A stretch of 64,000 bases of DNA from Natrinema gari JCM 14663 (GTDB lineage Archaea; Halobacteriota; Halobacteria; Halobacteriales; Natrialbaceae), in NCBI RefSeq assembly GCF_000337175.1, contig NZ_AOIJ01000030.1, positions 140,441 to 204,440 of the forward strand, read 5' to 3'. Made by a program: the position numbers and the translations under genes. The notes under the pieces are model-generated. The model did no database searches, was not told the origin of the DNA, and worked only from the letters and a program-made list of their open reading frames with translations. The stretch's first letter is position 1. Each line of letters starts with the position of its first letter. This document shows positions 1 to 64,000 of the stretch, piece after piece.

Positions 1-2657
1 CAGACGGACCCTTGTGGGGTCGAAGCGTCGAGATGGCCGACGACGGCCCTCGGCGTCGCGTTACAGACGGACCCTTGTGGGGTCGAAGCGGAGTCTGGTG
101 CGTCGGGGCAACGAACGCGGTGGACGGTTACAGACGGACCCTTGTGGGGTCGAAGCGCCGAACGGCCAGTGATCGGTGGGATGTCGGCCCGTTACAGACG
201 GACCCTTGTGGGGTCGAAGCGATGGCCTCGCGCCACTCGTCCTCGTCCCAATCGTGTTACAGACGGACCCTTGTGGGGTCGAAGCTAGTCGGTGCTATCG
301 GAATCGGAGTGTATCGTAGTGTTACAGACGGACCCTTGTGGGGTCGAAGCCTGGGCTTCCTCGAGGAGTTCCTTTGCGCGTCGAACCAGCGTTACAGACG
401 GACCCTTGTGGGGTCGAAGCTCTCGAGTGTTGTTGGTATCAACTCTGAACACATACTGTTACAGACGGACCCTTGTGGGGTCGAAGCCAACAGTACATGC
501 GAATGGTATGGTGGCTAATCGAGGTTACAGACGGACCCTTGTGGGGTCGAAGCCAGTACGAAGGTCCCGACGGCCCGCCAGAAACGTGGTCCCGTTACAG
601 ACGGACCCTTGTGGGGTCGAAGCACGTGCGTCTCTTTAATCTGATGGACTGGGTCATCGGTTACAGACGGACCCTTGTGGGGTCGAAGCCACTCCGGCCA
701 GAGGACCTCCTCGCGATCGTAGTCCTGGTTACAGACGGACCCTTGTGGGGTCGAAGCCGGGGATGCCTTTCGTGTAGTCGAGCCGATCCAAGTTACAGAC
801 GGACCCTTGTGGGGTCGAAGCAATGTCGTCACTCATCTCCATCACCGTCCTCGTCGTTACAGACGGACCCTTGTGGGGTCGAAGCTGCGACAACGTGCTC
901 ACCTCCGTTGCGGAGAGACTGAGTTACAGACGGACCCTTGTGGGGTCGAAGCCCTGATACAGCCCGTCCTCGGACTTTTCGCTATCGGTTACAGACGGAC
1001 CCTTGTGGGGTCGAAGCGCTCTCATCGTGCTCGTCGCGAGCGGCCGGCTCGGGTTACAGACGGACCCTTGTGGGGTCGAAGCTCGGCCGACGGCTCGAGG
1101 CCGTCCTCGCCCTCGATGGTTACAGACGGACCCTTGTGGGGTCGAAGCAAATTCGGGCGGGAGGACCATACACTCGTGAGCCGGTTACAGACGGACCCTT
1201 GTGGGGTCGAAGCTTGCAACGTGGTGTTTACACCGTCCGGGCCGTCCGCGTTACAGACGGACCCTTGTGGGGTCGAAGCTCTTTGCGTGCTATGTCCGTG
1301 CCGTCATTAGTGCCCGTTACAGACGGACCCTTGTGGGGTCGAAGCACCTCTTGCACGCCGCTTTCCCGGTCCTTTGCCGCCGGTTACAGACGGACCCTTG
1401 TGGGGTCGAAGCCGTGGCGGCCCCTCGGTCGGCTCGAATCGGATGCGTTACAGACGGACCCTTGTGGGGTCGAAGCCCGCCCATAGCCCACCGCGAAAGG
1501 TGGTTTCTCCGGTTACAGACGGACCCTTGTGGGGTCGAAGCATCATTTCGATGGGGGTGCTGGTGATCGGCTGGCTCGTTACAGACGGACCCTTGTGGGG
1601 TCGAAGCAAGACACGGATTCGATCGCGTCGATGGAGTCGCGGAGTTACAGACGGACCCTTGTGGGGTCGAAGCAAGGACACCGGCGCGGACCGCAAACGC
1701 CACCTCGGTTACAGACGGACCCTTGTGGGGTCGAAGCCAAGCTCACGCAATGCGAACGGGTCATACACCGCCGGTTACAGACGGACCCTTGTGGGGTCGA
1801 AGCGTCGTCAGCGAGACGTAGAGCGTGGACAGCTGGTTACAGACGGACCCTTGTGGGGTCGAAGCTACTATAGTCGGACCGTCCGACCGCACCCGCCAAC
1901 CGGTTACAGACGGACCCTTGTGGGGTCGAAGCATCGCTCGCCTGGATCGCCACGAGACAGATTCGCGTCGTTACAGACGGACCCTTGTGGGGTCGAAGCT
2001 CGCAGTACGGTCGGGGGCAGTCTCCTTCGTCGTAGTTACAGACGGACCCTTGTGGGGTCGAAGCGCGGGTCATGTGCCGATCACGCAGGTTTCCTGCTCG
2101 GTTACAGACGGACCCTTGTGGGGTCGAAGCTCCCGGAGGATACGACGCGCCTCCCGGTAGACCTCGTTACAGACGGACCCTTGTGGGGTCGAAGCTGGAC
2201 GTGTCGTGAGACCTGGCCGCGCGAAGACATCCGTTACAGACGGACCCTTGTGGGGTCGAAGCAGCCGGCGGATTCGCGCCCTTGAACCTCACGAACTGTT
2301 ACAGACGGACCCTTGTGGGGTCGAAGCACGCCGAGTTCCGCGACGTAACCGGCGCGAAGCTGGGTTACAGACGGACCCTTGTGGGGTCGAAGCGCCGAAC
2401 TCGGTGAACTCGAAGATGATCGGTGGGATAGTTACAGACGGACCCTTGTGGGGTCGAAGCCACGGACGACGAGATTCGTGCGGTGATCGAGAGCGTTACA
2501 GACGGACCCTTGTGGGGTCGAAGCAAACTCAAGTGCTTTGCACCGACACGAACGCCGCATGTTACAGACGGACCCTTGTGGGGTCGAAGCAAACGCCAGC
2601 AGAAACGTACCGAACACCAGACAGCGAGTTACAGACGGACCCTTGTGGGGTCGAAGA
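1..2657 (+). CRISPR. CRISPR array, 41 repeats and 40 spacers, type I-B-like
   Basis: A 30-bp direct repeat recurs every 62-70 bp (copies at 60-89, 127-156, 191-220 and so on to 2628-2657), separated by unique spacers of 32-40 bp. The first copy is cut by the window edge (26 bases at 1-26). All inner copies look identical; the last one ends in A instead of C. A degenerate terminal repeat normally marks the leader-distal end, so the leader and probably the cas genes lie left of the window and transcription runs on the + strand. Each repeat holds a 5-bp stem GACCC/GGGTC around TTGTG and ends in GTCGAAGC, equivalent to the 8-nt crRNA 5' handle of haloarchaeal subtype I-B arrays. Small ORFs read through the array are artefacts of the repeat. 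No cas gene is present in the window. Confidence 0.98.
2628..2657 (+). repeat. Terminal degenerate CRISPR repeat
   Basis: The last repeat matches the array consensus at 29 of 30 positions and differs at its final base (C to A). It is followed by AT-rich non-repetitive DNA. It fixes the leader-distal end and hence the array orientation. Confidence 0.85.
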
Positions 2658-3014
2658 CTCTATAAGAAGGAAAATAGGAACAGATTTGCGGTCAACTCTA
2701 CTCGTGCCGATCAATTGACGATCTCCACGACACCCGACCAACTTGGCCGGTCAGAGACGTTGGAATCTTTGATCTCTTCAGAACCTAATACGGCCATTTC
2801 AGTCGGTTGAAAAGACTGTTTAGCCGATGTAAGGGGAACAGTATCCGATACCAAAATCCGGTTTCGACTGATGTTTGGGTAAACCCCAAACAACTGTCGG
2901 TTCCATTGGAACCATCCCCGACTATTTCGACCCGGCTCAATAGATGATAAACCGCTGTTCATACACAAACTGGAGACGGCCGTTTCGCCCGGCGAAAAAA
3001 GACGGTTTAGCTGA
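2658..3014. other. Gene-free junction between CRISPR array and dead integrase module
   Basis: No convincing ORF is seen on either strand. The stretch is more AT-rich than the chromosome around it. It holds a perfect 8-bp inverted repeat (2872-2892) and one copy of an imperfect direct repeat (about 2807-2862, resembling about 2990-3047). It probably contains the former promoter region of the integrase module. Confidence 0.5.
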
Positions 3015-3047
3015 CAAAAGGGACGACAGCGTTCAACACCAAAGGAG
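2807..3047. repeat. Imperfect direct repeat pair, about 55 bp each
   Basis: About 2807-2862 and about 2990-3047 align by eye around the shared pattern CGG, A-run, GAC, GTTTAGC, A/G-rich run, GGG(A)AC. Identity is roughly two thirds, with small gaps. The right copy runs into the start of the degraded integrase-partner ORF, so this may be a duplicated control region. Confidence 0.4.
2872..2892. promoter_or_regulatory. Perfect inverted repeat, 8-bp arms, 5-nt loop
   Basis: TGTTTGGG, a 5-nt spacer and CCCAAACA form a perfect dyad. It lies about 140 bp upstream of the first readable codons of the dead integration module, so it could be an operator or an element-encoded hairpin. No function can be assigned from sequence alone. 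Confidence 0.4.
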
Positions 3048-3343
3048 ATCTCGGCCGACATTCGGGAAGCCCCGCCCAACTACCAGTATCAGTGGGTTAG
3101 TCCCGACTACGTCGAGGAGTTCCTAATCGCCCTCCGTGATGGAAACGTTGGCCGGCACAGTCACACTCGTAACATCCAGACCGTCTACTTCGAATATTTC
3201 AGCCGGTCGAAGCGTTCTACACTTGGTTGAAGTGGCATACGGAGTATCCGCATGTCTACCACCTCGTCAGGATGGCGGCTATCGAAGGTGGTTATACCCG
3301 AGAAGTATGGAACCGAAAGCTCAAGCAGAACGACAAACGGTGA
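3015..3343 (+). pseudogene. Broken small ORF upstream of integrase (integrase partner protein remnant)
   Basis: Two reading frames together give about 110 protein-like residues. Frame 3 is open from 3015 and runs through PPNYQYQWVSPDYVEEFL and RDGNVGRHSHTRNIQ. After a frameshift near 3213 it continues in frame 2 with FYTWLKWHTEYPHVYHLV and ends WNRKLKQNDKR at the TGA 3341-3343. The stop sits 3 bp before the ATG of the integrase, so the two were an operon. No start codon survives in frame 3. From memory, haloarchaeal integrases of this type are often preceded by a small ORF of this flavour; its role is unknown. This is a frameshifted remnant, not a functional gene. Confidence 0.65.
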
Positions 3344-3346
3344 CCT

Positions 3347-4439
3347 ATGGTCGAAAACGACCGACAAACGCTTGCAGAAGCGTTCGACCGCGAGATAGAT
3401 CCACTCGCCGAGTACGCCACCACGTTCGATGAAGTCGATATCGACGTTTTTGGCATGTTCCTCAAGGACGTACTGGAGTCGGAGAACCCGACTGAGTCGA
3501 CTATCGACTCTTACGAACGCTCCATCAGGGAGTGGACGGAGTTCATGGAAGTGCAGGATCGCCATCCTGCTTGGCTAATGAGGACCACGTCAAACGGTTC
3601 GTCCGACGCGAATTGGACGAAAAGGGGAACACCCAACGAACGGCAAAAAAGAAGCTCTGGGAGTTGAACAAGATCTACAGGTACTGGCAGAACGGTGCCG
3701 AGTTCCCACATCCGATCGACTACAACCCGTTCCAGATAGCGAAAAAGAAGATGTTGCTATCTACAAAGCGAATTAAGGAGCCACCACGCATCTCCGTCGA
3801 GGAATTCAGGAACATCGTCGCCGATGTGAAACACGTTCGCGATCGGGCGTTCATCGTCACCCAGCTCAAGTTAGGGCTCCGGGCGTCAGAGATGGCGAAC
3901 ATCAAGATAAGCGAGATCAACCTCGTCAGCCAAGAGGTAGAGAACCACTACGAGGAGATGGGTACGTTGCCCTCCATCTCTTGGTTCGATAACGCCGTCT
4001 ACATTCCGCACGACAGACAGGGTAATAAGTCTGAACGGCCCCGGGTACTGCCGATAGACGACGAACTGCGTCGCCTCTGGGTTCGGTATCTTCTGGTCCG
4101 TCCGGACAACGGCGAACCTTGGTTGTTCCTCAGCCACACGAACAACACGTAGATGGATGATGAAGGAATCAACAACGCCTGGAAACGTCATTTCCACCCC
4201 GAATACGAGGAAACCCCCCACATCATCGAGCCGTGACATCACACTACGGCAGTCATCGGTTTACGACTTACTGGCGCGTCGAGCAGGATCTCAACCGAGA
4301 GTTAATTAAGTACATGCGAGGCGATACGTCAGCAGGTGGTGTGACCGATCCCGCCGGTGGCATCGACCACTATATCCACAGTTACTATGAGGACATCGAA
4401 CCGGTATATCGGGAACGTGTCTTCAAATTAGGAGTGTGA
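3347..4439 (+). pseudogene. Decayed phage-type tyrosine recombinase (integrase)
   Basis: The piece 3347 to about 3571 encodes the N-terminal SAM-like core-binding part (AEYATTFDEVDIDVFGMFL). A frameshift near 3571 leads into NEDHVKRFVRRELDE and the catalytic domain with the first catalytic Arg in LGLRASEMANI. A TAG at 4150-4152 interrupts HTNNT/MDDEGINNAW, and a further frameshift near 4191-4200 leads to the HxxRH box, here HYGSH (Ser in the place of the second catalytic Arg), then FTTYWRVEQDLNRELIKYMRG. The end keeps the tyrosine region (HYIHSYYEDIEPVYRERVF). At least three disruptions and a lost catalytic residue make it inactive. It was probably carried by a provirus or integrative element beside the CRISPR locus. 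Confidence 0.88.
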
Positions 4440-4666
4440 CAAGGGCGTAACCTCCGAATCGGAACCGGTAATAGAGGAGCCTCGCCTCTTTGTTCAGATA
4501 TCCGAAGTCTTATAGATTCAAGGAGTATCGTCGATGTCTACCAGCACGTCGTAGATCGATCGTTTCCCACGATTCACCGAGAACGTCGATACGGAAACCA
4601 CTACGAAGGGCGGCACAGCCTCGCATTTCGAGAACGCATATACGGGACCGGTCTCTTAGGAGAGAC

Positions 4667-5554
4667 ATGAACGATAGGAGTTCCACAAGTGCGGGGTGGT
4701 TCGTGGACATCGATCCAGCGGATGTAGAAGCGGCTACAGAGGCTATTCGAGAGGAGACTGCTGAGGTACCTCGAAATTGGCCTGCCGAAGCCGTAGAGGC
4801 GGGTTTCGCGGACGACGAAGCCGACTATTACGCCAAACTCCGCGAGTCCACGGTCGAATCCACCCGCGAAGCTGTCAGAGAGCGAGAAGCGGCAGATGAT
4901 CAACAGCTAAAACATAGTATTCGGGCCATGGACGACTGCAATCGGACAGCCAACGAACTCGCCGAGCGACTGGCGGAGTGGGCCGGGACCGTCGATCCAG
5001 ACGCGGGAACCGGCGTCGAGTACGCCAGAGCACTCGCACGCGGGGAGGCCGACGACGACATCGCGGAGCCCGTGATCGGATCGCTCGCCGAACGCGTCGC
5101 CGACCTCGCCGACGAGGCCGACGACCTCCGGGAGTTCGTCGATCGCCAGACCCCGGCCGTCGCGCCGAACCTCTCGGCGCTGTCCGATCCGGTCCTCGCG
5201 GCGCGACTGATCGCGCTGGCCGGCGGCTTAGAGGAACTCGCGAAGAAACCGAGCGGCACGGTACAGGTATTGGGCGCGGAGGACGCCCTGTTCGCCCACC
5301 TGCGCGGGCACGCGCCCTCGCCCAAACACGGGATCATCTACACGCACGACGCCGTGCGGGGCACCCACCCCGAGAATCGCGGCTCGGCGGCGCGCGCAGT
5401 GGCCGGCAAACTCTCCATCGCCGCCCGCGTCGATCACTACTCCGGTGAGTTAAAGCCCGAACTCGAGGCGGAACTCGCCGAGCGGATCGAGACGATTCAG
5501 GCCCGGACGACGGACGAGGACGCCGGGACCGACGGAGGTGCCGCCGATGAGTGA
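4667..5554 (+). CDS. nop5: Nop5/Nop56-58 family C/D box RNP scaffold
   Basis: The 295-residue product is the archaeal Nop5 scaffold. It bridges L7Ae-bound C/D box guide RNA and fibrillarin for 2'-O-methylation of rRNA and tRNA. The start ATG at 4667 follows AGGAGAG and leaves out an upstream in-frame extension from 4490 that is not protein-like. An acidic, haloarchaeal-type N domain and a coiled coil (residues about 60-160) precede the conserved NOP domain, seen in APNLSALSDPVLAARLIALA (about 165-185), SGTVQVLGAEDALFAHL and GSAARAVAGKLSIAARVDHY near 240-260. It overlaps the following fibrillarin gene by 8 bp, which supports co-translation of the two partners. Confidence 0.93.
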   Translation: MNDRSSTSAGWFVDIDPADVEAATEAIREETAEVPRNWPAEAVEAGFADDEADYYAKLRESTVESTREAVREREAADDQQLKHSIRAMDDCNRTANELAERLAEWAGTVDPDAGTGVEYARALARGEADDDIAEPVIGSLAERVADLADEADDLREFVDRQTPAVAPNLSALSDPVLAARLIALAGGLEELAKKPSGTVQVLGAEDALFAHLRGHAPSPKHGIIYTHDAVRGTHPENRGSAARAVAGKLSIAARVDHYSGELKPELEAELAERIETIQARTTDEDAGTDGGAADE

Positions 5555-6182
5555 GCAGCTTCCGGAAGGGGTCAAGCGCCGCGCGTTCGACGGGACCGAC
5601 CGCCTCGCGACGCGAGGGGAGCCGGTCTACGGCGAGCCGACGGACGGGGCGTGGCGCGCGTGGAACCCACACCGATCCAAGCTCGGCGCGATGCTCGAGG
5701 TGGGCATGGACACCGGCCTCGAGGGCGGCGAGACCGTGCTCTATCTGGGGGCCGCGAGCGGGACGACGGTGAGCCACGTCGCCGATTTCGCGGGCCCGAC
5801 CTACGCGGTCGAGTTCGCCGCGCGGCCGGTGCGGGATTTGCTCGAGACCGCGGACTCGCGCGAGCGGCTCTTTCCGCTCCTGAAAGACGCCCGGAAGCCG
5901 GCGACCTACGCCCACGTCGTCGAGTCGGACGTGGACGTGATCGTCCAGGACGTGGCGACGCGGGGGCAGGCGCGGGTCGCGCTCGAGAACCGGCAGTTCC
6001 TGGCCGACGACGGGCGGCTCTTACTGGCTGTGAAGGCGCGGAGTGAGGACGTGACACGGGAGCCCGCAGCTGTGTTCGAGGACGTTCGTGAGGAGTTAGC
6101 GGCGGGGTACGAGGTTTTGGAGGCGAAAAGACTCGAGGAGTATCATACGGATCACCTTGGGATCGTAGCGCGGCCGCGGTGA
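5547..6182 (+). CDS. flpA: Fibrillarin-like rRNA/tRNA 2'-O-methyltransferase
   Basis: The 211-residue protein is the SAM-dependent catalytic subunit of the C/D box RNP. The glycine-rich SAM loop VLYLGAASGTTVSHVAD lies at about residues 63-80. The fibrillarin catalytic K-D-K-H residues can be placed in NPHRSKLGA, VIVQDVATRGQ, LLLAVKARSED and YHTDHLGIV. The ATG at 5547 lies inside the end of nop5, whose TGA is at 5552-5554; a slightly earlier in-frame ATG at 5538 is less likely. Pairing with nop5 is the standard archaeal arrangement. Length is normal for the family. Confidence 0.95.
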   Translation: MSEQLPEGVKRRAFDGTDRLATRGEPVYGEPTDGAWRAWNPHRSKLGAMLEVGMDTGLEGGETVLYLGAASGTTVSHVADFAGPTYAVEFAARPVRDLLETADSRERLFPLLKDARKPATYAHVVESDVDVIVQDVATRGQARVALENRQFLADDGRLLLAVKARSEDVTREPAAVFEDVREELAAGYEVLEAKRLEEYHTDHLGIVARPR

Positions 6183-6202
6183 GTTATATTATGGGAGGTT
6201 GG

Positions 6203-6722
6203 TATTCACAACCATTTTCGATCAGTATAGTTGACCTGACCGCTCAGTCCAACTCGGGAGAGGGCAGTCGATAGCCAAATTGATCAACGAGAAACTTAGC
6301 CTCGGAGAGCTGGTTTTTCTCACGGGTTTCCTGCAGAAACGCAGTCGCCGGATCAGTGCCATGCCGACTGAACAACGCAACGTCAAGAAGCAACGTTGTC
6401 TCGATATCTATTGCACCATATAGCCACGCTCACCCTCCGTTGATCTTGATATCGGTTTCGTCGACAGCGGCCCGCGACGGCTTTGCCGTTGCGGGTCGTA
6501 TTCGCTATCAACCAGGCAACGAATCCAGTTCCAGATCGCTCCGTAAGAGCGTTCGACGCCTAATCCCGCGAGAATCCTTGTTGTCTCCCGAAGCGAACAA
6601 CCGGGCTGGTGGAGGCTGACGGCGAACGCCCTGACGGATGTCGCCGTCCGTTCATTCTCCCACTATTCTTCTAAATTCCCCTCATAGATCTCGCTGAGCA
6701 GGTCTACGGGCATCTTAATCAT
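6203..6722 (-). pseudogene. Truncated transposase remnant, IS6/ISH-type
   Basis: Read from the ATG at 6722, the minus strand gives MIKMPVDLLSEIYEGNLEE, a TAG, then WENERTATSVRAFAVSLHQ, GCSLRETTRILAGLGVERS and YGAIWNWI. After frameshifts come AVDETDIKING, a TGA, LYGAIDIETTLLLDVALF, SRHGTDPATAFLQ and finally LSGQVNYTDRKWL, where similarity stops. This order matches the DDE-type transposases of small haloarchaeal IS6-like elements (DET near mid-protein, GAID...RHGTDPA). The C-terminal third with the last catalytic Glu is missing, and at least two stops and two frameshifts are present. Terminal inverted repeats were not found. Confidence 0.8.
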
Positions 6723-6791
6723 AATATTATCTGGCTCAAAGAGTTGAAAAGTGACAGAGTGGATGTTAGTCTTCCTCAGTCCGCTTCAACA

Positions 6792-7061
6792 TTATTCAGT
6801 AGACCGTGTTTCTAATTCTCTCGCATCAAGTTCACTCCGAAGATACCGTTCACCGATCTCGGTGATCGTGTAGACGCCGTTTCCGATATTCTGAGTAAGG
6901 CCGTATTCCTCGAGTTTCATACATCGGTTATTAATATGTTGTCGTGAGAATGGAATCGGCCCCTCTTCTTTGATCTTCGTCGGAGATCGAGGGCCGTTCT
7001 CGGCCAAGAACTCGAGAATCCTATCATCAGCGAGAACCATCCAGTCGGCAGAAACCCGCAT
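6792..7061 (-). CDS. Winged-helix protein, phiH1 repressor-like
   Basis: This 89-residue protein has the composition of a single winged helix: DRILEFLAENGPRSPTKIKE (helices 1-2), FSRQHINNRCMKLEEYGL (recognition helix) and a wing NGVYTITEIGERYL. It resembles the many small haloarchaeal proteins related to the repressor of halophage phiH. It probably binds DNA as a dimer and may be left over from the accessory element to its left. Start ATG at 7061 is the only good candidate. Targets are unknown. Confidence 0.8.
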   Translation of the reverse strand: MRVSADWMVLADDRILEFLAENGPRSPTKIKEEGPIPFSRQHINNRCMKLEEYGLTQNIGNGVYTITEIGERYLRSELDARELETRSTE

Positions 7062-7276
7062 ACTACTCCGATACCCTCACGCTATCAAATCCTCGTCGGA
7101 AAGCAACTCTGGAAGCTAGAGGGATTGGATGAAATCTATAGGCAATTATACCAACTTTGAGCAAATATAGTTTCTCGTGGAGTGATACACGGATGTGACT
7201 GTCGGAGTCCTCCGAAAGCAGTCCAGTGCTGTAGACACCGGGCTGCAATCAGCTCCCAAAACCACTACCGGAAGCC

Positions 7277-7732
7277 ATGTCCGACGACGATTCGCGGGAC
7301 CTTCAAAACCCCGCTCGAGCAGACGCATCACCCCCAACAAGCGACCGATCGGCGGCTGGCAGCACGACCTGGACCGGCCTCACTGCCCTCCAGCGCGACT
7401 GTCTCGAGGCGGTCGCCCGTTGCGAGCACACGGGCGACACCACGGACGAACGGGCGATTACGTACGCCCTCGAGTACGCCTACCCCTCCGTCGACTACGC
7501 CCAGCTCCACTCAACGCTGGCCATGCTCACCGCACACGAGTTGGTCACCAGCCGGCGGGTCGACGAAGGGACGAGCGAGTATACCCCCACCGACGCGGGA
7601 CGGGCGCTGCTGGCACGGCGCGCCACCCAGCTCGCGGCCGCCTGCGGCGTCGCGATCGGCGACCGCTCCGCCGCGGAACTCGAAGCGATCGAGAACGCAG
7701 CCGTTCCACCGAAATGCGATCGGGACGGCTGA
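7277..7732 (+). CDS. Uncharacterised winged-helix-like protein
   Basis: The 151-residue acidic protein starts at ATG 7277. After a disordered N-terminus rich in D, S and A, residues about 33-110 look like a winged helix: LTALQRDCLEAVARCEHTGD, YPSVDYAQLHSTLAMLTAHE and the wing TSEYTPTDAGRALLARR. It has no family name I can give with certainty. The end overlaps a 51-residue Zn-ribbon ORF (7714-7869), which suggests the two are expressed together. It may act as a regulator, by analogy with PadR/MarR-like domains only. Confidence 0.7.
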   Translation: MSDDDSRDLQNPARADASPPTSDRSAAGSTTWTGLTALQRDCLEAVARCEHTGDTTDERAITYALEYAYPSVDYAQLHSTLAMLTAHELVTSRRVDEGTSEYTPTDAGRALLARRATQLAAACGVAIGDRSAAELEAIENAAVPPKCDRDG

Positions 7733-7869
7733 CCGGGGCTCGAAGCGAGGACCCACTGCGCTGTCCCGACTGCGGCGCGGTAATCCCCGAACGCGACCCG
7801 CTGGTCGGCTGGTGGCTCTGTGATGACTGCATGCTCGCGGTCGCCGACGACGGTACGTGGATCACCTGA
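7714..7869 (+). CDS. Small zinc-ribbon protein, 51 residues
   Basis: The ORF starts at an ATG inside the end of the preceding gene (19-bp overlap) and encodes RCPDCGAVIPERDPLVGWWL then CDDCMLAVADDGTWIT. Two CxxC knuckles about 18 residues apart are typical of zinc ribbons, of which haloarchaea have many uncharacterised small examples. Without the overlap start it would be buried in a long ORF of shadow sequence, so the start is an inference. Function unknown. Confidence 0.6.
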   Translation: MRSGRLTGARSEDPLRCPDCGAVIPERDPLVGWWLCDDCMLAVADDGTWIT

Positions 7870-7918
7870 GACGATCGCTCGAGACGCACGAACCGGTGGG
7901 AAAAACGGACGGCGGTCG

Positions 7919-8521
7919 CTACGGCTCCGACCCGTTGTCCATCATATCGTCATCCCTGATATCGTCGTCCATCGTCTCGTTCATCCCATCCTCGAGCGTG
8001 ATTAGCGCGTCGTCGATCACCGGCTCGCCGTCACTCGTGTAGGGGCCGTCGGCCTCGGGGAACTCGTACGTCTGGTTGTCGTTGGTGTCCTGATGGGGCA
8101 TCGCGATCAACACCTGACTCTCCTCGAGGGACTCGTTGAACTCGACGGTCACGTTTTCGTGGTCGCCGGACGCTAAGTAGGTGGAGTTACCCAGGACGTC
8201 CCCGGGCTCGTACTCCTCGGACATGTTCGTGACGGTCTCGCTCTCGTCTGCCGTCATGTTGTCCGTTGCGTTTTCGTCGACGAGCGCGGCCGCGTGGATG
8301 GCGACGAAGCCGCCCTCGGGGAGCGTCGTGTTATTGACGACGACTGCCGACCCGTTCGACGTTTGATTCTCGAAGGTCACCGTGGCCGTTTCGTTCTCCG
8401 TCTCGTTGTCTTGGGCCGTGCTGGCGTCGATCGCGGCGAACGCGATGCTCGCCCCCGAGAGGAGGACGAGCGTCGCGATGACTGTGACGCCGACGGTTCT
8501 TGCACGCGGTAGCATAACCAT
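7919..8521 (-). CDS. Secreted DUF7282-like protein
   Basis: The product (about 200 residues; start at ATG 8521 or 8515) begins with LPRARTVGVTVIATLVLLSG, a signal peptide or N-terminal membrane segment, followed by a Thr/Asn/Glu-rich exported domain. The pattern VTFENQTSNGSAVVVNNTTLP, GGFVAIHAAAL, GDVLGNSTYLASGDH and SQVLIAMPHQDTNDNQTYEF is that of the haloarchaeal surface domain DUF7282. Many N-x-S/T sites suggest N-glycosylation. The C-terminus ends in an acidic DDDIRDDDMMDN tail. The upstream in-frame extension (to 8593) is not protein-like. Confidence 0.8.
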   Translation of the reverse strand: MVMLPRARTVGVTVIATLVLLSGASIAFAAIDASTAQDNETENETATVTFENQTSNGSAVVVNNTTLPEGGFVAIHAAALVDENATDNMTADESETVTNMSEEYEPGDVLGNSTYLASGDHENVTVEFNESLEESQVLIAMPHQDTNDNQTYEFPEADGPYTSDGEPVIDDALITLEDGMNETMDDDIRDDDMMDNGSEP

Positions 8522-8986
8522 CGCTGATACCGTTACAGTTCGACAAAAACCGGCGGTTTCGTTCGACCGTTTCAGGAGTAGAAACAGCCACATTCGACGG
8601 CACGGACGAGCGGGGTAAGAGAGCTATTCCGACCTCACGCAGTGGCGTAATAGCGTTCTGTTGGGGGCGTCTTGAGGGAGACACCGAACCCACAGTAGCG
8701 TTCGAAACGGTCCCGCGGTGTGGGGGTCCCGTCTCCTCGAGAGGGGTGGCTGACCTCGCGACAGCAGGGGGCACGGCGTCGGGACGCTCCGCCGGACGTG
8801 GGATGGCGGTCGAACACACGCAGCCCGTGGAATCCCGATTCGAGGGGGCCGACTGAATCGAGGAACACACTGATCGTGTAGCCGTCGTGCAAGCAGGTGT
8901 GCAGGACGTGCAATGGCGACGCTAGCTCAAGTACGTCTTTCACCCAGTAGAAGAGTTTTACAAACCCCACCTGTAGACGGAAGGAG
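8522..8986. other. Intergenic stretch without a convincing gene
   Basis: This 465-bp region separates the divergent DUF7282-like gene and the lipoprotein gene at 8987. The minus strand at about 8810-8960 gives a short protein-like run (FVKLFYWVKDVL, TISVFLDSVGPLESGFHGL) with no valid start or family match I recognise. It may be a relic. Otherwise only promoters are expected here. Confidence 0.4.
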
Positions 8987-9703
8987 ATGATGTTCAATCG
9001 ACGACGATTCCTCGCCGGGACCGCCCTCGCAACGATCGCATCGGCCGGCTGTCTACAGGCCGACGACGAGAGCGGGACCCGGACCGGAAACGGGAGCAGG
9101 AACGGTGACGACGATTCGGAACCGACGACCGCAGTTCCGGAAGACCCTCGCGTCGACGACCCGCCGTACGACATCGAGGAGCAACCGTCAGACCCCGAGG
9201 AGTGGAAGCAGCTGCTCCTCTGTGAGAACATGTCGGGGGACTCCGACCTCGAGTTCCAGACGGTGCCGGCTCCCCGGGCCGACCTGCTGCTCCGGACGGC
9301 CGAGACCGAGGCCGAGGCGTACGCCGTTCGCGCCCTCACGAGCGCGGCGGAGGTCCGCGAGGTGTTCGAACTCGGTGATGGCGGCAGTGACGGGGGGCCT
9401 GAAGAGCCCATCGACGCGATCGACTTCGAGGAGAGCGTCCTGCTCGTCGTCGAATCCGGCTTCGGTTCGGGCTCGGTCACCCATCACTGGAAGCGCGCTG
9501 AGGCGACCGACCGCGGTGTCCACCTCCACGGGTGTCATACGACGCCGTTCAAGCAGACGAACGACTTCATCGCGCGACACTCGGTGGTTCGCGTCGAACG
9601 CCCCGAGACCTTCGAACTCGCCCGCGTGAGCCTCACTGTCGGCGCGGAGCGACGCGTCCACTTCAACTCTACCGAAGGTGTGGTCACCGTCGACGCCGAG
9701 TAG
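8987..9703 (+). CDS. Tat-exported lipoprotein of unknown function
   Basis: The 238-residue protein opens with RRRFLAGTALATIASAGC, a twin-arginine signal with a lipobox Cys at about residue 21, then a low-complexity acidic linker. It should be folded in the cytoplasm, exported by Tat and lipid-anchored outside the cell. The mature part (LLLCENMSGDSDLEFQTV, VLLVVESGFGSGSVTHHW and HLHGCHTTPF) belongs to no family I can name. The start is either of two adjacent ATGs (8987, 8990). Confidence 0.75.
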   Translation: MMFNRRRFLAGTALATIASAGCLQADDESGTRTGNGSRNGDDDSEPTTAVPEDPRVDDPPYDIEEQPSDPEEWKQLLLCENMSGDSDLEFQTVPAPRADLLLRTAETEAEAYAVRALTSAAEVREVFELGDGGSDGGPEEPIDAIDFEESVLLVVESGFGSGSVTHHWKRAEATDRGVHLHGCHTTPFKQTNDFIARHSVVRVERPETFELARVSLTVGAERRVHFNSTEGVVTVDAE

Positions 9704-9865
9704 CGATCCCGTTCGTCTCGAGGAGGGGTGACGCCCGGCCAAACTCGACGGTCATCGCGACGCGAGTCGGCGTTCCGATCGGCCGACGGCGGTGCGTCGT
9801 TCGGTTCCCGGCCGAACGCTCCGACTCCAAACCGTATTTACTGTCGGCGACGAAAGCAGGGCACG

Positions 9866-10948
9866 ATGGAACGCGGGTCGCGGGAATCGTTTACGCGCAT
9901 GGGGACGCTGGGGATCGAGGAGGAGTGTTTCGTCGTCGACGACGACGGCCGCCCCACCAGCGGGACCGACGAACTCGTCTACGAACACGACCCCCCCGAA
10001 ATCCTCGCGGACCGCCTGGATCACGAACTGTTCAAGTTCGTCATCGAGACCCAGACGCCGTTGATCGAAACCCCGGCCGACGCCCGCGACTCGCTGCTCG
10101 AGATCCGGCGGGCGCTGGTCGAACACGCCGAGGCCCACGGCTATCGCATCGCCGCCGCCGGGCTCCACCCGCTCGCGAAGTGGCGCGAACTCGAGCACGC
10201 GGAGAAACCCCGCTATCGCTCACAACTCGACCGGATTCAGTACCCACAACACCGGAACACGACCGCGGGGGTCCACGTCCACGTCGGCGTCGACGATGCC
10301 GACAAGGCGGTCTGGATCGCCAACGAACTGCGGTGGTACGTCCCGATCATGCTCGCCCTTTCGGCGAACTCGCCGTACTGGAACGGGTTCGACACCGGGC
10401 TCCAGTCCGCCCGCGCCAAGATCTTCGAAGCGCTTCCCAACACCGGCATGCCGACCCACTTCGAGGACTTCGAGGCGTTCGACCGGTTCGAACGCCGGAT
10501 GCTCGAGACCGAGTCGATCAGCGATCGCGGCGAACTCTGGTACGACGTGCGGCCCCACACCGCCCACGGCACCGTCGAGATCCGCACGCCCGACGGCCAG
10601 GCCGATCCCGACGTCGTGATGGCCTTCGTCGAGTACGCCCACGCGCTGGTCGAGGCTCTGGCCGAGGAGTACGAGGACGGCGCGAGCGGCCACCAGCACC
10701 GCCGGGAACTGCTCGACGAGAACAAGTGGCGAGCGATCCGGTACGGCCAGTCGGCGTCCGTTATCGACCGCGATCTCGAGTCGACTGTCGATCTGGGTGA
10801 ACTCGTCGATCGGGAGTGTGAACGGCTCGGAATCGACGGGATCAAGCGCGTCTACGAGTCCGAGAGCGGCGCGGACCGGCAGCGCCGGTTGCTCGAAGAA
10901 TCGGGGCCGGACGCGCTCTGTGAGTCGCTCATGGTGCAGACTCACTGA
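9866..10948 (+). CDS. gshA: Glutamate-cysteine ligase family protein (GCS2)
   Basis: The 360-residue product matches the short GCS2/YbdK-type glutamate-cysteine ligases used by haloarchaea to make gamma-glutamylcysteine, their main low-molecular-weight thiol. Diagnostic blocks are [17 protein letters not shown] (ATP/Mg site Glu residues, about residues 13-29), [66 protein letters not shown] and [18 protein letters not shown] 9866 gives the conserved GIEEE near the start, as expected. Length is normal. No partner gene is adjacent. Confidence 0.9.
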
Positions 10949-11083
10949 GTCCGTGCCGGTCGCGCAGGACTTCGGATAATACCCGCAGCGCCGTTCGGTG
11001 CGACGCGCGGATACGATACGGTCGCGATCCGGGATCGGATCGTCTCGATTCGGATTTCGGGGAGTCGTCTATCGCGGTCTCGG

Positions 11084-12388
11084 TTAGTCGTCCGTCGTAC
11101 TCACGGACTCTTCGGCGAGGCCAACCGGTGTGTCGGTCCAGACGCCGCCCGTGAGATCGATCGCGTCGTTCCACTTTGCGACTACCGTAGTCACTGCTAG
11201 GTCACCGGCGATGTTGTTCATCGTCCGAAGGCGGTCGAGCAGCGGATCGATGCCCGCGATCATCCCGATGACCTCGAGCGGGAGGCCGACCTGTGTCAAC
11301 ACCGCGGTCATCATGACGAGGCTTGCGCTGGGAACGCCCGCGGTGCCGATACTCGCGAGGAGTGCGGTAAGCAGGATGGCGAACTGCTCGGCGAGCGTCA
11401 GGGAGACACCGGCCATGTTCGCGGCGAAAACCGCGACGATGCCGAGGTACATCGATGTGCCGTCCATATTGATGGTCGCACCTAGCGGCAGTGAGAAGCC
11501 GTACACACGCTCTTCGATGCGGAGGTTCTCGTCGGCGTCCGACATCGTGATGGGAAGCGTCGCGGTCGAGGACCGGATGCTGAGCGCTGTGATGAGCGCC
11601 TCCTTGATACCACGCAGGAAGGCCACCGGCGACGCGCCGACCGCCCCGCGGATGAGCAAGAGGAGGTAGACGAGGGTGATCTGGAGAGCGATCGCGACCG
11701 CGAGAGTCAGCGAGAGGGTGAAGTAGGCGCGGATCGCTTTCACGCCGACCTCCCCGAACAACGACGCCATGAGCGCGAACACACCGATGACGCCGAACTC
11801 CATAATCCCCCAGACGATTTTGAACATGACCTCCGCACCGGCGTCGACGGCGTCGAAGATGGTCTCAATGCCGTTCCGGACCGCTGAATCCGGTTCGGCT
11901 TCCGCTCGGACGATCGTCATCCCGAGGCCGAAGATGAGGGTGAAAAAGATGACCGCGAGGATGTTCCCCTCGGCTATCGCGGCGAACGGGTTCTCGGGGA
12001 CGATACTGAATATCTGGTCCACGAGCGACGGCGTCTGTTCGGTCTGGACATCCGTCTGGGTGATGGTCATCCCTGTGCCGGGATCGATGAGATTGCTCAC
12101 GCCCAGCCCCATCGCGATAGCGACGGCCGTCGTGGCGATATACAGGACTACGACCTGTCCGCCGACCTTCCCCAGATTCTTCGGGGAGAGTTCCCGCGTC
12201 GCCATCAGCAACGTAAAGATGATGATGGGGACGATGATCATCTCGAGTAATCGAACGAATAGATCACCGACCGGCTGCAGCGACGTTGCCGGCTGACCGA
12301 CTACCAGCCCAACGAGAGCACCGAGAACGAACGCGACCGCGATTCGGTGAACGATCGGAACTGCTCGGTATTGTTTCCATGCTGACAT
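11084..12388 (-). CDS. Dicarboxylate/amino acid:cation symporter (DAACS/GltP type)
   Basis: The 434-residue membrane protein is a sodium- or proton-coupled symporter of glutamate/aspartate/C4-dicarboxylates. Eight or so membrane segments and two re-entrant hairpins are visible. Family hallmarks include FVRLLEMIIVPIIIFTLL, the serine-rich hairpin ALSIRSSTATLPITMSDA, the TM7 motif ATINMDGTSMY and the second hairpin LLASIGTAGVPSASLVMM, followed by GIDPLLDRLRTMNNIAGD. The ATG at 12388 removes a long non-protein-like upstream extension. A TATA-like box at 12411-12420 lies about 28 bp upstream, so the mRNA is probably leaderless. Confidence 0.92.
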   Translation of the reverse strand: MSAWKQYRAVPIVHRIAVAFVLGALVGLVVGQPATSLQPVGDLFVRLLEMIIVPIIIFTLLMATRELSPKNLGKVGGQVVVLYIATTAVAIAMGLGVSNLIDPGTGMTITQTDVQTEQTPSLVDQIFSIVPENPFAAIAEGNILAVIFFTLIFGLGMTIVRAEAEPDSAVRNGIETIFDAVDAGAEVMFKIVWGIMEFGVIGVFALMASLFGEVGVKAIRAYFTLSLTLAVAIALQITLVYLLLLIRGAVGASPVAFLRGIKEALITALSIRSSTATLPITMSDADENLRIEERVYGFSLPLGATINMDGTSMYLGIVAVFAANMAGVSLTLAEQFAILLTALLASIGTAGVPSASLVMMTAVLTQVGLPLEVIGMIAGIDPLLDRLRTMNNIAGDLAVTTVVAKWNDAIDLTGGVWTDTPVGLAEESVSTTDD

Positions 12389-12410
12389 AAATGATCTAGC
12401 CTGATCTTCA

Positions 12411-12420
12411 ATATAAAATT
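12411..12420 (-). promoter_or_regulatory. TATA box of the DAACS symporter gene
   Basis: On the minus strand the bases read AATTTTATAT, centred about 28 bp before the ATG at 12388. This spacing fits a haloarchaeal leaderless promoter. Confidence 0.6.
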
Positions 12421-12647
12421 TTGGAATCAAGTGATAATTCTTCCGGGTTAGGAATCGGCACCAGCCGCGGTGGGACTCCCGCCGTACACAATCCGAGCCG
12501 ATCGATAGTCCGATCGAGTCGCCCACCACCGGCAGAGACTGCGTTGAAACCGTTCCGCCTGGCTTGTTCGATGGTCTCCGAACACCGCCGCGTCGGCCCC
12601 GCAAAGGTTTAACTCCGCTCGAGGCCTCGTCCTGTACGAGTAGACAC

Positions 12648-13331
12648 ATGAGTTCCGACGACACCGACGAGGGTCCGATCGACGGCGCGAACGATCGAGA
12701 CGAATCGCTCGAGGGAGCGGACGAGTTCGCCGAGCGCGACGGGGACGCCGGTGGTCGCAGCCCGCCCGTCGAGGAGCTCGATCAGCGGATCGTCGACCTG
12801 CTCTCGTGGATCCTCGACACGGAGACCCGCGCAAAGATTTACGTGTATCTCTTGGCGACCCCCGGCAGCACCTCCGAGGAGGTCGCGAAGGGAACCGGCC
12901 TCTATCCGAGCACCGTCCGTGAGGCGCTCGCGGAACTCCACGAGGAAGAGCGGGTCACCCGAGAGAAGCGGGCCAACGAGGGGGCCGGGAACAACCCCTA
13001 CGAGTACACGGCGATCCAGCCAAGCGACCTCGTCGGCGGCGTCGTCGATCAGGTCCAACAGGAGCTGAACACCATCTTCACGCTCGATCGGGTCATCGAC
13101 CGCGAGGCCGAACGCGAGTCGCGAACCGGACTCGAGGACGACATCGAACCCGTCACGATCACCGTCGACGACACGGCTCCGACGGCGGACACCGACGCCG
13201 ACTCGAGCGCCGATGACACCGATGTCATCGAATTCGAGGACGACACGCGGCTCGATGCCGGCGACGAGGCGGCCGCGGACGGCGACGAGAACGAGAACGA
13301 CGACCCGGGCACGCACACGGGCGAGGAGTAA
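12648..13331 (+). CDS. Winged-helix transcription regulator with acidic tail
   Basis: The 227-residue protein has an acidic N-terminus, then a winged-helix domain at about residues 45-120: LSWILDTETRAKIYVYLLAT, GSTSEEVAKGTGLYPSTVRE (helix-turn-helix) and ERVTREKRANEGAGNNPYEY (wing). A helical stretch QVQQELNTIFTLDRVIDRE may dimerise. The last 80 residues are almost only D, E, T, S and A. It resembles the haloarchaeal TrmB/ArsR-like regulators of unknown targets. It is divergent from the symporter gene, with about 260 bp between. Confidence 0.8.
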   Translation: MSSDDTDEGPIDGANDRDESLEGADEFAERDGDAGGRSPPVEELDQRIVDLLSWILDTETRAKIYVYLLATPGSTSEEVAKGTGLYPSTVREALAELHEEERVTREKRANEGAGNNPYEYTAIQPSDLVGGVVDQVQQELNTIFTLDRVIDREAERESRTGLEDDIEPVTITVDDTAPTADTDADSSADDTDVIEFEDDTRLDAGDEAAADGDENENDDPGTHTGEE

Positions 13332-13360
13332 AACGGACAGCCGCGCCCGTCGCCCCCTCG

Positions 13361-14485
13361 TCACTCCTCGAGTTCGAGGATGGCGTGTCGCTCGAGTTCC
13401 AGGTCGTGGTCGACCGCGCTGACGGTCGTCGTCGGCCAGCGGTCCATCGCCGTCAGCACCTCGATGTCGTCTTCGGTGACCAGCGCCGTGTCTTCGCTTT
13501 TCGCCCCCTGGACCGTCGGATTCCATGCGTAGGCCATCGGTGTGTCGACCGGCGCGCCGTGGCCCGGCGTGGCGATCCACTCCCGGCCCGCGAACCCGGC
13601 GGCACCGCCCTGATGATGGCGTTCCCACTCGCCCTCGTAGCCGACCGCGTCGTATGCGTCCTGAATCGCCGCAAAAACGTCGCCGGCGGTCCCGACGCTT
13701 TCGGCCCCGCTGTCCCCGTTTCCGGCTGCCGCTTGCGTCGCGGCCAGTGCCGTCGCCTCGACGCGAGCCGCGGCCTCGTGTCGCGATGCCAGCCATGCGG
13801 GTGGATCGAAGGCGACGGTACGGGTACAACTCGCGTGAAGGCCGGCCCGCTCGGCGGTTACGGAGACGAGCGCGTAGTCGCCGAGTTCGGCCTCAGTCGG
13901 CGTATAGTGGCGATACTGCTGGACCCGTTCCGACCCGCCGACGAGCACGACCGGTGCCTCGATCCCGCGAGCGGAGAGTGCGATCCGCAGCGCCGAGGCG
14001 GCCTCGTGTTCGGTGTCGCCGGTCTGCAGTTCCCGACAGACGGACTCGACGGCGGCTGCCGTCTGCGCACCGAGCTCGCGGTACCGCTCGCGGTCGCGTT
14101 CGGTCAACGGCTGGCGCAACGGCGTCGGGTCGACGGACTCGAAGCTGGGGATGTCGATATCGGCCGCGGCTCGCTCGTCGGTCCCGACGAAATCGGCGAC
14201 GGCGTCGGCCAGCGACGACGCGTACCACGGGAACCGCTCCACGGAAACCGCGTCCGCGTCGAGGTCGGGAAGTTCCTCCGCGACGATGCGGTCGGCTTCG
14301 ATGGTGTCCGTCACCACGGTTAGGCCGTCGCCGTCGTAGCCGACCGCGGCGACTCCGTGATCGCTCTCGCGGTCGACAACGCTGTTTCCACCGGTGAGCC
14401 ACGCAAACGAGTTCGGCCGGGCGAACCAGACCGAATCGAGGTCGTGAGACTCGAGGTAAGCCTCGAGTCGTTCGCGTTTGTCCAT
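13361..14485 (-). CDS. M24 (Xaa-Pro peptidase/creatinase-fold) protein lacking metal ligands
   Basis: The 374-residue protein has the two-domain layout of aminopeptidase P/creatinase: a creatinase N-domain (LEAYLESHDLDSVWFARPN) followed by a pita-bread domain (RYRELGAQTAAAVESVCREL). In active M24 enzymes two Asp residues bind metal in a VDxG...SDxTRT context. Here the same place reads ALVSVTAERAGLHASCTRT, with neither Asp. The HxxGHG motif is HHQGGAAGF, and the end has GAKSEDTALVTEDDIEVLTA. The peptidase function is therefore doubtful; binding or another hydrolase role is possible. ATG 14485 fits the conserved start MDKRERLEAYL. Confidence 0.85.
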   Translation of the reverse strand: MDKRERLEAYLESHDLDSVWFARPNSFAWLTGGNSVVDRESDHGVAAVGYDGDGLTVVTDTIEADRIVAEELPDLDADAVSVERFPWYASSLADAVADFVGTDERAAADIDIPSFESVDPTPLRQPLTERDRERYRELGAQTAAAVESVCRELQTGDTEHEAASALRIALSARGIEAPVVLVGGSERVQQYRHYTPTEAELGDYALVSVTAERAGLHASCTRTVAFDPPAWLASRHEAAARVEATALAATQAAAGNGDSGAESVGTAGDVFAAIQDAYDAVGYEGEWERHHQGGAAGFAGREWIATPGHGAPVDTPMAYAWNPTVQGAKSEDTALVTEDDIEVLTAMDRWPTTTVSAVDHDLELERHAILELEE

Positions 14486-14972
14486 GTCAGATGGTGGCGA
14501 GGGCGGGTCTTGAAAGCGGCGAACGCCGAGCCGTCGAGCGGTGTGACTATCGACGGCCCCGACCGTCGTCGGAGTCGGGTCGCGACCGTACGGTGTCCCT
14601 ACTCGCACTCATGTCGACCCTGTCCGTCACCGGGTGGCCGAACGACCGTCACTCATGCACGTCGTTCTCCCCGTGGCTTCGAACGATGACGAACTGCCCG
14701 TCGATCGTCTCCAGCGGTTTGGTGGTTCGCAGCGGTATCGCACGGCACTGTTGCCGTGAGACGGGTGACTGTGGGATCGCGTTGCCGCGACCCCCTCGAG
14801 ACGGGATCGGTTTCGGCGGCTCCCGACGACCCGTTTCGATGCCCATCGCACGGATAAATACGCTCTTTCCCAGCGAAATACAGCTGTAGGCGAAAGTGAA
14901 CGTTGGACGCGGAAACGATACCCCGATACTTAGCGTCGATTCGTGGAAGGTCGGGTCGGGTCGTACCCATCC
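14486..14972. other. Intergenic region, no supported gene
   Basis: The 487-bp gap separates two divergent genes. A weak minus-strand ORF at 14649-14846 (65 residues, ending PLETIDGQFVIVRSHGENDV) could be a small protein, but a TATA-like TATTTATCC sits only about 10 bp before its ATG. I do not call it a gene. Confidence 0.4.
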
Positions 14973-15677
14973 ATGACTGATGACAATTCAAACCGCTTCG
15001 GCCTCGGTCGGCGACCGGTCCTCGGTGGCCTCGCCGGAGCAGTGGCGACCGGTGCTGTCGGAACCGCGGCGGCCAGTCGTCAACAGCACGACGGCTCGAC
15101 CGCTGACACGATACAGGACGACTCGGCGGCCGGACCGCCCGACGCAGTCCCCAACGAGTTCGAGAACGACTTCGAAATCATCAATTACGCGCTCACCCTG
15201 GAATACCTGGAAGCGGAGTTCTACACGCGTGGCATTCAAAACATCGACGACGCAGCCCTCGAACAGCAGTTCGAGGGGTGGGGCCCGATCCAGGAGCGGG
15301 TCGCGGATCGACTCCGCGTCGTTCGGGATCACGAACGCACCCACGTGGAAGTCCTTGAACAGTCACTCGAGACGCTGGGCGGCGACCCCATCGAGCGGCC
15401 GACGTTCGACTTCGGTACGGCCGTCCAGGAGTCGGCGGAGTTCATCGCCACCGCCGCCACGCTCGAGGACATCGGCGTCTCGGCGTACGCGGGTGCAGCA
15501 CCGTTTCTCGACATGGCCGAACTCGTTCCTCCGGCGCTCAGTATCCACAGCGTCGAGGCGCGACACGCGTCGTTCCTGCGGGAGTTGAACGGCGAGAGCG
15601 GGTTTCCGATGGCCTTCGACCAGCCCCGTTCCCGCTCGGAGGTTCTCGAGTTGGCGGGTGATTTCATCGTCGAGTAG
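14973..15677 (+). CDS. Tat-exported ferritin-like domain protein
   Basis: The 234-residue protein has a Tat-like leader (RRPVLGGLAGAVATGAVGTAA) and then a four-helix ferritin-like domain of the Ferritin_2/DUF4439 type. Candidate metal residues lie in LEYLEAEFYTRGIQ, RDHERTHVEVLEQSLETLGG and IHSVEARHASFLREL, which supply the E and ExxH motifs of the fold. Such proteins are exported haloarchaeal proteins, perhaps iron or oxygen-stress related, but none is well characterised. ATG 14973 is the start that keeps the signal peptide intact. Confidence 0.88.
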   Translation: MTDDNSNRFGLGRRPVLGGLAGAVATGAVGTAAASRQQHDGSTADTIQDDSAAGPPDAVPNEFENDFEIINYALTLEYLEAEFYTRGIQNIDDAALEQQFEGWGPIQERVADRLRVVRDHERTHVEVLEQSLETLGGDPIERPTFDFGTAVQESAEFIATAATLEDIGVSAYAGAAPFLDMAELVPPALSIHSVEARHASFLRELNGESGFPMAFDQPRSRSEVLELAGDFIVE

Positions 15678-15823
15678 CCGACGGACTCGGCGTGCGGTAT
15701 TTTTTCGCTCGTCACTCGAGCGCCGGTCGCGGCCCGTCGCCGGCGACGGATATGCAACTCCCACGGCACTGCATCACTCGGTCAACCTAAGTACGGCCCG
15801 TCCTAACCTCCGACAGAACGCCC

Positions 15824-16702
15824 GTGTCGTACGACAATCACACGCCAAACTCGAGGTTACGGTCGTTGATCGATCGGTTCGGCTTTCCGCACCTGCTGAG
15901 CGCGACGCTCGTCCTCGTCGCGGCGACGATCCTGCTCGGTATCGCGGCGAAGGCGACGGGTTCAGGGTTGGCCTGCGAGGCCAACTGGCCCCAGTGCGAC
16001 GCCGGGCCGTACAACCTGTTGCCGGGGAGCTTGCCGAGTTTCTACGAGTGGTTCCACCGCTTCGTGGCGATGTTCGCCGGGTTCGCCATCATCGGCTCCG
16101 CGGTCGCGGCCTGGCGACTGCCCGACGTCGACCGGCGCATCGCTGGACTGGTCGCCCTGGGGATGGTGCTGACGCCGGTACAGGTCGCACTCGGTCGGGA
16201 AACCGTCAAGCAATACACGATAGATATCCTCTCGCTGCACTTCTGGACGGCGGTGACGATCTTCACGCTGTTCCTCGTCGCCACCGTCCTGGTCTGGACA
16301 CCGCGGCTGACGGGGACGCACGTTACCGGCGCGCTCGTGCTCGGAACCGTGGCCCTCCCCGCACACGTCGTTCTCAGTCCGGTCGTTGGGTCCGAGATAT
16401 CGACGTACTCACCGACGATGCAGATGACACAATACGGTGTGACGCTCACGCTGTTGGGTGCGGCCATCGTCGCGGCGATGGTCGGTCGCCGCCGCTTTAC
16501 CGGCCGCGCCATCGCACCGCTGCTTGCGGCACCGCCGCTCGTGATCGCCGTGCTCTTTTTCGGCCGCCAGGCGGTCAACCCGGCGCTCGAGGGACCGTAC
16601 CTCGTGACCGCGGTTGCGCTGCTCGTCACGTTCGTCGCCGGCATCGTGCTCACTCGCGGTGACGACGCTTCGAGCGGGACGGCGGACGCGCGCTCGCGGT
16701 AG
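15824..16702 (+). CDS. ctaA: COX15/CtaA family heme A synthase
   Basis: The 292-residue polytopic membrane protein oxidises the C8 methyl of heme O to make heme A for terminal oxidases. It has about eight TM segments in two half-repeats. Conserved features are the LLGIAAKATGSGLACEANWPQCDAG start of the family with the paired cysteines, FYEWFHRFVAMFAGFAII with a heme His, TILSLHFWTAVTIF with a second His, and a later His in LPAHVVLSP. The start ATG follows soon after the upstream promoter. No ctaB or oxidase genes are adjacent. Confidence 0.9.
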   Translation: MSYDNHTPNSRLRSLIDRFGFPHLLSATLVLVAATILLGIAAKATGSGLACEANWPQCDAGPYNLLPGSLPSFYEWFHRFVAMFAGFAIIGSAVAAWRLPDVDRRIAGLVALGMVLTPVQVALGRETVKQYTIDILSLHFWTAVTIFTLFLVATVLVWTPRLTGTHVTGALVLGTVALPAHVVLSPVVGSEISTYSPTMQMTQYGVTLTLLGAAIVAAMVGRRRFTGRAIAPLLAAPPLVIAVLFFGRQAVNPALEGPYLVTAVALLVTFVAGIVLTRGDDASSGTADARSR

Positions 16703-16725
16703 CGCCGAGCCGTTGCGGCCGAGAC

Positions 16726-17217
16726 TCAACTGAGAGCGACGACGAGAGCGGCCCCGGCGAGGACGGCACTGAGTCCGAGACCGAACAGACCGTAGTTGGC
16801 AACCGGGTTCGCCGCCGTGGTGATCCCGACGGAGTAGCGACGGCGCGAGAGCGGCCAGAACGGACGAACACCCATCGGCGTCAGCGCGTCGACGAGGAGG
16901 TGTGATCCGATGGAGACGAAGCCGACGAGGAACGCGAGGGAAACGAATCCGAGATCGGCAAACGCGGACGAGGCGTCGACGAGAACGGCGGCCAACGCGG
17001 CGAGGGCGACACCGACGAGCAGTGCGAACGGAACCGTGTGAGTCGGGCCGCGATGGTCGATCAGCGGCAGTCGGTGATCCCAGTCGGGAAGCGTCGACAG
17101 GCCGACACAGACGAGGCCGCCGACGATCGCGACCTCGGCGAACCCTGCGAGTGCAACGACGGTGCCGATCGGAGCGTACACCAGGAGTGCACCACCGTAG
17201 TGCCCCTCCTGATACAT
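16726..17217 (-). CDS. YdjM-like membrane-bound putative metal hydrolase (paralog 1)
   Basis: The 163-residue protein has about four TM segments and the family's conserved metal-binding type motifs: LPDWDHRLPLIDHRGPTHTV (DWDH, then DHRGPTH), GSHLLVDALTPMGVRPFWPL and a closing LSRRRYSVG. Similar proteins are annotated as LexA-regulated YdjM/DUF457 membrane proteins; their substrate is unknown. Two further paralogs are found at 42094-42606 and 42642-43106. ATG 17217 lies about 28 bp downstream of the TATA-like GGTTTATATT at 17241-17250. Confidence 0.82.
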   Translation of the reverse strand: MYQEGHYGGALLVYAPIGTVVALAGFAEVAIVGGLVCVGLSTLPDWDHRLPLIDHRGPTHTVPFALLVGVALAALAAVLVDASSAFADLGFVSLAFLVGFVSIGSHLLVDALTPMGVRPFWPLSRRRYSVGITTAANPVANYGLFGLGLSAVLAGAALVVALS

Positions 17218-17238
17218 ACACAACACGTTCTTAGAGGT

Positions 17239-17250
17239 GAAATATAAACC
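17239..17250 (-). promoter_or_regulatory. TATA box of the YdjM-like gene
   Basis: The minus strand reads GGTTTATATTTC across this interval, about 28 bp upstream of the ATG at 17217. This indicates a leaderless or near-leaderless transcript. Confidence 0.6.
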
Positions 17251-17355
17251 CACCGTCACCCGTCCGACCGGCCACCCGAACGACAGGCGTGTGGCCCTTG
17301 CCGGCGGTCGGCCGCTATCGTGGCGGTTTTGACCGCGGGTCCCCTCCGGTCGCGC

Positions 17356-17988
17356 GTGCAAAACGTCACCGACAGGACGAGCAATCCGTTCGGACTCCGA
17401 CCGCCGTTCGACCGCTCCGACCCTGGCGACCAGGCGGCCGTCTTCGGCTACGGTGACGCCAACGCCGATTTCCACGTTATCGGCGACCATCCCGGCATCC
17501 ACGGCGGCGAAACCACTGGCGTTCCGTTCACCGAAACCGAAGCCGGGCGCGCCGTCCAAAGCGTCGTCCGCGATGTCGGCTTCGCGAGCGGGCCGCGGGA
17601 CGCGCCCGTCTTCGAGAACTGCGTTTTGAGCTACGTGCACATGTGTGCGCTCCCGGCGGGACGGACACCGACCGATGCGGAGTACGCCGACCTCGAGCGG
17701 TTCTTCGACGCCGAACTCCGGGCGATCAACGCCCACGTTCTACTGCCGGTCGGCGCTCACGCGACCGATCACGTCCTCCGGACGTACACGACGCAACGTC
17801 GCCGATTCGACCTCGATATGGCGTCGCTGCACGCCCGGGACATCCGCGGTCGGGGCTTCATGGTCGTCCCGATCCGGGAGCCGGCCGCGTGGGCCGACGG
17901 CGATCGCGAGACTATCGTCTCGACGCTCGAGGACCTGCTCGCGAGCGATTACCGCCAGACGAAAGGCGTCGCGACGACGGTCGGCTGA
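17356..17988 (+). CDS. Uracil-DNA glycosylase family protein
   Basis: The protein of about 210 residues shows FGYGDANADFHVIGDHPGIH then GVPFTETEAGR, the UDG-superfamily pattern for the uracil-binding loop and the water-activating region, and a later LLPVGAHATDHVLR and RGFMVVPIREPAAWADGD near the DNA-binding loop. It would excise uracil from DNA. It is a divergent haloarchaeal branch without an obvious 4Fe-4S cysteine set. The likely start is GTG 17356 (NVTDRTSNPFGLRPPFDR follows); an ATG at 17320 would add 12 residues. Confidence 0.8.
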   Translation: MQNVTDRTSNPFGLRPPFDRSDPGDQAAVFGYGDANADFHVIGDHPGIHGGETTGVPFTETEAGRAVQSVVRDVGFASGPRDAPVFENCVLSYVHMCALPAGRTPTDAEYADLERFFDAELRAINAHVLLPVGAHATDHVLRTYTTQRRRFDLDMASLHARDIRGRGFMVVPIREPAAWADGDRETIVSTLEDLLASDYRQTKGVATTVG

Positions 17989-18000
17989 CCGGACGGCGTG

Positions 18001-18303
18001 TTACTCTTCTTTCGGTGCGAAGACGACCAGCGCCGTACTGTCGTCGACCGCGTAGGGCGAGACGTCCTGATCCCCGTCGAACTGGACGGCATCACCCGAC
18101 TCGGGGTCGTAGACCTCGTCGCCGAGCGTGAGTTCGATCGCGCCGCTGCGGACGTACAAGACGACGTTCGACTCCGGATGGCGGTGTTTCGGGACGCGCT
18201 CGTCCGCCGAGAGCCGTAAGCGGACCGTTCGCGGGCTGTGATCCGCGAATACCTCGGCATGCGGTGCGTCCTCGAGCCGATCGATGGATGTGATGTCGGG
18301 CAT
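18001..18303 (-). CDS. Small cupin-domain protein
   Basis: The 100-residue protein carries one cupin barrel. Motif 1 reads KHRHPESNVVLYVRSGAIEL with two His, and the second half has GDAVQFDGDQDVSPYAVDD. These give the metal site of a single-domain cupin. The substrate cannot be predicted. It starts at ATG 18303, divergently from the HtrA-like gene downstream on the + strand. Confidence 0.88.
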   Translation of the reverse strand: MPDITSIDRLEDAPHAEVFADHSPRTVRLRLSADERVPKHRHPESNVVLYVRSGAIELTLGDEVYDPESGDAVQFDGDQDVSPYAVDDSTALVVFAPKEE

Positions 18304-18454
18304 ACGAAAACGGAGACGGGTCGTGGGCTTGTACCTACGGACGAACGGGTTCGGACCGCGGACGATCGGCCGTGTCGGACCGGGTCCCGACCGATCGCAA
18401 CTGTCACCGTCGCTAACGTATACGTCGATCGAGCCGAAACATTCGACCGAACCG

Positions 18455-19516
18455 ATGACTCCGACCCGGAGACGACTGCTTAGAGGCAGCGCCAGTGCAC
18501 TGATCGTCGGGCTGGCCGGGTGTGCTGCGATCCCATCGGGCCCGGACTCCACGGACGACACGCCGTCGCCCGTGGGTGACGGTACGTACACGTCGGTCTA
18601 CGAGGACGCGATCGATTCCGTCGTCATGATTCGGACGGGACAGGGACAGGGAACCGGATTCGTCGTCGACGATGCACACGTCGTGACGAACGCCCACGTC
18701 GTCGGTCGGTCAACCGCGGTCGACGTGCGGTTCACCGACGGACGGTGGCGTTCGGGATCGGTCGTCGGAACCGACCCGCACAGCGACCTGGCCGCAGTCG
18801 CGGTCGACACCGTCCCATCGGCCGCGACGCCGCTGCCGTTCGTCGACGACCAGCCCAGCGTCGGCCGGGAAGTGGTCGCGATCGGAAACCCGTTTAACCT
18901 CGAGGGAACGGTGACGACGGGGATCGTCAGCGGCACCGATCGGTCGATTCCGGCACCGACCGGCTACAGCATCCCCGACGCGATCCAGACCGACGCCGCC
19001 GTCAATCCGGGCAACAGCGGCGGCCCGTTGATGACGCTGGGGGGACGCGTCGCGGCGGTCATCAACTCCGGCGGCGGAGACAACATCGCATTCGGCATCT
19101 CCGCGGCACTGACCGAACGCGTCGTCCCCCAACTCGTCGAGGCCGGCGAGTACGATCACGCCTACGCGGGCGTCTCCGTCACTGCCGCGACGCCCGGCAT
19201 CGCGGCGGCCAACGGCCTCGGGGATTCGCGCGGCCTGCTCGTAGTCGAGGTCGCCGACGGAGCCCCCGCAGAGGGGATCCTCGAGCCGAGTACCCGCACG
19301 CGCTATTACGACGGCGAGCGGGTCCCGGTCGGCGGTGACGTCCTCCTCGCCGTCGACGGAACGGAACTGACGACCAAGGAGGACCTGGGCAGCTATCTCG
19401 CGCTCGAGACGCGACCCGGCGACACGGTCGAGTTGACGATCTCCCGGTCGGGCTCCGAACTGACCGTCCCGATCGAACTCGGAACGCGACCGCTGCGTCG
19501 CGGACCGTACCGATAG
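18455..19516 (+). CDS. HtrA/DegP-like S1C serine protease, lipoprotein
   Basis: The 353-residue protein has a twin-arginine leader (RRRLLRGSASALIVGLAGC) with the lipid-modified Cys at residue 23, so it should be exported and anchored outside. The trypsin-like domain keeps the whole triad: His81 (TNAHVV), Asp111 (HSDLAAV) and Ser188 (NPGNSGGPL). A single PDZ domain follows (about 230-340: GLLVVEVADGAPAEG, GGDVLLAVDGTELTTKEDL). Its length and order are typical for archaeal HtrA. It is expected to take part in extracytoplasmic protein quality control. Confidence 0.93.
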   Translation: MTPTRRRLLRGSASALIVGLAGCAAIPSGPDSTDDTPSPVGDGTYTSVYEDAIDSVVMIRTGQGQGTGFVVDDAHVVTNAHVVGRSTAVDVRFTDGRWRSGSVVGTDPHSDLAAVAVDTVPSAATPLPFVDDQPSVGREVVAIGNPFNLEGTVTTGIVSGTDRSIPAPTGYSIPDAIQTDAAVNPGNSGGPLMTLGGRVAAVINSGGGDNIAFGISAALTERVVPQLVEAGEYDHAYAGVSVTAATPGIAAANGLGDSRGLLVVEVADGAPAEGILEPSTRTRYYDGERVPVGGDVLLAVDGTELTTKEDLGSYLALETRPGDTVELTISRSGSELTVPIELGTRPLRRGPYR

Positions 19517-19592
19517 ACGGCGTCGGCGGTCGCTGCGAAATCGTCCATCCATGTCTGTCGCTAGCTATGGTCAGACACGAACTCGGTTAAGT

Positions 19593-19619
19593 AGTACTGG
19601 AGAACATGTTCTCGGTACT
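19593..19619. promoter_or_regulatory. Near-perfect palindrome upstream of multicopper oxidase
   Basis: The core GAGAACATGTTCTC (19600-19613) is a perfect 14-bp palindrome. It is flanked by AGTAC at 19593 and GTACT ending at 19619, matched with a one-base offset. It lies about 65-90 bp upstream of ATG 19681 and just after a TTAAGTA run, so it is a plausible operator for a dimeric regulator. Confidence 0.55.
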
Positions 19620-19680
19620 TCCCGACCCGTAAGAACCGGCTCGCCCCGTTATACGTCGGCTGTTCTTAGGATCGGTTGTC

Positions 19681-20838
19681 ATGAGTGATCGAATCGGCGC
19701 ACCCGGACTGGGGCTATCGCGACGCGAATTCGTTGCTGCGACCGGCGGGGCGGCGGCACTGACCGGGCTGGCGGGCTGTACGGGTCAAGGGGCACAACAG
19801 GACCCACAGCCCGAGGAGTCGTCCGAGGGGGCGTCGGACGCATCGGAGCCCACACTCCCGTGGACGAGTTCGCCGGAGGTCGTCCAGGTCGACGAGCAGG
19901 GCGGGAGCGTGACGCTGCAGTCGGTGTCGGCCCAACACGCCGTCCATCCGATGGACTCGATGGGCGGGCCGGTGGAACTGCCGCGAGTCTGGGCGTTCAA
20001 GGCCGACGACGGCGACCCCAGCGTCCCCGGTCCGATCCTCCGGACGACCGAGGGCAACGATATCGAGGTAACGCTCGACAACACGGGCAACGATCACCCC
20101 CACACGCTGCACTTCCACGGGGCACAGAAGACCTGGGAGAACGACGGCGTCCCCACGACGACGGGGATCACGGTCAATCCCGGCGAGAAACACACCTACA
20201 CCATTCCGGCGAACGTCCCGGGGACGCACCTCTACCACTGCCACTACCAGACCCATCGCCACATCGACATGGGGATGTACGGACTCTTCCGCGTCGATCC
20301 GAAGGGGTACGAGCCCGCGGACAAGGAATACTTCTTCACGCTGAAGGACTGGGATTCCCGCGTGAACCGTCAGATAGTGGGCGAGGATGTCGACTACAGT
20401 CCCCGCAACCGCAACCCCGACGTGTTCACGATCAACGGCAAGAGCCTCCCGCGGACGCTCCACCCCGAGGAGGGCTCGCCGATCATCGTCGACCACGGCG
20501 ACACCGTCCGCCTCCACATGGTCAACGCGGGCTATATGTCCCACCCGATGCACACCCACAACCACCGCTTCCGTCTGGTCGAGAAAGACGGCGGTCAGCT
20601 CCCCGAGGCGGCCCAGTACGAACAGGACATCACGAATATCGCGCCCGCGGAACGTCACACCGTCGAGTTTGAGGCCAACGCCGACCCTGGTATCTACCTC
20701 ATGCACTGCCACAAGGTCAACCACGCGATGAACGGGGACGTCTACCCCGGTGGCATGGTCAACGGCATCGTCTACCGCGACGCGATGGACACCGATGTCT
20801 TCGCCGATCTCATGTCGTACGCCGGCTACGAGGGATAG
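19681..20838 (+). CDS. Two-domain multicopper oxidase (NirK/laccase-like)
   Basis: The 385-residue protein has a Tat lipobox leader (LSRREFVAATGG, Cys33 in LAGC). Domain 1 carries HPHTLHFHGAQ and HLYHCHYQTHRHIDMGMYG; domain 2 carries SHPMHTHNHRF and YLMHCHKVNHAMN. Both domains thus keep His-rich copper sites, and the HCH motifs supply a type 1 Cys. This places it with two-domain copper oxidases, some annotated as copper nitrite reductases. A reductase or an oxidase role is undecided. It is extracytoplasmic. The leaderless-looking TTATAC box at about 19650 and the palindrome at 19593-19619 suggest regulated expression. Confidence 0.85.
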   Translation: MSDRIGAPGLGLSRREFVAATGGAAALTGLAGCTGQGAQQDPQPEESSEGASDASEPTLPWTSSPEVVQVDEQGGSVTLQSVSAQHAVHPMDSMGGPVELPRVWAFKADDGDPSVPGPILRTTEGNDIEVTLDNTGNDHPHTLHFHGAQKTWENDGVPTTTGITVNPGEKHTYTIPANVPGTHLYHCHYQTHRHIDMGMYGLFRVDPKGYEPADKEYFFTLKDWDSRVNRQIVGEDVDYSPRNRNPDVFTINGKSLPRTLHPEEGSPIIVDHGDTVRLHMVNAGYMSHPMHTHNHRFRLVEKDGGQLPEAAQYEQDITNIAPAERHTVEFEANADPGIYLMHCHKVNHAMNGDVYPGGMVNGIVYRDAMDTDVFADLMSYAGYEG

Positions 20839-20962
20839 ACACCCCCGTCCCGGCGATCACGCTCGAGGGCGTGGTCGTTCGCTCCGCTGCTGTGACACAT
20901 CGTGAACAGATAACAAGTACGTAATCAAAAACGAGTTATTCATGGGTCGAGATAGGTCGCCT

Positions 20963-22138
20963 ATGAAGCTCGCGACAATTGGCGTTGGAAACGCCGGCAG
21001 CAAGATTATCGACCGGATGCTCGAGTTCGAAGACAAAACCGGTCGCTCCCTCTGTCGGCACGTTCTGGTGATCAACTCCGCCAGGACCGACCTCGCCAAA
21101 CCGGACTACGTACCCGAAGACAGGCGAATTCTGATCGGCGACACTCACAAGAAGGCGAAAGGACACGGCGTCGGCGGCGACGTGGAGGTCGGCGCGGAGG
21201 TCGCCAAACACGACATCGACGAGATCCGGCGGGCGTTCGACGACGTGGAAATCCACGAAGTAGACGCCATCATCGTCGCGGCGGGGCTGGGCGGCGGGAC
21301 CGGGAGCGGTGCGGGCCCGGTCGTGATCGAAGAACTCCAGAAGATGTACGACGAGCCGGTCTACGGGCTCGGGATTCTCCCCGGCGAGTACGAGGGCGGA
21401 CGCCCCGCGTTGAACGCCGCGCGATCGCTGCAATCGTTCGTCCAGAAAGTCGACAACTTCATCGCCTTCGACAATGATGCCTGGCGTTCCCGCGGGCAGA
21501 CCATCGAAGAAGGCTACGAGCAGATGAACCGGGAGCTCGCCGTCCGTATCGTGACGCTGCTCGCCGCCGGGGAGATCGACGAGACGGACGTCGCGGAGAA
21601 CGCGATGGACTCGAGCGACATCATGCGGACGCTCGACACCGACGGCGTTTCCTCGATCGGCTACGCCTCGACGACCATCAGTGGCGACACCGACGACGGG
21701 CTGTTGAACAGGTTCCGCGAGGACGAAACGCCGGTCGGGGACGCCACCGACGCCGCGAAAATCAAGGGACTCGTTCGGCGCGCCGTCAACTCCCGGCTGA
21801 CGATCCCCTGTGAAGTCACCAGTGCGGACCGGGCGCTGATCATCCTCTCGGGACCCTCGGAGTTGATCTCCCGAAAGGGAATCGAGAGCGCCCGACAGTG
21901 GCTCGAGAACGAGGCCGACACCGTCGATATCCTCGCCGGCGACGATCCACGGCCCAACGCGTCCGAACTCTCAGCCGTGGTCTTGCTCTCGAACGTGACC
22001 GAGACGCCACGTGTCGACGAGATCCAGCGCCAGGCCGTCGACGCACAGGACAAGATCGCGGAACTCGAGGCCGCCCGCGAAGAGGAGATTAACGAGCTGA
22101 TCACCGACGAGAACGACGAACTCGACCCGGTCGTGTAA
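20963..22138 (+). CDS. CetZ-family tubulin-like cytoskeletal protein (first copy)
   Basis: The 391-residue protein is a tubulin/FtsZ-superfamily GTPase of the haloarchaeal CetZ group. The start MKLATIGVGNAGSKIIDR contains the nucleotide-binding G-x-G-N-A-G, and the GTP signature is AAGLGGGTGSGAGPVV. The interdomain region has FDNDAWR and IAFDN, and the T7 synergy loop carries catalytic acidic residues in the middle. CetZ proteins control cell shape and motility in Haloferax. ATG 20963 gives the conserved MKLA start; an ATG 21 bp upstream is less likely. A second copy follows 35 bp downstream in the same direction. Confidence 0.9.
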   Translation: MKLATIGVGNAGSKIIDRMLEFEDKTGRSLCRHVLVINSARTDLAKPDYVPEDRRILIGDTHKKAKGHGVGGDVEVGAEVAKHDIDEIRRAFDDVEIHEVDAIIVAAGLGGGTGSGAGPVVIEELQKMYDEPVYGLGILPGEYEGGRPALNAARSLQSFVQKVDNFIAFDNDAWRSRGQTIEEGYEQMNRELAVRIVTLLAAGEIDETDVAENAMDSSDIMRTLDTDGVSSIGYASTTISGDTDDGLLNRFREDETPVGDATDAAKIKGLVRRAVNSRLTIPCEVTSADRALIILSGPSELISRKGIESARQWLENEADTVDILAGDDPRPNASELSAVVLLSNVTETPRVDEIQRQAVDAQDKIAELEAAREEEINELITDENDELDPVV

Positions 22139-22173
22139 CACGGCGAGGATACCATGTCAAGGAACATTTACCA

Positions 22174-23352
22174 ATGAAGCTCGCTCTCATCGGCGTTGGT
22201 CACGCCGGCTCACGGATCGTCGACCGAGCGCTCGAGCGGGAGTTAGAGACCGGCCGGGACCTCTGTAACGGGAACGTCCTCGTCTTCGATACTGCGGCGG
22301 ACGCCTTCGGCGACATCACCCACGTTCCGTCGGAGTGTCAGGTACGCTTCGGGGACATCCATCCGGACGTTGACGCCGACGGCGTCGGGGGCGATCCGGA
22401 CCTCGGTGTCACGGTCGCCCGCGAGGACGTTCAGGAACTTCGCCGCGCGTTCGATGCCGTCGATTTCAACACCATCGACGGCTTGTTGCTCGTCGCGGGG
22501 CTCGGCGGCGGCACTGGTGGCGGCGCGGGTGCAGTACTGCTCGAGGAGTTGCAGGAGATCTGTGATAAGCCAATCTACGCGCTCGGTGTGTTGCCGGAGG
22601 CTGACGAGCCCGAACGCTGTGCGCTCACCGCGTCCCGGGCGCTCCAGTCGTTCGTCGGGATCGCCGACAACGTGATCTGCTTCGACAACGACGCGTGGCG
22701 GTCGACGGTTTCGTACACCGACACGGCGGAGTCCGAGTCCGACCGGCCCTACGACGAACTCGACCGCACCGTGGTCTCGCACGTCCTGACGGCGTTCGGA
22801 GCCAGCGAGTCGGCAGCGATGACGACGGCCGCCGAGAACCGGATCGACGCCAGCGACATCACACGAACGCTCGAGACGGGCGGCGTCTCCTCGATCGGCC
22901 GGGCGACCCTCGAACTCGACCGGTCCGACGACGGCCTCTCCTGGCTCCCGTCGTGGCTTCCGCTCCCGTCGTGGCTCGAGGGGGACGCCATCGACGGCCC
23001 GGCCGACGCCGCCGAGGTCAAACGACTCGTTCGCCGGGCGATCGACTCACAGCTCACGCTCCCCTGTGCGGTCGACAGCACGTACCGCGTGCTGGTCGTC
23101 CTCTCCGGACCGCCGACGGCGGTCTCCCGAAAGGGGTTCGAGAGCGCCCGCTACTGGCTCGAGCAAGAAACGGGGACCGTCGAGGTCCTCGCCGGTGACG
23201 AACCCCGTCCCGACTCCGCGACGCTCACGGCGACGGTGTTGCTCTCGACCGTCACGGACGTCCCCAGAATCGACGCCCTTCAGGAGCGCGGTCGCACGGC
23301 CATGGAGGCGGTCGACGAGTCCGAGGCCGGCGAAACCGAATTCGTCTGGTGA
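22174..23352 (+). CDS. CetZ-family tubulin-like protein, tandem copy with Trp-rich insert
   Basis: The 392-residue protein is a close paralog of the gene just upstream, with the same MKLALIGVGHAGSRIVDR start and GTP signature VAGLGGGTGGGAGAVLL. It differs by a short insertion near residues 250-265, SWLPSWLPLPSWLEG, three Ser-Trp-Leu repeats in place of a plain loop. Such an aromatic-rich segment could touch the membrane or a partner; this is inference. The close spacing to the first CetZ suggests an operon. Paralogs of CetZ are usual in haloarchaea, but this insert I have not seen. Confidence 0.9.
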   Translation: MKLALIGVGHAGSRIVDRALERELETGRDLCNGNVLVFDTAADAFGDITHVPSECQVRFGDIHPDVDADGVGGDPDLGVTVAREDVQELRRAFDAVDFNTIDGLLLVAGLGGGTGGGAGAVLLEELQEICDKPIYALGVLPEADEPERCALTASRALQSFVGIADNVICFDNDAWRSTVSYTDTAESESDRPYDELDRTVVSHVLTAFGASESAAMTTAAENRIDASDITRTLETGGVSSIGRATLELDRSDDGLSWLPSWLPLPSWLEGDAIDGPADAAEVKRLVRRAIDSQLTLPCAVDSTYRVLVVLSGPPTAVSRKGFESARYWLEQETGTVEVLAGDEPRPDSATLTATVLLSTVTDVPRIDALQERGRTAMEAVDESEAGETEFVW

Positions 23353-23378
23353 CCGCACACGAGCCGCGTCGCCGCCGC

Positions 23379-23609
23379 TTAGATGGGGCCGTCGTCAGGT
23401 CCGTCGACGAGCTGTCGCCGGCCCGCCGCGGTGACGTCGTACCGCCGGTAGCCGATCGACCGGAGCTCCCCCCGGTCGCGGAGGCTGGCACAGACCGTCT
23501 CGACCGCGACCGGGTGTTCGTCGATCGCAGCAGCGAGGTCGACGACGTAGCAGGGGGACTGTTCCGCCAGCGCTGCCAGAACCGCCCGCTCGAGTTCGCG
23601 TCGGGTCAT
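23379..23609 (-). CDS. Small winged-helix protein overlapping TFB gene
   Basis: The 76-residue product reads MTRRELERAVLAALAEQ, VDLAAAIDEHPVAVETVCASL and RRYDVTAAGRRQLVDGPDD, the pattern of a minimal winged helix. Its ATG overlaps the TGA of the upstream TFB gene by ATGA, so the pair is co-transcribed and likely translationally coupled. It may regulate or accompany this TFB. It is hidden in a much longer ORF whose upstream part is TFB antisense-like shadow. Confidence 0.75.
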   Translation of the reverse strand: MTRRELERAVLAALAEQSPCYVVDLAAAIDEHPVAVETVCASLRDRGELRSIGYRRYDVTAAGRRQLVDGPDDGPI

Positions 23610-24580
23610 CGGTGGTCGCGACTCTCCTCGTAGGCGTCGAGGAGTTCGCGATATCGGTTCCGGACCGTCACCGAACTGACGCCGGTTTCCTCGCCGACGG
23701 TCGCCTGCGTGACTCGTTCGTTCGTCAGTCGGGCCGCGCCGTAGATCGCCGCGGCGGCCAATCCGGCCGGGCTCCGCCCGCTGTGGAGGTCGTGGGCCTT
23801 GGCCGCCTCGAGTATCTCCCGGGCCAGCCGTTCGGCGTCGTCGCTGACCTCGAGCGCCGACGCGTACTGTGGAAGATAGTGAATCGGATCGGCGGGTTCG
23901 ATCCGGAGTCCGAGTTCGCTCGAGAGGTACCGATACGCGCGCTGAACCGGGAGCTTCTCGACGCGGCTGACCGATTCGAACGCGACGAGCGTCCGGGGGG
24001 TTCCGTGTTGTCGCGCGGCCGCGTACAGGCAGGCGGTCGCCATCGCCTCGATCGATCGCCCGGGGAGCAGGTCCTCGTCGACGGCACGACGGTACAGGAC
24101 GCCGGCGGTTTCGCGACACGGCTTCGGCAGGCCGAGCGCCGACGCCATGCGTTCGATCTCGCCGAAGGCCTGTTTCAGGTTCCGTTCCTGCGCGTTCTTC
24201 GAGGAGTACCGCTCGTTCCAGGTCCGCAACCGCCGGAGCCGCTCGCGCTTGCGCTCCGAAACCCGGTTGCCGTACGCGTCCTCGTCTCGCCAGCCGATCG
24301 TCGTGCTCAGTCCCCGATCGTGTTTGATCGACGAGACCGGTGGGCCGACCCGGCGTCGGTCCTCCTCGTCGTCGAGACACAGCCACTCCGGGCCGTAATC
24401 GATCGCGTCCGCATCGAGGACGAGCCCACACTCCGTACACGTCCGCTCGCCGTGTTCCGCATCGTGACGGATCGAGCCGGAACATTCCGGACACTCCGCC
24501 CCCTGTCGCTCGGGAGGATGCTCGCGCTCTCCGTTCCGGGTCGATCCCTCGACAGCCGTATCGACAGTCGTCTGACTCAT
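23606..24580 (-). CDS. tfb: Transcription initiation factor IIB (TFB)
   Basis: The 324-residue protein is an archaeal TFB. It has an N-terminal zinc ribbon (CPECSGSI then CTECGLVLD, about residues 30-57), a B-reader/linker (GPPVSSIKHDRGLSTTIGWR), and two cyclin-like core repeats (about 115-210 and 215-310) ending in SSVTVRNRYRELLDAY, the DNA/TBP-binding helices. Haloarchaea carry several TFBs that recruit RNA polymerase to subsets of promoters. This copy is 4 bp away from overlapping a small winged-helix gene downstream. Confidence 0.95.
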   Translation of the reverse strand: MSQTTVDTAVEGSTRNGEREHPPERQGAECPECSGSIRHDAEHGERTCTECGLVLDADAIDYGPEWLCLDDEEDRRRVGPPVSSIKHDRGLSTTIGWRDEDAYGNRVSERKRERLRRLRTWNERYSSKNAQERNLKQAFGEIERMASALGLPKPCRETAGVLYRRAVDEDLLPGRSIEAMATACLYAAARQHGTPRTLVAFESVSRVEKLPVQRAYRYLSSELGLRIEPADPIHYLPQYASALEVSDDAERLAREILEAAKAHDLHSGRSPAGLAAAAIYGAARLTNERVTQATVGEETGVSSVTVRNRYRELLDAYEESRDHR

Positions 24581-24773
24581 TGGTTTCTCTCCGCCGGACT
24601 CCGTGCTCCGGCCGTGTGATGCCTTTGCTTGGACTGGCGTGAAGCGGAGGTATCAACGACCGGTGGATTCCCACGGCGTGGGAACGGCCGCCGGCGTTCT
24701 TCTCTCCCCGATCCATGGCGGTTGAACTCGAGAGCGACAACGTTTATTCCGACCGAGCCAACAGCACAGACCG

Positions 24774-25187
24774 ATGGATCACGACGGCGATCGGACCGGA
24801 GCCGATGGCGACGCCGACCCGTTCGAAGCCGACGACGACCGCGTCGCCCTCGGCTTGGCGTTGCTCGCCCGCCTCGAGCACGAATCGCTCTCGCTGGCCG
24901 ATGCCGTCGACCGAATCGAGACGGTGACGAGCGACCCGACGATAACGCGGACGATCCTCGATGAGGCCGAACTCCGGGGCATCATCGACCGCGACGACGG
25001 GATCGTCCGCCCGAAGAGTCGCCAGTACGTCCGCTTCGGGCAGGACGTCATCACGAAAGAAGGGGACTTTTCCTGTCGACGCTGTGGTTCGGGGCTCTCG
25101 ACCGGCTATTTCATCGACCTCGAGGCCGGTGAACTCGGTCCCTTCGGCTCGTCGTGTATTCGAAAAGTGACCGGTCGGGACGACTAA
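24774..25187 (+). CDS. DUF5830-like haloarchaeal protein with Zn knuckle
   Basis: The 137-residue protein has an acidic N-terminus, then a helical region (LALLARLEHESLSLADAVDRIETV), a winged-like stretch ending RPKSRQYVRF and a CRRCGSGLSTGYFIDLEA...GSSCIRKVTG tail. The CxxC...C pattern suggests a metal site. I recognise it as the halobacterial DUF5830 type, function unknown. Its stop overlaps the converging coiled-coil gene by 4 bp (25184-25187). Confidence 0.8.
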   Translation: MDHDGDRTGADGDADPFEADDDRVALGLALLARLEHESLSLADAVDRIETVTSDPTITRTILDEAELRGIIDRDDGIVRPKSRQYVRFGQDVITKEGDFSCRRCGSGLSTGYFIDLEAGELGPFGSSCIRKVTGRDD

Positions 25188-26365
25188 CGCCCCTGCCGGA
25201 GCTCCGCGATCAACTGCTCGATCGTCTGTTGTTGTCGCTCGATGATCTCGCTCTGACGGTCGACTGCCTCCTCGAGCGACTCGACTCGCTCGAGGAGTTC
25301 GGGGTCGGTTTCGGCCACGACCGCCCGGTCGGCTTCCGCAGTCGCCGCGCCGGCGTCGTCAGGGGACGACGGAGTCGCCTCGGCGGCCTCGAACACCGAT
25401 CCCGTCTCCGCCTCCGCGACGTCCGTCGTCCCGTCGCGGTTGGACGCGTGATCGTGATCAGCAGTCGGCGTTGCCGCCCGCGATGTCGACGATGCTGGCT
25501 GGCTCTCACTCCTATCGGCTCTCGTCGTCGTTGACCCGCTATCGGCGGTCGCGGTCTCGTCTCTACGACCGCCGGCCAGCGACTCGGTCGCCCCTGCCTC
25601 CCTCGTCCCGGTCGCCGGCTCACCGGTCACGTCGCGGTCGTCCGGTTCGGGCGGGTCGGCATCGAGCGGGTCCACGCCACCGCCGAAATCGACCGCCCCC
25701 TCGCTACTGGCCGACGACTCGTCATCGTCGCCAACTGCCTCGTTCAGTTCCGCCAGCGAGCCGACATCGTGGTAGTCGAACAGCGCCCGCTTGAGTCGCT
25801 CCCGGAGGTCGTTCGCCTGTTCGTTCGGCGCCTTGATCCGCTGGGGCCGACCGTTCGCGGTGAGCACGATCTGTGTGGCAACGCTCCCGTCCTCGAAGTC
25901 GAGGTTGGTCACGTCGCCGAAGTGATACTCCTCGTAATCCCCGTCCCAGACGGCACTGCCGATGTGTTTGACGAGTCGATCGCTCGTGATAATGAGCGTC
26001 AGCTCGCTAAAGCGGTAGGTCTTGACGACCGTCTCGCCCGGATCGGTGATCCCGTTCCCGTTCAAGACGCCGGCGAGGACGGGGTGTAACACGTCATCGG
26101 TCTTCCCGCCGGGCACGGTAAACGTTCGCTCGCCGTCGAGGGGATACTCGAGAACGAATTTCGTCTTGCGTCGGCCCTCGGAGATTGTCAGGCGGTCGGC
26201 GTCGTGGGGGAATTCGTCTGCCGATTCGTCGCTCAGCAGTCCGTCGGCGCGGTACACGATCGTCCTCGTGGGGGTAATGAAGAGTTCGTCATCGCTTCCA
26301 AGAGAGACACGCGCCGCGATCTCCTCGCCGTCGAGAGTAGACTGGACGATACCGGGAACGCTCAT
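25184..26365 (-). CDS. DUF7115-like protein with PH-like domains, acidic linker and C-terminal coiled coil
   Basis: The 393-residue protein has a folded N-terminal half (residues about 1-190: TRTIVYRADGLLSDESADEF, FVLEYPLDGERTFTVPGGKT, IITSDRLVKHIGSAVWDGDY, NLDFEDGSVATQIVLTANGR), compatible with two PH-like modules. The middle (about 200-350) is a disordered D/E/S/T/A/G-rich linker. The last 40 residues (LLERVESLEEAVDRQSEII to LIAELRQGR) form a classic coiled coil. ATG 26365 is the first protein-like start; it reads MSVPGIVQSTLDGEEI. A scaffold role is only a guess. Confidence 0.75.
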   Translation of the reverse strand: MSVPGIVQSTLDGEEIAARVSLGSDDELFITPTRTIVYRADGLLSDESADEFPHDADRLTISEGRRKTKFVLEYPLDGERTFTVPGGKTDDVLHPVLAGVLNGNGITDPGETVVKTYRFSELTLIITSDRLVKHIGSAVWDGDYEEYHFGDVTNLDFEDGSVATQIVLTANGRPQRIKAPNEQANDLRERLKRALFDYHDVGSLAELNEAVGDDDESSASSEGAVDFGGGVDPLDADPPEPDDRDVTGEPATGTREAGATESLAGGRRDETATADSGSTTTRADRSESQPASSTSRAATPTADHDHASNRDGTTDVAEAETGSVFEAAEATPSSPDDAGAATAEADRAVVAETDPELLERVESLEEAVDRQSEIIERQQQTIEQLIAELRQGR

Positions 26366-26433
26366 GCAGCGGAGTTCGTAATACCATGTGATAAATCCGT
26401 GGGTCCACGTTGCACGGCGACTCCGAATACAAA

Positions 26434-26441
26434 GCTTAAAG
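26434..26441 (+). promoter_or_regulatory. TATA-like box upstream of tRNA-Met
   Basis: GCTTAAAG starts about 34 bp before the first tRNA base, the spacing and sequence common for haloarchaeal tRNA promoters. Confidence 0.55.
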
Positions 26442-26467
26442 AAACACACCCCACTACTCGTAATCGA

Positions 26468-26618
26468 GCCCGGGTGGCTTAGCTGGACATAGCGCCGCAC
26501 TCATAGGGTTCAGAGATTCGGTGCGGTTTCGCCTTGGAAGCCTCCGTGTCCCTCGAGGACTGCCGAGCCTCGAACCTGGGACATGCGGAGATCGAGGGTT
26601 CGGAGCCCTCCCCGGGCA
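26468..26618 (+). tRNA. Elongator tRNA-Met (CAU) with a 77-nt intron
   Basis: Acceptor arms GCCCGGG (26468-26474) and CCCGGGC (26611-26617) pair fully, with discriminator A26618 and no encoded CCA. The anticodon stem CCGCA pairs with TGCGG (26584-26588) and the anticodon CAT is 26502-26504. The T arm is GAGGG/CCCTC around TTCGGAG. An intron of about 77 nt (26506-26582) interrupts the loop after position 37; removing it leaves 74 nt, a normal size. This is the known intron position in haloarchaeal elongator tRNA-Met, cut by the bulge-helix-bulge endonuclease. The initiator-type features are absent. Confidence 0.92.
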
Positions 26619-26745
26619 CTACTTCCTTCCAGTACATGCCTACGTGAGATTCCTCTCATCGACGTGGGTAAGTCCGTTCCAAGAGGTTTGGGCACCGCAA
26701 CCGAGCGAACCGCCTCACCCCCAAAAGAGGACAGTCGGATAGCCA

Positions 26746-26858
26746 CAGCCGCGACGAGAAAGGCGACGGCGGGAAGAGCGTCCATCTCGGATACTTGCCC
26801 AGGACTGTCGCGGCTGAGTCGGTGCCTCGCCGCCGGCGGACGACCGCCGGCCAGGCAC
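26746..26858 (+). ncRNA. Candidate structured RNA: long-range stem plus strong hairpin
   Basis: A 10-bp stem (26746-26755 with 26807-26816) encloses about 51 nt and is followed by a hairpin 26822-26858 with arms GTGCCT/AGGCAC and GCCGGCGG/CCGCCGGC around ACGA. I could not fit SRP RNA or RNase P RNA signatures. It may be an untranslated leader or independent small RNA; strand is assumed from the neighbours. Confidence 0.3.
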
Positions 26859-26944
26859 GGTACTATACCGGGGCGACGGCCAGCCGCTACACGCATTCAG
26901 GAGAATCTGATTGTATTGTTCGTGCCAAATCTAATTAGGCTAGA

Positions 26945-26970
26945 CTATTATTTACTGACGTATAATATAT
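26945..26970 (+). promoter_or_regulatory. AT-rich promoter of the small secreted protein
   Basis: CTATTATTTA (26945-26954) is centred about 29 bp before ATG 26979, so a leaderless start is likely. A further TATAATATAT block follows at 26961-26970. Confidence 0.5.
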
Positions 26971-26978
26971 TAGTCCGC

Positions 26979-27341
26979 ATGTTGGATAAACGTGTACCAA
27001 GTCGGAGATCGTTTGTAAAGAAGACGGCAGCGGTACTGACTGTCGGGAGTGTGGCCGCCACCGGCACGGCGGCAGCAGCCTACGAGAACGAAGTCGTCGT
27101 GGAGGCGCCCGGTGGTGCAAGCGGGAAGTTCGACATCGAAGTCCCTGATGCAAGCGCCAAGTACAAGAGCCAGGAATTCTTCCAGCGAGATCACCTCGAG
27201 CGGGACAATCGCGACGATACTGCGGTCGCGAAGGGGTACGTGGGCGGCGGCAAGGACCGCATCCTCTTCGACGGCGATCCCAACGATGTCGTCGAACTGG
27301 ACGTGCCCGATAGTCTCGAAATCACGATCCGGTCGGCATAG
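26979..27341 (+). CDS. Small Tat-exported protein of unknown function
   Basis: The 120-residue product begins with RVPSRRSFVKKTAAVLTVGS, a twin-arginine signal peptide with Ala-rich cleavage region (GTAAAAYENE). The mature part has alternating charged and beta-like segments (VVVEAPGGASGKFDIEVPD, RILFDGDPNDVVELDVP). There is no lipobox Cys, so it should be released or cell-surface bound. I know no family. The start sits directly after a promoter-like AT run. Confidence 0.75.
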   Translation: MLDKRVPSRRSFVKKTAAVLTVGSVAATGTAAAAYENEVVVEAPGGASGKFDIEVPDASAKYKSQEFFQRDHLERDNRDDTAVAKGYVGGGKDRILFDGDPNDVVELDVPDSLEITIRSA

Positions 27342-27627
27342 AACGCGGCCTCGCGCCGCTGTGACACGTCACGGCGTATCGACACGAGATACCGTCCCCG
27401 CTACATATTTTTCGCACCACTGGCGGTCCCGTCGTCCGTCGATCGCTTGCAGTCCCTCCACAGGTCCCGATAGTAAGTTAGCTGTTACTGCCGCTGGATG
27501 TCTTCGAGGCGGCCGATGAACCCGGATAACGTCCTCGAGTGCGGTGAGACTGATGGGTGTGTGACAATCATCGGATAGAACGTGTCAATTATACCGCTCA
27601 AACACGTTCGTTCGATAGAGTGTACCG

Positions 27628-28389
27628 ATGTCTGATACGAGCTCGGAGGGGCCGTCGATCGGGCCCGGCGACATCGTCATCGATGCCGATGATACGTCAC
27701 CCAGTCCCGCGGTCGTGGTCAAAACACCGAATGCGGTCGCGGCGGACTGGCGTGTTCCCGGAGGCACCGTCGCGGACTCGAATCCGGACTACCCAGCCAC
27801 CGATCCGGTCGTCGTTGTCGTCTTTCGGGACGACCTCGAGGATGCGTATCCGCGCTACACCGGTGGACTCCCACTCGCACTCGCCCAGATAAACCGGGAC
27901 GGGCTCCGCCACTACTCGTTTCCGAAGTCGAGACTCCGCCGGATCGGTCAACTGGAGCCGACGCAACTCACACTCGACGCCATCGATCCGAATCCGTACC
28001 ACTCGCGGAACTTCTCCGTGGAGGAAAACCGCGACTACATCGCCGCGATCCGTGACCGCGGTCGCCCCGATCCACCCCCGATCGTTCGGGATTGTGGTGA
28101 CCGCTTCGAACTCCTCAACGGTCACAAGCGCGTCTGGGCCAGCTACGTCGCGGGGCTGGAGTCGATACCCTGTGATATCCATTACGAGCGGGAACTGTAC
28201 GCGGCGAGAACGTGGGCTCGGTACCATCTGCAGGGCTACTCCGAGTCCCAGCGCCACGTGGCACTCCGACGGATCGAGTCGCGTCTCGATGGGCAGCAGG
28301 CTGCGTACATCCAGCGGGAGTACATCGACAGTGGAGAGACCGGGCCGAAAACGGAAGACACGGCGGACGGCGAGCGGACCGAGGCCTGA
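27628..28389 (+). CDS. ParB-like nuclease-domain protein
   Basis: The 253-residue protein has an N-terminal acidic segment, a beta-rich part with VVVVVFRDDLEDAYPRYTGG, then the ParB/sulfiredoxin-like core: LDAIDPNPYHSRNFSVEENR, IAAIRDRGRPDPPPIV, ELLNGHKRVWASYVAGLESI (the GHxR motif, here NGHKR) and IPCDIHYERELY, followed by a helical tail. This resembles stand-alone ParB-N domain proteins of haloarchaea. No parA lies next to it, so a role in plasmid segregation is not implied. Confidence 0.82.
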   Translation: MSDTSSEGPSIGPGDIVIDADDTSPSPAVVVKTPNAVAADWRVPGGTVADSNPDYPATDPVVVVVFRDDLEDAYPRYTGGLPLALAQINRDGLRHYSFPKSRLRRIGQLEPTQLTLDAIDPNPYHSRNFSVEENRDYIAAIRDRGRPDPPPIVRDCGDRFELLNGHKRVWASYVAGLESIPCDIHYERELYAARTWARYHLQGYSESQRHVALRRIESRLDGQQAAYIQREYIDSGETGPKTEDTADGERTEA

Positions 28390-29445
28390 CTACTCCCGCG
28401 GTCCGATTCGGACGACGAACCGTTCGGGTCCCGTCTCGGGCAGTTCGGAGAGGAAAACGCCCTGTTCTTCGGGCTGGGAGGGGACGGCGATCTCCCGGGC
28501 GACTTCCGACGGGGCACCGCCCATGCTAATCGCGGGTTCATCGGTTGCGGTCCAGTAGACGTGCGCTTCGTCTCCCGATTCGAATGCCGTTGGGAAGGTC
28601 GCCCCTCGTTGTGGCTGCGAGACGTTCGCATCCCGGAGTATGAGTTCGGTATCGGCGGACACGGCGGGCCCCCCTGCGTGGTCGAGGACGAGCGCCGAAC
28701 CGTCCTCGGAAAGTTCGCCCTCGATCCGAACGGCGTCGCTGACGAAGTCGGGCTCGGAAACGGGTACGTCGCCCAGCTCGGTCACGTCGTACTGATACAT
28801 AGTGGTGGTCGCTTGCTCAGCGTCAGCGGGCTCTGCAGCGGTAAGCTCCGTCTCAATCGAGCGGATATAACCTGCTGCGGCGATCTCCATCCGAACGTCG
28901 ATCGCGTCGACATCGAGATCGAGTTCTCGTGCCGTTTCCTCGTCGGTGCTACTTGCCTCGAACACGTACACCTCTTGGTCGTCACCGGTTACGTCGACCC
29001 GCTCGAGCTCGGCCACGGAAACGATTCGTGACACGGTCTCTGTATCGATATATGGCGGCGTAATGCCGTCCGGATTGAACGTGTGCGTGATCCGACTGAT
29101 ACGCGCAGTGCCGGTAAACCACACTGCTTGCCTCCCGTCGCTACTGAGATTCCTGGCGATGTCGTCCGCTTTGACGAGCGTCCCGGCCTCACCACTGCGG
29201 ATCGTCTGCGTAGTCGGCTGAGAGGCCCCCATTTCGGAGGCGTTTTCGATGCGTTCCTCCTCGGAGGTGAAGGACCGGTCGTCGAGCGTGCGCCGATGCT
29301 GGGTTAGTAACGCCTCGGTTTCGGGGAGTTCCTGCAGATCGGCGAACGGCCCCTCCGGTCCGTCCGACTCGTCACTGCTACTGTTACACCCCGCAAGTAC
29401 TGCCGTCGCACCGCCGATCCCCATCAGGACATGGCGTCGTTCCAT
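28390..29445 (-). CDS. Secreted DUF7537-like lipoprotein
   Basis: The 351-residue protein starts MERRHVLMGIGGATAVLAGC; the Cys belongs to a lipobox, so the mature protein is anchored on the outside. Its mature part (LTQHRRTLDDRSFTSEEERI, WFTGTARISRITHTFN, YVFEASSTDEETARELDLDV, IEGELSEDGSALVLDH) is that of the many haloarchaeal lipoproteins of unknown role. The ATG at 29445 is preferred over the one two codons upstream. A small, LolA-like beta fold is possible. Confidence 0.78.
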   Translation of the reverse strand: MERRHVLMGIGGATAVLAGCNSSSDESDGPEGPFADLQELPETEALLTQHRRTLDDRSFTSEEERIENASEMGASQPTTQTIRSGEAGTLVKADDIARNLSSDGRQAVWFTGTARISRITHTFNPDGITPPYIDTETVSRIVSVAELERVDVTGDDQEVYVFEASSTDEETARELDLDVDAIDVRMEIAAAGYIRSIETELTAAEPADAEQATTTMYQYDVTELGDVPVSEPDFVSDAVRIEGELSEDGSALVLDHAGGPAVSADTELILRDANVSQPQRGATFPTAFESGDEAHVYWTATDEPAISMGGAPSEVAREIAVPSQPEEQGVFLSELPETGPERFVVRIGPRE

Positions 29446-30757
29446 ACGCACCCGTTACGTTCATCTCACTTGATCCTTCTGTGAGATGAGTGGTATCGCG
29501 TGTGTTCCGATCACCACTGTGGTCGTGACTCCCCGGCCTCGCCTGCGAGATTCGCCGACGCGAATCGAGTCAGCGTTCGATTCCGCGTCCGGGTTCGAGG
29601 CGATAATTCGGTGAGCTCGAGGTCGGCCGAGCGGCATCGCCGGCGTTGTCCGTCCGAGAGACTACAAGAGTAACGCCAGCGGAGGGGCCGACATGCTAAT
29701 CCATTCTGGCGCGATTCGACTCACTCGCAGTGGTGCTCGAGAAACAGCCGGTCGAGGCTGTCGTCGGAGTCCCAGCCCCTGCCGAGGTGGGGGAGGCAGG
29801 GGGAGGGGAAACCGAGATCGGAACACATCGTGGCTATTGACGTCCGGGCCGATCTCGGGAGGCGAGGACCGTCTGTCTCGGATTGGCTGATTCCGTCAGG
29901 GCAACGACTGAATCGTTCCTCGCCAGCTACGGCTTCGTCGTTGTGCGGCATAAACTTGTTGGCCAACTGCTACGTCCTGCGAGCATACCCAGGCCAGAAC
30001 GAACGGAGACAGACCTGACGGACGAGCAGTGTCCTGGTCGGAACTCCCGGCCAGGGGCCGGCAGCGGGACGGCACCTCCATGGTGTGTCCAGTGGTGGGT
30101 GAACCTGGGATCACGATGGCGTCGAGTGTGCCAACCGACCGCAGATGCGGCGAGAGCGTGTCGATATCTCGGAGCGGATCGACGGTTGGAGTCTTGTGTC
30201 TCTCGCCATCGGTACCTCGCGTCGGTCACCATTCGTTCCATCTCCAACAGAGACAGGTAACAGCAGTGTTACCGGTCGGTTCCGACTCGTCGCCGGCCAC
30301 TTCGTCCGACTGCTGGTCTTCCGCGTGCTGTCGGTCTCGGGTCAGTCGTTCGGCTGGAATTCGCCGGCGGGGCTGCTCTACCGTTCGCGACCGATCTCCG
30401 GTGCGATTTCGGGAACGTCCTCGAACGCTCGCGATGGCAGGTCGAGACACTGACCGTTCGAAAGGGCAGGTCGATTCCAACGGAGTCGGAATCGGCCAAC
30501 TGTTGATATAGATGCCACCGAACGTATCGACTGTCGCGTACCTGCTGTGCGCGACAGACTTCGATCCAATCAGCCCCTTGGCAGCACTCCTGGACCCGGC
30601 GGCGGGCACATCCCATCCGTCACCGGACCCGCCGCCGTTCCGAGACGCGCCGGTCCGAGGAGAACCGTGGTTGTCACGAAAGCGAGTCACCGTTGGCTCC
30701 GCGTCCAGCGTGGTGCTCCGCCTCGAGACACGAGTCGGGACCGCAGTTGCCGTGCGA
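29446..30757. other. 1.3-kb stretch without a convincing gene
   Basis: All ORFs on either strand here look like shadows: low-complexity Arg/Ser/Gly-rich translations with no recognisable domain. A G-rich run (GTGGGGGAGGCAGGGGGAGG and beyond) occurs near 29785-29815. The length is unusual for this gene-dense window, so this may be a degraded gene, an unannotated RNA, or a regulatory region for the convergent lipoprotein genes on both sides. Confidence 0.4.
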
Positions 30758-31495
30758 TTACTCGACCTCGAGCGACCAGTCGCCGTCGGCCTGGACGTCG
30801 ATCCAGACGGTACCCGGATGGTCGACCGTCGTTTCGCTCTCGACTGTGCCGATCTCGTTGAACACTTCCTCGCCGGCGAACTGACCGCTATCGGCCTCGG
30901 TATAGGCCATGACGATGAAATTACTCTCGCCAGCGTGTTCGCCGCTGATGGTCGCTGTGTCCTCGATCGCCACCGGTCCAACGACGGCCGGACCCGTATC
31001 ACTCGCCTCGGCGGGCGGTGTATGGATCGCCGCATCGGGTGCACGCGGCTGTCCGACGTGGAGGGTCCAGTCGCCGTCAGCAGCGACATCGAGCACGTAG
31101 TCGCCCGCCGATGTCGCGATTGCGGTCGCGCCATCGACTGCGCCGGTCTCGTTGACGAGGACAGCCTCGTCGTCGCCGCCAAGCAGCACGACGAAATCCG
31201 AGGTGCCATCGTGATCGAAGGCGAGGGTCGTGAGTCCGCTGTCGAGCGAGAGGTCGGTAACGCTCTTCCGGCCGCTGCCCTCGTAGCGCTCCGCCTCAGG
31301 ATCGAACAGCGGGTCGTCGCGATCGATCGTCTCTCCGATCGAACGCAGTGTGTCGACGTCCGACCCCGCCGACCCGTCGCTAGTGTCGGTCCCGTTCCCG
31401 CCGTTGCCCTCGTCGGCAGAATCATCACTCGAGCACCCCGCAAGCACGGTCGATACTGCGACGCCGCTTCCCAGGAGCAGTGTTCGGCGGTTCAT
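30758..31495 (-). CDS. Tat lipoprotein of unknown function
   Basis: The 245-residue protein begins MNRRTLLLGSGVAVSTVLAGC, a lipobox signal with an Asp/Gly/Ser-rich linker. The mature domain contains two similar beta-rich halves (about 85-155, GTSDFVVLLGGDDEAVLVNE, SAGDYVLDVAADGDWTLHV; about 170-245, GESNFIVMAYTEADSGQF, HPGTVWIDVQADGDWSLEV). The repeated pattern of a short strand followed by ADGDW suggests an internal duplication of an Ig- or jelly-roll-like domain. Ligand unknown. Confidence 0.78.
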   Translation of the reverse strand: MNRRTLLLGSGVAVSTVLAGCSSDDSADEGNGGNGTDTSDGSAGSDVDTLRSIGETIDRDDPLFDPEAERYEGSGRKSVTDLSLDSGLTTLAFDHDGTSDFVVLLGGDDEAVLVNETGAVDGATAIATSAGDYVLDVAADGDWTLHVGQPRAPDAAIHTPPAEASDTGPAVVGPVAIEDTATISGEHAGESNFIVMAYTEADSGQFAGEEVFNEIGTVESETTVDHPGTVWIDVQADGDWSLEVE

Positions 31496-31804
31496 ATCAC
31501 CCTAATTGGATGGGTTGTTGATACGTGTTTCGGGCGGGCCGCCGTCCGAACTGCCATCCGGGTCGGGTGTTTGGAACGCATCTCGCGGTGGCGTCGGCTT
31601 TCGGCGACGAGTACGACGCGGTGCTTGTCAATCGAGCCACCGACCGACGGTCGCTCGGACCGAGTCCCGTTCGGACCGTTTCGAGGCGAGACGACCCGAC
31701 TCAGCCGCACCGATCTCGAGGCCGCTCGCTGCGCTGCGCGGATGTCGGCAGGGTCCTTGGCCGCGAGTGGAACCCACCGTCGACTGGACCGGCACCGCAG
31801 GTGA
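31496..31804. other. Intergenic region, no supported gene
   Basis: The 309-bp gap lies between two minus-strand genes. ORFs through it do not look protein-like. It should contain the promoter of the lipoprotein gene at 31495. Confidence 0.4.
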
Positions 31805-32059
31805 TCAGGTGTCGGCGGACGCCTCGTCCCAGTCAGCGAAGCAGTCCGCGGGCCGTACGTCCCGTATCGCATCCATTCCCTCGCTCGGAATGTGTTTGAA
31901 ACAGCGCGGTTCCCCCTCCGATTCGGCGATCCACGCCGCCTCGTCGCCGCACTCCGCACATCGTGGCGCTCCGCCGACCCGTAAGGCGATCCACCACCGG
32001 AGCCCCTCAAGCCGATCCCGGACCCGGGTGCGGAGACGCGAGAGCGTGCCGTCGGTCAT
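31805..32059 (-). CDS. Small zinc-ribbon-type protein
   Basis: The 84-residue product reads MTDGTLSRLRTRVRDRLEGL, then RCAECGDEAAWIAESEGEPR, CFKHIPSEGMDAIRDVRPAD, CFADWDEASADT. The CxxC at about 34-37 and the later Cys and His (CFKH) give a C2CH-like metal site. Start ATG 32059 is chosen over longer versions that are low-complexity. It is unlike known ribosomal or TF families. Function unknown. Confidence 0.7.
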   Translation of the reverse strand: MTDGTLSRLRTRVRDRLEGLRWWIALRVGGAPRCAECGDEAAWIAESEGEPRCFKHIPSEGMDAIRDVRPADCFADWDEASADT

Positions 32060-32136
32060 GAGGTTTCGATCTGTCGTGGGTGAACCACTTGGTAGTTCCC
32101 GATCCGCCTCGCCGGCGGCGGTCGGTGGCGTGGCGA

Positions 32137-33570
32137 TCACGGCTCCGAGTCGGCGTCTCGCAGCGTCCCGGCGAGTACCTTCGCGGCGACCAGAACCGGG
32201 TCCCACGTGGTATTGAACGGCGGCGCGTACGCGAGGTCGTAGTTCTCGACATCGGTGACGGTCGCCTTCGCCTCGAGCGCTGCGACGATGGCGTGACTCC
32301 GATGGACCGCACCCTCGCCGTACTCGCTGACGAGGCTTGCACCGAGGACGCGACCGGAATCGCGATCGGCGGTCAGCGTGACGGTGACGGTCCCGTCAGC
32401 GGGGTAATAGCCAGCGCGCGATTTCGCCGTCACCGTCTCGGTTACCGGATCGAACCCCGCCGCACGGGCCTCCTCGTGGTCCAGAACCCCGGTTCGAGCG
32501 GCCTCGCTGTCGAAGGCCTTGACCGCCGCCGTGCCGGCGATGTCGCCCCCTTCGGTCGGCGTCCCGGTGACGGTCCGGCCGATCGCGCGGCCGTGCCGGT
32601 TCGCGGTCAACGCCAGCGGGACGTACGCTGGCTCGCCGGTAACGACGTGTGTCGCCTCGGCGCAGTCGCCCGCGGCGTAGACATCGGAGACGTTCGTCTC
32701 GCGATAGGCGTCGGTAGCGATCGCCCCGGTCTCGCCGAGGGCAATCCCGGCGGCCTCGGCGAGGTCGGTCCGCGGACGAACGCCGGTGCCGAGCAACGCC
32801 ATCTCGGCCTCGATGCGGTCGTCGGCCGTGACGACCGCCTCGACGCGGTCATTACCCGACAGTGCCCGGACCTCGGCATCGAGGTGGAGCACGACGTCCT
32901 CGTCTCGGAGGTGCTCGGCGACGTACTCGCTCGTTTCGTCGCTGAACCCCTTCAAGACGCGGTCGCCGCGCTGGAACAGGTTCACTTCGAAGCCGTTCGC
33001 CGCCAGCGCCTCGGCCATCTCGATCCCGATGTAGCCGCCGCCGACGACCGCGACCGGACCGGTGCAGTCCTCGAGGTACCGACAGGCCGGCCCCCGGTCG
33101 GGCTGTTGGAGGTCCGCGTCGTCGCGCGCTCTGGCGACGTACTCGCGCAGTTCCCGCCCGTCGCTCATCGAGCCGAGGGTGTACACGCCGTCCCGGTCGA
33201 CCCCGTCAATGGGCGGCACCACCGACTCCGCGCCCGTCGCGATCAGCAGGTGGCCGTACGGCTGGACGACCGTTCCGGACTCGCGTTCGGCGGTGACCGT
33301 CCGCTCGTCGGTGTCGATGGCGACGACCTCGTGGCCGGTCCGGAGGTCGATGTCGCGTTCCTCGCGAAACTCCTCGGGGGTCACCGAGACGAGATCCTCG
33401 AGCGACTGGATCTCCCCTTTGATGTAGTAGGGAAGTCCGCAGGCACCGTAGGACACCCACTCGCCCCGCTCGAAGACGACGATATCGCGGTCGGGAGCGG
33501 CACGCCTGGCCTTGCTCGCCGCTGACATTCCCGCTGCGTCACCGCCGACGACGACGAACGGATCGCTCAT
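32137..33570 (-). CDS. CoA-disulfide reductase/NADH oxidase-type flavoprotein
   Basis: The 477-residue protein is a class III pyridine nucleotide-disulfide oxidoreductase. The N-terminal FAD motif is VVVGGDAAGMSAASKARR, the single redox-active Cys is Cys44 in SYGACGLPYY, an NAD(P)H motif is GPVAVVGGGYIGIEMAEAL (about 168-186), and the second FAD motif is VSDVYAAGDCAEATHV. The C-terminal dimerisation domain (GYYPADGTVTVTLTADRDSG, NYDLAYAPPFNTTWDPVLVA) is present. Such enzymes reduce CoA disulfide, O2 or polysulfide. Which is not deducible. Start ATG 33570 fits the conserved N-terminus. Confidence 0.92.
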   Translation of the reverse strand: MSDPFVVVGGDAAGMSAASKARRAAPDRDIVVFERGEWVSYGACGLPYYIKGEIQSLEDLVSVTPEEFREERDIDLRTGHEVVAIDTDERTVTAERESGTVVQPYGHLLIATGAESVVPPIDGVDRDGVYTLGSMSDGRELREYVARARDDADLQQPDRGPACRYLEDCTGPVAVVGGGYIGIEMAEALAANGFEVNLFQRGDRVLKGFSDETSEYVAEHLRDEDVVLHLDAEVRALSGNDRVEAVVTADDRIEAEMALLGTGVRPRTDLAEAAGIALGETGAIATDAYRETNVSDVYAAGDCAEATHVVTGEPAYVPLALTANRHGRAIGRTVTGTPTEGGDIAGTAAVKAFDSEAARTGVLDHEEARAAGFDPVTETVTAKSRAGYYPADGTVTVTLTADRDSGRVLGASLVSEYGEGAVHRSHAIVAALEAKATVTDVENYDLAYAPPFNTTWDPVLVAAKVLAGTLRDADSEP

Positions 33571-33700
33571 ACCACCACTAGAGTCCAGCGAGCCATATAA
33601 CTGCTAACTGCCCATGCACCGTCAGCGCCGAAGCAGCGACGGGACGTCGATCGGAGCCGAAGCAGGTCACCACTCCGGCGACGAACCGACCGACCCGGCG

Positions 33701-34285
33701 TTATCGGCGACGACGGAGGACCATCACGCCCGCTGCTGCGATCCCGACAATACCGACGGCGACAGCAGTGGTAGTCGCCGATGCGAAACTGGCAGACTGC
33801 GTTTCGTTCCCGTCGGACTGCGACTCGTCGCTGCCGGCGCTGGACTGGGCATCGTCACCTGGATATTCGAGGGTGGCACGATCGGTAACCGTTTTCTCGA
33901 AGTGTGTGTGCACCGCTTCCCCGTTGATGGTCCCTTCCAGGTGGACGACGTAGTCGCCCGCCTCGGTGAAGACGACCGGGGCTTCGTAGACGCCCGGCTC
34001 GCCGTACTTTTCGCTGCTCTCGAGGGCCGTCTTCTCGTGCCCCTCCAACTGGATCGAGACGGTCAGGTTCTCCGAGACGTTCTCGACCGGCTCGCCCGAT
34101 TCCGCGTCGACGATCTCGAACTCGAGCCACATCCGCTCGCCGGTGACCAGCGGCTCGTCCGCGCCGCCGAAAGTCACCTCGTTCCCGGCGACATCTTGGG
34201 TGTCGTGAGCCACGGCCGGCCCAACGGCGCTGAGCAGCACTAACGCGGTCACTCCGATTACAAGCAGGTATCTCGTCTGTCTCAT
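33701..34285 (-). CDS. Exported single-pass membrane protein, YtkA-like
   Basis: The 194-residue protein has a signal peptide (RYLLVIGVTALVLLSAVGPAVA), a beta-sandwich domain (residues about 27-150: ERMWLEFEIVDAESGEPVEN, LTVSIQLEGHEKTALESSEK, GEPGVYEAPVVFTEAGDYVV, HTHFEKTVTDR) and a C-terminal membrane anchor (AVAVGIVGIAAAGVMVLRRRR) preceded by a Ser-rich stalk. The fold and HTHF motif recall YtkA-like, FixH-like or copper-related extracellular domains, but this is a guess. Its C-terminal basic stop-transfer is typical of surface-anchored halophile proteins. Confidence 0.7.
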   Translation of the reverse strand: MRQTRYLLVIGVTALVLLSAVGPAVAHDTQDVAGNEVTFGGADEPLVTGERMWLEFEIVDAESGEPVENVSENLTVSIQLEGHEKTALESSEKYGEPGVYEAPVVFTEAGDYVVHLEGTINGEAVHTHFEKTVTDRATLEYPGDDAQSSAGSDESQSDGNETQSASFASATTTAVAVGIVGIAAAGVMVLRRRR

Positions 34286-34580
34286 CGTATCCGGGACGAC
34301 GAGCCACGGTATCTATGTCGTTCTGGTTCGATTCTCGGACGGGAATGTAACGTGAGAGACAACACGATAATCGCGAGCGCGCTCCTCGAACGACGTCACG
34401 CGGCTCGTGTACGGCCACAGCGACGAGTCCTCGTCGGATGCGACTCGTGACGGTCTCTATTTCTGATCGAAGCAACGGATGTGAGGAACGCCGCGACGGA
34501 GCCGATTAACGGCGCAGAGGGGGAAATGAGACCGTGCGGTTCCACAGGTGTACAGCGGAGACCGAAAAGCAACAGCGTTT

Positions 34581-35318
34581 CTACCAGTCGAGTTCGGTGC
34601 TGAGTGCTTCGAATACCCTCGCGACGGCTTCGTATCGTTCGGCCGAATCAAACTGCAACTGCCTCGGCTTCGTAGGGCCAATTTTATTGATTATCTTTGC
34701 TATTGTCAAGTCCGAACCGATTTCCCACTCAAGACGGATCTCGCGGCGTTCGTCGTCTAGATCAACGCTGGTTATGTTCGTCAGCTTGTTACACCCCTCG
34801 CCCTCGAGACAGAGGTTCGGCGGCGAGAGCTCATAGTGTTGCCCATCAGCGTACCAATCGGCGAGTGTTCCGGCTGGAAGGAGTGCTGCCGATTCGCTTT
34901 CAATACTGCTCCGAATAGCAATGTCGAGATCGGGACTCACGGACGCATCGATCTTGAACGTTGGATGATCCGGGACGTAAGTGAGCAGTCGCTGTCCGTC
35001 TCGAGACGCGTCTAAACGCGTTAGCGAGACGAACCGGTGAAAGGAAGTCATCGACAGTAACTCCGAGAGACTGTGTCTAACATCATCGACATCTCCCCTG
35101 AAACGTTCGTCGTTCACACGAGCGAACGCGTCACGGAGGGATGCGACGAGATCCGGGTGATCGTCAGCCAACTGATCTTCGGACAGCCAGATATCGACGG
35201 TGTCCGCGTGATCTAATGCCGCGTCAATCGCGGCGTTCGTCGCGCGAATCCCGGCCGCTTGATCGCCGGTTACGATCAAGACGTGCGTCGGGTTGAACTC
35301 GGAGTTTTGTTGGGACAT
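34581..35318 (-). CDS. Uncharacterised 245-residue protein
   Basis: The ORF starts MSQQNSEFNPTHVLIVTGDQ and ends FEALSTELDW. It has a hydrophobic-strand start that looks Rossmann-like (HVLIVTGDQAAGIRATNAAI), a helical middle (LSELLSMTSFHRFVSLTRLD) and a beta-rich half (ITSVDLDDERREIRLEWEI). The family is unknown to me. It is 9 bp downstream of a hydrophobic 63-residue ORF, so the two may form a unit. DNA is noticeably more AT-rich than the flanks. Confidence 0.65.
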   Translation of the reverse strand: MSQQNSEFNPTHVLIVTGDQAAGIRATNAAIDAALDHADTVDIWLSEDQLADDHPDLVASLRDAFARVNDERFRGDVDDVRHSLSELLSMTSFHRFVSLTRLDASRDGQRLLTYVPDHPTFKIDASVSPDLDIAIRSSIESESAALLPAGTLADWYADGQHYELSPPNLCLEGEGCNKLTNITSVDLDDERREIRLEWEIGSDLTIAKIINKIGPTKPRQLQFDSAERYEAVARVFEALSTELDW

Positions 35319-35327
35319 CGATGTCGA

Positions 35328-35519
35328 TTACACGAGCGGCACACCAACCGGCGGTGCGACAGTACTCGCAGCGAGGGAGTACGCGAGGGCCGTCACCACG
35401 ACTCCTGGAATTGCAACTCCGGCTGCATCTGCGGCCCTATTGATTGCGTTTTCGAACGCATCCCGGAGAGCGGACACACTCGGAGCGCCATCCCCCGATC
35501 CGCAGACGGCGTACACCAT
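35328..35519 (-). CDS. Small hydrophobic protein of 63 residues
   Basis: The product has a short N-terminus with one Cys (MVYAVCGSGDGAPSVSA), an amphipathic helix (LRDAFENAINRAADAAG) and a hydrophobic C-terminal helix (VAIPGVVVTALAYSLAASTV) ending APPVGVPLV. It is followed at 9 bp by the 245-residue gene and overlaps the 3' half of a larger ORF in another frame (35393-35692). The composition is like a membrane-active peptide or a small membrane partner. Whether it is translated is unproven. Confidence 0.45.
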   Translation of the reverse strand: MVYAVCGSGDGAPSVSALRDAFENAINRAADAAGVAIPGVVVTALAYSLAASTVAPPVGVPLV

Positions 35520-35692
35520 TTACTCTCGTGCTCTTCTCCAACCCAGATACAGTTACCGGTGTGACCAATCCAGATATTGAGTCCGTCACGATAGTCTCTT
35601 TCCGGGAATATTGCGAAACGGCCGTCCGGCATCGGCGGCGGATCGGGCTCATCACATTCGAGTGAATGACCACTATCGTCGCACGGACACAC
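35393..35692 (-). CDS. Cys/Trp-containing ORF of up to 100 residues, possibly frameshifted into the next ORF
   Basis: The first 60 residues look protein-like (CPCDDSGHSLECDEPDPP, GRFAIFPERDYRDGLNIW, GHTGNCIWVGEEHESKW), but after that the frame becomes shadow while the 63-residue ORF (35328-35519) becomes protein-like. A one-base frameshift near 35520 would fuse the two into one protein of about 120 residues. The start shown is GTG 35692; a TATA-like TTATAAC at 35695-35701 makes the in-frame ATG 35632 more likely. This may therefore be one broken gene or two overlapping small genes. Confidence 0.4.
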   Translation of the reverse strand: MCPCDDSGHSLECDEPDPPPMPDGRFAIFPERDYRDGLNIWIGHTGNCIWVGEEHESKWCTPSADRGMALRVCPLSGMRSKTQSIGPQMQPELQFQESW

Positions 35693-35913
35693 CAGTTATA
35701 ACCGACCATCACGTTCTCCGTCGTTACGCGCACCGTGTTTCAGTTCTCGTCAAAACCGACAGATCGCTTTAGGGTCTGCCCATCTTCTGGTTTGTGTGAG
35801 TGATGACTAACGGCGCAGTTACGACGATTGCACCTCGGGAATATCCCCCTACGCTCGGTATATCCGTTACTGGTGACCGTACTGAGCGAACGCGAGCAGC
35901 TCAGATGTAGCGT

Positions 35914-37011
35914 TCAGCTCCGCTCTTCCTCGGAGAATCGCCACGGGCTCTCGACATCCGTCGCCGCCTCGTCCCTCGAGAGCGGGACATTGTGATACAG
36001 TTGCTCGAGGTGGTCCATGGTGTAGCCGACCGAGTAGCGCTCGACGGCCGCTCTGGTCTCGCGGTCGGTCGCCAGACAGGTCTCGATGGCCTCGACCATC
36101 GAATCGAGATCGCCGTACGCGAAGCGCTCGCCGTTGTCGGGACCGATCGTCCGGTCGAACGGCGGCGCGTCGGTAGCCGCGACGGGCGTCCCGCAGGCGT
36201 TCGCCTCGAGCGTCGAGAGCCCGAGGGTATCGGCGGTCGAGGCGGTGACGAAGGTGTCGATCGAGGAGTAAAAGGTCGGCAGCTCCTCGCGGGGGAGGAA
36301 GTCCCGGAATTCGACGTTGTCCGGTGCTGCCCGCTCGAGGGAGTCGCGGTACGGGCCCTCGCCGACGATGACGAAATCGTACGCCGGTAGCGCTTCGGCG
36401 GCCCGGAGGATCTCGTTGACGTTTTTCTCCATGCTGAGTCGGCCGCTGTAGCCGATGACGGTCCGATCAGGATACCAGTCCGCCGCGGTGGGCTGGAAGA
36501 AGTCCATATCGATCCCGACCGGGAGCTGGACGTGTTCGACATCGCGCTCGATCCGCTCCGTCGACGCGGTCACGACGTCGAAGCTCCTGAGGAAGGCGTT
36601 CTCGCCGGGCACGTACAGCTTCGAGAGCAGCCCCGCGATCGACTCGAGTTTGATGCTCTGGTGGAAGTACTCCTCGAGAGGCGTGTGATGCGTGTAGATC
36701 GTCGGTAGATCGTGTTTCCAGGCGTAGTACCGGCCGAGGATACCGATCGGTGCGGGGCCGTGACAGTGAACGACGTCGAGGTCGGGGAGCGTCGATGCCC
36801 GTCTGGCGAGCGGGATTCGGTAGCCGGCGTAGAACGGGTTCGGCAGCGATCTGACGGGGAACTCGCGATCACCGGGCTCGTAGTCGCCGTCCGGATAGAT
36901 GACGGACACCTCGTGGCCCTTGCGTTCTAACTCCTCGCGCCAGAGTTTGATCGTATACGTTACGCCGTCTATCTCGGGAAAATAGCTGTCGGTAAAGAAT
37001 CCGATTTTCAT
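35914..37011 (-). CDS. Glycosyltransferase family 4 protein
   Basis: The 365-residue protein is a GT-B glycosyltransferase. It starts MKIGFFTDSYFPEIDGVTYT, the donor/acceptor loop of GT4 enzymes such as alpha-mannosyl or phosphatidyl-inositol type transferases. The C-terminal nucleotide-sugar site reads VIGYSGRLSMEKNVNEIL, FVIVGEGPYRDSLERA and TASTADTLGLSTLEANACGT (E-x7-E type). It acts on lipid or glycan acceptors at the inner face of the membrane. Its ATG directly follows the TGA of the next glycosyltransferase (zero gap), so the two are one operon. Confidence 0.93.
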   Translation of the reverse strand: MKIGFFTDSYFPEIDGVTYTIKLWREELERKGHEVSVIYPDGDYEPGDREFPVRSLPNPFYAGYRIPLARRASTLPDLDVVHCHGPAPIGILGRYYAWKHDLPTIYTHHTPLEEYFHQSIKLESIAGLLSKLYVPGENAFLRSFDVVTASTERIERDVEHVQLPVGIDMDFFQPTAADWYPDRTVIGYSGRLSMEKNVNEILRAAEALPAYDFVIVGEGPYRDSLERAAPDNVEFRDFLPREELPTFYSSIDTFVTASTADTLGLSTLEANACGTPVAATDAPPFDRTIGPDNGERFAYGDLDSMVEAIETCLATDRETRAAVERYSVGYTMDHLEQLYHNVPLSRDEAATDVESPWRFSEEERS

Positions 37012-37995
37012 TCAGCACACCTCGTCGTACAGCGACTGATATCGGTTCGCGACCGTCGACAGCGAGAACGCCTCGCTGCGGCGGGCGGCGTTCGTTCCGA
37101 GCCGGTTCCGGAGCGTCGGCTCTTTGAGTCGCTCGAGCGCAGCCGCGAACCCGTCTACGCCCGCGTCGGCAACCTTCAGACAGTCCTCGCCGTCCTCGAG
37201 CCACGAGAACGTCTCGATATCCCGGACGAGGAGTGGTTTCCCGGCAGTCATCGCCTCCAGCAGCGCGATCCCCTCGTTTTCCTCGTGGGTCGGGAAACAG
37301 AAGATGTCGCCCGCCGCGTACGCACCGCGGATGTCGTCGACGAAGCCGGTGAACGTACAGTTGTCAGGGGCGTCCTCGATCAGGCGCGTCGTCTCCCGTC
37401 CCTTCAGGGAGAGGTCCAGCGGGCCGAACCACGCGAAGTCGAGGGCCGGCAGCCGACGCGCCAGTTCGACGAACGTCTCGAGGCCCTTGCGCTTGATCAC
37501 GTGGCCGACGAGGAAGACGGTCGGCGGGCTGAGATCGTACCGATCGCGGTACTCGGCCTCGAGCGACTCGAACCCCGCGAGTTTCGCTCGATCGACGCCG
37601 TTCGAGATGACCGTCGTCGGCATGTCGGTGTAGGTTTCGATGAGGTCCCGGTTGTACTCCGACGGACAGACCAGCGCGTCGGCCAGCCCGTAGGCCCACC
37701 GGAGGTAGGGTGACAGCGGTTTCGCGAGGGCGTTGGTAAATCGGAAGCTGTCCCCGAAGTCCTCCGCGGTCACGTGTGTGTTCGCGACGACGGGCACGCC
37801 CAGTGACCGGGCCCGCTTTGCGTACCAGACCGAGCGCGGCCCCATGAGATTACAGTGGAACACGTCGGCGTCGAGCGTCGGCTCGACCGTATACTCGAGG
37901 TCCAGTCGATCCAGCATCTTCCGCTGGTGGACGACGGACTCGTGAATGCCGCCGGTGACGTGGTCCTCGAACTCGAAGTAGTGGCTGATCTTCAT
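37012..37995 (-). CDS. Glycosyltransferase family 4 protein
   Basis: The 327-residue protein starts MKISHYFEFEDHVTGGIHES, with a C-terminal GT4 half: FLVGHVIKRKGLETFVELAR, FAWFGPLDLSLKGRETTRLI, and the conserved THEENEGIALLEAMTAGKPL (E-x7-E motif). The two acidic residues and K/R of the donor site are present. Together with the downstream GT4 gene and the alkaline-phosphatase-superfamily genes upstream (38088, 39078), it suggests a lipid-linked or surface glycan pathway. Confidence 0.92.
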   Translation of the reverse strand: MKISHYFEFEDHVTGGIHESVVHQRKMLDRLDLEYTVEPTLDADVFHCNLMGPRSVWYAKRARSLGVPVVANTHVTAEDFGDSFRFTNALAKPLSPYLRWAYGLADALVCPSEYNRDLIETYTDMPTTVISNGVDRAKLAGFESLEAEYRDRYDLSPPTVFLVGHVIKRKGLETFVELARRLPALDFAWFGPLDLSLKGRETTRLIEDAPDNCTFTGFVDDIRGAYAAGDIFCFPTHEENEGIALLEAMTAGKPLLVRDIETFSWLEDGEDCLKVADAGVDGFAAALERLKEPTLRNRLGTNAARRSEAFSLSTVANRYQSLYDEVC

Positions 37996-38087
37996 CCCGG
38001 ATCCCCTGTCTGAACGCGATTACCGCCCGATGCGCGAGCGTTTCGGTCCGAACCGGCGGTCGCGTGCGCCGTCCGACCGCGCGGGAC

Positions 38088-38954
38088 TCACTCGACTTCG
38101 AGCCACGGCACCTCCATCAGCGGCGGAATGTGCGTTTCGATGTGGTGTTCCCAGACGCCCTCTTCGCCGAAGGCCTCGCCGTGGTCGGCGGTCACGACGA
38201 CGCGCCCGTCCAGTTCCTCGACCAGGTCGGCGACGGACTCGAGTGCGATCCGGAGGTTCTCCTCGTAGAGCTCCAGTGCCGCCTCTCGCGTGCCGTTCTT
38301 GACGAGGTCGGTCGGATCGAGTTCGAGCCACAGGCCCGCCTTCTGGGCAAGTTCACTCCCCTCGAGCGTGGTCTCGACTTTCGGCCGGATCGAGTCGCCG
38401 AGCGACGAGAGCGCACCACCATCGTCGCCGCCGTCCGTTCCCTTCTCGGCTGCCTCCTGTTTGCGGATCCCCTTCTGGATCTGTTTGAGTTTCTGTCCTT
38501 TCCCACGGGAGAGGTAGGGAGCGTGTGGCTGCATGTAGTGCAGCACCGTCCGTTCGGCCTCCGCGACGGCCTCGCGGTTGTTTCGGAACGCCTCCGCGAG
38601 GCTCTCGGGCGGGACCGTTCCGAGGTCGTCGTCCCACCCGGACTTCCAGACGTCGAAGACGTCGCTGATGTGCTCCGCCGCCGACCACTCGTAGTCACAA
38701 CTCGCCCCCCACTTGAGTTCGTTCAGCGGAATTCCGAGATCGTTGATAAAGGGATTCCCCGAGAAGTACGCGATATCGTGCTCGCCGGTAAAAGTCCGAT
38801 ACGCCCACTCCGGCGTCGAGGACCCCGTACTCCAGCGCTTCTCCAAGGTTCCGTCGAGATACTCGTCGTACACCGCACTGAACACGTCGTATCGACACGC
38901 ATCCAGCACCAGACAATAATCCCACTCCGACTCGAGGAAGTGCTGGTCGTCCAT
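38088..38954 (-). CDS. Alkaline phosphatase superfamily (sulfatase-like) protein
   Basis: The 288-residue protein begins MDDQHFLESEWDYCLVLDAC, where VLDACR supplies the first metal Asp of the superfamily. The nucleophile region is WSTGSSTPEWAYRTFTG (Thr or Ser), and the second metal site is VVTADHGEAFGEEG with HHIETHIPPL. It is shorter than typical sulfatases. The family suggests cleavage or transfer of a phosphate/sulfate ester. A charged, coiled middle (about 140-190) links the two parts. It sits between glycosyltransferases and a second such enzyme, all minus strand. Confidence 0.85.
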   Translation of the reverse strand: MDDQHFLESEWDYCLVLDACRYDVFSAVYDEYLDGTLEKRWSTGSSTPEWAYRTFTGEHDIAYFSGNPFINDLGIPLNELKWGASCDYEWSAAEHISDVFDVWKSGWDDDLGTVPPESLAEAFRNNREAVAEAERTVLHYMQPHAPYLSRGKGQKLKQIQKGIRKQEAAEKGTDGGDDGGALSSLGDSIRPKVETTLEGSELAQKAGLWLELDPTDLVKNGTREAALELYEENLRIALESVADLVEELDGRVVVTADHGEAFGEEGVWEHHIETHIPPLMEVPWLEVE

Positions 38955-39077
38955 CCGTTGTGGCTACCTTTCGATTCGACCCCTGTATTCTTATTGGTTC
39001 CTGAAAGTCACCGGTATCGCCCCAATCGGCCGATTTATCGGTTATTACCGCATCTCGCCGACGATCGATGCGGCGGT

Positions 39078-40754
39078 TCATTCGAGATAGCCGAGCTCGC
39101 GCAGCCGATCTCGAGTCGCCGCGTCGGCCTCGGCGAAGGCGTCCGACTCGCCGGCGGCTGGGTCGCTCGGAACGTCCCACCCGCCGCCGACGGCGTCCTC
39201 GAATCGGGCGAGCGCCCGTTCGGTTGCGGCGACGATATCGTCGTCAGACGGATCGATCGGCGACTCCTCGCGTGGATCGTCGTCGAGCCGATACCCTTCG
39301 TCCGCGACGAGATCGGCGCGGACGTACTTGGCGTCGGTGCTACGAGCGGCCCGGAACCGCGAGTAGGCCCGGTGGTCCGCCGGGAGCGTGATGCCGGCCT
39401 CGCTGGCTTTCTGCTTCAAGTGGTGGAGTTCGATGACCGGTCGGGCGTACTCCACGAACGCGTACTCGGTCCCGTCGTGGCCGTCGATGACGGCTCGCTG
39501 GCCCGGGTCCGGGTCCGCGACTTCGTCGAAGGCCCTGTACTCGCTCGAGAGCAGCGAGCGCGTCGAATCGCGTGCGACGGGGTCGTTTCCCGTCCCGGTC
39601 CCGGCGACCGCGGTGGGCTCGACGGCCAGCGCATCGAGCGTCGTGTGATAGAGATCGAGCAATTCGACGAGATCGTCGCGCCGCCCGGCTCCGAGGGCGG
39701 GATGTTTCACCAGCAGCGGGACGTTGATCAGGTCGTCGTAGAGGGCGAACTCGTGGCCGTAGAGGCCGTGTTCGCCGTGGAGTTCGCCGTGGTCCGAACA
39801 GACGATGACCGTCGTCTCCGCCCACCGGTCGGTCGCGCGCAGCCAGTCGAACAGGCGACCGAGTTCGGCGTCCATGTGGGCGATCTCGGCGTCGTACAGT
39901 CCGCGAATGGCCGCCCACTCCTCGTCGTCGATCTCCCGGACGCCGGCGTTGTACTCCTTCGAGTGCTGGCAGACGGCGTCCGGATCGACGCCGGGCGCGA
40001 ACGTCTCGCGATACGTCGCGGGCGGATAGTAGGGCAAATGCGCGTCCATCAGGTTGACGAACGCGAACCAGCCGCGGTCGCTCTCGCTGCCGTCGATGAA
40101 CGACATCGTCCGATCGATGACCGACGGCGTCTTCGTGTCGGCCCCGTCGCCGCTGGCCAGCCGCTCGTGGGCCATCGCCCCGAGCCTGACGAGCGTCGAC
40201 GCCAGCTCGCGCAGATAGTCGCTGTCGTTGACGACACGCCATGCGCCGGCCAGCGGCCCGGTGAGCACGTCTCGAGGGAGGACTTCGAAAAACGAGTCGT
40301 GTTCGTCGAACCCGTCAGTCAGCCCGGTGTAGGGCGTGATCCAGGCGTTCGAGGAGAAACACGCCGTTTCGTACCCCGCAGCCGACAGGGCCGACGCGAG
40401 AGTCGCGGCGTCGTCGAGGTACGGGCTCCCCTGATCGGCTCCGTGCTGGCTCGGATAGCGTCCGGTGAACAGCGAGGCGTGGACCGGCAACGTCCACGGT
40501 GCGGGCGCGACCGCCGACTCGAAGACGGTGCTCTCCGCGGCGAACCGGGACAGGACCGGCGTCGTCGCCCGGTCGTAGCCGTACGGACCGAGGTGATCCT
40601 TCCGGACCGTGTCCAAGACGACGAACAGAACGTTTGCTGGCGGCGTCTCGCCTCGCCTCGCGCGGCCCGCTGTGCGTCCTCGAGTCGTCGACCGCGAGTC
40701 CGCCCCGTGGCTGGCACGCGGAGACGACGCTACCGGGTGCGCGAAATCAGTCAT
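39078..40754 (-). CDS. Sulfatase/phosphotransferase-like alkaline phosphatase superfamily protein
   Basis: The 558-residue protein shows VLFVVLDTVRKDHLGPYGYD (metal Asp48), the nucleophile segment APWTLPVHASLFTGRYPSQH (Thr88), and VIVCSDHGELHGEHGLYGHE. Where type I sulfatases have the C/S-x-P-x-R formylglycine site, this has T-x-P-x-H, so formylglycine conversion is unlikely. It is nearer in this respect to phosphoglycerol/phosphoethanolamine transferases. Substrate unknown. The 915-residue ORF on the opposite strand is its shadow. Confidence 0.9.
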   Translation of the reverse strand: MTDFAHPVASSPRASHGADSRSTTRGRTAGRARRGETPPANVLFVVLDTVRKDHLGPYGYDRATTPVLSRFAAESTVFESAVAPAPWTLPVHASLFTGRYPSQHGADQGSPYLDDAATLASALSAAGYETACFSSNAWITPYTGLTDGFDEHDSFFEVLPRDVLTGPLAGAWRVVNDSDYLRELASTLVRLGAMAHERLASGDGADTKTPSVIDRTMSFIDGSESDRGWFAFVNLMDAHLPYYPPATYRETFAPGVDPDAVCQHSKEYNAGVREIDDEEWAAIRGLYDAEIAHMDAELGRLFDWLRATDRWAETTVIVCSDHGELHGEHGLYGHEFALYDDLINVPLLVKHPALGAGRRDDLVELLDLYHTTLDALAVEPTAVAGTGTGNDPVARDSTRSLLSSEYRAFDEVADPDPGQRAVIDGHDGTEYAFVEYARPVIELHHLKQKASEAGITLPADHRAYSRFRAARSTDAKYVRADLVADEGYRLDDDPREESPIDPSDDDIVAATERALARFEDAVGGGWDVPSDPAAGESDAFAEADAATRDRLRELGYLE

Positions 40755-41016
40755 CGGACCACTGGGCCACTTGGCGGGTCGGTAATTTGTTATAGAGCAA
40801 ATACAGCGTGAAAACCGCTTGTACTCCGTCGTAATAGGGTATTGAGCCGTAGCGGTCGCCGTCGATCCACTGCCCGATTGCCAGCCAATCCCGGATTACA
40901 ACCGTTCCGAAGCGACCGCTGGCGTCGGAGCGAGTTCGACCGAGCGTCCGTCATCCGACCGACAAACGATTGACACCGATCAGACGTTTCAAGTCGGACG
41001 ACGATCCATATCGGCT

Positions 41017-42036
41017 ATGGACGAGCGAAACCGGCGCGCGTTTCTCATCGGCGTTTTCGGAGCGATCGCGCTCCTCGCCGTCCTGTTTTTCGTCGTTGGT
41101 GCGCGCCCGATTCTCGACTCGTTGCTCTCGGCCGACCCCGTCCTCGTCGCGGCGACGTTCGGCCTCGCGATCTGTTGGCTCGCCGCCTGGAGCCTGATGC
41201 TTCGAACCGTCCTCGCGACGCTCGGCGTCGAGATACCGCTCGTCAAGTCGTTTTTCGTCTACGCCGGGGCCGTCTTCGCCAACAACGTCACCCCGTTCGG
41301 CCAGGCCGGGGGCGAACCGGTCGCGGCGCTGCTCATCTCCCGGGTCTCCGACTCGCGCTACGAAACCGGGCTCGTCGGCATCGCCAGCGTCGACGTCCTC
41401 AACGTCATCCCGTCGATCTCGCTCGTCTTCGTCGGCGTCGGGTACTACGCGACCACCGCCGCCGTCGATGACCGCCTCGAGACGGCCGTCGGGTCGGCCG
41501 TCGTGTTGCTCAGTGCCATCACGATCGTGATGGTGCTCGTCTGGCGGTCCCGGGAGACGATCATCGAGCGACTTCCGGCCATCATCGCGCCCCGCATCGG
41601 GCGACTCGGCCTCGAACGATTCGATTCCGAGACGCTCGAGGACGACCTGACGGACCGAATGGGGCGGTTCTTCGAGAACATCGAGCGGATCGCGACGAAC
41701 CGATGGCGTCTCGGCGTGATCATCGGACTCTCGCTGTGTGGGTGGCTCTTCCAGGCCGCGGCGCTGCTGGCGGCGTTTGCCGCCTTAGGGCACAGCGTTC
41801 CGGTGTACGTCCTGCTGTTCGCGATTCCGCTCGCGAACATCGCCGGTGCGGCCCCGCTCCCGGGCGGCCTCGGTGGGATCGAGGCCGCGTTCGTCACGCT
41901 GCTGGTCCCGACGACGGGTGTCGCGGCGTCGGTCGTCACGGCGGCCGTCCTACTCTTCAGGGGCGCGTTCTACTGGCTGCCGATCCTCATCGGCGGCGCG
42001 TCCGTGTCCGCGTTCGGCATTCGGACCGTCACCTGA
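41017..42036 (+). CDS. UPF0104/lysylphosphatidylglycerol-synthase-like flippase domain protein
   Basis: The 339-residue polytopic protein has about eight TM segments, opening with RAFLIGVFGAIALLAVLFFV, and the family signature FVYAGAVFANNVTPFGQAGG then EPVAALLIS, and AAPLPGGLGGIEAAFVTLLV. Members (COG0392) are the membrane part of LPG synthase/AglD-type proteins and act in lipid or glycan translocation or transfer. It is divergent from the sulfatase-like genes, supporting an envelope role for the region. Confidence 0.88.
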   Translation: MDERNRRAFLIGVFGAIALLAVLFFVVGARPILDSLLSADPVLVAATFGLAICWLAAWSLMLRTVLATLGVEIPLVKSFFVYAGAVFANNVTPFGQAGGEPVAALLISRVSDSRYETGLVGIASVDVLNVIPSISLVFVGVGYYATTAAVDDRLETAVGSAVVLLSAITIVMVLVWRSRETIIERLPAIIAPRIGRLGLERFDSETLEDDLTDRMGRFFENIERIATNRWRLGVIIGLSLCGWLFQAAALLAAFAALGHSVPVYVLLFAIPLANIAGAAPLPGGLGGIEAAFVTLLVPTTGVAASVVTAAVLLFRGAFYWLPILIGGASVSAFGIRTVT

Positions 42037-42093
42037 GCGGGCCGATCCGAGCAGTTAACCCGCCGGGACTCCGAAGACGAACGACCGACCGCG

Positions 42094-42606
42094 ATGTACC
42101 GGGACGGCCACGCCGGATTCAACGCGCTCCTGTACGCGCCCTTCCTCCCCGTGATCAGCACCGGCTACTCGCTCGAGATGGCGCTCTGGGGTGCGGTGCT
42201 GGCGCTCGCCGCGGCGACCCTGCCCGACTTCGATCAGGGACTTCCGTGGATCGATCACCGCGGGCCGACGCACACCGTCTGGTTCGCCCTCCTGGTCGGG
42301 CTGGGTGCCGGTGTGGGGACGGTGCTCGTCGCCCACACGGGGTTCGGTTCCGGGGGCTGGTTCGGCTTCGGGTTTGGATTCGTCGTGGGGACCTGCGGTA
42401 TCCTCGCCCATCTCGCGGGCGACATCGTGACGCCGATGGGAATCAGCCCGTTTGCGCCCGTCTCGCGGGTCCACGTGACCCTCGACTGGTTCAAATCGAA
42501 AAACGAGCGGATCAATCGGACGGTCCTACTCGCCGGCACGGTCGCGTTGCTCGTATCACTGCTTCTGGCGATCGGCGACCCCACAGCGGGTGCGCCGGCA
42601 GGCTGA
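42094..42606 (+). CDS. YdjM-like putative membrane metal hydrolase (paralog 2)
   Basis: The 170-residue protein has the motifs LPDFDQGLPWIDHRGPTHTV and GDIVTPMGISPFAPVSR of the YdjM family, with TM segments WFALLVGLGAGVGTVLVAH, GILAHL and a C-terminal LLVSLLLAIG. The starting ATG follows the previous gene by 57 bp in the same direction. It converges on paralog 3 with a 35-bp gap. Confidence 0.82.
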   Translation: MYRDGHAGFNALLYAPFLPVISTGYSLEMALWGAVLALAAATLPDFDQGLPWIDHRGPTHTVWFALLVGLGAGVGTVLVAHTGFGSGGWFGFGFGFVVGTCGILAHLAGDIVTPMGISPFAPVSRVHVTLDWFKSKNERINRTVLLAGTVALLVSLLLAIGDPTAGAPAG

Positions 42607-42641
42607 GCGACCGCGCGCTCGAGCGCCGGTTTCAAGTGCGG

Positions 42642-43106
42642 TTACGCGAGCCACGGGATGTCGTCGGTTCGGGACGCGAGGATGCCGATCGAGAGCGCCC
42701 AGAGCAGGACCGTCCCGATCGGCCCGTGTACGTCGAGCCCCGCGTTCCAACTCAGCCGCAGCGGGAACAGCCACGGCACGCCCATCGTCGAGAGCGAATC
42801 GATCACGAGGTGTGAGCCGAGCCCGAGGGCGACGGCGAGCGCGACCGATCGCCGTCGGGACACGACGTACGCTCCGCCGACGACCGCCAGCGCGAACAGC
42901 GGGGCGTGTGTGATGCCGCGGTGAACGAACGGCCACCCCCAGTCCGCCGGAAAGAGGAAGTCCGCGTCCGGCGCGAACCCGAATCCGAGGCCCAGCCACG
43001 CCCCCGTTCGCCGGTCGACGCTGGTGAAGCCACGAACGAGCGCGTAGCCGACGACTGCATGTGTGACGAACGCGACGGTGAGAAACGTTAGCCGCCCGAG
43101 GTCCAT
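42642..43106 (-). CDS. YdjM-like putative membrane metal hydrolase (paralog 3)
   Basis: The 154-residue protein has about five hydrophobic segments, FVTHAVVGYALVRGF, GFAPDADFLFPADWGWPFVH, RGITHAPLFALAVVGGAYVV and GLGSHLVIDSLSTMGVPWLF. The DADFL and HRGITHA motifs match the family metal residues. It is more divergent than the other two copies and has an extra N-terminal helix. It converges with paralog 2. Confidence 0.8.
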   Translation of the reverse strand: MDLGRLTFLTVAFVTHAVVGYALVRGFTSVDRRTGAWLGLGFGFAPDADFLFPADWGWPFVHRGITHAPLFALAVVGGAYVVSRRRSVALAVALGLGSHLVIDSLSTMGVPWLFPLRLSWNAGLDVHGPIGTVLLWALSIGILASRTDDIPWLA

Positions 43107-43264
43107 CGATGCCGCCCCCTACGCCCGTCCGTCAGGTATAGTTTGTGTCATTGATCGGAGTGTCATCGTCGCCGATCGAAGCGCGTCGATACGTACGCAG
43201 GTAGCAGGCGCAAGCCGATGCTTTCAGTGGTCGAGTGGTGTCAGATCCGAGACGAACGACTGGC

Positions 43265-43786
43265 ATGGTCCCGCTACAACTCACCGAGACACCGGACTGG
43301 CTCGAGTCGCTGTTCACGTCGAAGCTGGGGTTCGTGGTGCTGTTCGGGATCTGCATCCTCGAGGGCGCGATGTTGTTGCGGTTCATGCCGAGCGAACTCG
43401 TCGTCCCGGCTGCGCTGGCGCTGATCGGGTCGTCGATCGTCGAGGCCGTCGCGATCGTCGTCCTCGCGGTCGTTGGGACGACGATCGGACAACTCCTCCT
43501 GTTCGGGGTCGTCCGGCGGGCCGGCCGGGAGTACGCCCTCCGAACGCGCTGGGTCCCGATCACCGAGTCGCGACTCGAGCGGTTCGACGGCTGGTTCGAC
43601 CGCTGGGGGCCGCTGGCCGTGCCGGTGAGCAATACGTTGTTGTTCGTCCGGGGGCTGCTCACCGTCCCCGCCGGCCTCTCCGAGATGGACCGGCGCTCGT
43701 TTCTCGTGCTGTCGGCGGCCGGCTCGCTGTCGTTCCAGTCGATCCTCGCGGCCCTCTACCTGCTCGGCGGCTATCTCCTCGTTTGA
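43265..43786 (+). CDS. DedA-family membrane protein
   Basis: The 173-residue membrane protein reads WLESLFTSKLGFVVLFGICILEG, MPSELVVPAALALIGSS, TTIGQLLLFGVVRRAGREY and FDRWGPLAVPVSNTLLFVRG, LTVPAGLSEMDRRSFLVLS. The E-x-P and F/GR...R-x3-vPAG motifs are those of DedA/SNARE-associated proteins, lipid scramblases or flippases important for envelope homeostasis. ATG 43265 is chosen because the ten upstream residues are not protein-like. Confidence 0.87.
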   Translation: MVPLQLTETPDWLESLFTSKLGFVVLFGICILEGAMLLRFMPSELVVPAALALIGSSIVEAVAIVVLAVVGTTIGQLLLFGVVRRAGREYALRTRWVPITESRLERFDGWFDRWGPLAVPVSNTLLFVRGLLTVPAGLSEMDRRSFLVLSAAGSLSFQSILAALYLLGGYLLV

Positions 43787-43918
43787 CGGCATCGGGACCG
43801 CGTCTGCGAGCCTCGGCGGCCGACGACGGGACCGCGATTTCTCGAGGCCGGCGGGGGAGCGACCGAAACCGAACCGACAGAGAGCGGGCAGGAGAACGGA
43901 TTCGAACACTGTCGGTAG

Positions 43919-44776
43919 CTACCATTCGACATAGGTGAGGTACTCGACGCCGTCGTACTCGAGGAGCCACGTGCCGTAGAACTCGGCCTCACGAATGCCC
44001 TCGTGCGCTCGAATCCGGTCGACCACCGACCGGAAGGCATCGTCGTCCTCGAAATACCCCTCGCTGATCGCCTCCTCGACGACCGCACGTTCGGCATCTG
44101 AGAGGCCCGCGAGCGTGAACAGGTACCGCGATCGAACGCGATCGGCGAACGGTTCGACGCCGGACACGACGTCGGTCACCTCGTACCGGTACTCGGTCTC
44201 GGTGGTGGTTCGTGAATCGACCGTAACCCGATATCGACTCCCGTCGTGGACGACGATGTCGTACTGCTGCTTCGGAACGAACACCGACTCGGTCCCGACG
44301 TCCGCTGCCGTTCCGTAGTCGACGCCCATGTCGTCGCCGTCCTGATTGGGTGGGGCAGTTGCCGAGACGATCGGGGCAAGGCGCTGGCGATCCACGCCGG
44401 GAAGGTCGTCGTAGTCGATCTCACCGAGTTCCGTCGTCGAATCGGCCGGGTCGAAATCGATGCGAACCTCGTAGACCGTCACCGGCTCGCTCCCGAGTCG
44501 CGTCTCCGAGACGCGGTAAAAGGAGTCGTCGATCCGGACCGTGTCGGTGCGGTCGAACAGGTCGGACCGCCCCCTCCGCACGGCCGACCCGTTCTCGCTG
44601 GCGGTCGACACGAGCGTGTACTCCTCCGAACCGGGTTCGGCCGTTATCGACACCGCAGCCGCGATTTCGTCCGCCGTCGCTGCGTCCAGATCGAGGACGA
44701 CGGCCGGATGGCCGCACCCGGCAATCGGGACCGCGAGGCAGACCGCCCCGCTTGCGAGGACCTGGCGACGGTGCAT
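43919..44776 (-). CDS. Secreted lipoprotein of unknown function
   Basis: The 285-residue protein starts MHRRQVLASGAVCLAVPIAGC with a lipobox Cys at about residue 21. The remaining 260 residues are acidic with beta-rich segments (SITAEPGSEEYTLVSTASEN, VTVYEVRIDFDPADSTTELG, YDIVVHDGSRYRVTVDSRTT) and a helical part AGLSDAERAVVEEAISEGYF before EYDGVEYLTYVEW. No family recognised. It likely sits on the cell surface. Confidence 0.78.
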   Translation of the reverse strand: MHRRQVLASGAVCLAVPIAGCGHPAVVLDLDAATADEIAAAVSITAEPGSEEYTLVSTASENGSAVRRGRSDLFDRTDTVRIDDSFYRVSETRLGSEPVTVYEVRIDFDPADSTTELGEIDYDDLPGVDRQRLAPIVSATAPPNQDGDDMGVDYGTAADVGTESVFVPKQQYDIVVHDGSRYRVTVDSRTTTETEYRYEVTDVVSGVEPFADRVRSRYLFTLAGLSDAERAVVEEAISEGYFEDDDAFRSVVDRIRAHEGIREAEFYGTWLLEYDGVEYLTYVEW

Positions 44777-44953
44777 GCTCCGCTCGACAGACAGGGAACA
44801 CGAAAGGTTTCCGGTTCACTCGCCCCCGCATCGATCGACAGGCCCGCGCTGTTCGGTATTGCAACGTCGCTGAGCGGGTGGGAACTCGAGCGGTGTTCGT
44901 CCCGGTAGCCTACTCGGCGGTGGAACGGAACCCGACTCGCCGCTGGCGCGACC

Positions 44954-46351
44954 TCAGTCACCCTCCCGATAAACCGGCAGCCGAAACCCGATCCCGGCGT
45001 CCCGGAGTTGCCACCTGACCTCGAGCCCCGCCCAGAGCAGCCCCGTCAGGAGCCCGATGGCGACCGCCGCGAACTCCGAGGGCCCCATCCAGACCGGCGT
45101 CGCAAAGAGGAGGGCGTTGTAGATCCGGTGGGGGAGAATCGACCGAATGTGCTCCCCCAGAACGGCGAGCGGATCGACCCCGAGAACTTCCCCGCCGTCG
45201 TCGCCTTCGGATTCCGTTCGCGACTCGAGGCCGAGTTCCCGGGCGCTGTGCCCACCCGCACTCTCCGCGCCGGTCTCGAGGCGTTCGGCGTCGTAGGGGA
45301 GCGTGGATTCGACCTGCCAGACGATCTCGCCTGCGTCGTCGATTTCCATGACGCGGTTGCCGTGGGTGTCGGTGACGAGCGTGTTCCCGTTCGGTAAGCG
45401 GTCGACGTCTCGCGGCCACTGCATCCGGTCGTCTGCCCACTCCCAAGTGCGGGTCCACGCGCCGTCTTCGCGCTGGAACTCCTGTACGCGGCCGTTCTCG
45501 GAGTCGGCGACGACGACGGCCGGCCCGCCGCGACTCTCGGGGATGTAGTCGGGATTGTGCTGCTCGTACTGGATATCGTACTCGTCTTCGGCACCGAGCG
45601 TCCAGTCCTCGAGCAGCCCCGCCTGCCGGTCGAGGAAGACGACCTGATCCTGATTACGCAGGCTGACCATGATCCGACCCGCCATCTCGCCGCTGTCGAT
45701 GTACTCGACGTCGTTGATATGCGCCCAGTCGCCGGGATATCCGCCACCGCCCTCGAGGGGGAACTCGCTTTGGGCGTCCCAGAGCCACTCGACGATCTCC
45801 GTTTCGGTGTTCACGACGAACACCTGATCCGCGACGATATCGGCGACGACGACGTGGGTCTCGTTGATGCGATCCGCGTCGTGCCACTCGCCGGCGGTCT
45901 CCTTGTGATCGTAGCGCTCGTAGAGCACGTCGACATCGCCGGTCGAGAGGTTCACCCGTTCGATGACGTTCAGCGCACAGGGCGGCTCGGAACAGGTCGG
46001 TCCCGCGGTGTGGATCGTGTCCGTCGCGGTGTACTCGACGGTTAGCGGCTCGCCCGCGACCGGATCGATGTCGAAGTACTTCGTCCGCGTATTGTTGTAA
46101 TAGCGGACCTCGCCGTCGGGCGCGTACGCGGTGATCGTTCCCGCTCGGCCCGACTCAGTGACGACCGTGTGGTTCCCCGTCGGCGGCGCGTCCGGAACGG
46201 CCTCGGCCGACGCCGTCGAAAGACTGTTGCTGGACGCGACGGCGACCGCCGCCGCCGAGAGGAGGATCACGACGACGAACGCGACTCGGAGCCGATTTCG
46301 CGAGAGGTGCGAGCCGGCGCGAGCGAGCGTGGCGCGCGATCGGGTAAACAT
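44954..46351 (-). CDS. Arylsulfotransferase (ASST)-like membrane protein
   Basis: The 465-residue protein has an N-terminal signal/anchor (RVAFVVVILLSAAAVAVASS) and a six-bladed propeller type domain with repeated blade motifs: IVEWLWDAQSEFPLEGGGGY, WAHINDVEYIDSGEMAGRIM, SLRNQDQVVFLDRQ, QEFQREDGAWTRTWEWAD, RDVDRLPNGNTLVTDTHGNR, VMEIDDAGEIVWQVESTLPY. These match ASST-family proteins, PQQ- or beta-propeller-like, with the catalytic His in WHDAD or AHIND context. A C-terminal TM (AVAIGLLTGLLWAGLEVRW) anchors it. The acceptor is unknown. Surface glycan or phenolic sulfation is inference. Confidence 0.82.
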   Translation of the reverse strand: MFTRSRATLARAGSHLSRNRLRVAFVVVILLSAAAVAVASSNSLSTASAEAVPDAPPTGNHTVVTESGRAGTITAYAPDGEVRYYNNTRTKYFDIDPVAGEPLTVEYTATDTIHTAGPTCSEPPCALNVIERVNLSTGDVDVLYERYDHKETAGEWHDADRINETHVVVADIVADQVFVVNTETEIVEWLWDAQSEFPLEGGGGYPGDWAHINDVEYIDSGEMAGRIMVSLRNQDQVVFLDRQAGLLEDWTLGAEDEYDIQYEQHNPDYIPESRGGPAVVVADSENGRVQEFQREDGAWTRTWEWADDRMQWPRDVDRLPNGNTLVTDTHGNRVMEIDDAGEIVWQVESTLPYDAERLETGAESAGGHSARELGLESRTESEGDDGGEVLGVDPLAVLGEHIRSILPHRIYNALLFATPVWMGPSEFAAVAIGLLTGLLWAGLEVRWQLRDAGIGFRLPVYREGD

Positions 46352-46457
46352 CTCACTCCCTACTCCCCCGTCGTCCGGGGTAGCATTGTTCGTCGTTTGC
46401 AGTTCCTGACAGTCGCAGCCGGCGACCGATCGACGGTGACGGGTCCGTCCGGCGCGG

Positions 46458-47336
46458 TCAGTCGTCCACTTCGGCCTTCCTCGTGGTGAGGACTGGCACC
46501 GGCGACGTCCGGATTACGCGCTCGGTGAAACTCCCGAGGAGGTGACGGTCGAGTCCGGTGTGCCCGTGGGTCCCCATTACCACGAGGTCGATCCCCTCCG
46601 CGTCGGTGTAAGACGAAATCTCTCGCGGGACCGAACCGGCTCGAATGGTGGTCGTGATCTCGTCGACGCCCGCTCGTCGAGCGGCCGCTTCGGCCTCGTC
46701 GAGTACCCCCTGTACGTTCTCCTCGAGTTGCTCGGGGAGCGGCGTCGATCCCGCATCGATCACCTCCGGCAGCTCGTCGACGACCGACAGCAGGTGTAAC
46801 GTCGCGCCGTAGCGTTCAGCCAGCGCCGAGCCCAACTCCAGTGCCGCCCCCGCGTGGTCGCTCCCATCGGTCGGGACGAGCACGTCGGTGTAGGGGTACG
46901 TCCGTGTCGCGTCCTCGGCCGCGCGAACGGTCACGACGGGAACCGAACACTGGTTGACGACGGCGTCCGTCGTGCTCCCGAGGACGTATTCACTGATGCC
47001 GCGTCGTCCGTGGGCCCCCATTACGACGAGATCGAACTCGTTCGTGGTGGCATAGTCGGCGATCACGGTTCGCGGGTCTCCCTGCACGACGTTCGTCGCG
47101 ACGGACACGCCGCGGTCCGCCGCCAACGCGGCGGCGTCGTCGAGGATGTCCGCCCCCTCTAGCTCGAGGGCATCGACGACATCGGTGCCGAGTCGGGTCA
47201 AGCTCGGCTCGTTCGTGTCCGCAACGTAGAGCAACTGGACCGTCGCGTCCCGTTCGGCGGCGATAGCCAGCGCGTGCTCGAGGGCCGCCGTTGCAGGATC
47301 GCTTCCGTCCGTCGGGACGAGGATTCGACTAGTCAT
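46458..47336 (-). CDS. Universal stress protein with two UspA domains
   Basis: The 292-residue protein has two tandem UspA domains. Each starts RILVPTDGSDPATAALEHAL or DVLVPTDGSDHAGAALELGS and ends with the ATP motif GAHGRRGISEYVLGSTTDAV or GTHGHTGLDRHLLGSFTERV. G-x2-G-x9-G(S/T) is present in both. The role is general stress tolerance or nucleotide sensing. The ATG at 47336 gives MTSRILVPTDGS; the longer ORF upstream is not protein-like. Confidence 0.92.
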   Translation of the reverse strand: MTSRILVPTDGSDPATAALEHALAIAAERDATVQLLYVADTNEPSLTRLGTDVVDALELEGADILDDAAALAADRGVSVATNVVQGDPRTVIADYATTNEFDLVVMGAHGRRGISEYVLGSTTDAVVNQCSVPVVTVRAAEDATRTYPYTDVLVPTDGSDHAGAALELGSALAERYGATLHLLSVVDELPEVIDAGSTPLPEQLEENVQGVLDEAEAAARRAGVDEITTTIRAGSVPREISSYTDAEGIDLVVMGTHGHTGLDRHLLGSFTERVIRTSPVPVLTTRKAEVDD

Positions 47337-47451
47337 GGGTGCGAGTTCAACGTCGATCCGCTTACGTTTAGTGGAAAAACGAGCGGCGGTCAGCGGGAGA
47401 CGGTCGAGCGTCGTCGCTGAATGCTGGATGCGATGGCGAGTTCGGTGTGAG

Positions 47452-48609
47452 TCACTCGCACGTGAGCGACTCGGCGACCTCGATGCTCTCCTCCTTCGAG
47501 AGATCACCGGAGACGCTGTATTTGGTGGAGTCACAGTTCACGTTCAGGACGGACGTGGTGGTCCCCTCGAATTCGAATTCCGCGTAATAGCCGGTGTGGT
47601 CGCCGACCTCGACTGCTTCGTATCGGTCGAGTTCGTCGTAGTTGCCGCCGGTCGCGCTGTGATGGCGTTTCGTGACGTGGAACACGTCGTCGCCGTCAGT
47701 CACGTACTGGAGCGAGAGCATCGAGAAGTCGGTGTTCTCAATGACGCTCCCTTCCGCGAAGTGGTATCCTTCGGGGACGGCAGGCGAGGGCACCGACTGC
47801 GTCGTGTCCGCCCGGAGTTCGGAGAGCGAATCGTAGGTCGTTCGATCGAGCGGCGAGTTGTCCGGCGTGTCCGCGTCCGCTGGGATGTCGATGGTGAACC
47901 GGTCGTCGGCGATCGGTTCATTTAGGCTGACGTTCCGAATATCCATGACCATCTCGTATTCGTAGTTCTCGCCGCTGGCGTCGCGTGTCAGTTTGGTGGG
48001 GAAGTAGGTGTCCGTATCGATCCAGAGGGTCGTGTCGGCGGAGTCAGCCATCGTGTTGGATTCCGTCGGGGTCATGTCCAGGCGATAGGTCGCTTCACCA
48101 TCGATCGTCTCTTGCCCTTCGTAGGCGAATTCGTTTTCAGTGATGAGTTGGTCGATCGATGTCTGCGGACCCGTCTCGCCGGTGTGATCGAACCGACTGA
48201 CCTGGTTGTTCTCGACGTCGTAGGTTACCGTCTCGCTTTCGTTGCTGACGGTGATCGTTTCCATCCGCTCGGAGTTAGTTTCCGTCCGAACGCGGTCGTT
48301 CTCGGCATCGATCCACAGCCGATTTTCGACGGACGACGTCCGGTCGCTATCGAACGTCATGTTCATCTCGTAGGTCATCACGACCGTGTCCAACGAGGCC
48401 ATGCGATCCGTGAACGTCTCGACGACCTCACCGTCGGTGGGCGGTGAATCGGCGGCGTCTGTCGCCGTCGACTGCGTTGCTTGCGTGGGCTGTTCGACGG
48501 TTGTCGGCTGGCTGGAAACCGCGCCCGCCCCGGTGGCAACGCTCGAGAGGACGAGCAGCGATCCGAGGGTGACTGCGATCAGTGCAGTACGGAGTGAGTC
48601 GGGAACCAT
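47452..48609 (-). CDS. LolA-like outer-surface protein (exported)
   Basis: The 385-residue protein has a signal peptide (ALIAVTLGSLLVLSSVATGA) and a low-complexity Thr/Gln/Ala linker. Its mature domain VVETFTDRMASLDTVVMTYE, VENRLWIDAENDRVRTETNS, GEATYRLDMTPTESNTMADS and YFPTKLTRDASGENYEYEMV has the fold pattern of LolA/RseB-like lipoprotein-binding domains. The C-terminal part (about 280-385) is a DUF4367-like add-on. Haloarchaea have no outer membrane, so a ligand-binding surface role is likely. A TATA-like box at 48681-48690 lies upstream. Confidence 0.78.
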   Translation of the reverse strand: MVPDSLRTALIAVTLGSLLVLSSVATGAGAVSSQPTTVEQPTQATQSTATDAADSPPTDGEVVETFTDRMASLDTVVMTYEMNMTFDSDRTSSVENRLWIDAENDRVRTETNSERMETITVSNESETVTYDVENNQVSRFDHTGETGPQTSIDQLITENEFAYEGQETIDGEATYRLDMTPTESNTMADSADTTLWIDTDTYFPTKLTRDASGENYEYEMVMDIRNVSLNEPIADDRFTIDIPADADTPDNSPLDRTTYDSLSELRADTTQSVPSPAVPEGYHFAEGSVIENTDFSMLSLQYVTDGDDVFHVTKRHHSATGGNYDELDRYEAVEVGDHTGYYAEFEFEGTTTSVLNVNCDSTKYSVSGDLSKEESIEVAESLTCE

Positions 48610-48680
48610 TGCGTCTCACTCTCGCGTCGCTCATCCAATAAAGAGGGGCAGCGACATTCCGGATCTGAACGCACTACCCA

Positions 48681-48690
48681 AAATATAAGT
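48681..48690 (-). promoter_or_regulatory. TATA-like box of the LolA-like gene
   Basis: The minus strand reads ACTTATATTT, about 75 bp before the ATG at 48609. A transcript starting about 25 bp downstream would have a leader of about 45 nt. Confidence 0.4.
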
Positions 48691-48889
48691 ATACCCAAAC
48701 ACCCGAATAAAATTAGATAGGGCTGTCTCGGCAAGAGCACTCGTGATTCGGACCCGTGGGAGTACGGTGGGTCCGACTCAGCGGGACAGCGCATGGACTC
48801 CGCTACCGGGTGGTAGGCGATCGGTTTCGTCGCGGTCCCGAGCGGGAGCCGTCGCACATGCGAGCGCCCCGACGAGACTCGGAGGAACG

Positions 48890-49189
48890 TTACGTGGATT
48901 CGACGCGGATCTCGCCGTCCGCAGTGACAGTGACCAGACAGTTGCTGTACTCGAACGTGACCGATCCGTCGGATCGAAGTCCATCCGCACGGGGTTCGAA
49001 CAGTCGCTCGAGCGCGTCGGCGTTGATCGAGTAATGGAGCGGCTCGAGTTCGGTAACGGCTTTGTCGCGGAACGTTGCGACGGCGTCCGCTACGGCAACG
49101 CTTAGCGGTTCGTCGTCGAGTCGATCATACTGCACCGAATAGTGATCCTCCATCGCCGTCGATGGTGATCGTGAACTCATCTCAGTCAT
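48890..49189 (-). CDS. Stand-alone HalOD1 output-domain protein
   Basis: The 99-residue product (start ATG 49189) has DEPLSVAVADAVATFRDKAV, TELEPLHYSINADALERLFE and GSVTFEYSNCLVTVTADGEI, the strand pattern of the haloarchaeal output domain HalOD1. It lacks a receiver or PAS domain and so is a bare output module. It is encoded downstream of, and in the same direction as, the large PAS/GAF regulator at 49310, which could be its partner. Confidence 0.8.
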   Translation of the reverse strand: MTEMSSRSPSTAMEDHYSVQYDRLDDEPLSVAVADAVATFRDKAVTELEPLHYSINADALERLFEPRADGLRSDGSVTFEYSNCLVTVTADGEIRVEST

Positions 49190-49309
49190 TGGTAATACGT
49201 ATCCCCAGTACGGCCGTGGGAAGCTACTCATCCGTTCACGAGTTGTCGCAAAGAGCCTGATCGTTAACTGTGTAATGACTGCTGATTGAGGTGGTTAATC
49301 AGTTAACCC

Positions 49310-52300
49310 CTACGTAGTCGACCCCTCGAACAGCGCCGCGAACAGTTTCCGTTCGGCGGACCGAACGTGTTTGTGGAAGGCGGGCGACGAGATGCCGAGT
49401 GACGAAGCGATCTCTTCGCCGTTGGCCCGTCGGGGCCACTCGAAGAACCCGCCGTGGTAGGCCGTCTGGACGACCTCGTGCTGTCGATCGGTGAGTTGCT
49501 CGAGCAGGGTACTGCGCGCAGGGCCACCGAGCGTCGACCGGTCCGCGGTCGACTCTTCGCGCCGGGCGACCAGCGACACCGCTGGACCGCTTCGGGAGAT
49601 TCCCGAGAGGACATCGCGGACCTCGGCCGTCTCCGGAACATCGATGATCGCACGCCCGCCGGAGGGGTCCGCACCGAGTTCCCGCAACCGAGCGCCGTGG
49701 GCATCGACGATCGAGCCGAGGAAGGGCTCGGTCAGTCGTACCTGGAGGAGCATCTCGTCCTCGTGCTCGGCGATCGTCGACACTGCGGCAACCCCGTTGA
49801 TCGCGGACCGATCGACGGTCACCGCGGGATCGTCGCCCGGGTCCTCGACGGCGACGAAAACGATCTGTGAACCGTCCGCCCGCCTCGTTGCACCCTCGTA
49901 CGTGAGTGCATCGTCGAGTACGTCCGCGAGCCGACACAGGGTCGCATCGGCAGCGATCTCGAGTTCGACTTCGGTGTGGTCGTCGCCTACGAGCGCGTTC
50001 TTTCGCTTGACGGCGTCGATCGCGTAGGCGATGGTTTCGCCGAGTTCGGCCAGCATCGATCGCAGCGTCTCGTCGAACGCGTTCCGTTCCTCGCCGTAGA
50101 TCGACAGGACGCCGTAGAGGAATCCGTCGTAGACGAGCGGCACTGCGTACGCGGACTGGAAGTTTCGCGAGAGCGCCTTGCCCCGCCACTCGCCGTCATG
50201 GATCGACTCGGCGACGTTGTCGACGTAGACCGGATTCCGCGTCCGAGCTGCCCGGCCCGTCGGTTCGGCGGCCGACTCGGCGACCGTCGTCACCGCGACG
50301 GCGTCGAGATACCCCCGGTCGGACCCGGCGCGGGATCGCGACCGGAGTTCGTTCCCGCTCGGGTCCGGCTCGCCGATCCAGGCCAGCGAGCACGACTCGA
50401 GGTCCGCAAGGCGCTCGGGAACGCCGCGTTCGATCTCGGCCCGCGAGTCGGCCAGCAGGAGATGTTGTTCGATCTCCTGGCGCACCTCGTTGGCGGCGTT
50501 GAGTCGCTCGAGGTGCCGGTTTTGCTGCTTGAGTTCGTGCTCGCGGTCGTGGAGCCGGCGCGTCCGACCGATACGATCGAGCGCGGCTTCCGCCGTCGCC
50601 GCGAACAACTGAACGAGTTCGACGGTGTCCTCGTCGTACTCGCTGGCGGCAGTCGACAGGGCGACCAGTACCCCGTGTTCGCCAAGCGGAACGTAGAGCC
50701 CGCTCCGTGCGGCTGTGGTCTCGTCGTAGACGTTGTTTTTCCCGCTGATATCGTCGTAGACGGCCGATTCGCCGGTGACGAACGCCTCCCAGGCGATGCT
50801 TTCGTCGGGCCGAAGCCGCGATGGCGGATCGAGCGCGGGCTCGAGGGTCGGCGAACGCGCCTCGGCGGCGAGCTCGTTGTGCTGGTCGTCGTACCGGTAG
50901 ACGACGCTGTCGAGGTCCAGTACGTCGGTTGCGACGTCGACGATGTACTCGCAGGCAGCCTCCTTCGAATCGACGCTCAGCAGGTGGCTGGTCGCCTCGT
51001 GTAACGCGTTGAGCGTCTCCTGGTACTGCACCCGTTCGGTGACGTCGTTCGCGACGCCGAGAACCCGATCGACAGCCCCGTCGTCGTCCGTGATCGGCCG
51101 ATACCACGCCTCGAAGACCCGGTCCCCGAGCGGCCGCTGCGAGTGGACCGTCTCCCCCTCGAGGGCCGCCTGGATGTCAGCACAGGCATCCGGATACGCC
51201 GCAAGCAGGTCGGTGAACGACTGCCCAACGATGTCAGTCGAATCGAACCCGAGGTTCGTGAGCCCGCGTCCCTCCGAGAGCGTGAAGGTTCCCTCGTCGT
51301 CGAGGACGAACAACACGACCGGGACGTTCTCGACGAGGGTCTGCAGGCGTTCCGTCCGTTCGGTCAAGTCCTGCTCGCGTTCGACGCGCTCGGTTACGTC
51401 CTGCCAGTAGACGGAGAGTCCCGCCGGTGACGGATAGAGACGGGCTTCGATCCAGCTGTCACAGCGCTCGAGATAGCCCTCGAACGTGCGGCGTTCCTGG
51501 TGTTCCATCGCCTCGAGCGCCTCACGCTGGAATACTGACCCTTCCAACTCCGGGAACACGTCGAATATCCGTCGGCCGAGCAGATCGGCCCTGGTGAAAT
51601 CGAGGTGCTCGAGCGCGCGGTCGTTGATGTAGGAGAACCGCCAGTCCCCGTCGAGGGCGTAGAACGCGTCGGTGACTCGTTTGAACGACTCGTCGAGCTC
51701 CTGTTCGATGCGGTGGTGTTCGGTGATATCCCGAATCGAGGCGACGATCCCGTCGACGATGCCGTCATCGAGTCGATTCGTCAACACGGCTTTGTGGACG
51801 TACCAGTACCCGTCGGAGTGTTGGCACGTGTATTCGATGGTCCGCGTCGTTCCGCAGTCGGCCGCGCGGATGGCGTCGAACTCCTCGGCCACCGACTGGC
51901 TGTCGTCGGGATGGACGTGCTCGAGGATGTCGTTGCCGCAGAGTTCCTCCGTCTCGAACCCGCCGACGCGCTCGACCGACGGACTGATGTACGTAATCTC
52001 GCCGTCGGTGTCGACGACGAGCAGGAGATCCGACGACTGTTCGATCAGCGTCTGGTACCACTCCGCCTGCCGCGTCGTCGATCGCTGTATCGCGGTGAAC
52101 TCGACCGCCCGCCGGAGCCGTCGAGCCAGGATCGCCGGCTCCTGAATCGTCGTCTTGGCGATCACCTCGGGATCGCCGCGGAGGTCGTCGATCGACTCGG
52201 CGCGGGCCGGATCGGCGGCATAGACGACGGGAGACGCCTCGCCGACGGTACCGAGAACGTCCCGGTCGTCAGTCAGGACGCAATCGACCTCGTCGAGCCG

Positions 52301-52453
52301 ATCGTCGGGGAGGTCGTTCGGGGTCGGGACCGAGTCCATCACGGCTACCGATTCGTCGGCGAGCCCCGCCGTCGCCCCCTGGATCCACTCGGAGGAGCCG
52401 ACGGGGAGGACTCGGACCGGGGTCGTCTCACCGTCCTCGAGACCGCAGGTCAT
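49310..52453 (-). CDS. Bat-like PAS/GAF sensor with C-terminal HTH-10 DNA-binding domain
   Basis: The 1047-residue protein starts at ATG 52453 (MTCGLEDGETTPVRVLPVGS). It has a receiver-like N-domain (about 1-110), three PAS domains (about 130-250: LVVDTDGEITYISPSVERVG; 260-380: FYALDGDWRFSYINDRALEH; 390-500: VLFVLDDEGTFTLSEGRGLT), two GAF-like domains (about 515-660 and 690-860), a bacterio-opsin-activator linker (about 870-980) and an HTH-10 domain at the end: LTDRQHEVVQTAYHGGFFEW, GEEIASSLGISSPAFHKHVR. Such proteins sense light, oxygen or redox state. The signal of this one is unknown. The gene spans a third of the 9-kb regulatory and secreted cluster. Confidence 0.9.
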   Translation of the reverse strand: MTCGLEDGETTPVRVLPVGSSEWIQGATAGLADESVAVMDSVPTPNDLPDDRLDEVDCVLTDDRDVLGTVGEASPVVYAADPARAESIDDLRGDPEVIAKTTIQEPAILARRLRRAVEFTAIQRSTTRQAEWYQTLIEQSSDLLLVVDTDGEITYISPSVERVGGFETEELCGNDILEHVHPDDSQSVAEEFDAIRAADCGTTRTIEYTCQHSDGYWYVHKAVLTNRLDDGIVDGIVASIRDITEHHRIEQELDESFKRVTDAFYALDGDWRFSYINDRALEHLDFTRADLLGRRIFDVFPELEGSVFQREALEAMEHQERRTFEGYLERCDSWIEARLYPSPAGLSVYWQDVTERVEREQDLTERTERLQTLVENVPVVLFVLDDEGTFTLSEGRGLTNLGFDSTDIVGQSFTDLLAAYPDACADIQAALEGETVHSQRPLGDRVFEAWYRPITDDDGAVDRVLGVANDVTERVQYQETLNALHEATSHLLSVDSKEAACEYIVDVATDVLDLDSVVYRYDDQHNELAAEARSPTLEPALDPPSRLRPDESIAWEAFVTGESAVYDDISGKNNVYDETTAARSGLYVPLGEHGVLVALSTAASEYDEDTVELVQLFAATAEAALDRIGRTRRLHDREHELKQQNRHLERLNAANEVRQEIEQHLLLADSRAEIERGVPERLADLESCSLAWIGEPDPSGNELRSRSRAGSDRGYLDAVAVTTVAESAAEPTGRAARTRNPVYVDNVAESIHDGEWRGKALSRNFQSAYAVPLVYDGFLYGVLSIYGEERNAFDETLRSMLAELGETIAYAIDAVKRKNALVGDDHTEVELEIAADATLCRLADVLDDALTYEGATRRADGSQIVFVAVEDPGDDPAVTVDRSAINGVAAVSTIAEHEDEMLLQVRLTEPFLGSIVDAHGARLRELGADPSGGRAIIDVPETAEVRDVLSGISRSGPAVSLVARREESTADRSTLGGPARSTLLEQLTDRQHEVVQTAYHGGFFEWPRRANGEEIASSLGISSPAFHKHVRSAERKLFAALFEGSTT

Positions 52454-52505
52454 AGTGTTGCGTAAACGGGAACGAATAAAAAGCCCGCGTCGGTTCAGGT
52501 GCGGC

Positions 52506-53561
52506 TCACTCGAGGGAAAGCGGCCCATGTTCGACTCGGTAACCGTCCTCGATCCCGTCGACTGAGCGCACCTCGCGCAGACGAATGCCGCGTTCCATCT
52601 TCGTGACGACCGGGGTGTCGTAGTAGTCGGCCTCGTACTCGAATCCCGCCCCCTCGTCGCGTCGGCGGTCGACGAACGCCCGGTGGCGCTCGAGGCGCGC
52701 GCGACCGACCGACCGCGACAGCGCCGGCACCTCGTCGACGCCGTCGTCGAACACCCCGAGGAAGGCATCCTCGAGTTCGGAGCCGACGGAGTTCCGCCCG
52801 GCACACATCGCCGCCAGCGTGGTCGTCCCGGTGCCCCAGAACGGGTCGAGGACGGTGTCGCCGTAGGCCGAGTACATACAGATCAGCCGATAGGGGATCT
52901 CGAGCGGATAGGCCGCGGACCGCTCGCGGAGGTCGTCGTCGGCCGGCCCGTCGATCGCCTGTAGCTCGCCGGTTACGTCGGTCCAGACGTCGGTAAACCA
53001 GCGGTTGCGTTCCTCCCAGAAATAGGCGGCCTCGTAGCGCCGGTCGGCCCGCGGTTCGAACTCGCGGCTCCGGGACCCCTTCCTGAAGACCAGAATGTAC
53101 TCGTGTTCCAGCGTGACGTAGGCGTTCGGCGGGATCATCCCGCTGCCCATGAACTTGGCCGCGCTGTTTGCCGGCTTGCGCCAGAGCACGTCCGGCAGCG
53201 GCTCGAACCCTCGCTCCTCGAAGGCCTCGAGTACGCGCGCGTGGTTCGGATAGACGCGGAAACTGCCGTCGACCGACCGGGTCGCGTCGCCGACGTTGAT
53301 GCAGGCGATCCCGCCGTCGACCAGGACGCGCTCGAGTTCGTCCCAGACGCGCTCGAGTTGGGCGTGCATCGCCTCGAAGGCGTCGTAGCCGTCCCCGGCA
53401 GCCAGCGCGTCGCCGATCGCGGGATCGAGGTCGGTAAACAGGTCGTCCCACATTTCGATCATCGGATACGGCGGGGAGGTCACGACGAGTTCGACGGACT
53501 CGTCGTCGACTCCCGAGAGCTCCCGGGAGTCGCCGACGAACACGCGATGGGTCGTCTCCAT
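52506..53561 (-). CDS. zim: CTAG-type DNA methyltransferase (N4/N6 amino)
   Basis: The 351-residue protein is an amino-group DNA MTase with the beta-class order: SPPYP (motif IV, residues 29-33: VVTSPPYPMIEMWDDLFTD) near the N-terminus and the SAM loop DPFWGTGTTTLAAM (motif I, about 230) near the C-terminus. Conserved pieces GIACINVGDATRSVDGSFRV and NAYVTLEHEYILVFRKGSR agree with the near-universal haloarchaeal CTAG methylase (Zim, HVO_0794 type), which has no cognate restriction enzyme. Family assignment is from memory. ATG 53561 gives METTHRVFVGDSREL; an earlier start adds 14 non-conserved residues. Confidence 0.82.
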   Translation of the reverse strand: METTHRVFVGDSRELSGVDDESVELVVTSPPYPMIEMWDDLFTDLDPAIGDALAAGDGYDAFEAMHAQLERVWDELERVLVDGGIACINVGDATRSVDGSFRVYPNHARVLEAFEERGFEPLPDVLWRKPANSAAKFMGSGMIPPNAYVTLEHEYILVFRKGSRSREFEPRADRRYEAAYFWEERNRWFTDVWTDVTGELQAIDGPADDDLRERSAAYPLEIPYRLICMYSAYGDTVLDPFWGTGTTTLAAMCAGRNSVGSELEDAFLGVFDDGVDEVPALSRSVGRARLERHRAFVDRRRDEGAGFEYEADYYDTPVVTKMERGIRLREVRSVDGIEDGYRVEHGPLSLE

Positions 53562-53740
53562 TGGCTCACACTGTCGGCGTGGCTCCCTTATCTCCTTCGT
53601 CAAGGCGGCGACTCGAGCCGTCGGCTGGAGACACGGCCGTCCCGAGACGACGGCACGGACGACAACGGGACACCGGTCGGAACACGCGGCGAGTCCGCGC
53701 TAAAACAGGGCTGCCACGGTACGTCCACCGGCGACGGTCG

Positions 53741-54295
53741 CTACTCCTCCGTTTCCTCGTCTGTCTCCTCGCCCTCGGCCGCTTCGGGTTCCGGTTCGGG
53801 TTCGTCCTCGTCGTCGCTCTCTCCGGTCGTCGCCGGTTCGAACTCCTCGATCGGCTCCCACTCCTCTTCCTCGCTGGACGAGAGGCGACGCCGAAGCACC
53901 ACGGCCCCGACGATGGCACCGACCGCCAGGAGGAATTTCGGGAGTCGCGAACGGGATCCGTCTTCGGTCTCTTCGGATTCACTGGTCATGTTGGGTGTCG
54001 TTTCGGTCGATTCGTCGGCTGTTTGTATTACGTCTTCGATGAGTTTCGGTTCCTCTAGATCCTCGATCGTCGACTCCTCGAGTGCGGGCGACTGGCGTCC
54101 CACCAGAAAGCCGACGGCCGCACCGAGGCCGAACAGCGCCCCCGCAAGCGGCAGGCGGCCCCCGGATCGGGACCCGTCTGACTCCTCGACGGCCTCGAGA
54201 ATCGACTCGCGCATCGGCGATTCCATCCCCCGAGTAACCGCTTCCTTGACGAGGAGCTCCGACAACGTTTCGTCTTGTCGTTCCATCTCGGGCAT
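53741..54295 (-). CDS. Small membrane protein with two TM segments and acidic tail
   Basis: The 184-residue protein has a helical N-terminus, TM1 (LAGALFGLGAAVGFLVGRQS), an acidic loop, TM2 (LPKFLLAVGAIVGAVVLRRR) and a C-terminal tail that is nearly all E, D, P and A. Start ATG 54295 (MPEMERQDETLSELLVKEAV) or 54286. No family is recognised. Confidence 0.7.
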   Translation of the reverse strand: MPEMERQDETLSELLVKEAVTRGMESPMRESILEAVEESDGSRSGGRLPLAGALFGLGAAVGFLVGRQSPALEESTIEDLEEPKLIEDVIQTADESTETTPNMTSESEETEDGSRSRLPKFLLAVGAIVGAVVLRRRLSSSEEEEWEPIEEFEPATTGESDDEDEPEPEPEAAEGEETDEETEE

Positions 54296-54606
54296 AATCC
54301 GCCACGACCACACCGCCGTACATAGTTCTATTCCCCGTTTCCGTCAGCCACCCGGCTTCGCCGCGGCGTATTCGAAGGTTACTCACTGCGACGCGGCGGC
54401 TAACTCCGTGCTACCGCCGCGCCGCCGTGGCTTCGATGACCAGTCGGATCGGCGGTTCACAGCGGCTGTCCGTTCGCTCGAGCAGCCGCCGCGATAATAC
54501 ATCGAGTGCGTCCCGCGATCTCTGATCGTCTCGACGCGGCGCGTCACCGCTCTGCCGGGAGAACGACTTCCATAACGAAAGGGATCGGGCCGAAACCGGT
54601 CGCGAT
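54296..54606. other. Intergenic region, promoters of divergent membrane-protein genes
   Basis: The 311-bp gap has no convincing ORF. It separates a minus-strand and a plus-strand membrane-protein gene. Confidence 0.4.
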
Positions 54607-55242
54607 ATGAGCGTCATCCGCCAGCCGGAGGTGCTCGGCCGAACGACGCGACGGCGCGTTGTCGGCGTCGCCGCCGCGCTCTCGGCTGCGGCTGTCGAGA
54701 CGGCCGGCGTCGGGCTCTGGTTTGGCCTCGTGGTCGGCTCGCGGACGATAGCGGCCGCGCTGGCGGGGCTGGGCGTGCTCTTCTGTGGAGCGCTGCTCAG
54801 AACCGGCGTCTTCGGTGCGACGGTCACCGACCTCGAGACCCTCGTGGAACCCGCCCGGCTCGGTGCGGCGCTCGTGCTGACGGCCGGCTGGATCGTCTGG
54901 CTGTTCGTCGCCGAACTGATCGGGGGGAGCGTCGGTGTCGCCGTCGGAACGGCCGTTCTCGCGGGCATCCTCACCGGACAGTTCGCCCTCGAGCGCCGCG
55001 TGTTTCGACCGCGGGCGGCCGACGGGGCGACGGTCGTCCCGGGACTGGTGCTGGCCGCCGGCGCATCGGTCCTGCTCGCGACGGCCTGGTTTCTCGACAG
55101 GGGGCTCTCCGCACCGCCGCTCTCGCTGGGATTTACGACGATCGTCGTCGAACTCACCGCCCTGCACATCGGTCTCCTCGCCTTCGCCCTCTCGGGCGCT
55201 CTCGCCCATCAGCGCCGATTACAGCGCGCGCTCGATCCCTGA
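54607..55242 (+). CDS. Uncharacterised membrane protein, about six TM segments
   Basis: The 211-residue protein is mostly hydrophobic: VVGVAAALSAAAVETAGVGL, AALVLTAGWIVWLFVAELIG, VAVGTAVLAGILTGQFALE, LVLAAGASVLLATAWFLDRG and ALHIGLLAFALSGALAHQRR. It resembles no transporter family I recognise. It converges on the NADPH-dependent FMN reductase gene with an 8-bp gap. Confidence 0.7.
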   Translation: MSVIRQPEVLGRTTRRRVVGVAAALSAAAVETAGVGLWFGLVVGSRTIAAALAGLGVLFCGALLRTGVFGATVTDLETLVEPARLGAALVLTAGWIVWLFVAELIGGSVGVAVGTAVLAGILTGQFALERRVFRPRAADGATVVPGLVLAAGASVLLATAWFLDRGLSAPPLSLGFTTIVVELTALHIGLLAFALSGALAHQRRLQRALDP

Positions 55243-55250
55243 CGGCCCGC

Positions 55251-55844
55251 TCACTTCCCCTGTGCGCCCACGTTCTGATCGCTCTCGAAAGAGTCCGGGT
55301 CCGGCTCGATCCTCGCGTACTGGACCGCGCGCCGACCCAGCGTTCGGACCCGTTTCTCGAGGGCCGGATCGACGAACTCGCCGTCCTCGAGCGCCGCGCT
55401 CGCGTTCGGCACCGCCGCCTCGTGGGGGATCACCCACGCGTTCAGCGCTCGACAGACCGAGCGCATGTGCTCTAAGGCCGTGACGGGGAAGGCCCCGCCC
55501 GAGACCGCGAGCAGTCCGACGGTCGTATCCGCGAACTCGTCGAAGCCACAGTAGTCGAGCGCCGTCTTGAGCGGCGAGGCGTAGGAGCCGTGGTACATCG
55601 GGGAGCCGAGGATAATGGTATCCGCCGCACGAACGCGCTCGGCCAGGAGCTCGGCATCCCCAGCGTCTTCGCGGTCACGGTCTGCGTCGAAGATCGGTAA
55701 CTCGTACGTCCGGAGATCGAGCAGTTCGGTGGTCGTGCCCGCCCCTGCGGCGGCGTCGAGGACGGCCTCGAGTGCGGTCCGGGTGTGGCTCTCCGCGCGG
55801 AGGCTGCCACAGAGTGCAGCCACGTGGACATCGCTGTCGCTCAT
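55251..55844 (-). CDS. NAD(P)H-dependent FMN reductase
   Basis: The 197-residue flavodoxin-fold protein has the FMN phosphate loop HVAALCGSLRAESHTRTALE, then IILGSPMYHGSYASPLKTAL and TVGLLAVSGGAFPVTALEHM. This is the NADPH-dependent FMN reductase (azoreductase/ArsH-like) signature. It would supply reduced flavin or reduce quinones. Start ATG 55844 gives MSDSDVHVAALCG. The long upstream ORF is a shadow. Confidence 0.9.
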   Translation of the reverse strand: MSDSDVHVAALCGSLRAESHTRTALEAVLDAAAGAGTTTELLDLRTYELPIFDADRDREDAGDAELLAERVRAADTIILGSPMYHGSYASPLKTALDYCGFDEFADTTVGLLAVSGGAFPVTALEHMRSVCRALNAWVIPHEAAVPNASAALEDGEFVDPALEKRVRTLGRRAVQYARIEPDPDSFESDQNVGAQGK

Positions 55845-55979
55845 GCTCGCCCCGACGACCGGCAGCGGGAAAAGACGCCCGAAAAAACCGGTCGCTGTGC
55901 GATCACGACCCGCCGCGGTGGCTTCATCTCGGTCGCCCGATCCAACGCCCATTTCTCTCAGGAATGCGAACGGGTCCTC

Positions 55980-56966
55980 GTGCAGTCGATCCTCTCCGTC
56001 CTGCTCGAGGAGGCGCTCCCGCGCGTGCTGACGATCACCCTTCTGATCGGCGCGGGCGTGGGTCTGGCCAACCTCGCGGTCGAGTACGGACTCGTCACGG
56101 TCATCGCCCGGGTGGGCCGCTATCTCACGGAGCCAGCGAACCTGCCACCGGAGGTCGGGACCGCCGTCCTGACGAACACCGTCTCGGTGACAGCGGGATA
56201 CGGCATGCTCGCGGAGTTCCGCGAGGACGGCCTCCTCGACGATCGCGCCACGCTGATCGCCGTGGTCATCAACACGTTCTTCGGCTTCCTCCAGCACATC
56301 TTCACCTACTACGGCCCGGTCCTCGTGCCGATCCTGGGGCTCCAGGTCGGGCTCATGTACGTCGGCGCTCGCGCCGGCATCTCGCTTGCGATCTCGCTCG
56401 TCGGCCTGCTCGCCGGCTCCGTCCTCCTGCGTGGCTCCGAGTACGACCGCGGCGTCGTCGAGCCCGAAACGCCCGACGCGGACGTGCGCACCCATCGGGA
56501 GAAGATCCGAACCGCCGGGGCAAGCACGCTCGAGCGCCTGCGTTCGATCGTTCCGCGACTGACGATCGTCTACGCGCTGGTCTTCGTCGCGCTCGCGCGC
56601 TCGGAGCGGATTCTCGACGGGATCGGGGCGGTCGGGGTCGACGATCCGGGTGCGCTCCTCGAGCCGGTCGCCGGCCTGCTCGGGCTGCCGGGTGCGGCGG
56701 TGCCGGTGATCCTCGTCTCGCTGGTGGACCCGACGACCGGCGCGATCACCGTCGCGCCCCTGATCGGCGACGTGTTGACGCCGGACGAAGCGGTGATCAC
56801 GCTGCTGGTCGGCAGCCTCGTCTCGCTGACGATCGGGACGGTCAAACGCTCGATCCCGTTCCAGTTCGGTATCTGGGGGGCGGAGTTCGGGACGAAAGTG
56901 ATCGTCGTCAACGTCTGTCTGAAAGCCGCCTTCATTCTCGTTGCGATCGGCGTTTTCCTCGCGTAG
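55980..56966 (+). CDS. Nucleoside-recognition (Gate-domain) membrane protein
   Basis: The protein of about 328 residues starts at GTG 55980 (VQSILSVLLEEALPRVLTIT) and has two Gate-type halves. The diagnostic stretches are NLPPEVGTAVLTNTVSVTAG YGMLAEF, VVINTFFGFLQHIFTYYGPV and, in the second half, VSLVDPTTGAITVAPLIGD and VGSLVSLTIGTVKRSIPFQF. Members resemble nucleoside transporters or spore-maturation proteins. Substrate unknown. An ATG upstream at 55785 would overlap the FMN reductase gene on the other strand, so the GTG is preferred. Confidence 0.82.
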   Translation: MQSILSVLLEEALPRVLTITLLIGAGVGLANLAVEYGLVTVIARVGRYLTEPANLPPEVGTAVLTNTVSVTAGYGMLAEFREDGLLDDRATLIAVVINTFFGFLQHIFTYYGPVLVPILGLQVGLMYVGARAGISLAISLVGLLAGSVLLRGSEYDRGVVEPETPDADVRTHREKIRTAGASTLERLRSIVPRLTIVYALVFVALARSERILDGIGAVGVDDPGALLEPVAGLLGLPGAAVPVILVSLVDPTTGAITVAPLIGDVLTPDEAVITLLVGSLVSLTIGTVKRSIPFQFGIWGAEFGTKVIVVNVCLKAAFILVAIGVFLA

Positions 56967-57057
56967 GCGTGTTTCGGCGACCGAACCGCACGCTCACATC
57001 GAGAGTCGGCGCGAGCGCTACGCGGCGAGAAGCGGCGAAACGAAAAAGCGGGCGACC

Positions 57058-57456
57058 TTATGCGGCGGTCGTGTTCGTGCTCGAGGTCTTGATGCTGCCG
57101 TAGACGCCGGCGAGCGAGAGGACCGCGATGAGCGCTCCCGCGACGCCGTTGATGCCGAGCACCAGTTGCCGTTCGACGCCGAACGCGACCGTCGGCGCGA
57201 CCGCGATCCAGATGCCAAGCACCGCGAGGATCCCCGCGAGCACGATACTCGGCGACCGCTGCTCACCGGTTCGATACGCGTGTACCGACGCGAGGAACGC
57301 GGTCAACCCACCGATGAGAACGTTGTGTATCCCCATCGTTCCCGTGACCGTGAAAACCGCCGTCGATACCATAACGAACGCGCCAAGGGCCGCCGACAGC
57401 CCGGCCGTTCGCTCGACTAACACCGACGAACTATCCGCTGGTCGTGTCCGACTCAT
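57058..57456 (-). CDS. SPW-repeat-like membrane protein
   Basis: The 132-residue protein has four TM helices, GLSAALGAFVMVSTAVFTVT, HNVLIGGLTAFLASVHAY, VLAGILAVLGIWIAVAPTVA and NGVAGALIAVLSLAGVYGSI. The pattern is that of the SPW-repeat family. No conserved catalytic residues are visible. Confidence 0.7.
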   Translation of the reverse strand: MSRTRPADSSSVLVERTAGLSAALGAFVMVSTAVFTVTGTMGIHNVLIGGLTAFLASVHAYRTGEQRSPSIVLAGILAVLGIWIAVAPTVAFGVERQLVLGINGVAGALIAVLSLAGVYGSIKTSSTNTTAA

Positions 57457-57717
57457 ACGTCGGAGTAGTGAGCGCCACCTATTTGAGAGCGTCGATCGTA
57501 TCCGATAGCTGGTACCTTCACTGGCCGCGAGAGATGCGGGATCGGTCCGGAGCCGGCACCGAACCGGCTGCTCGCTGTCGTTTACTCGCCACGTGGCACC
57601 TTTCGAGCGGCTGTCGTTCCGAGACGGCGCCGATACCCTCCGAACGGGAGCTCATTACTGGCCATCCTTCGTGACCGCCGCCGTGGTCGTATCGGTGCCT
57701 GCGGAACGCAGGTCAGC

Positions 57718-58713
57718 TCAACTCGATGGAGCGGAGACGCCGAGAAACTCGAACGGCTCAGTCTCGACGAGTTCGCTGGCGACATCGCCAGCGAAGACGT
57801 TCGTCTGATTCGCACCGAGCGACAGCGATCGAGTCCCGGCAGCGGCGGCGAAGTCGATTCCCTCGAGGTCCAGCCAGAAGACGTTCGGCGAGAGCGCCGA
57901 CTCGAAGTAGTAACGCCGGTCTCGATGATCGGCGACCGTCCGCCAGCGCGTCGAGGAGATGTGTGGTTCGTCCGGCGTGCTGATCCCGTACGGCACGGAG
58001 ACGTTGCGGATCGCACCGAAGACGCTCGCCGTTGCGGTCCGGCGGTTTCGTGTCTGCGGGATCGCGTCCACGTAGAAACTCGCGCGGGCGAATCGGTCGG
58101 CCGGTCGGTTCGTTCCCGGTAACATGACGGTGCCACCGATTTCCGACCAGTACTCGTCGAGTGCGAGTTGCTGGTCGAACGGCGGGGAGTTCGTCATCAC
58201 CTGATACGTCCGGTCGTGATGGATCGTTAACTCGCCGTCGACGTACTCGAGGACGGCGCTGTCACCCGTAGCGTCCGATATGGACAGGTGTAGGGTGGCG
58301 AACCGGCCCTCGTCGGGGATGTCGTCGGACACGACGACGAAGTCCTCCGTTCGGTGATTCTCAACCGCCTCGGCTACCGTCGCGAAGTTGTCGAGGACGT
58401 ACTGCGCCCACAGCGAGATCGAGAGTCCGGGCGTGTCGCCGTCCCACTCCGGATACTCGGATTCGGTGAGCCACAGGACGTTCGCAACCAGTCCCGCCTC
58501 GTTCATCCCGTCGGTCGTCGCGAGATCGTACGCGGAGGCGATGACACTGCCGTACTCGGCGGTCCACTCCATCGAGGCCGGACCGACGTTGCCCGTTCGC
58601 TCCAGTCCGCGTGGGAAGACCCAGATGTTGGTCCCGATCTCGCTGTGCCAGTCCATCGACCGGCCGGTGAGGACGATGTCTTCGGGTCCGAGATACACCA
58701 ATCGCGTACACAT
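57718..58713 (-). CDS. Linear amide C-N hydrolase, choloylglycine hydrolase/penicillin V acylase type
   Basis: The 331-residue protein is an Ntn hydrolase. After removal of Met1 the nucleophile Cys2 is exposed (MCTRLVYLGPEDIVLTGRSM), with Arg18 and Asp21 of the active site, an Asn in QVMTNSPPF and an Arg in ADRFARASFY. It keeps the expected length of the family. It may cleave N-acyl amides, including acyl homoserine lactones or conjugated amino acids, as known for bacterial relatives. No signal peptide is present. This is an unexpected but intact enzyme in a haloarchaeon. Confidence 0.9.
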   Translation of the reverse strand: MCTRLVYLGPEDIVLTGRSMDWHSEIGTNIWVFPRGLERTGNVGPASMEWTAEYGSVIASAYDLATTDGMNEAGLVANVLWLTESEYPEWDGDTPGLSISLWAQYVLDNFATVAEAVENHRTEDFVVVSDDIPDEGRFATLHLSISDATGDSAVLEYVDGELTIHHDRTYQVMTNSPPFDQQLALDEYWSEIGGTVMLPGTNRPADRFARASFYVDAIPQTRNRRTATASVFGAIRNVSVPYGISTPDEPHISSTRWRTVADHRDRRYYFESALSPNVFWLDLEGIDFAAAAGTRSLSLGANQTNVFAGDVASELVETEPFEFLGVSAPSS

Positions 58714-59008
58714 CTACGGCCACCCTCCGATCGCTCGACCGCTGTGTGTTCTACGCCCGAACATGATCCTGCCGTACCTCGAGCAGGGTGATAAGTTCCG
58801 TCCGGTCCGAACTGATACGTCACGGCTGGGTAGTAGTCGCTTTTAGCTCTCGTGAACGCTCGCGGACTCGTCACCCTCCGTTCCAAGCGGAGACAGCCGA
58901 AGCCGATCCGAGAGACAGCGCTCGGCTCTCGACACCGAGAGGCGCACGCTACGGGTCCGCGCTCGGCCGCCGGTGAAACTTAAGCCAACTCGAGTGGTAG
59001 CCCACACC

Positions 59009-59149
59009 ATGGCATACCGGCTCCAGTGCGACAGTTGTGACCTTGCGACCGAGTACACCGATTGGGCCGCCGCGAACAGCGACGCCAGCGATCACGAGGC
59101 CGAGTACGCCGACCACTGGGTAAGTATCGTCGATCTACAGGAGGCCTGA
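59009..59149 (+). CDS. Small Zn-type protein, 46 residues
   Basis: The ORF reads MAYRLQCDSCDLATEYTDWA, AANSDASDHEAEYADHWVSI, VDLQEA. The CxxC near residues 7-10 and the two His about 28 and 36 make a CxxC...HxxxxxxxH zinc-finger-like site. The ATG follows 30 bp after AT-rich promoter-like DNA. It is short but clearly protein-like, with acid-rich composition and matching codon use. Function unknown; such small fingers are common in haloarchaea. Confidence 0.65.
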   Translation: MAYRLQCDSCDLATEYTDWAAANSDASDHEAEYADHWVSIVDLQEA

Positions 59150-59235
59150 CTGGCGTTCGGCGGTCCGAGAGAGGTGGCGGCACGGCTGTCCGTCGAGACC
59201 GAACTCCGTTTCTCTCTCGACCCCGATCACCCCTC

Positions 59236-59646
59236 TCACTCGAGGGTGGGGTCGTCCTCGAGAGCGGCCGACAGGATCGCCGTGTGGACCGTTCGACTGT
59301 CGGTTTCCTGAATCGTGGCCGCGGCCTGAAAGCGCTCGCGGGCCCGCGTCACCGTCCGTGGCTCGGCGGCGAGATGCGCGAGGGTGAACGCGTCGGCATC
59401 GACCGCTCGAGCAGCCGCGAAGTCCGCCGCGTCGTACAGGGCCGCGAACTCCGCGACCACGTCCGAGACGAGCCGAGCGGTCGCGTCAGCACTCGGATCG
59501 CCCACTGGAACGCCGGTATCGGACGGATCGAAGTAGCCCTCGTAGTCGACGACGCCGGCCGATTCGTACAGGAACGCCTCGAGCGCGTCGAAAACCGGTT
59601 CCGAGACGTAGACGCCGAACAGCTTGTATCGATCGTCGTGAGTCAT
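59236..59646 (-). CDS. Uncharacterised small helical protein
   Basis: The 136-residue product (start ATG 59646) reads DDRYKLFGVYVSEPVFDALE, FLYESAGVVDYEGYFD, ARLVSDVVAEFAALYDAADF and FTLAHLAAEPRTVTRARERF. It is all-alpha-like in its second half. I know no family for it. Confidence 0.65.
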   Translation of the reverse strand: MTHDDRYKLFGVYVSEPVFDALEAFLYESAGVVDYEGYFDPSDTGVPVGDPSADATARLVSDVVAEFAALYDAADFAAARAVDADAFTLAHLAAEPRTVTRARERFQAAATIQETDSRTVHTAILSAALEDDPTLE

Positions 59647-59943
59647 CACGTAGCACCCCGTATCGCTTGCCGTACGCGATGCTCTCGAGGGTCATAAACC
59701 CGTCAGGTCTCAGACGATATCGATCCGCGGACGGGAGAGTCGATCGGCCGCGTCCCCGAAGCGGACCGCTGGGATCGCACCGTCCGTGCGCCTCGGGTGC
59801 CGGCCCCACTCGTTCGTGTCCCAACGCGGTGGTACGCGTGGTGTGTTCCCGACCCACGCTAGCCCTCGGCCATTCCGCGGAATCGTCCATGACGTACTGC
59901 TGAGAGATAAAACGTTTTAGCGCTGAGTCGCGTCCCGTCTAGC

Positions 59944-61413
59944 GTGGCTTCTCGAGTGCCGAATCCGCTCCGGTGGCTCCTGCTGTCGATCGGGTCCCTG
60001 CTCGCGCGGGCGGGGATCGTCGACGCCCAGCGCATCGAGCGGACCACCGATCTCGCCTGGCCGCGGATCGTTACCGGCATCGCCCGGATGTCGAAATCAG
60101 CGGCGGACGTGGCGATGGTCGGGATCGCCCTGGGTCCGGCGGCGATCGCCGGCGTCGGCTTCGCGACCCCGTTCTGGTCGATCGCGTTCGCCGTCGGCGG
60201 CGGGGTCGCCGGGGCGACGATCAGCCTCGTCTCGCAGCGCTACAGCGCGCGAGCGACCGAGCAGTTGTCGCTTGCGGTGACGACCAGCGCACTCGTCGTC
60301 ACCGTCATCACCGTTCCGCTCGCCGTCCTCTACTGGACCGTTCCCGAGCGACTGATCGGACTCGTCGGGAACGACGCAGCATCGATCGCCTACGGCGCTG
60401 CCTATCTCCGGGTCCTCGCCCTCGGCGTCCCCTTCGCCGCGGTCAACCTGATCGCCAGTCGGACGCTCGTCGGTGCCGACGACGCGTGGACTCCCATGAT
60501 CGTCCGCGCTGGCGGCGCGATCGCCAACGTCGCTATCAACGCCGTCTTGCTGTTCGTCCTCGAGTGGGGCGTCGTCGGCGCGGCGATCGGGACGGTGCTG
60601 GCGAACGTCCTCGTGCTGGCGGCGTTCGTCACCGGGTTCACCGTCGGCCGGCTCCCCGTGATCGGGGCGTTCCCCGTGACGATCGACCGTTCGCGGCCGT
60701 ATACGTCCCTCGCGGATATCCGGAACGTGATCGACATCGGGACCCCGCTCGTGTTTACGAACGTCGCCAGGCGGGCCGCACAGTTCCCGATGCTCGCTAT
60801 CGTCGCACTGTTCGGCCCGAACGTGGTGGCCGCCTACGTCGTCGCACGCCGCGTCCGGGATCTGATGGATACGCCGGGCTGGGGCTTCTCCCTGGCCTCG
60901 AGCAGTCTCGTCGGTCAGGAACTCGGCACCGGTGACGAGAGCGACGCCGACACGTACGGCCGAGAGGTGCTCTGGTTCGGCACCGCCGTCTATCTCTGCA
61001 GCGCGGCCGCCGTCCTCGTCGTCGCCGAACAGGTCGGCCGGCTGTTCGTCGACGATCCGTCGATCCTGCCGCTGGTGACGACCTTCATCGTCGTGGCCTG
61101 CGTGAGCGTCGTCTTCCGCGGCGTCAGCGGCGGCGCGACCGGGCCACTCCGCGCGAGCGGGGATACCCGCTGGCCGTTCTACGGCCAGGTACTCGGGCTC
61201 TACGTCTTCGCGCTTCCCGTCGCCGCTCTCGGGGCCGTCTCGATTCCCCTCGGTCCCGTCGGAGCCGTCACGCCGCTCGGGATCGGCGCGCTCTACGCGG
61301 CGCTGCTCCTCGAGACGCTCGTTCCGGCGGTCGTCACGTACCACCGGTTCGCCGCCGGCCACTGGAAGGTCATCAGTCGCGGCTATCGGCCCGAGTCCAC
61401 GCCCGGTGACTGA
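59944..61413 (+). CDS. MATE-family efflux transporter
   Basis: The 489-residue membrane protein has twelve TM segments arranged as two MatE halves: SKSAADVAMVGIALGPAAIA, FWSIAFAVGGGVAGATISL, AYLRVLALGVPFAAVNLIAS, and in the second half IDIGTPLVFTNVARRAAQFP, TPGWGFSLASSSLVGQELGT, CVSVVFRGVSGGATGPLRAS. It exports organic cations or drugs in exchange for H+ or Na+. The start is GTG 59944. Orientation is divergent from the upstream minus-strand gene. Confidence 0.9.
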   Translation: MASRVPNPLRWLLLSIGSLLARAGIVDAQRIERTTDLAWPRIVTGIARMSKSAADVAMVGIALGPAAIAGVGFATPFWSIAFAVGGGVAGATISLVSQRYSARATEQLSLAVTTSALVVTVITVPLAVLYWTVPERLIGLVGNDAASIAYGAAYLRVLALGVPFAAVNLIASRTLVGADDAWTPMIVRAGGAIANVAINAVLLFVLEWGVVGAAIGTVLANVLVLAAFVTGFTVGRLPVIGAFPVTIDRSRPYTSLADIRNVIDIGTPLVFTNVARRAAQFPMLAIVALFGPNVVAAYVVARRVRDLMDTPGWGFSLASSSLVGQELGTGDESDADTYGREVLWFGTAVYLCSAAAVLVVAEQVGRLFVDDPSILPLVTTFIVVACVSVVFRGVSGGATGPLRASGDTRWPFYGQVLGLYVFALPVAALGAVSIPLGPVGAVTPLGIGALYAALLLETLVPAVVTYHRFAAGHWKVISRGYRPESTPGD

Positions 61414-62279
61414 GGCGCCATCGGGACCCGAGCGCAGTTAGGGCAGGTCGCCGCTGCCGCGTCGGACGGGTTGGTCTCGAGGAACGGAATCTCGCGGGTC
61501 TCGACGAGGCTCTTGAACGACACAGCGCCGTTTCGCCGATCGTTTCGGGAACGATCCCCAGTCGCTGGAGCAATACGGTCCCGATGGGTCACCCAGCGGC
61601 GGTCCGGTTCGGGCTCGGTGTCGCTGACCCCTGTTTCCCCGGTCAAATCGGGTCCGCGAGCGTCCGACCGATCCAATGGTAGCAGTCTCCTCGGTACACC
61701 TTACCTCGGCGTCGGGCCCCATGATCAGCGTCGAGTGCTCGAGCGAGAGAGAGAGAGCGATGCCGTCCGTTTCCCGGAAACGAGGCGATAGTACGACCGA
61801 ACAATCACCTTTCTATCTATCACTAGAGACAGACATATCTTTGCCGACACCGAGACGGGTCCCGTTCGCCGTGTCAGCTCCCGTTCGGCTGTACCAGCCA
61901 TCTACTCGCTCTGTATGCGATATTCGTCTCGGTTCGACGATCTCGGCCCACCGGCCTCATCAAATGATCGGATCTCTTATAATAGTCGAAGAGCTGGCTT
62001 ATTCGAGCCCATACGCGGCAAATCTGGCAGTCTGATCGAGGACAGGGGTCACTGTGAACTGTCGTCCGTTCGGGAACCCGATCTCCGCATCACATATTTT
62101 GGCTCTTATGATTCCACGTATCTATCGATGTTGTATACTGTTGTCGCCAGTCGGCCGGTGAACGCGTCCGATCGATCGAGACCGGTGACTGGACCGCAGG
62201 AATCCTATCGATGGGATCGAAGCACCACTGTCGACGGGAGCACAGCGAGACTGCGTTGGGAGACCACTGACTGTGAGCG
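61414..62279. other. Long intergenic stretch, partly AT-rich
   Basis: The 866-bp region lies between the MATE gene and the SMC-related gene. A candidate minus-strand ORF at its left edge (61383-61676, ending SFKSLVETREIPFLETNPSD, ATCPNCARVPM) is possible but weak, as it overlaps the end of the MATE gene. A GA-dinucleotide run occurs near 61742-61758. The rest (about 61800-62150) is more AT-rich than the surroundings with no gene. Confidence 0.4.
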
Positions 62280-64000
62280 TTAAATCTCTTCGACGTACGT
62301 ATACGACTCCGACAGCGCCTCGGCGTCCTCGCGAAGCAAGGCGACGACCAGACAGTCGACGTACTCCTCGAAGTATTCGACGAGATCGGCGATCCGGTTC
62401 GAGTCGATCGCCTCGAGCGAGTCCAACAGCATGAACGGCACGATTTCGTGGACGTCGTGGACCAGATAGCCGGCGAGCGCAAAGACCAGTCCCGTGACCT
62501 CGCGTTCGCTCTCCGAGAGGTGGTCGACGGTGTCCTCATAGGTCCGGCCGTCCTCGGTCGTGCGGACGATGTGGAGTTCGAACGCAGTTCGCGTGACCTT
62601 CCGCCGCCCTTCCCGGACCGTCTGCTCGCGTCGTTCGATCCAGATGCGATCGATGTTTCGATACTCCAGAATCGAGAGGATCGATTCCATATGATCGTTG
62701 AACGCGTCGACCGCGTTCGCTTCGATCCGGTCGACGCGCGTTCTGAGGTCGGTGAGCTCCGCTTCAACGGTCTCGCGGCGGTCCTCGAGATCGCTTCGTT
62801 CCTCGATTTGCCCTTCGATCTCCTCGATCCGTTCCTGTACGTCGTCGCGGTCGGCCTCGAGGTCCTCGAGTTCGAGTTCGAGTCGGTTCAGTTCGCGATG
62901 CGTGTCGATGACGTCGCCGTACTCGGTGTTTTCGAACGTTTCGGCGTCTGACTCGAGATCGGCGATTCGTGCCTGCTGTTCCTCGAGATCGACTTCGAGC
63001 TCCGCGATACGCTGGGAGCGCCGCTCGAGATCACCCTCGATCGCCTCGAGCCGGGTTTCGATCTCCCCGCGCTTCCGGCGTCGGTCCCGGAGTTCCTTCT
63101 GTCGGTCTGAGAGGTCGTCGATCCGCTCTTGGAGGTCGCTCCGCTCGGAGAGCTTTCGCTGGCGCAGCGAGCGCAACCGCTCGAGCGTCGATTCGATCCG
63201 GTCGCGGTCGACCTGAGAGCCACACGTCCAACAGACGACGTCGTCCGAATCCACGAGCAGTTGGTCGGTGAGATCGTTGCCATCCCCCGTGGCCGCCTCA
63301 TCGGACTCGTCGAGGTCGATGTCGAACCCGTCGTCAGCGAGTCGCTCCTCGTTGAACCGGATCACACTCTGGAGTTCGCTGACGGTCGTGTCGAGCGACC
63401 GTTTCCGGTTGCGAAGCTCCTGAACCCGCCCCTCGAGCCGGTCCGATGACTCCTCCTTGTCGTCGAACGCCTCGAGTTCAGCCTCGAGTTCATCCCGTTC
63501 CCGTTCGAGTTCGGCGTAACTCTCCCGCTCTGTCTCGAGGTCGTACTCGATCGACTCGAGTTCGGTTCGCGCGTCCTGCAGGTCGGCGAACGCGGATTCG
63601 ATCTCGTCCTTTCGCTCCCGACTCGCCTCGATATCGAGGTCGAACGCGTCGAGGTCGGCCTCGAGGTCGTCGATCCGCTCGCTCGTCGTCTCGATCTCGT
63701 CCTCGAGCGTGGCGCGGTCGGCTTCGAGGGCGGGGAGTTCGCTATCGAGTTGGGCGAGTTGCTCGAGGCGCTCGTCGAGGTCGCGCTTTTCGGCCTCGAG
63801 CGTGTTGATCTCCGCTTCGATCTCGTCGGTATCGATCGGTTGCATGATGAGGTCGCGGAGATCGGCGCCCCGCCTGACGGCACGACGCGCCTCGTTGGAC
63901 TCGAGCAGGAAGGCGAACAGATCGGCGAGTTCCGGATCGTCGAGGTACGGCTCGCCGTCGAAGACGACATCGCCGTCGCGCCGCTCGAGAAACCGTGTGT
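62280..64000 (-). CDS. Archaea-specific SMC-related ATPase with zinc hook (5' end outside window)
   Basis: The minus-strand reading frame is open from 64000 to 62280, so at least 573 residues are seen and the N-terminal ATP-binding domain lies beyond the right edge. Two long coiled-coil arms (EIETTSERIDDLEADLDAFD, ERERDELEAELEAFDD...) flank a hook with VVCWTCGSQVDRDRIESTLE, a CxxC zinc knuckle as in Rad50. The C-terminal ATPase half has LSESEREVTGLVFALAGYLV (signature-like) and PFMLLDSLEAIDSNRIADLV (Walker B and D-loop). This is the pattern of the halobacterial Sph-like/ASRP group, related to SMC and Rad50. Its partner and substrate are not known. Confidence 0.88.
   Translation of the reverse strand, partial: TRFLERRDGDVVFDGEPYLDDPELADLFAFLLESNEARRAVRRGADLRDLIMQPIDTDEIEAEINTLEAEKRDLDERLEQLAQLDSELPALEADRATLEDEIETTSERIDDLEADLDAFDLDIEASRERKDEIESAFADLQDARTELESIEYDLETERESYAELERERDELEAELEAFDDKEESSDRLEGRVQELRNRKRSLDTTVSELQSVIRFNEERLADDGFDIDLDESDEAATGDGNDLTDQLLVDSDDVVCWTCGSQVDRDRIESTLERLRSLRQRKLSERSDLQERIDDLSDRQKELRDRRRKRGEIETRLEAIEGDLERRSQRIAELEVDLEEQQARIADLESDAETFENTEYGDVIDTHRELNRLELELEDLEADRDDVQERIEEIEGQIEERSDLEDRRETVEAELTDLRTRVDRIEANAVDAFNDHMESILSILEYRNIDRIWIERREQTVREGRRKVTRTAFELHIVRTTEDGRTYEDTVDHLSESEREVTGLVFALAGYLVHDVHEIVPFMLLDSLEAIDSNRIADLVEYFEEYVDCLVVALLREDAEALSESYTYVEEI

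Follow-up and report, generated by a model that had tools for sequence, protein, structure and literature searches.

The window, i.e., the 64,000-nucleotide stretch of Natrinema gari JCM 14663 DNA analysed here, contains three closely packed minus-strand open reading frames (ORFs) of 99, 63 and 245 residues (35393–35692, 35328–35519 and 34581–35318, respectively), raising the question of whether they represent three small genes, a toxin with its immunity partner or the debris of a single gene. The ORF list agrees with the arrangement described in an earlier note on this DNA: the 99-residue ORF, which starts with GTG, overlaps the 63-residue ORF in a different frame, and the latter is separated by 9 bp from the 245-residue ORF (hereafter p245). 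Two conserved anchor genes on the same strand flank the unit, a glycosyltransferase gene upstream (35914–37011, minus strand; Pfam PF00534) and a YtkA-like gene downstream (33701–34285, minus strand; Pfam PF13115). The base composition is indeed unlike that of the surroundings, with a G+C content of 56.4% over 34581–35692 versus 64.2% for the whole window (equally low in 4.9% of 629 windows of equal length) and a third-position GC of 62.6% in p245 versus 84.4% and 79.0% in its two neighbour genes. Rfam at gathering thresholds gave no match over 33500–37100, and a tRNA scan of the whole window found none. No Pfam or NCBIfam model passed its cut-off for the three window proteins, p245 included, in line with the earlier view that the last ORF has no known family, or for the two homologous precursors scanned; PADLOC gave no match to any model, and PHROGs nothing better than E 0.049. 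Sub-threshold matches to amphi-Trp (0.022–0.025, p245 homologue of genome G004), SepQ (0.15, precursor P0002) and phrog_35999 (0.049, window p245) were set aside as chance.

The two small ORFs have their counterparts in one gene elsewhere. Tblastn shows that their conserved parts share a single frame directly upstream of p245 in genomes G004 (locus L006) and G097 (L019), where the pieces are continuous in one 314- or 315-residue ORF with a signal of the twin-arginine translocation (Tat) type. Residues 5–61 of the 99-residue ORF (~35510–35680), corresponding to a Cys/Trp domain, are 72% identical over 57 residues to residues 198–254 of the G004 precursor P0001, and residues 5–63 of the 63-residue ORF, from ~35509 on, are 73% identical to its residues 256–314, the C-terminal 59 residues. 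The start of the 63-residue ORF (~35510–35519) and the remainder of the 99-residue ORF past residue 61 are out-of-frame readings. Frameshift-aware alignments to P0001 and P0002 resolve the minus strand into three pieces, each in a different frame: a scrap reading N-W-C-V-R (35683–35697), then, after a shift near 35680, the Cys/Trp domain, read as in the 99-residue ORF, and, after another shift near 35509, the C-terminal 59 residues, read as in the 63-residue ORF. The whole recognisable pseudogene (35328–35697, minus strand) is thus a 3′ part with two frameshifts, matching the last ~125 residues (the last two fifths) of the 299–315-residue precursors; in these alignments the window shows nothing recognisable of the N-terminal ~190 residues or of the Tat signal that they contain. 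Judging from the alignments, a single inactivated gene, split between frames, accounts for both the 99- and the 63-residue ORF, so that the three ORFs amount to two predicted genes, a pseudogene and an intact gene. Of the readings offered earlier, one frameshifted precursor therefore proves right for the two small ORFs, given their single frame in L006 and L019. The earlier note had also held that its proposal of an undescribed system would fall if one known gene, misread in frame, accounted for the 63-residue ORF; one gene does account for it, but not a named one.

That the frameshifts are assembly errors, in a gene functional in the real organism, is very improbable: the window genome is a draft of 88 contigs and a single-base error could explain each frameshift, but only ~215 bp lie between the precursor remnant and the upstream gene, whereas the missing N-terminal part with its Tat signal would need ~570 bp, pointing to a real deletion however good the draft, and three further genomes hold remnants of this gene. 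Programmed frameshifting was rejected, since it would have to accommodate two shifts and a lost 5′ part and the intact homologues appear to need none. The idea that all three ORFs are real small genes translated as annotated, the first for a Cys peptide, the second for a hydrophobic peptide and the third for a partner, deserves hardly any credit: open frames with starts are present, but similarity to the intact homologues breaks off in one frame and is taken up in the other where the frame changes, and neither the rest of the 99-residue ORF nor the start of the 63-residue ORF has a counterpart in the searched loci beyond one chance-level match (E 9.2).

The intact homologues allow the original gene pair to be described. 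With P0001 as query, matches at E 0.01 or better are found in 28 of 391 genomes of the class, and the closest full-length matches, in G004 itself, G097, G185 and G216, span four genera and three families. In all four of these closest intact homologues found, a p245 homologue starts 4–52 bp downstream: the G004 and G097 precursor ORFs end 6 bp before it, and the same order, an intact precursor and then p245, recurs in other families in G185 (4-bp gap) and G216 (52-bp gap). The G216 partner is very diverged, with 18% identity to the window p245. As the G185, G097 and G216 partners were themselves rows of the p245 profile, each was left out in turn for a new search of 179 ORFs, which recovered them at E 9.4e-59, 1.3e-42 and 3.7e-16, respectively, the next unrelated ORF scoring 0.23 or worse. 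The four precursors share a layout of Tat motif, variable N-domain, Cys-containing domain and hydrophobic C-terminal segment, and their mean pairwise identity rises from 30% in the N-domain to 54% in the Cys-containing domain and 66% in the C-terminal 58 residues. The most hydrophobic stretch of each lies within the C-terminal segment, and the C-terminus ends in A-P-P-x-G-V-P or close variants. At the other end, the intact homologues carry a twin-arginine motif and a hydrophobic stretch, to which the Pfam TAT_signal model responds for P0001 only below threshold.

The C-terminal part of the precursor and p245 are thus adjacent in G004, G097, G185 and G216, and remnants lie beside p245 elsewhere. 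Bacterial bacteriocin cassettes have a toxin gene directly followed by a protective gene, and examples are known in which the toxin has decayed and its immunity gene was kept. The order found here, an exported precursor gene and then a conserved partner, is of this bacteriocin/immunity type as far as gene order tells, and toxin decay with immunity retention would be a second likeness; unlike those cassettes, the present ones are archaeal, have Tat-type export and combine related precursors either with a soluble family of 240–280 residues or with several multi-pass membrane proteins. A peptide/immunity pair of halocin type, one of the readings put forward earlier, is accordingly the best description of the cassette as it stands in other genomes, though not of the window copy, in which the precursor piece is a pseudogene. 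Support is lacking for the alternative of an intracellular, type II toxin-antitoxin unit, since an export signal of the Tat type is present on the intact homologues and no toxin-antitoxin model appears among the family matches. The earlier interpretation as a whole therefore stands in part, with the frameshifted precursor here and the halocin-type pair elsewhere retained, and the toxin-antitoxin unit and the count of three genes given up.

The fate of the precursor next to p245 was followed in 35 p245-family loci (30 from a profile search of the class and 5 from a search of the family, weaker matches without a locus being left out). Tblastn with the four intact precursors detected, upstream of p245, the four queries themselves and remnants in the window genome (G000) and G005; a profile of the last 62 precursor residues added upstream remnants in G017 (E 9.5e-17) and G103 (E 5.8e-4), and at the same spot in G335 a match short of significance (E 0.89). 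Downstream of p245, tblastn found no match in any of the 35 loci and the 62-residue profile reached only E 1.4 at best. By both methods, 27 of the 35 loci have no significant precursor trace upstream. In the tree of p245, loci with an intact precursor, a remnant or neither are intermixed, with remnants in three clades and the G103 remnant in a fourth, and the intact and remnant labels cluster no better than after shuffling; the long branches of G216, G097, G001, G185 and G306 are of unsure place. If the cassette descended with p245, this interleaving implies at least three decays of the precursor with p245 kept; exchange of cassettes may have taken the place of repeated decay. Precursor-family copies that are split or bear stops were also found in G169, G173, G257, G346, G394 and G097, and their number indicates frequent decay. 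Five of them lie at G169 C2:803267–804177, G173 C1:329462–330162, G257 C47:3363–4335, G346 C3:305672–306432 and G097 C86:80845–81794.

The partner gene shows no such decay in the window. p245 (34581–35318, minus strand) is an intact open frame of 245 codons, and its dN/dS is 0.19–0.25 between the window and three relatives without a precursor, 0.30–0.34 among those three relatives and 0.36–0.65 (NG86) among Haloarchaeobius-type copies, the last indicating weaker constraint. By these estimates, loci with a decayed or missing precursor still keep p245 as an open frame under constraint. Homologues occur in 39 of 125 genomes of the family, and the p245 profile has matches in 87 of the 391 class genomes; relatives that a contig search gave by name are Natrinema ejinorense, Haloarchaeobius sp. 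FL176 and Haloarchaeobius iranensis. Two Halorussus plasmids carry p245 matches (30.8% identity; E 2e-21 and 7e-21), and upstream of one of these the precursor C-terminus gave no significant match (E 0.47). No segment of p245 is both hydrophobic and long enough to cross a membrane, its highest 19-residue Kyte-Doolittle mean being 0.92. Its predicted structure (AlphaFold2, four rows) is poor, with a mean pLDDT of 53.9, and a fold search with this model gave no match (best E 0.36). Among solved structures, sequence searches found no relative of p245, and the single precursor match (E 0.5) is at chance level.

Beyond the p245-linked cassettes, the precursor belongs to a wider family with other partners. 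Profile A6, built from 13 precursors, has matches at E 1e-6 in 27 of the 391 genomes. From the 42 places listed for it, 22 were taken after split, partial, remnant and locus-less ones had been dropped, and one of these gave no ORF; the remaining 21 loci have a readable precursor ORF, and what follows it is p245 in 4, an ORF of multi-pass type in 15 and neither in 2 (G302 and G144). A plain hydropathy rule defined a multi-pass-type partner: an ORF on the precursor's strand, no more than ~310 bp after it, with two or more hydrophobic segments. Thus 15 of the 17 members without p245 pairing are followed by a hydrophobic partner of this kind, and 13 of the 15 partner ORFs have 160 residues or less. 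In a control of 116 genes, taken from the window and eight other loci with a home-made gene caller, the same rule selected 16, of which 5 have 160 residues or less. The 15 are not 15 independent cases, as near-duplicate loci are among them (G169/G211, G024/G063 and G018/G066/G077). The partners differ in kind, with ~105 residues in G018, G066 and G077, 120 in G169 and G211, and ~82 in G033 and at a second G216 locus (L119). The ~82-residue, two-pass-looking proteins (L040 2797–3045 in G033; L119 2466–2711, minus strand, in G216) share the stretch G-L-Y-x-T-R-N-I-Y-R-W-S and have two different precursors upstream. The window's own genome holds a second, apparently intact member on contig C86 (G000:C86; L118 2271–2978, minus strand), of ~236–246 residues with a Tat-type signal, and 32 bp after it a 116-residue, hydrophobic, multi-pass-looking protein (L118 1885–2235, minus strand). 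Plasmids contributed one weak match to P0001 (E 1e-3) and two to a distant precursor; like the p245 matches on the Halorussus plasmids, these are annotated as hypothetical or unannotated. A distant precursor match lies in two pieces on a plasmid of halophilic archaeon DL31 (CP002989.1; L132 3001–4160), in which the hypothetical protein Halar_0690 follows the annotated CDS Halar_0689 by 45 bp. Scans of viral contigs with profile A3 and P0001, records near the window's genome being excluded, detected no relative.

What, then, was the unit in the window? We consider it reasonably likely that it is a decayed two-gene antagonism cassette in which a halocin-like toxin is dead and a 245-residue candidate immunity protein is retained. 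In such a cassette, the precursor would be a halocin-like toxin exported folded by the Tat system and possibly processed outside the cell by a protease, which is reported for some halocin precursors; its conserved C-terminal part would insert into the membrane of competitors, and the soluble p245 would protect the producer from inside. In the window genome the toxin would be dead and p245 left as an orphan immunity protein against related producers. The intact p245 is probably a protein that protects its owner against the toxin.

A finding that speaks against this reading is that the p245 family is wider than the cassette, with matches in 87 of 391 genomes versus only 27 of 391 for the precursor and with 27 of 35 loci devoid of a precursor trace; p245 may therefore have a general role, lent to the cassette by one branch. 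The main rival accordingly keeps the precursor as a halocin-like toxin and takes p245 to be a maturation, expression or general stress factor with a general function, recruited by one cassette lineage. It would suit the lack of a membrane-spanning segment, and in one branch p245 lies, in several members of the genus, beside the same small genes (by-eye labels: ubiquitin-like and small membrane protein), as a housekeeping gene might. However, p245 remains open and constrained without the precursor, which would be expected of an immunity gene but not of a dedicated maturation factor, and most distant precursors have a membrane protein in its position, so that we judge a general factor unlikely. 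More improbable still is that the precursor is an exported structural, adhesion or signalling protein with p245 as its cytoplasmic regulator. No toxin family matched the precursors scanned, which such a role would explain; but the patchy spread (27 of 391 genomes), the many broken copies, the conserved hydrophobic C-terminus and the swapping of partners appear typical of antagonism genes.

If the preferred reading of a toxin with its immunity protein holds, the membrane-protein partners would do the same job for the distant precursors. We put forward more tentatively, as a possibility, that haloarchaea possess an undescribed superfamily of Tat-exported, halocin-like toxins, built of a variable N-domain, a Cys-containing domain and a membrane-active C-terminal helix, with modular immunity, provided by p245 or by one of several multi-pass membrane proteins, and that many lone p245 genes are orphan immunity genes left after toxin decay. 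To our knowledge, few halocins are known at the gene level. Were the superfamily real, separate and swappable partners would offer a route to archaeal toxin/immunity pairs by sequence, and some lone "hypothetical" haloarchaeal genes would be explained as immunity genes. The four intact pairs found make a direct test of toxin and immunity function possible.

A sequence that we take to be HalC8 served as query for proteins of the halocin C8 precursor (ProC8) type and detected a HalC8-like domain in 5 of 9 genus genomes. In the window's genome, a halocin C8 domain 92% identical to this presumed mature HalC8 lies at G000:C52:23253–23480 (L127), in an open frame of only 194 residues, so the precursor may be truncated there. 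In an hhalign comparison of profile A6 with four ProC8-type proteins (two of them near-identical), only the 22-column signal peptide aligned; membership of the halocin C8 family was therefore rejected, neither the HalI nor the HalC8 part aligning. Halocin C8 is described as made from a Tat-exported 283-residue precursor consisting of the immunity part HalI and a 76-residue peptide, so that immunity lies in the precursor itself (PMC11509114). The two systems are alike in Tat export, similar precursor size, occurrence in Natrinema and an N-terminal part followed by a Cys-containing hydrophobic C-terminal part; they are unlike in that our precursor has no counterpart of the Cys-rich 76-residue peptide and that protection here is probably provided by a separate downstream gene rather than by the N-terminal part of the precursor. 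The HalC8-like precursors at L130 and L131 (268-residue ORFs; G063 and G061) have a 125-residue hydrophobic protein encoded downstream, which might mean that the HalC8 type too has an immunity gene of its own beside it.

Haloferax mediterranei halocin H4 (HalH4) and HmHapP (HFX_0892) are described as secreted precursors cut by the halolysin HlyR4, HalH4, like HalC8, releasing a C-terminal fragment and HmHapP acting through its N-terminal 45 residues (PMC12893001). The likeness to our precursors lies in the probable logic of an inactive secreted precursor activated outside the cell; unlike what is proposed for ours, HmHapP acts by its N-terminal end, and the sections covered discuss no separate immunity gene for HalH4 or HmHapP. 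Searches of the databases and literature covered here could not match the halocin-like precursor family to a described one. In the literature covered on halocins, archaeal immunity proteins and Tat-exported toxins, no description of the precursor/p245 family was recognised; a survey by Makarova and colleagues (mBio 2019), outside this coverage, reportedly deals with archaeal antimicrobial peptides and may mention relatives. The earlier suggestion of an undescribed system is thus plausible, since no family model passed its cut-off and no description was recognised, yet not proven.

The neighbouring genes suggest how the cassette may have come to its site. The upstream glycosyltransferase gene is present in all 29 genus genomes, and the ~1.5 kb after it was read in 29 loci of 28 genomes (one genome having two; the truncated G072 copy was left out). 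p245 follows it in only 4 of the 28 genomes read, namely G000, G052, G059 and G060. In G051 and G063, the nearest relatives by the flanking gene (glycosyltransferase 98% identical to the window's), the YtkA-like gene comes directly next, ~280 bp after the glycosyltransferase gene, with no cassette; homology to the window resumes at ~34361, so that in this empty-site comparison the cassette region (34361–35913) is replaced by ~200 bp. Silent-site divergence of p245 from G052, G059 and G060 is 0.58, 0.96 and 0.93, higher than that of the glycosyltransferase gene (0.33, 0.44 and 0.43, respectively). The empty site in the two nearest relatives and the higher silent divergence of p245 support acquisition, as the earlier note had supposed from base composition, the unit being AT-richer than its surroundings; the pattern fits a separate allele acquired at a shared site. 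The spot at 34361–35913 is variable within the genus, being empty in G051 and G063 and holding other or unmatched content in further genomes besides those with p245.
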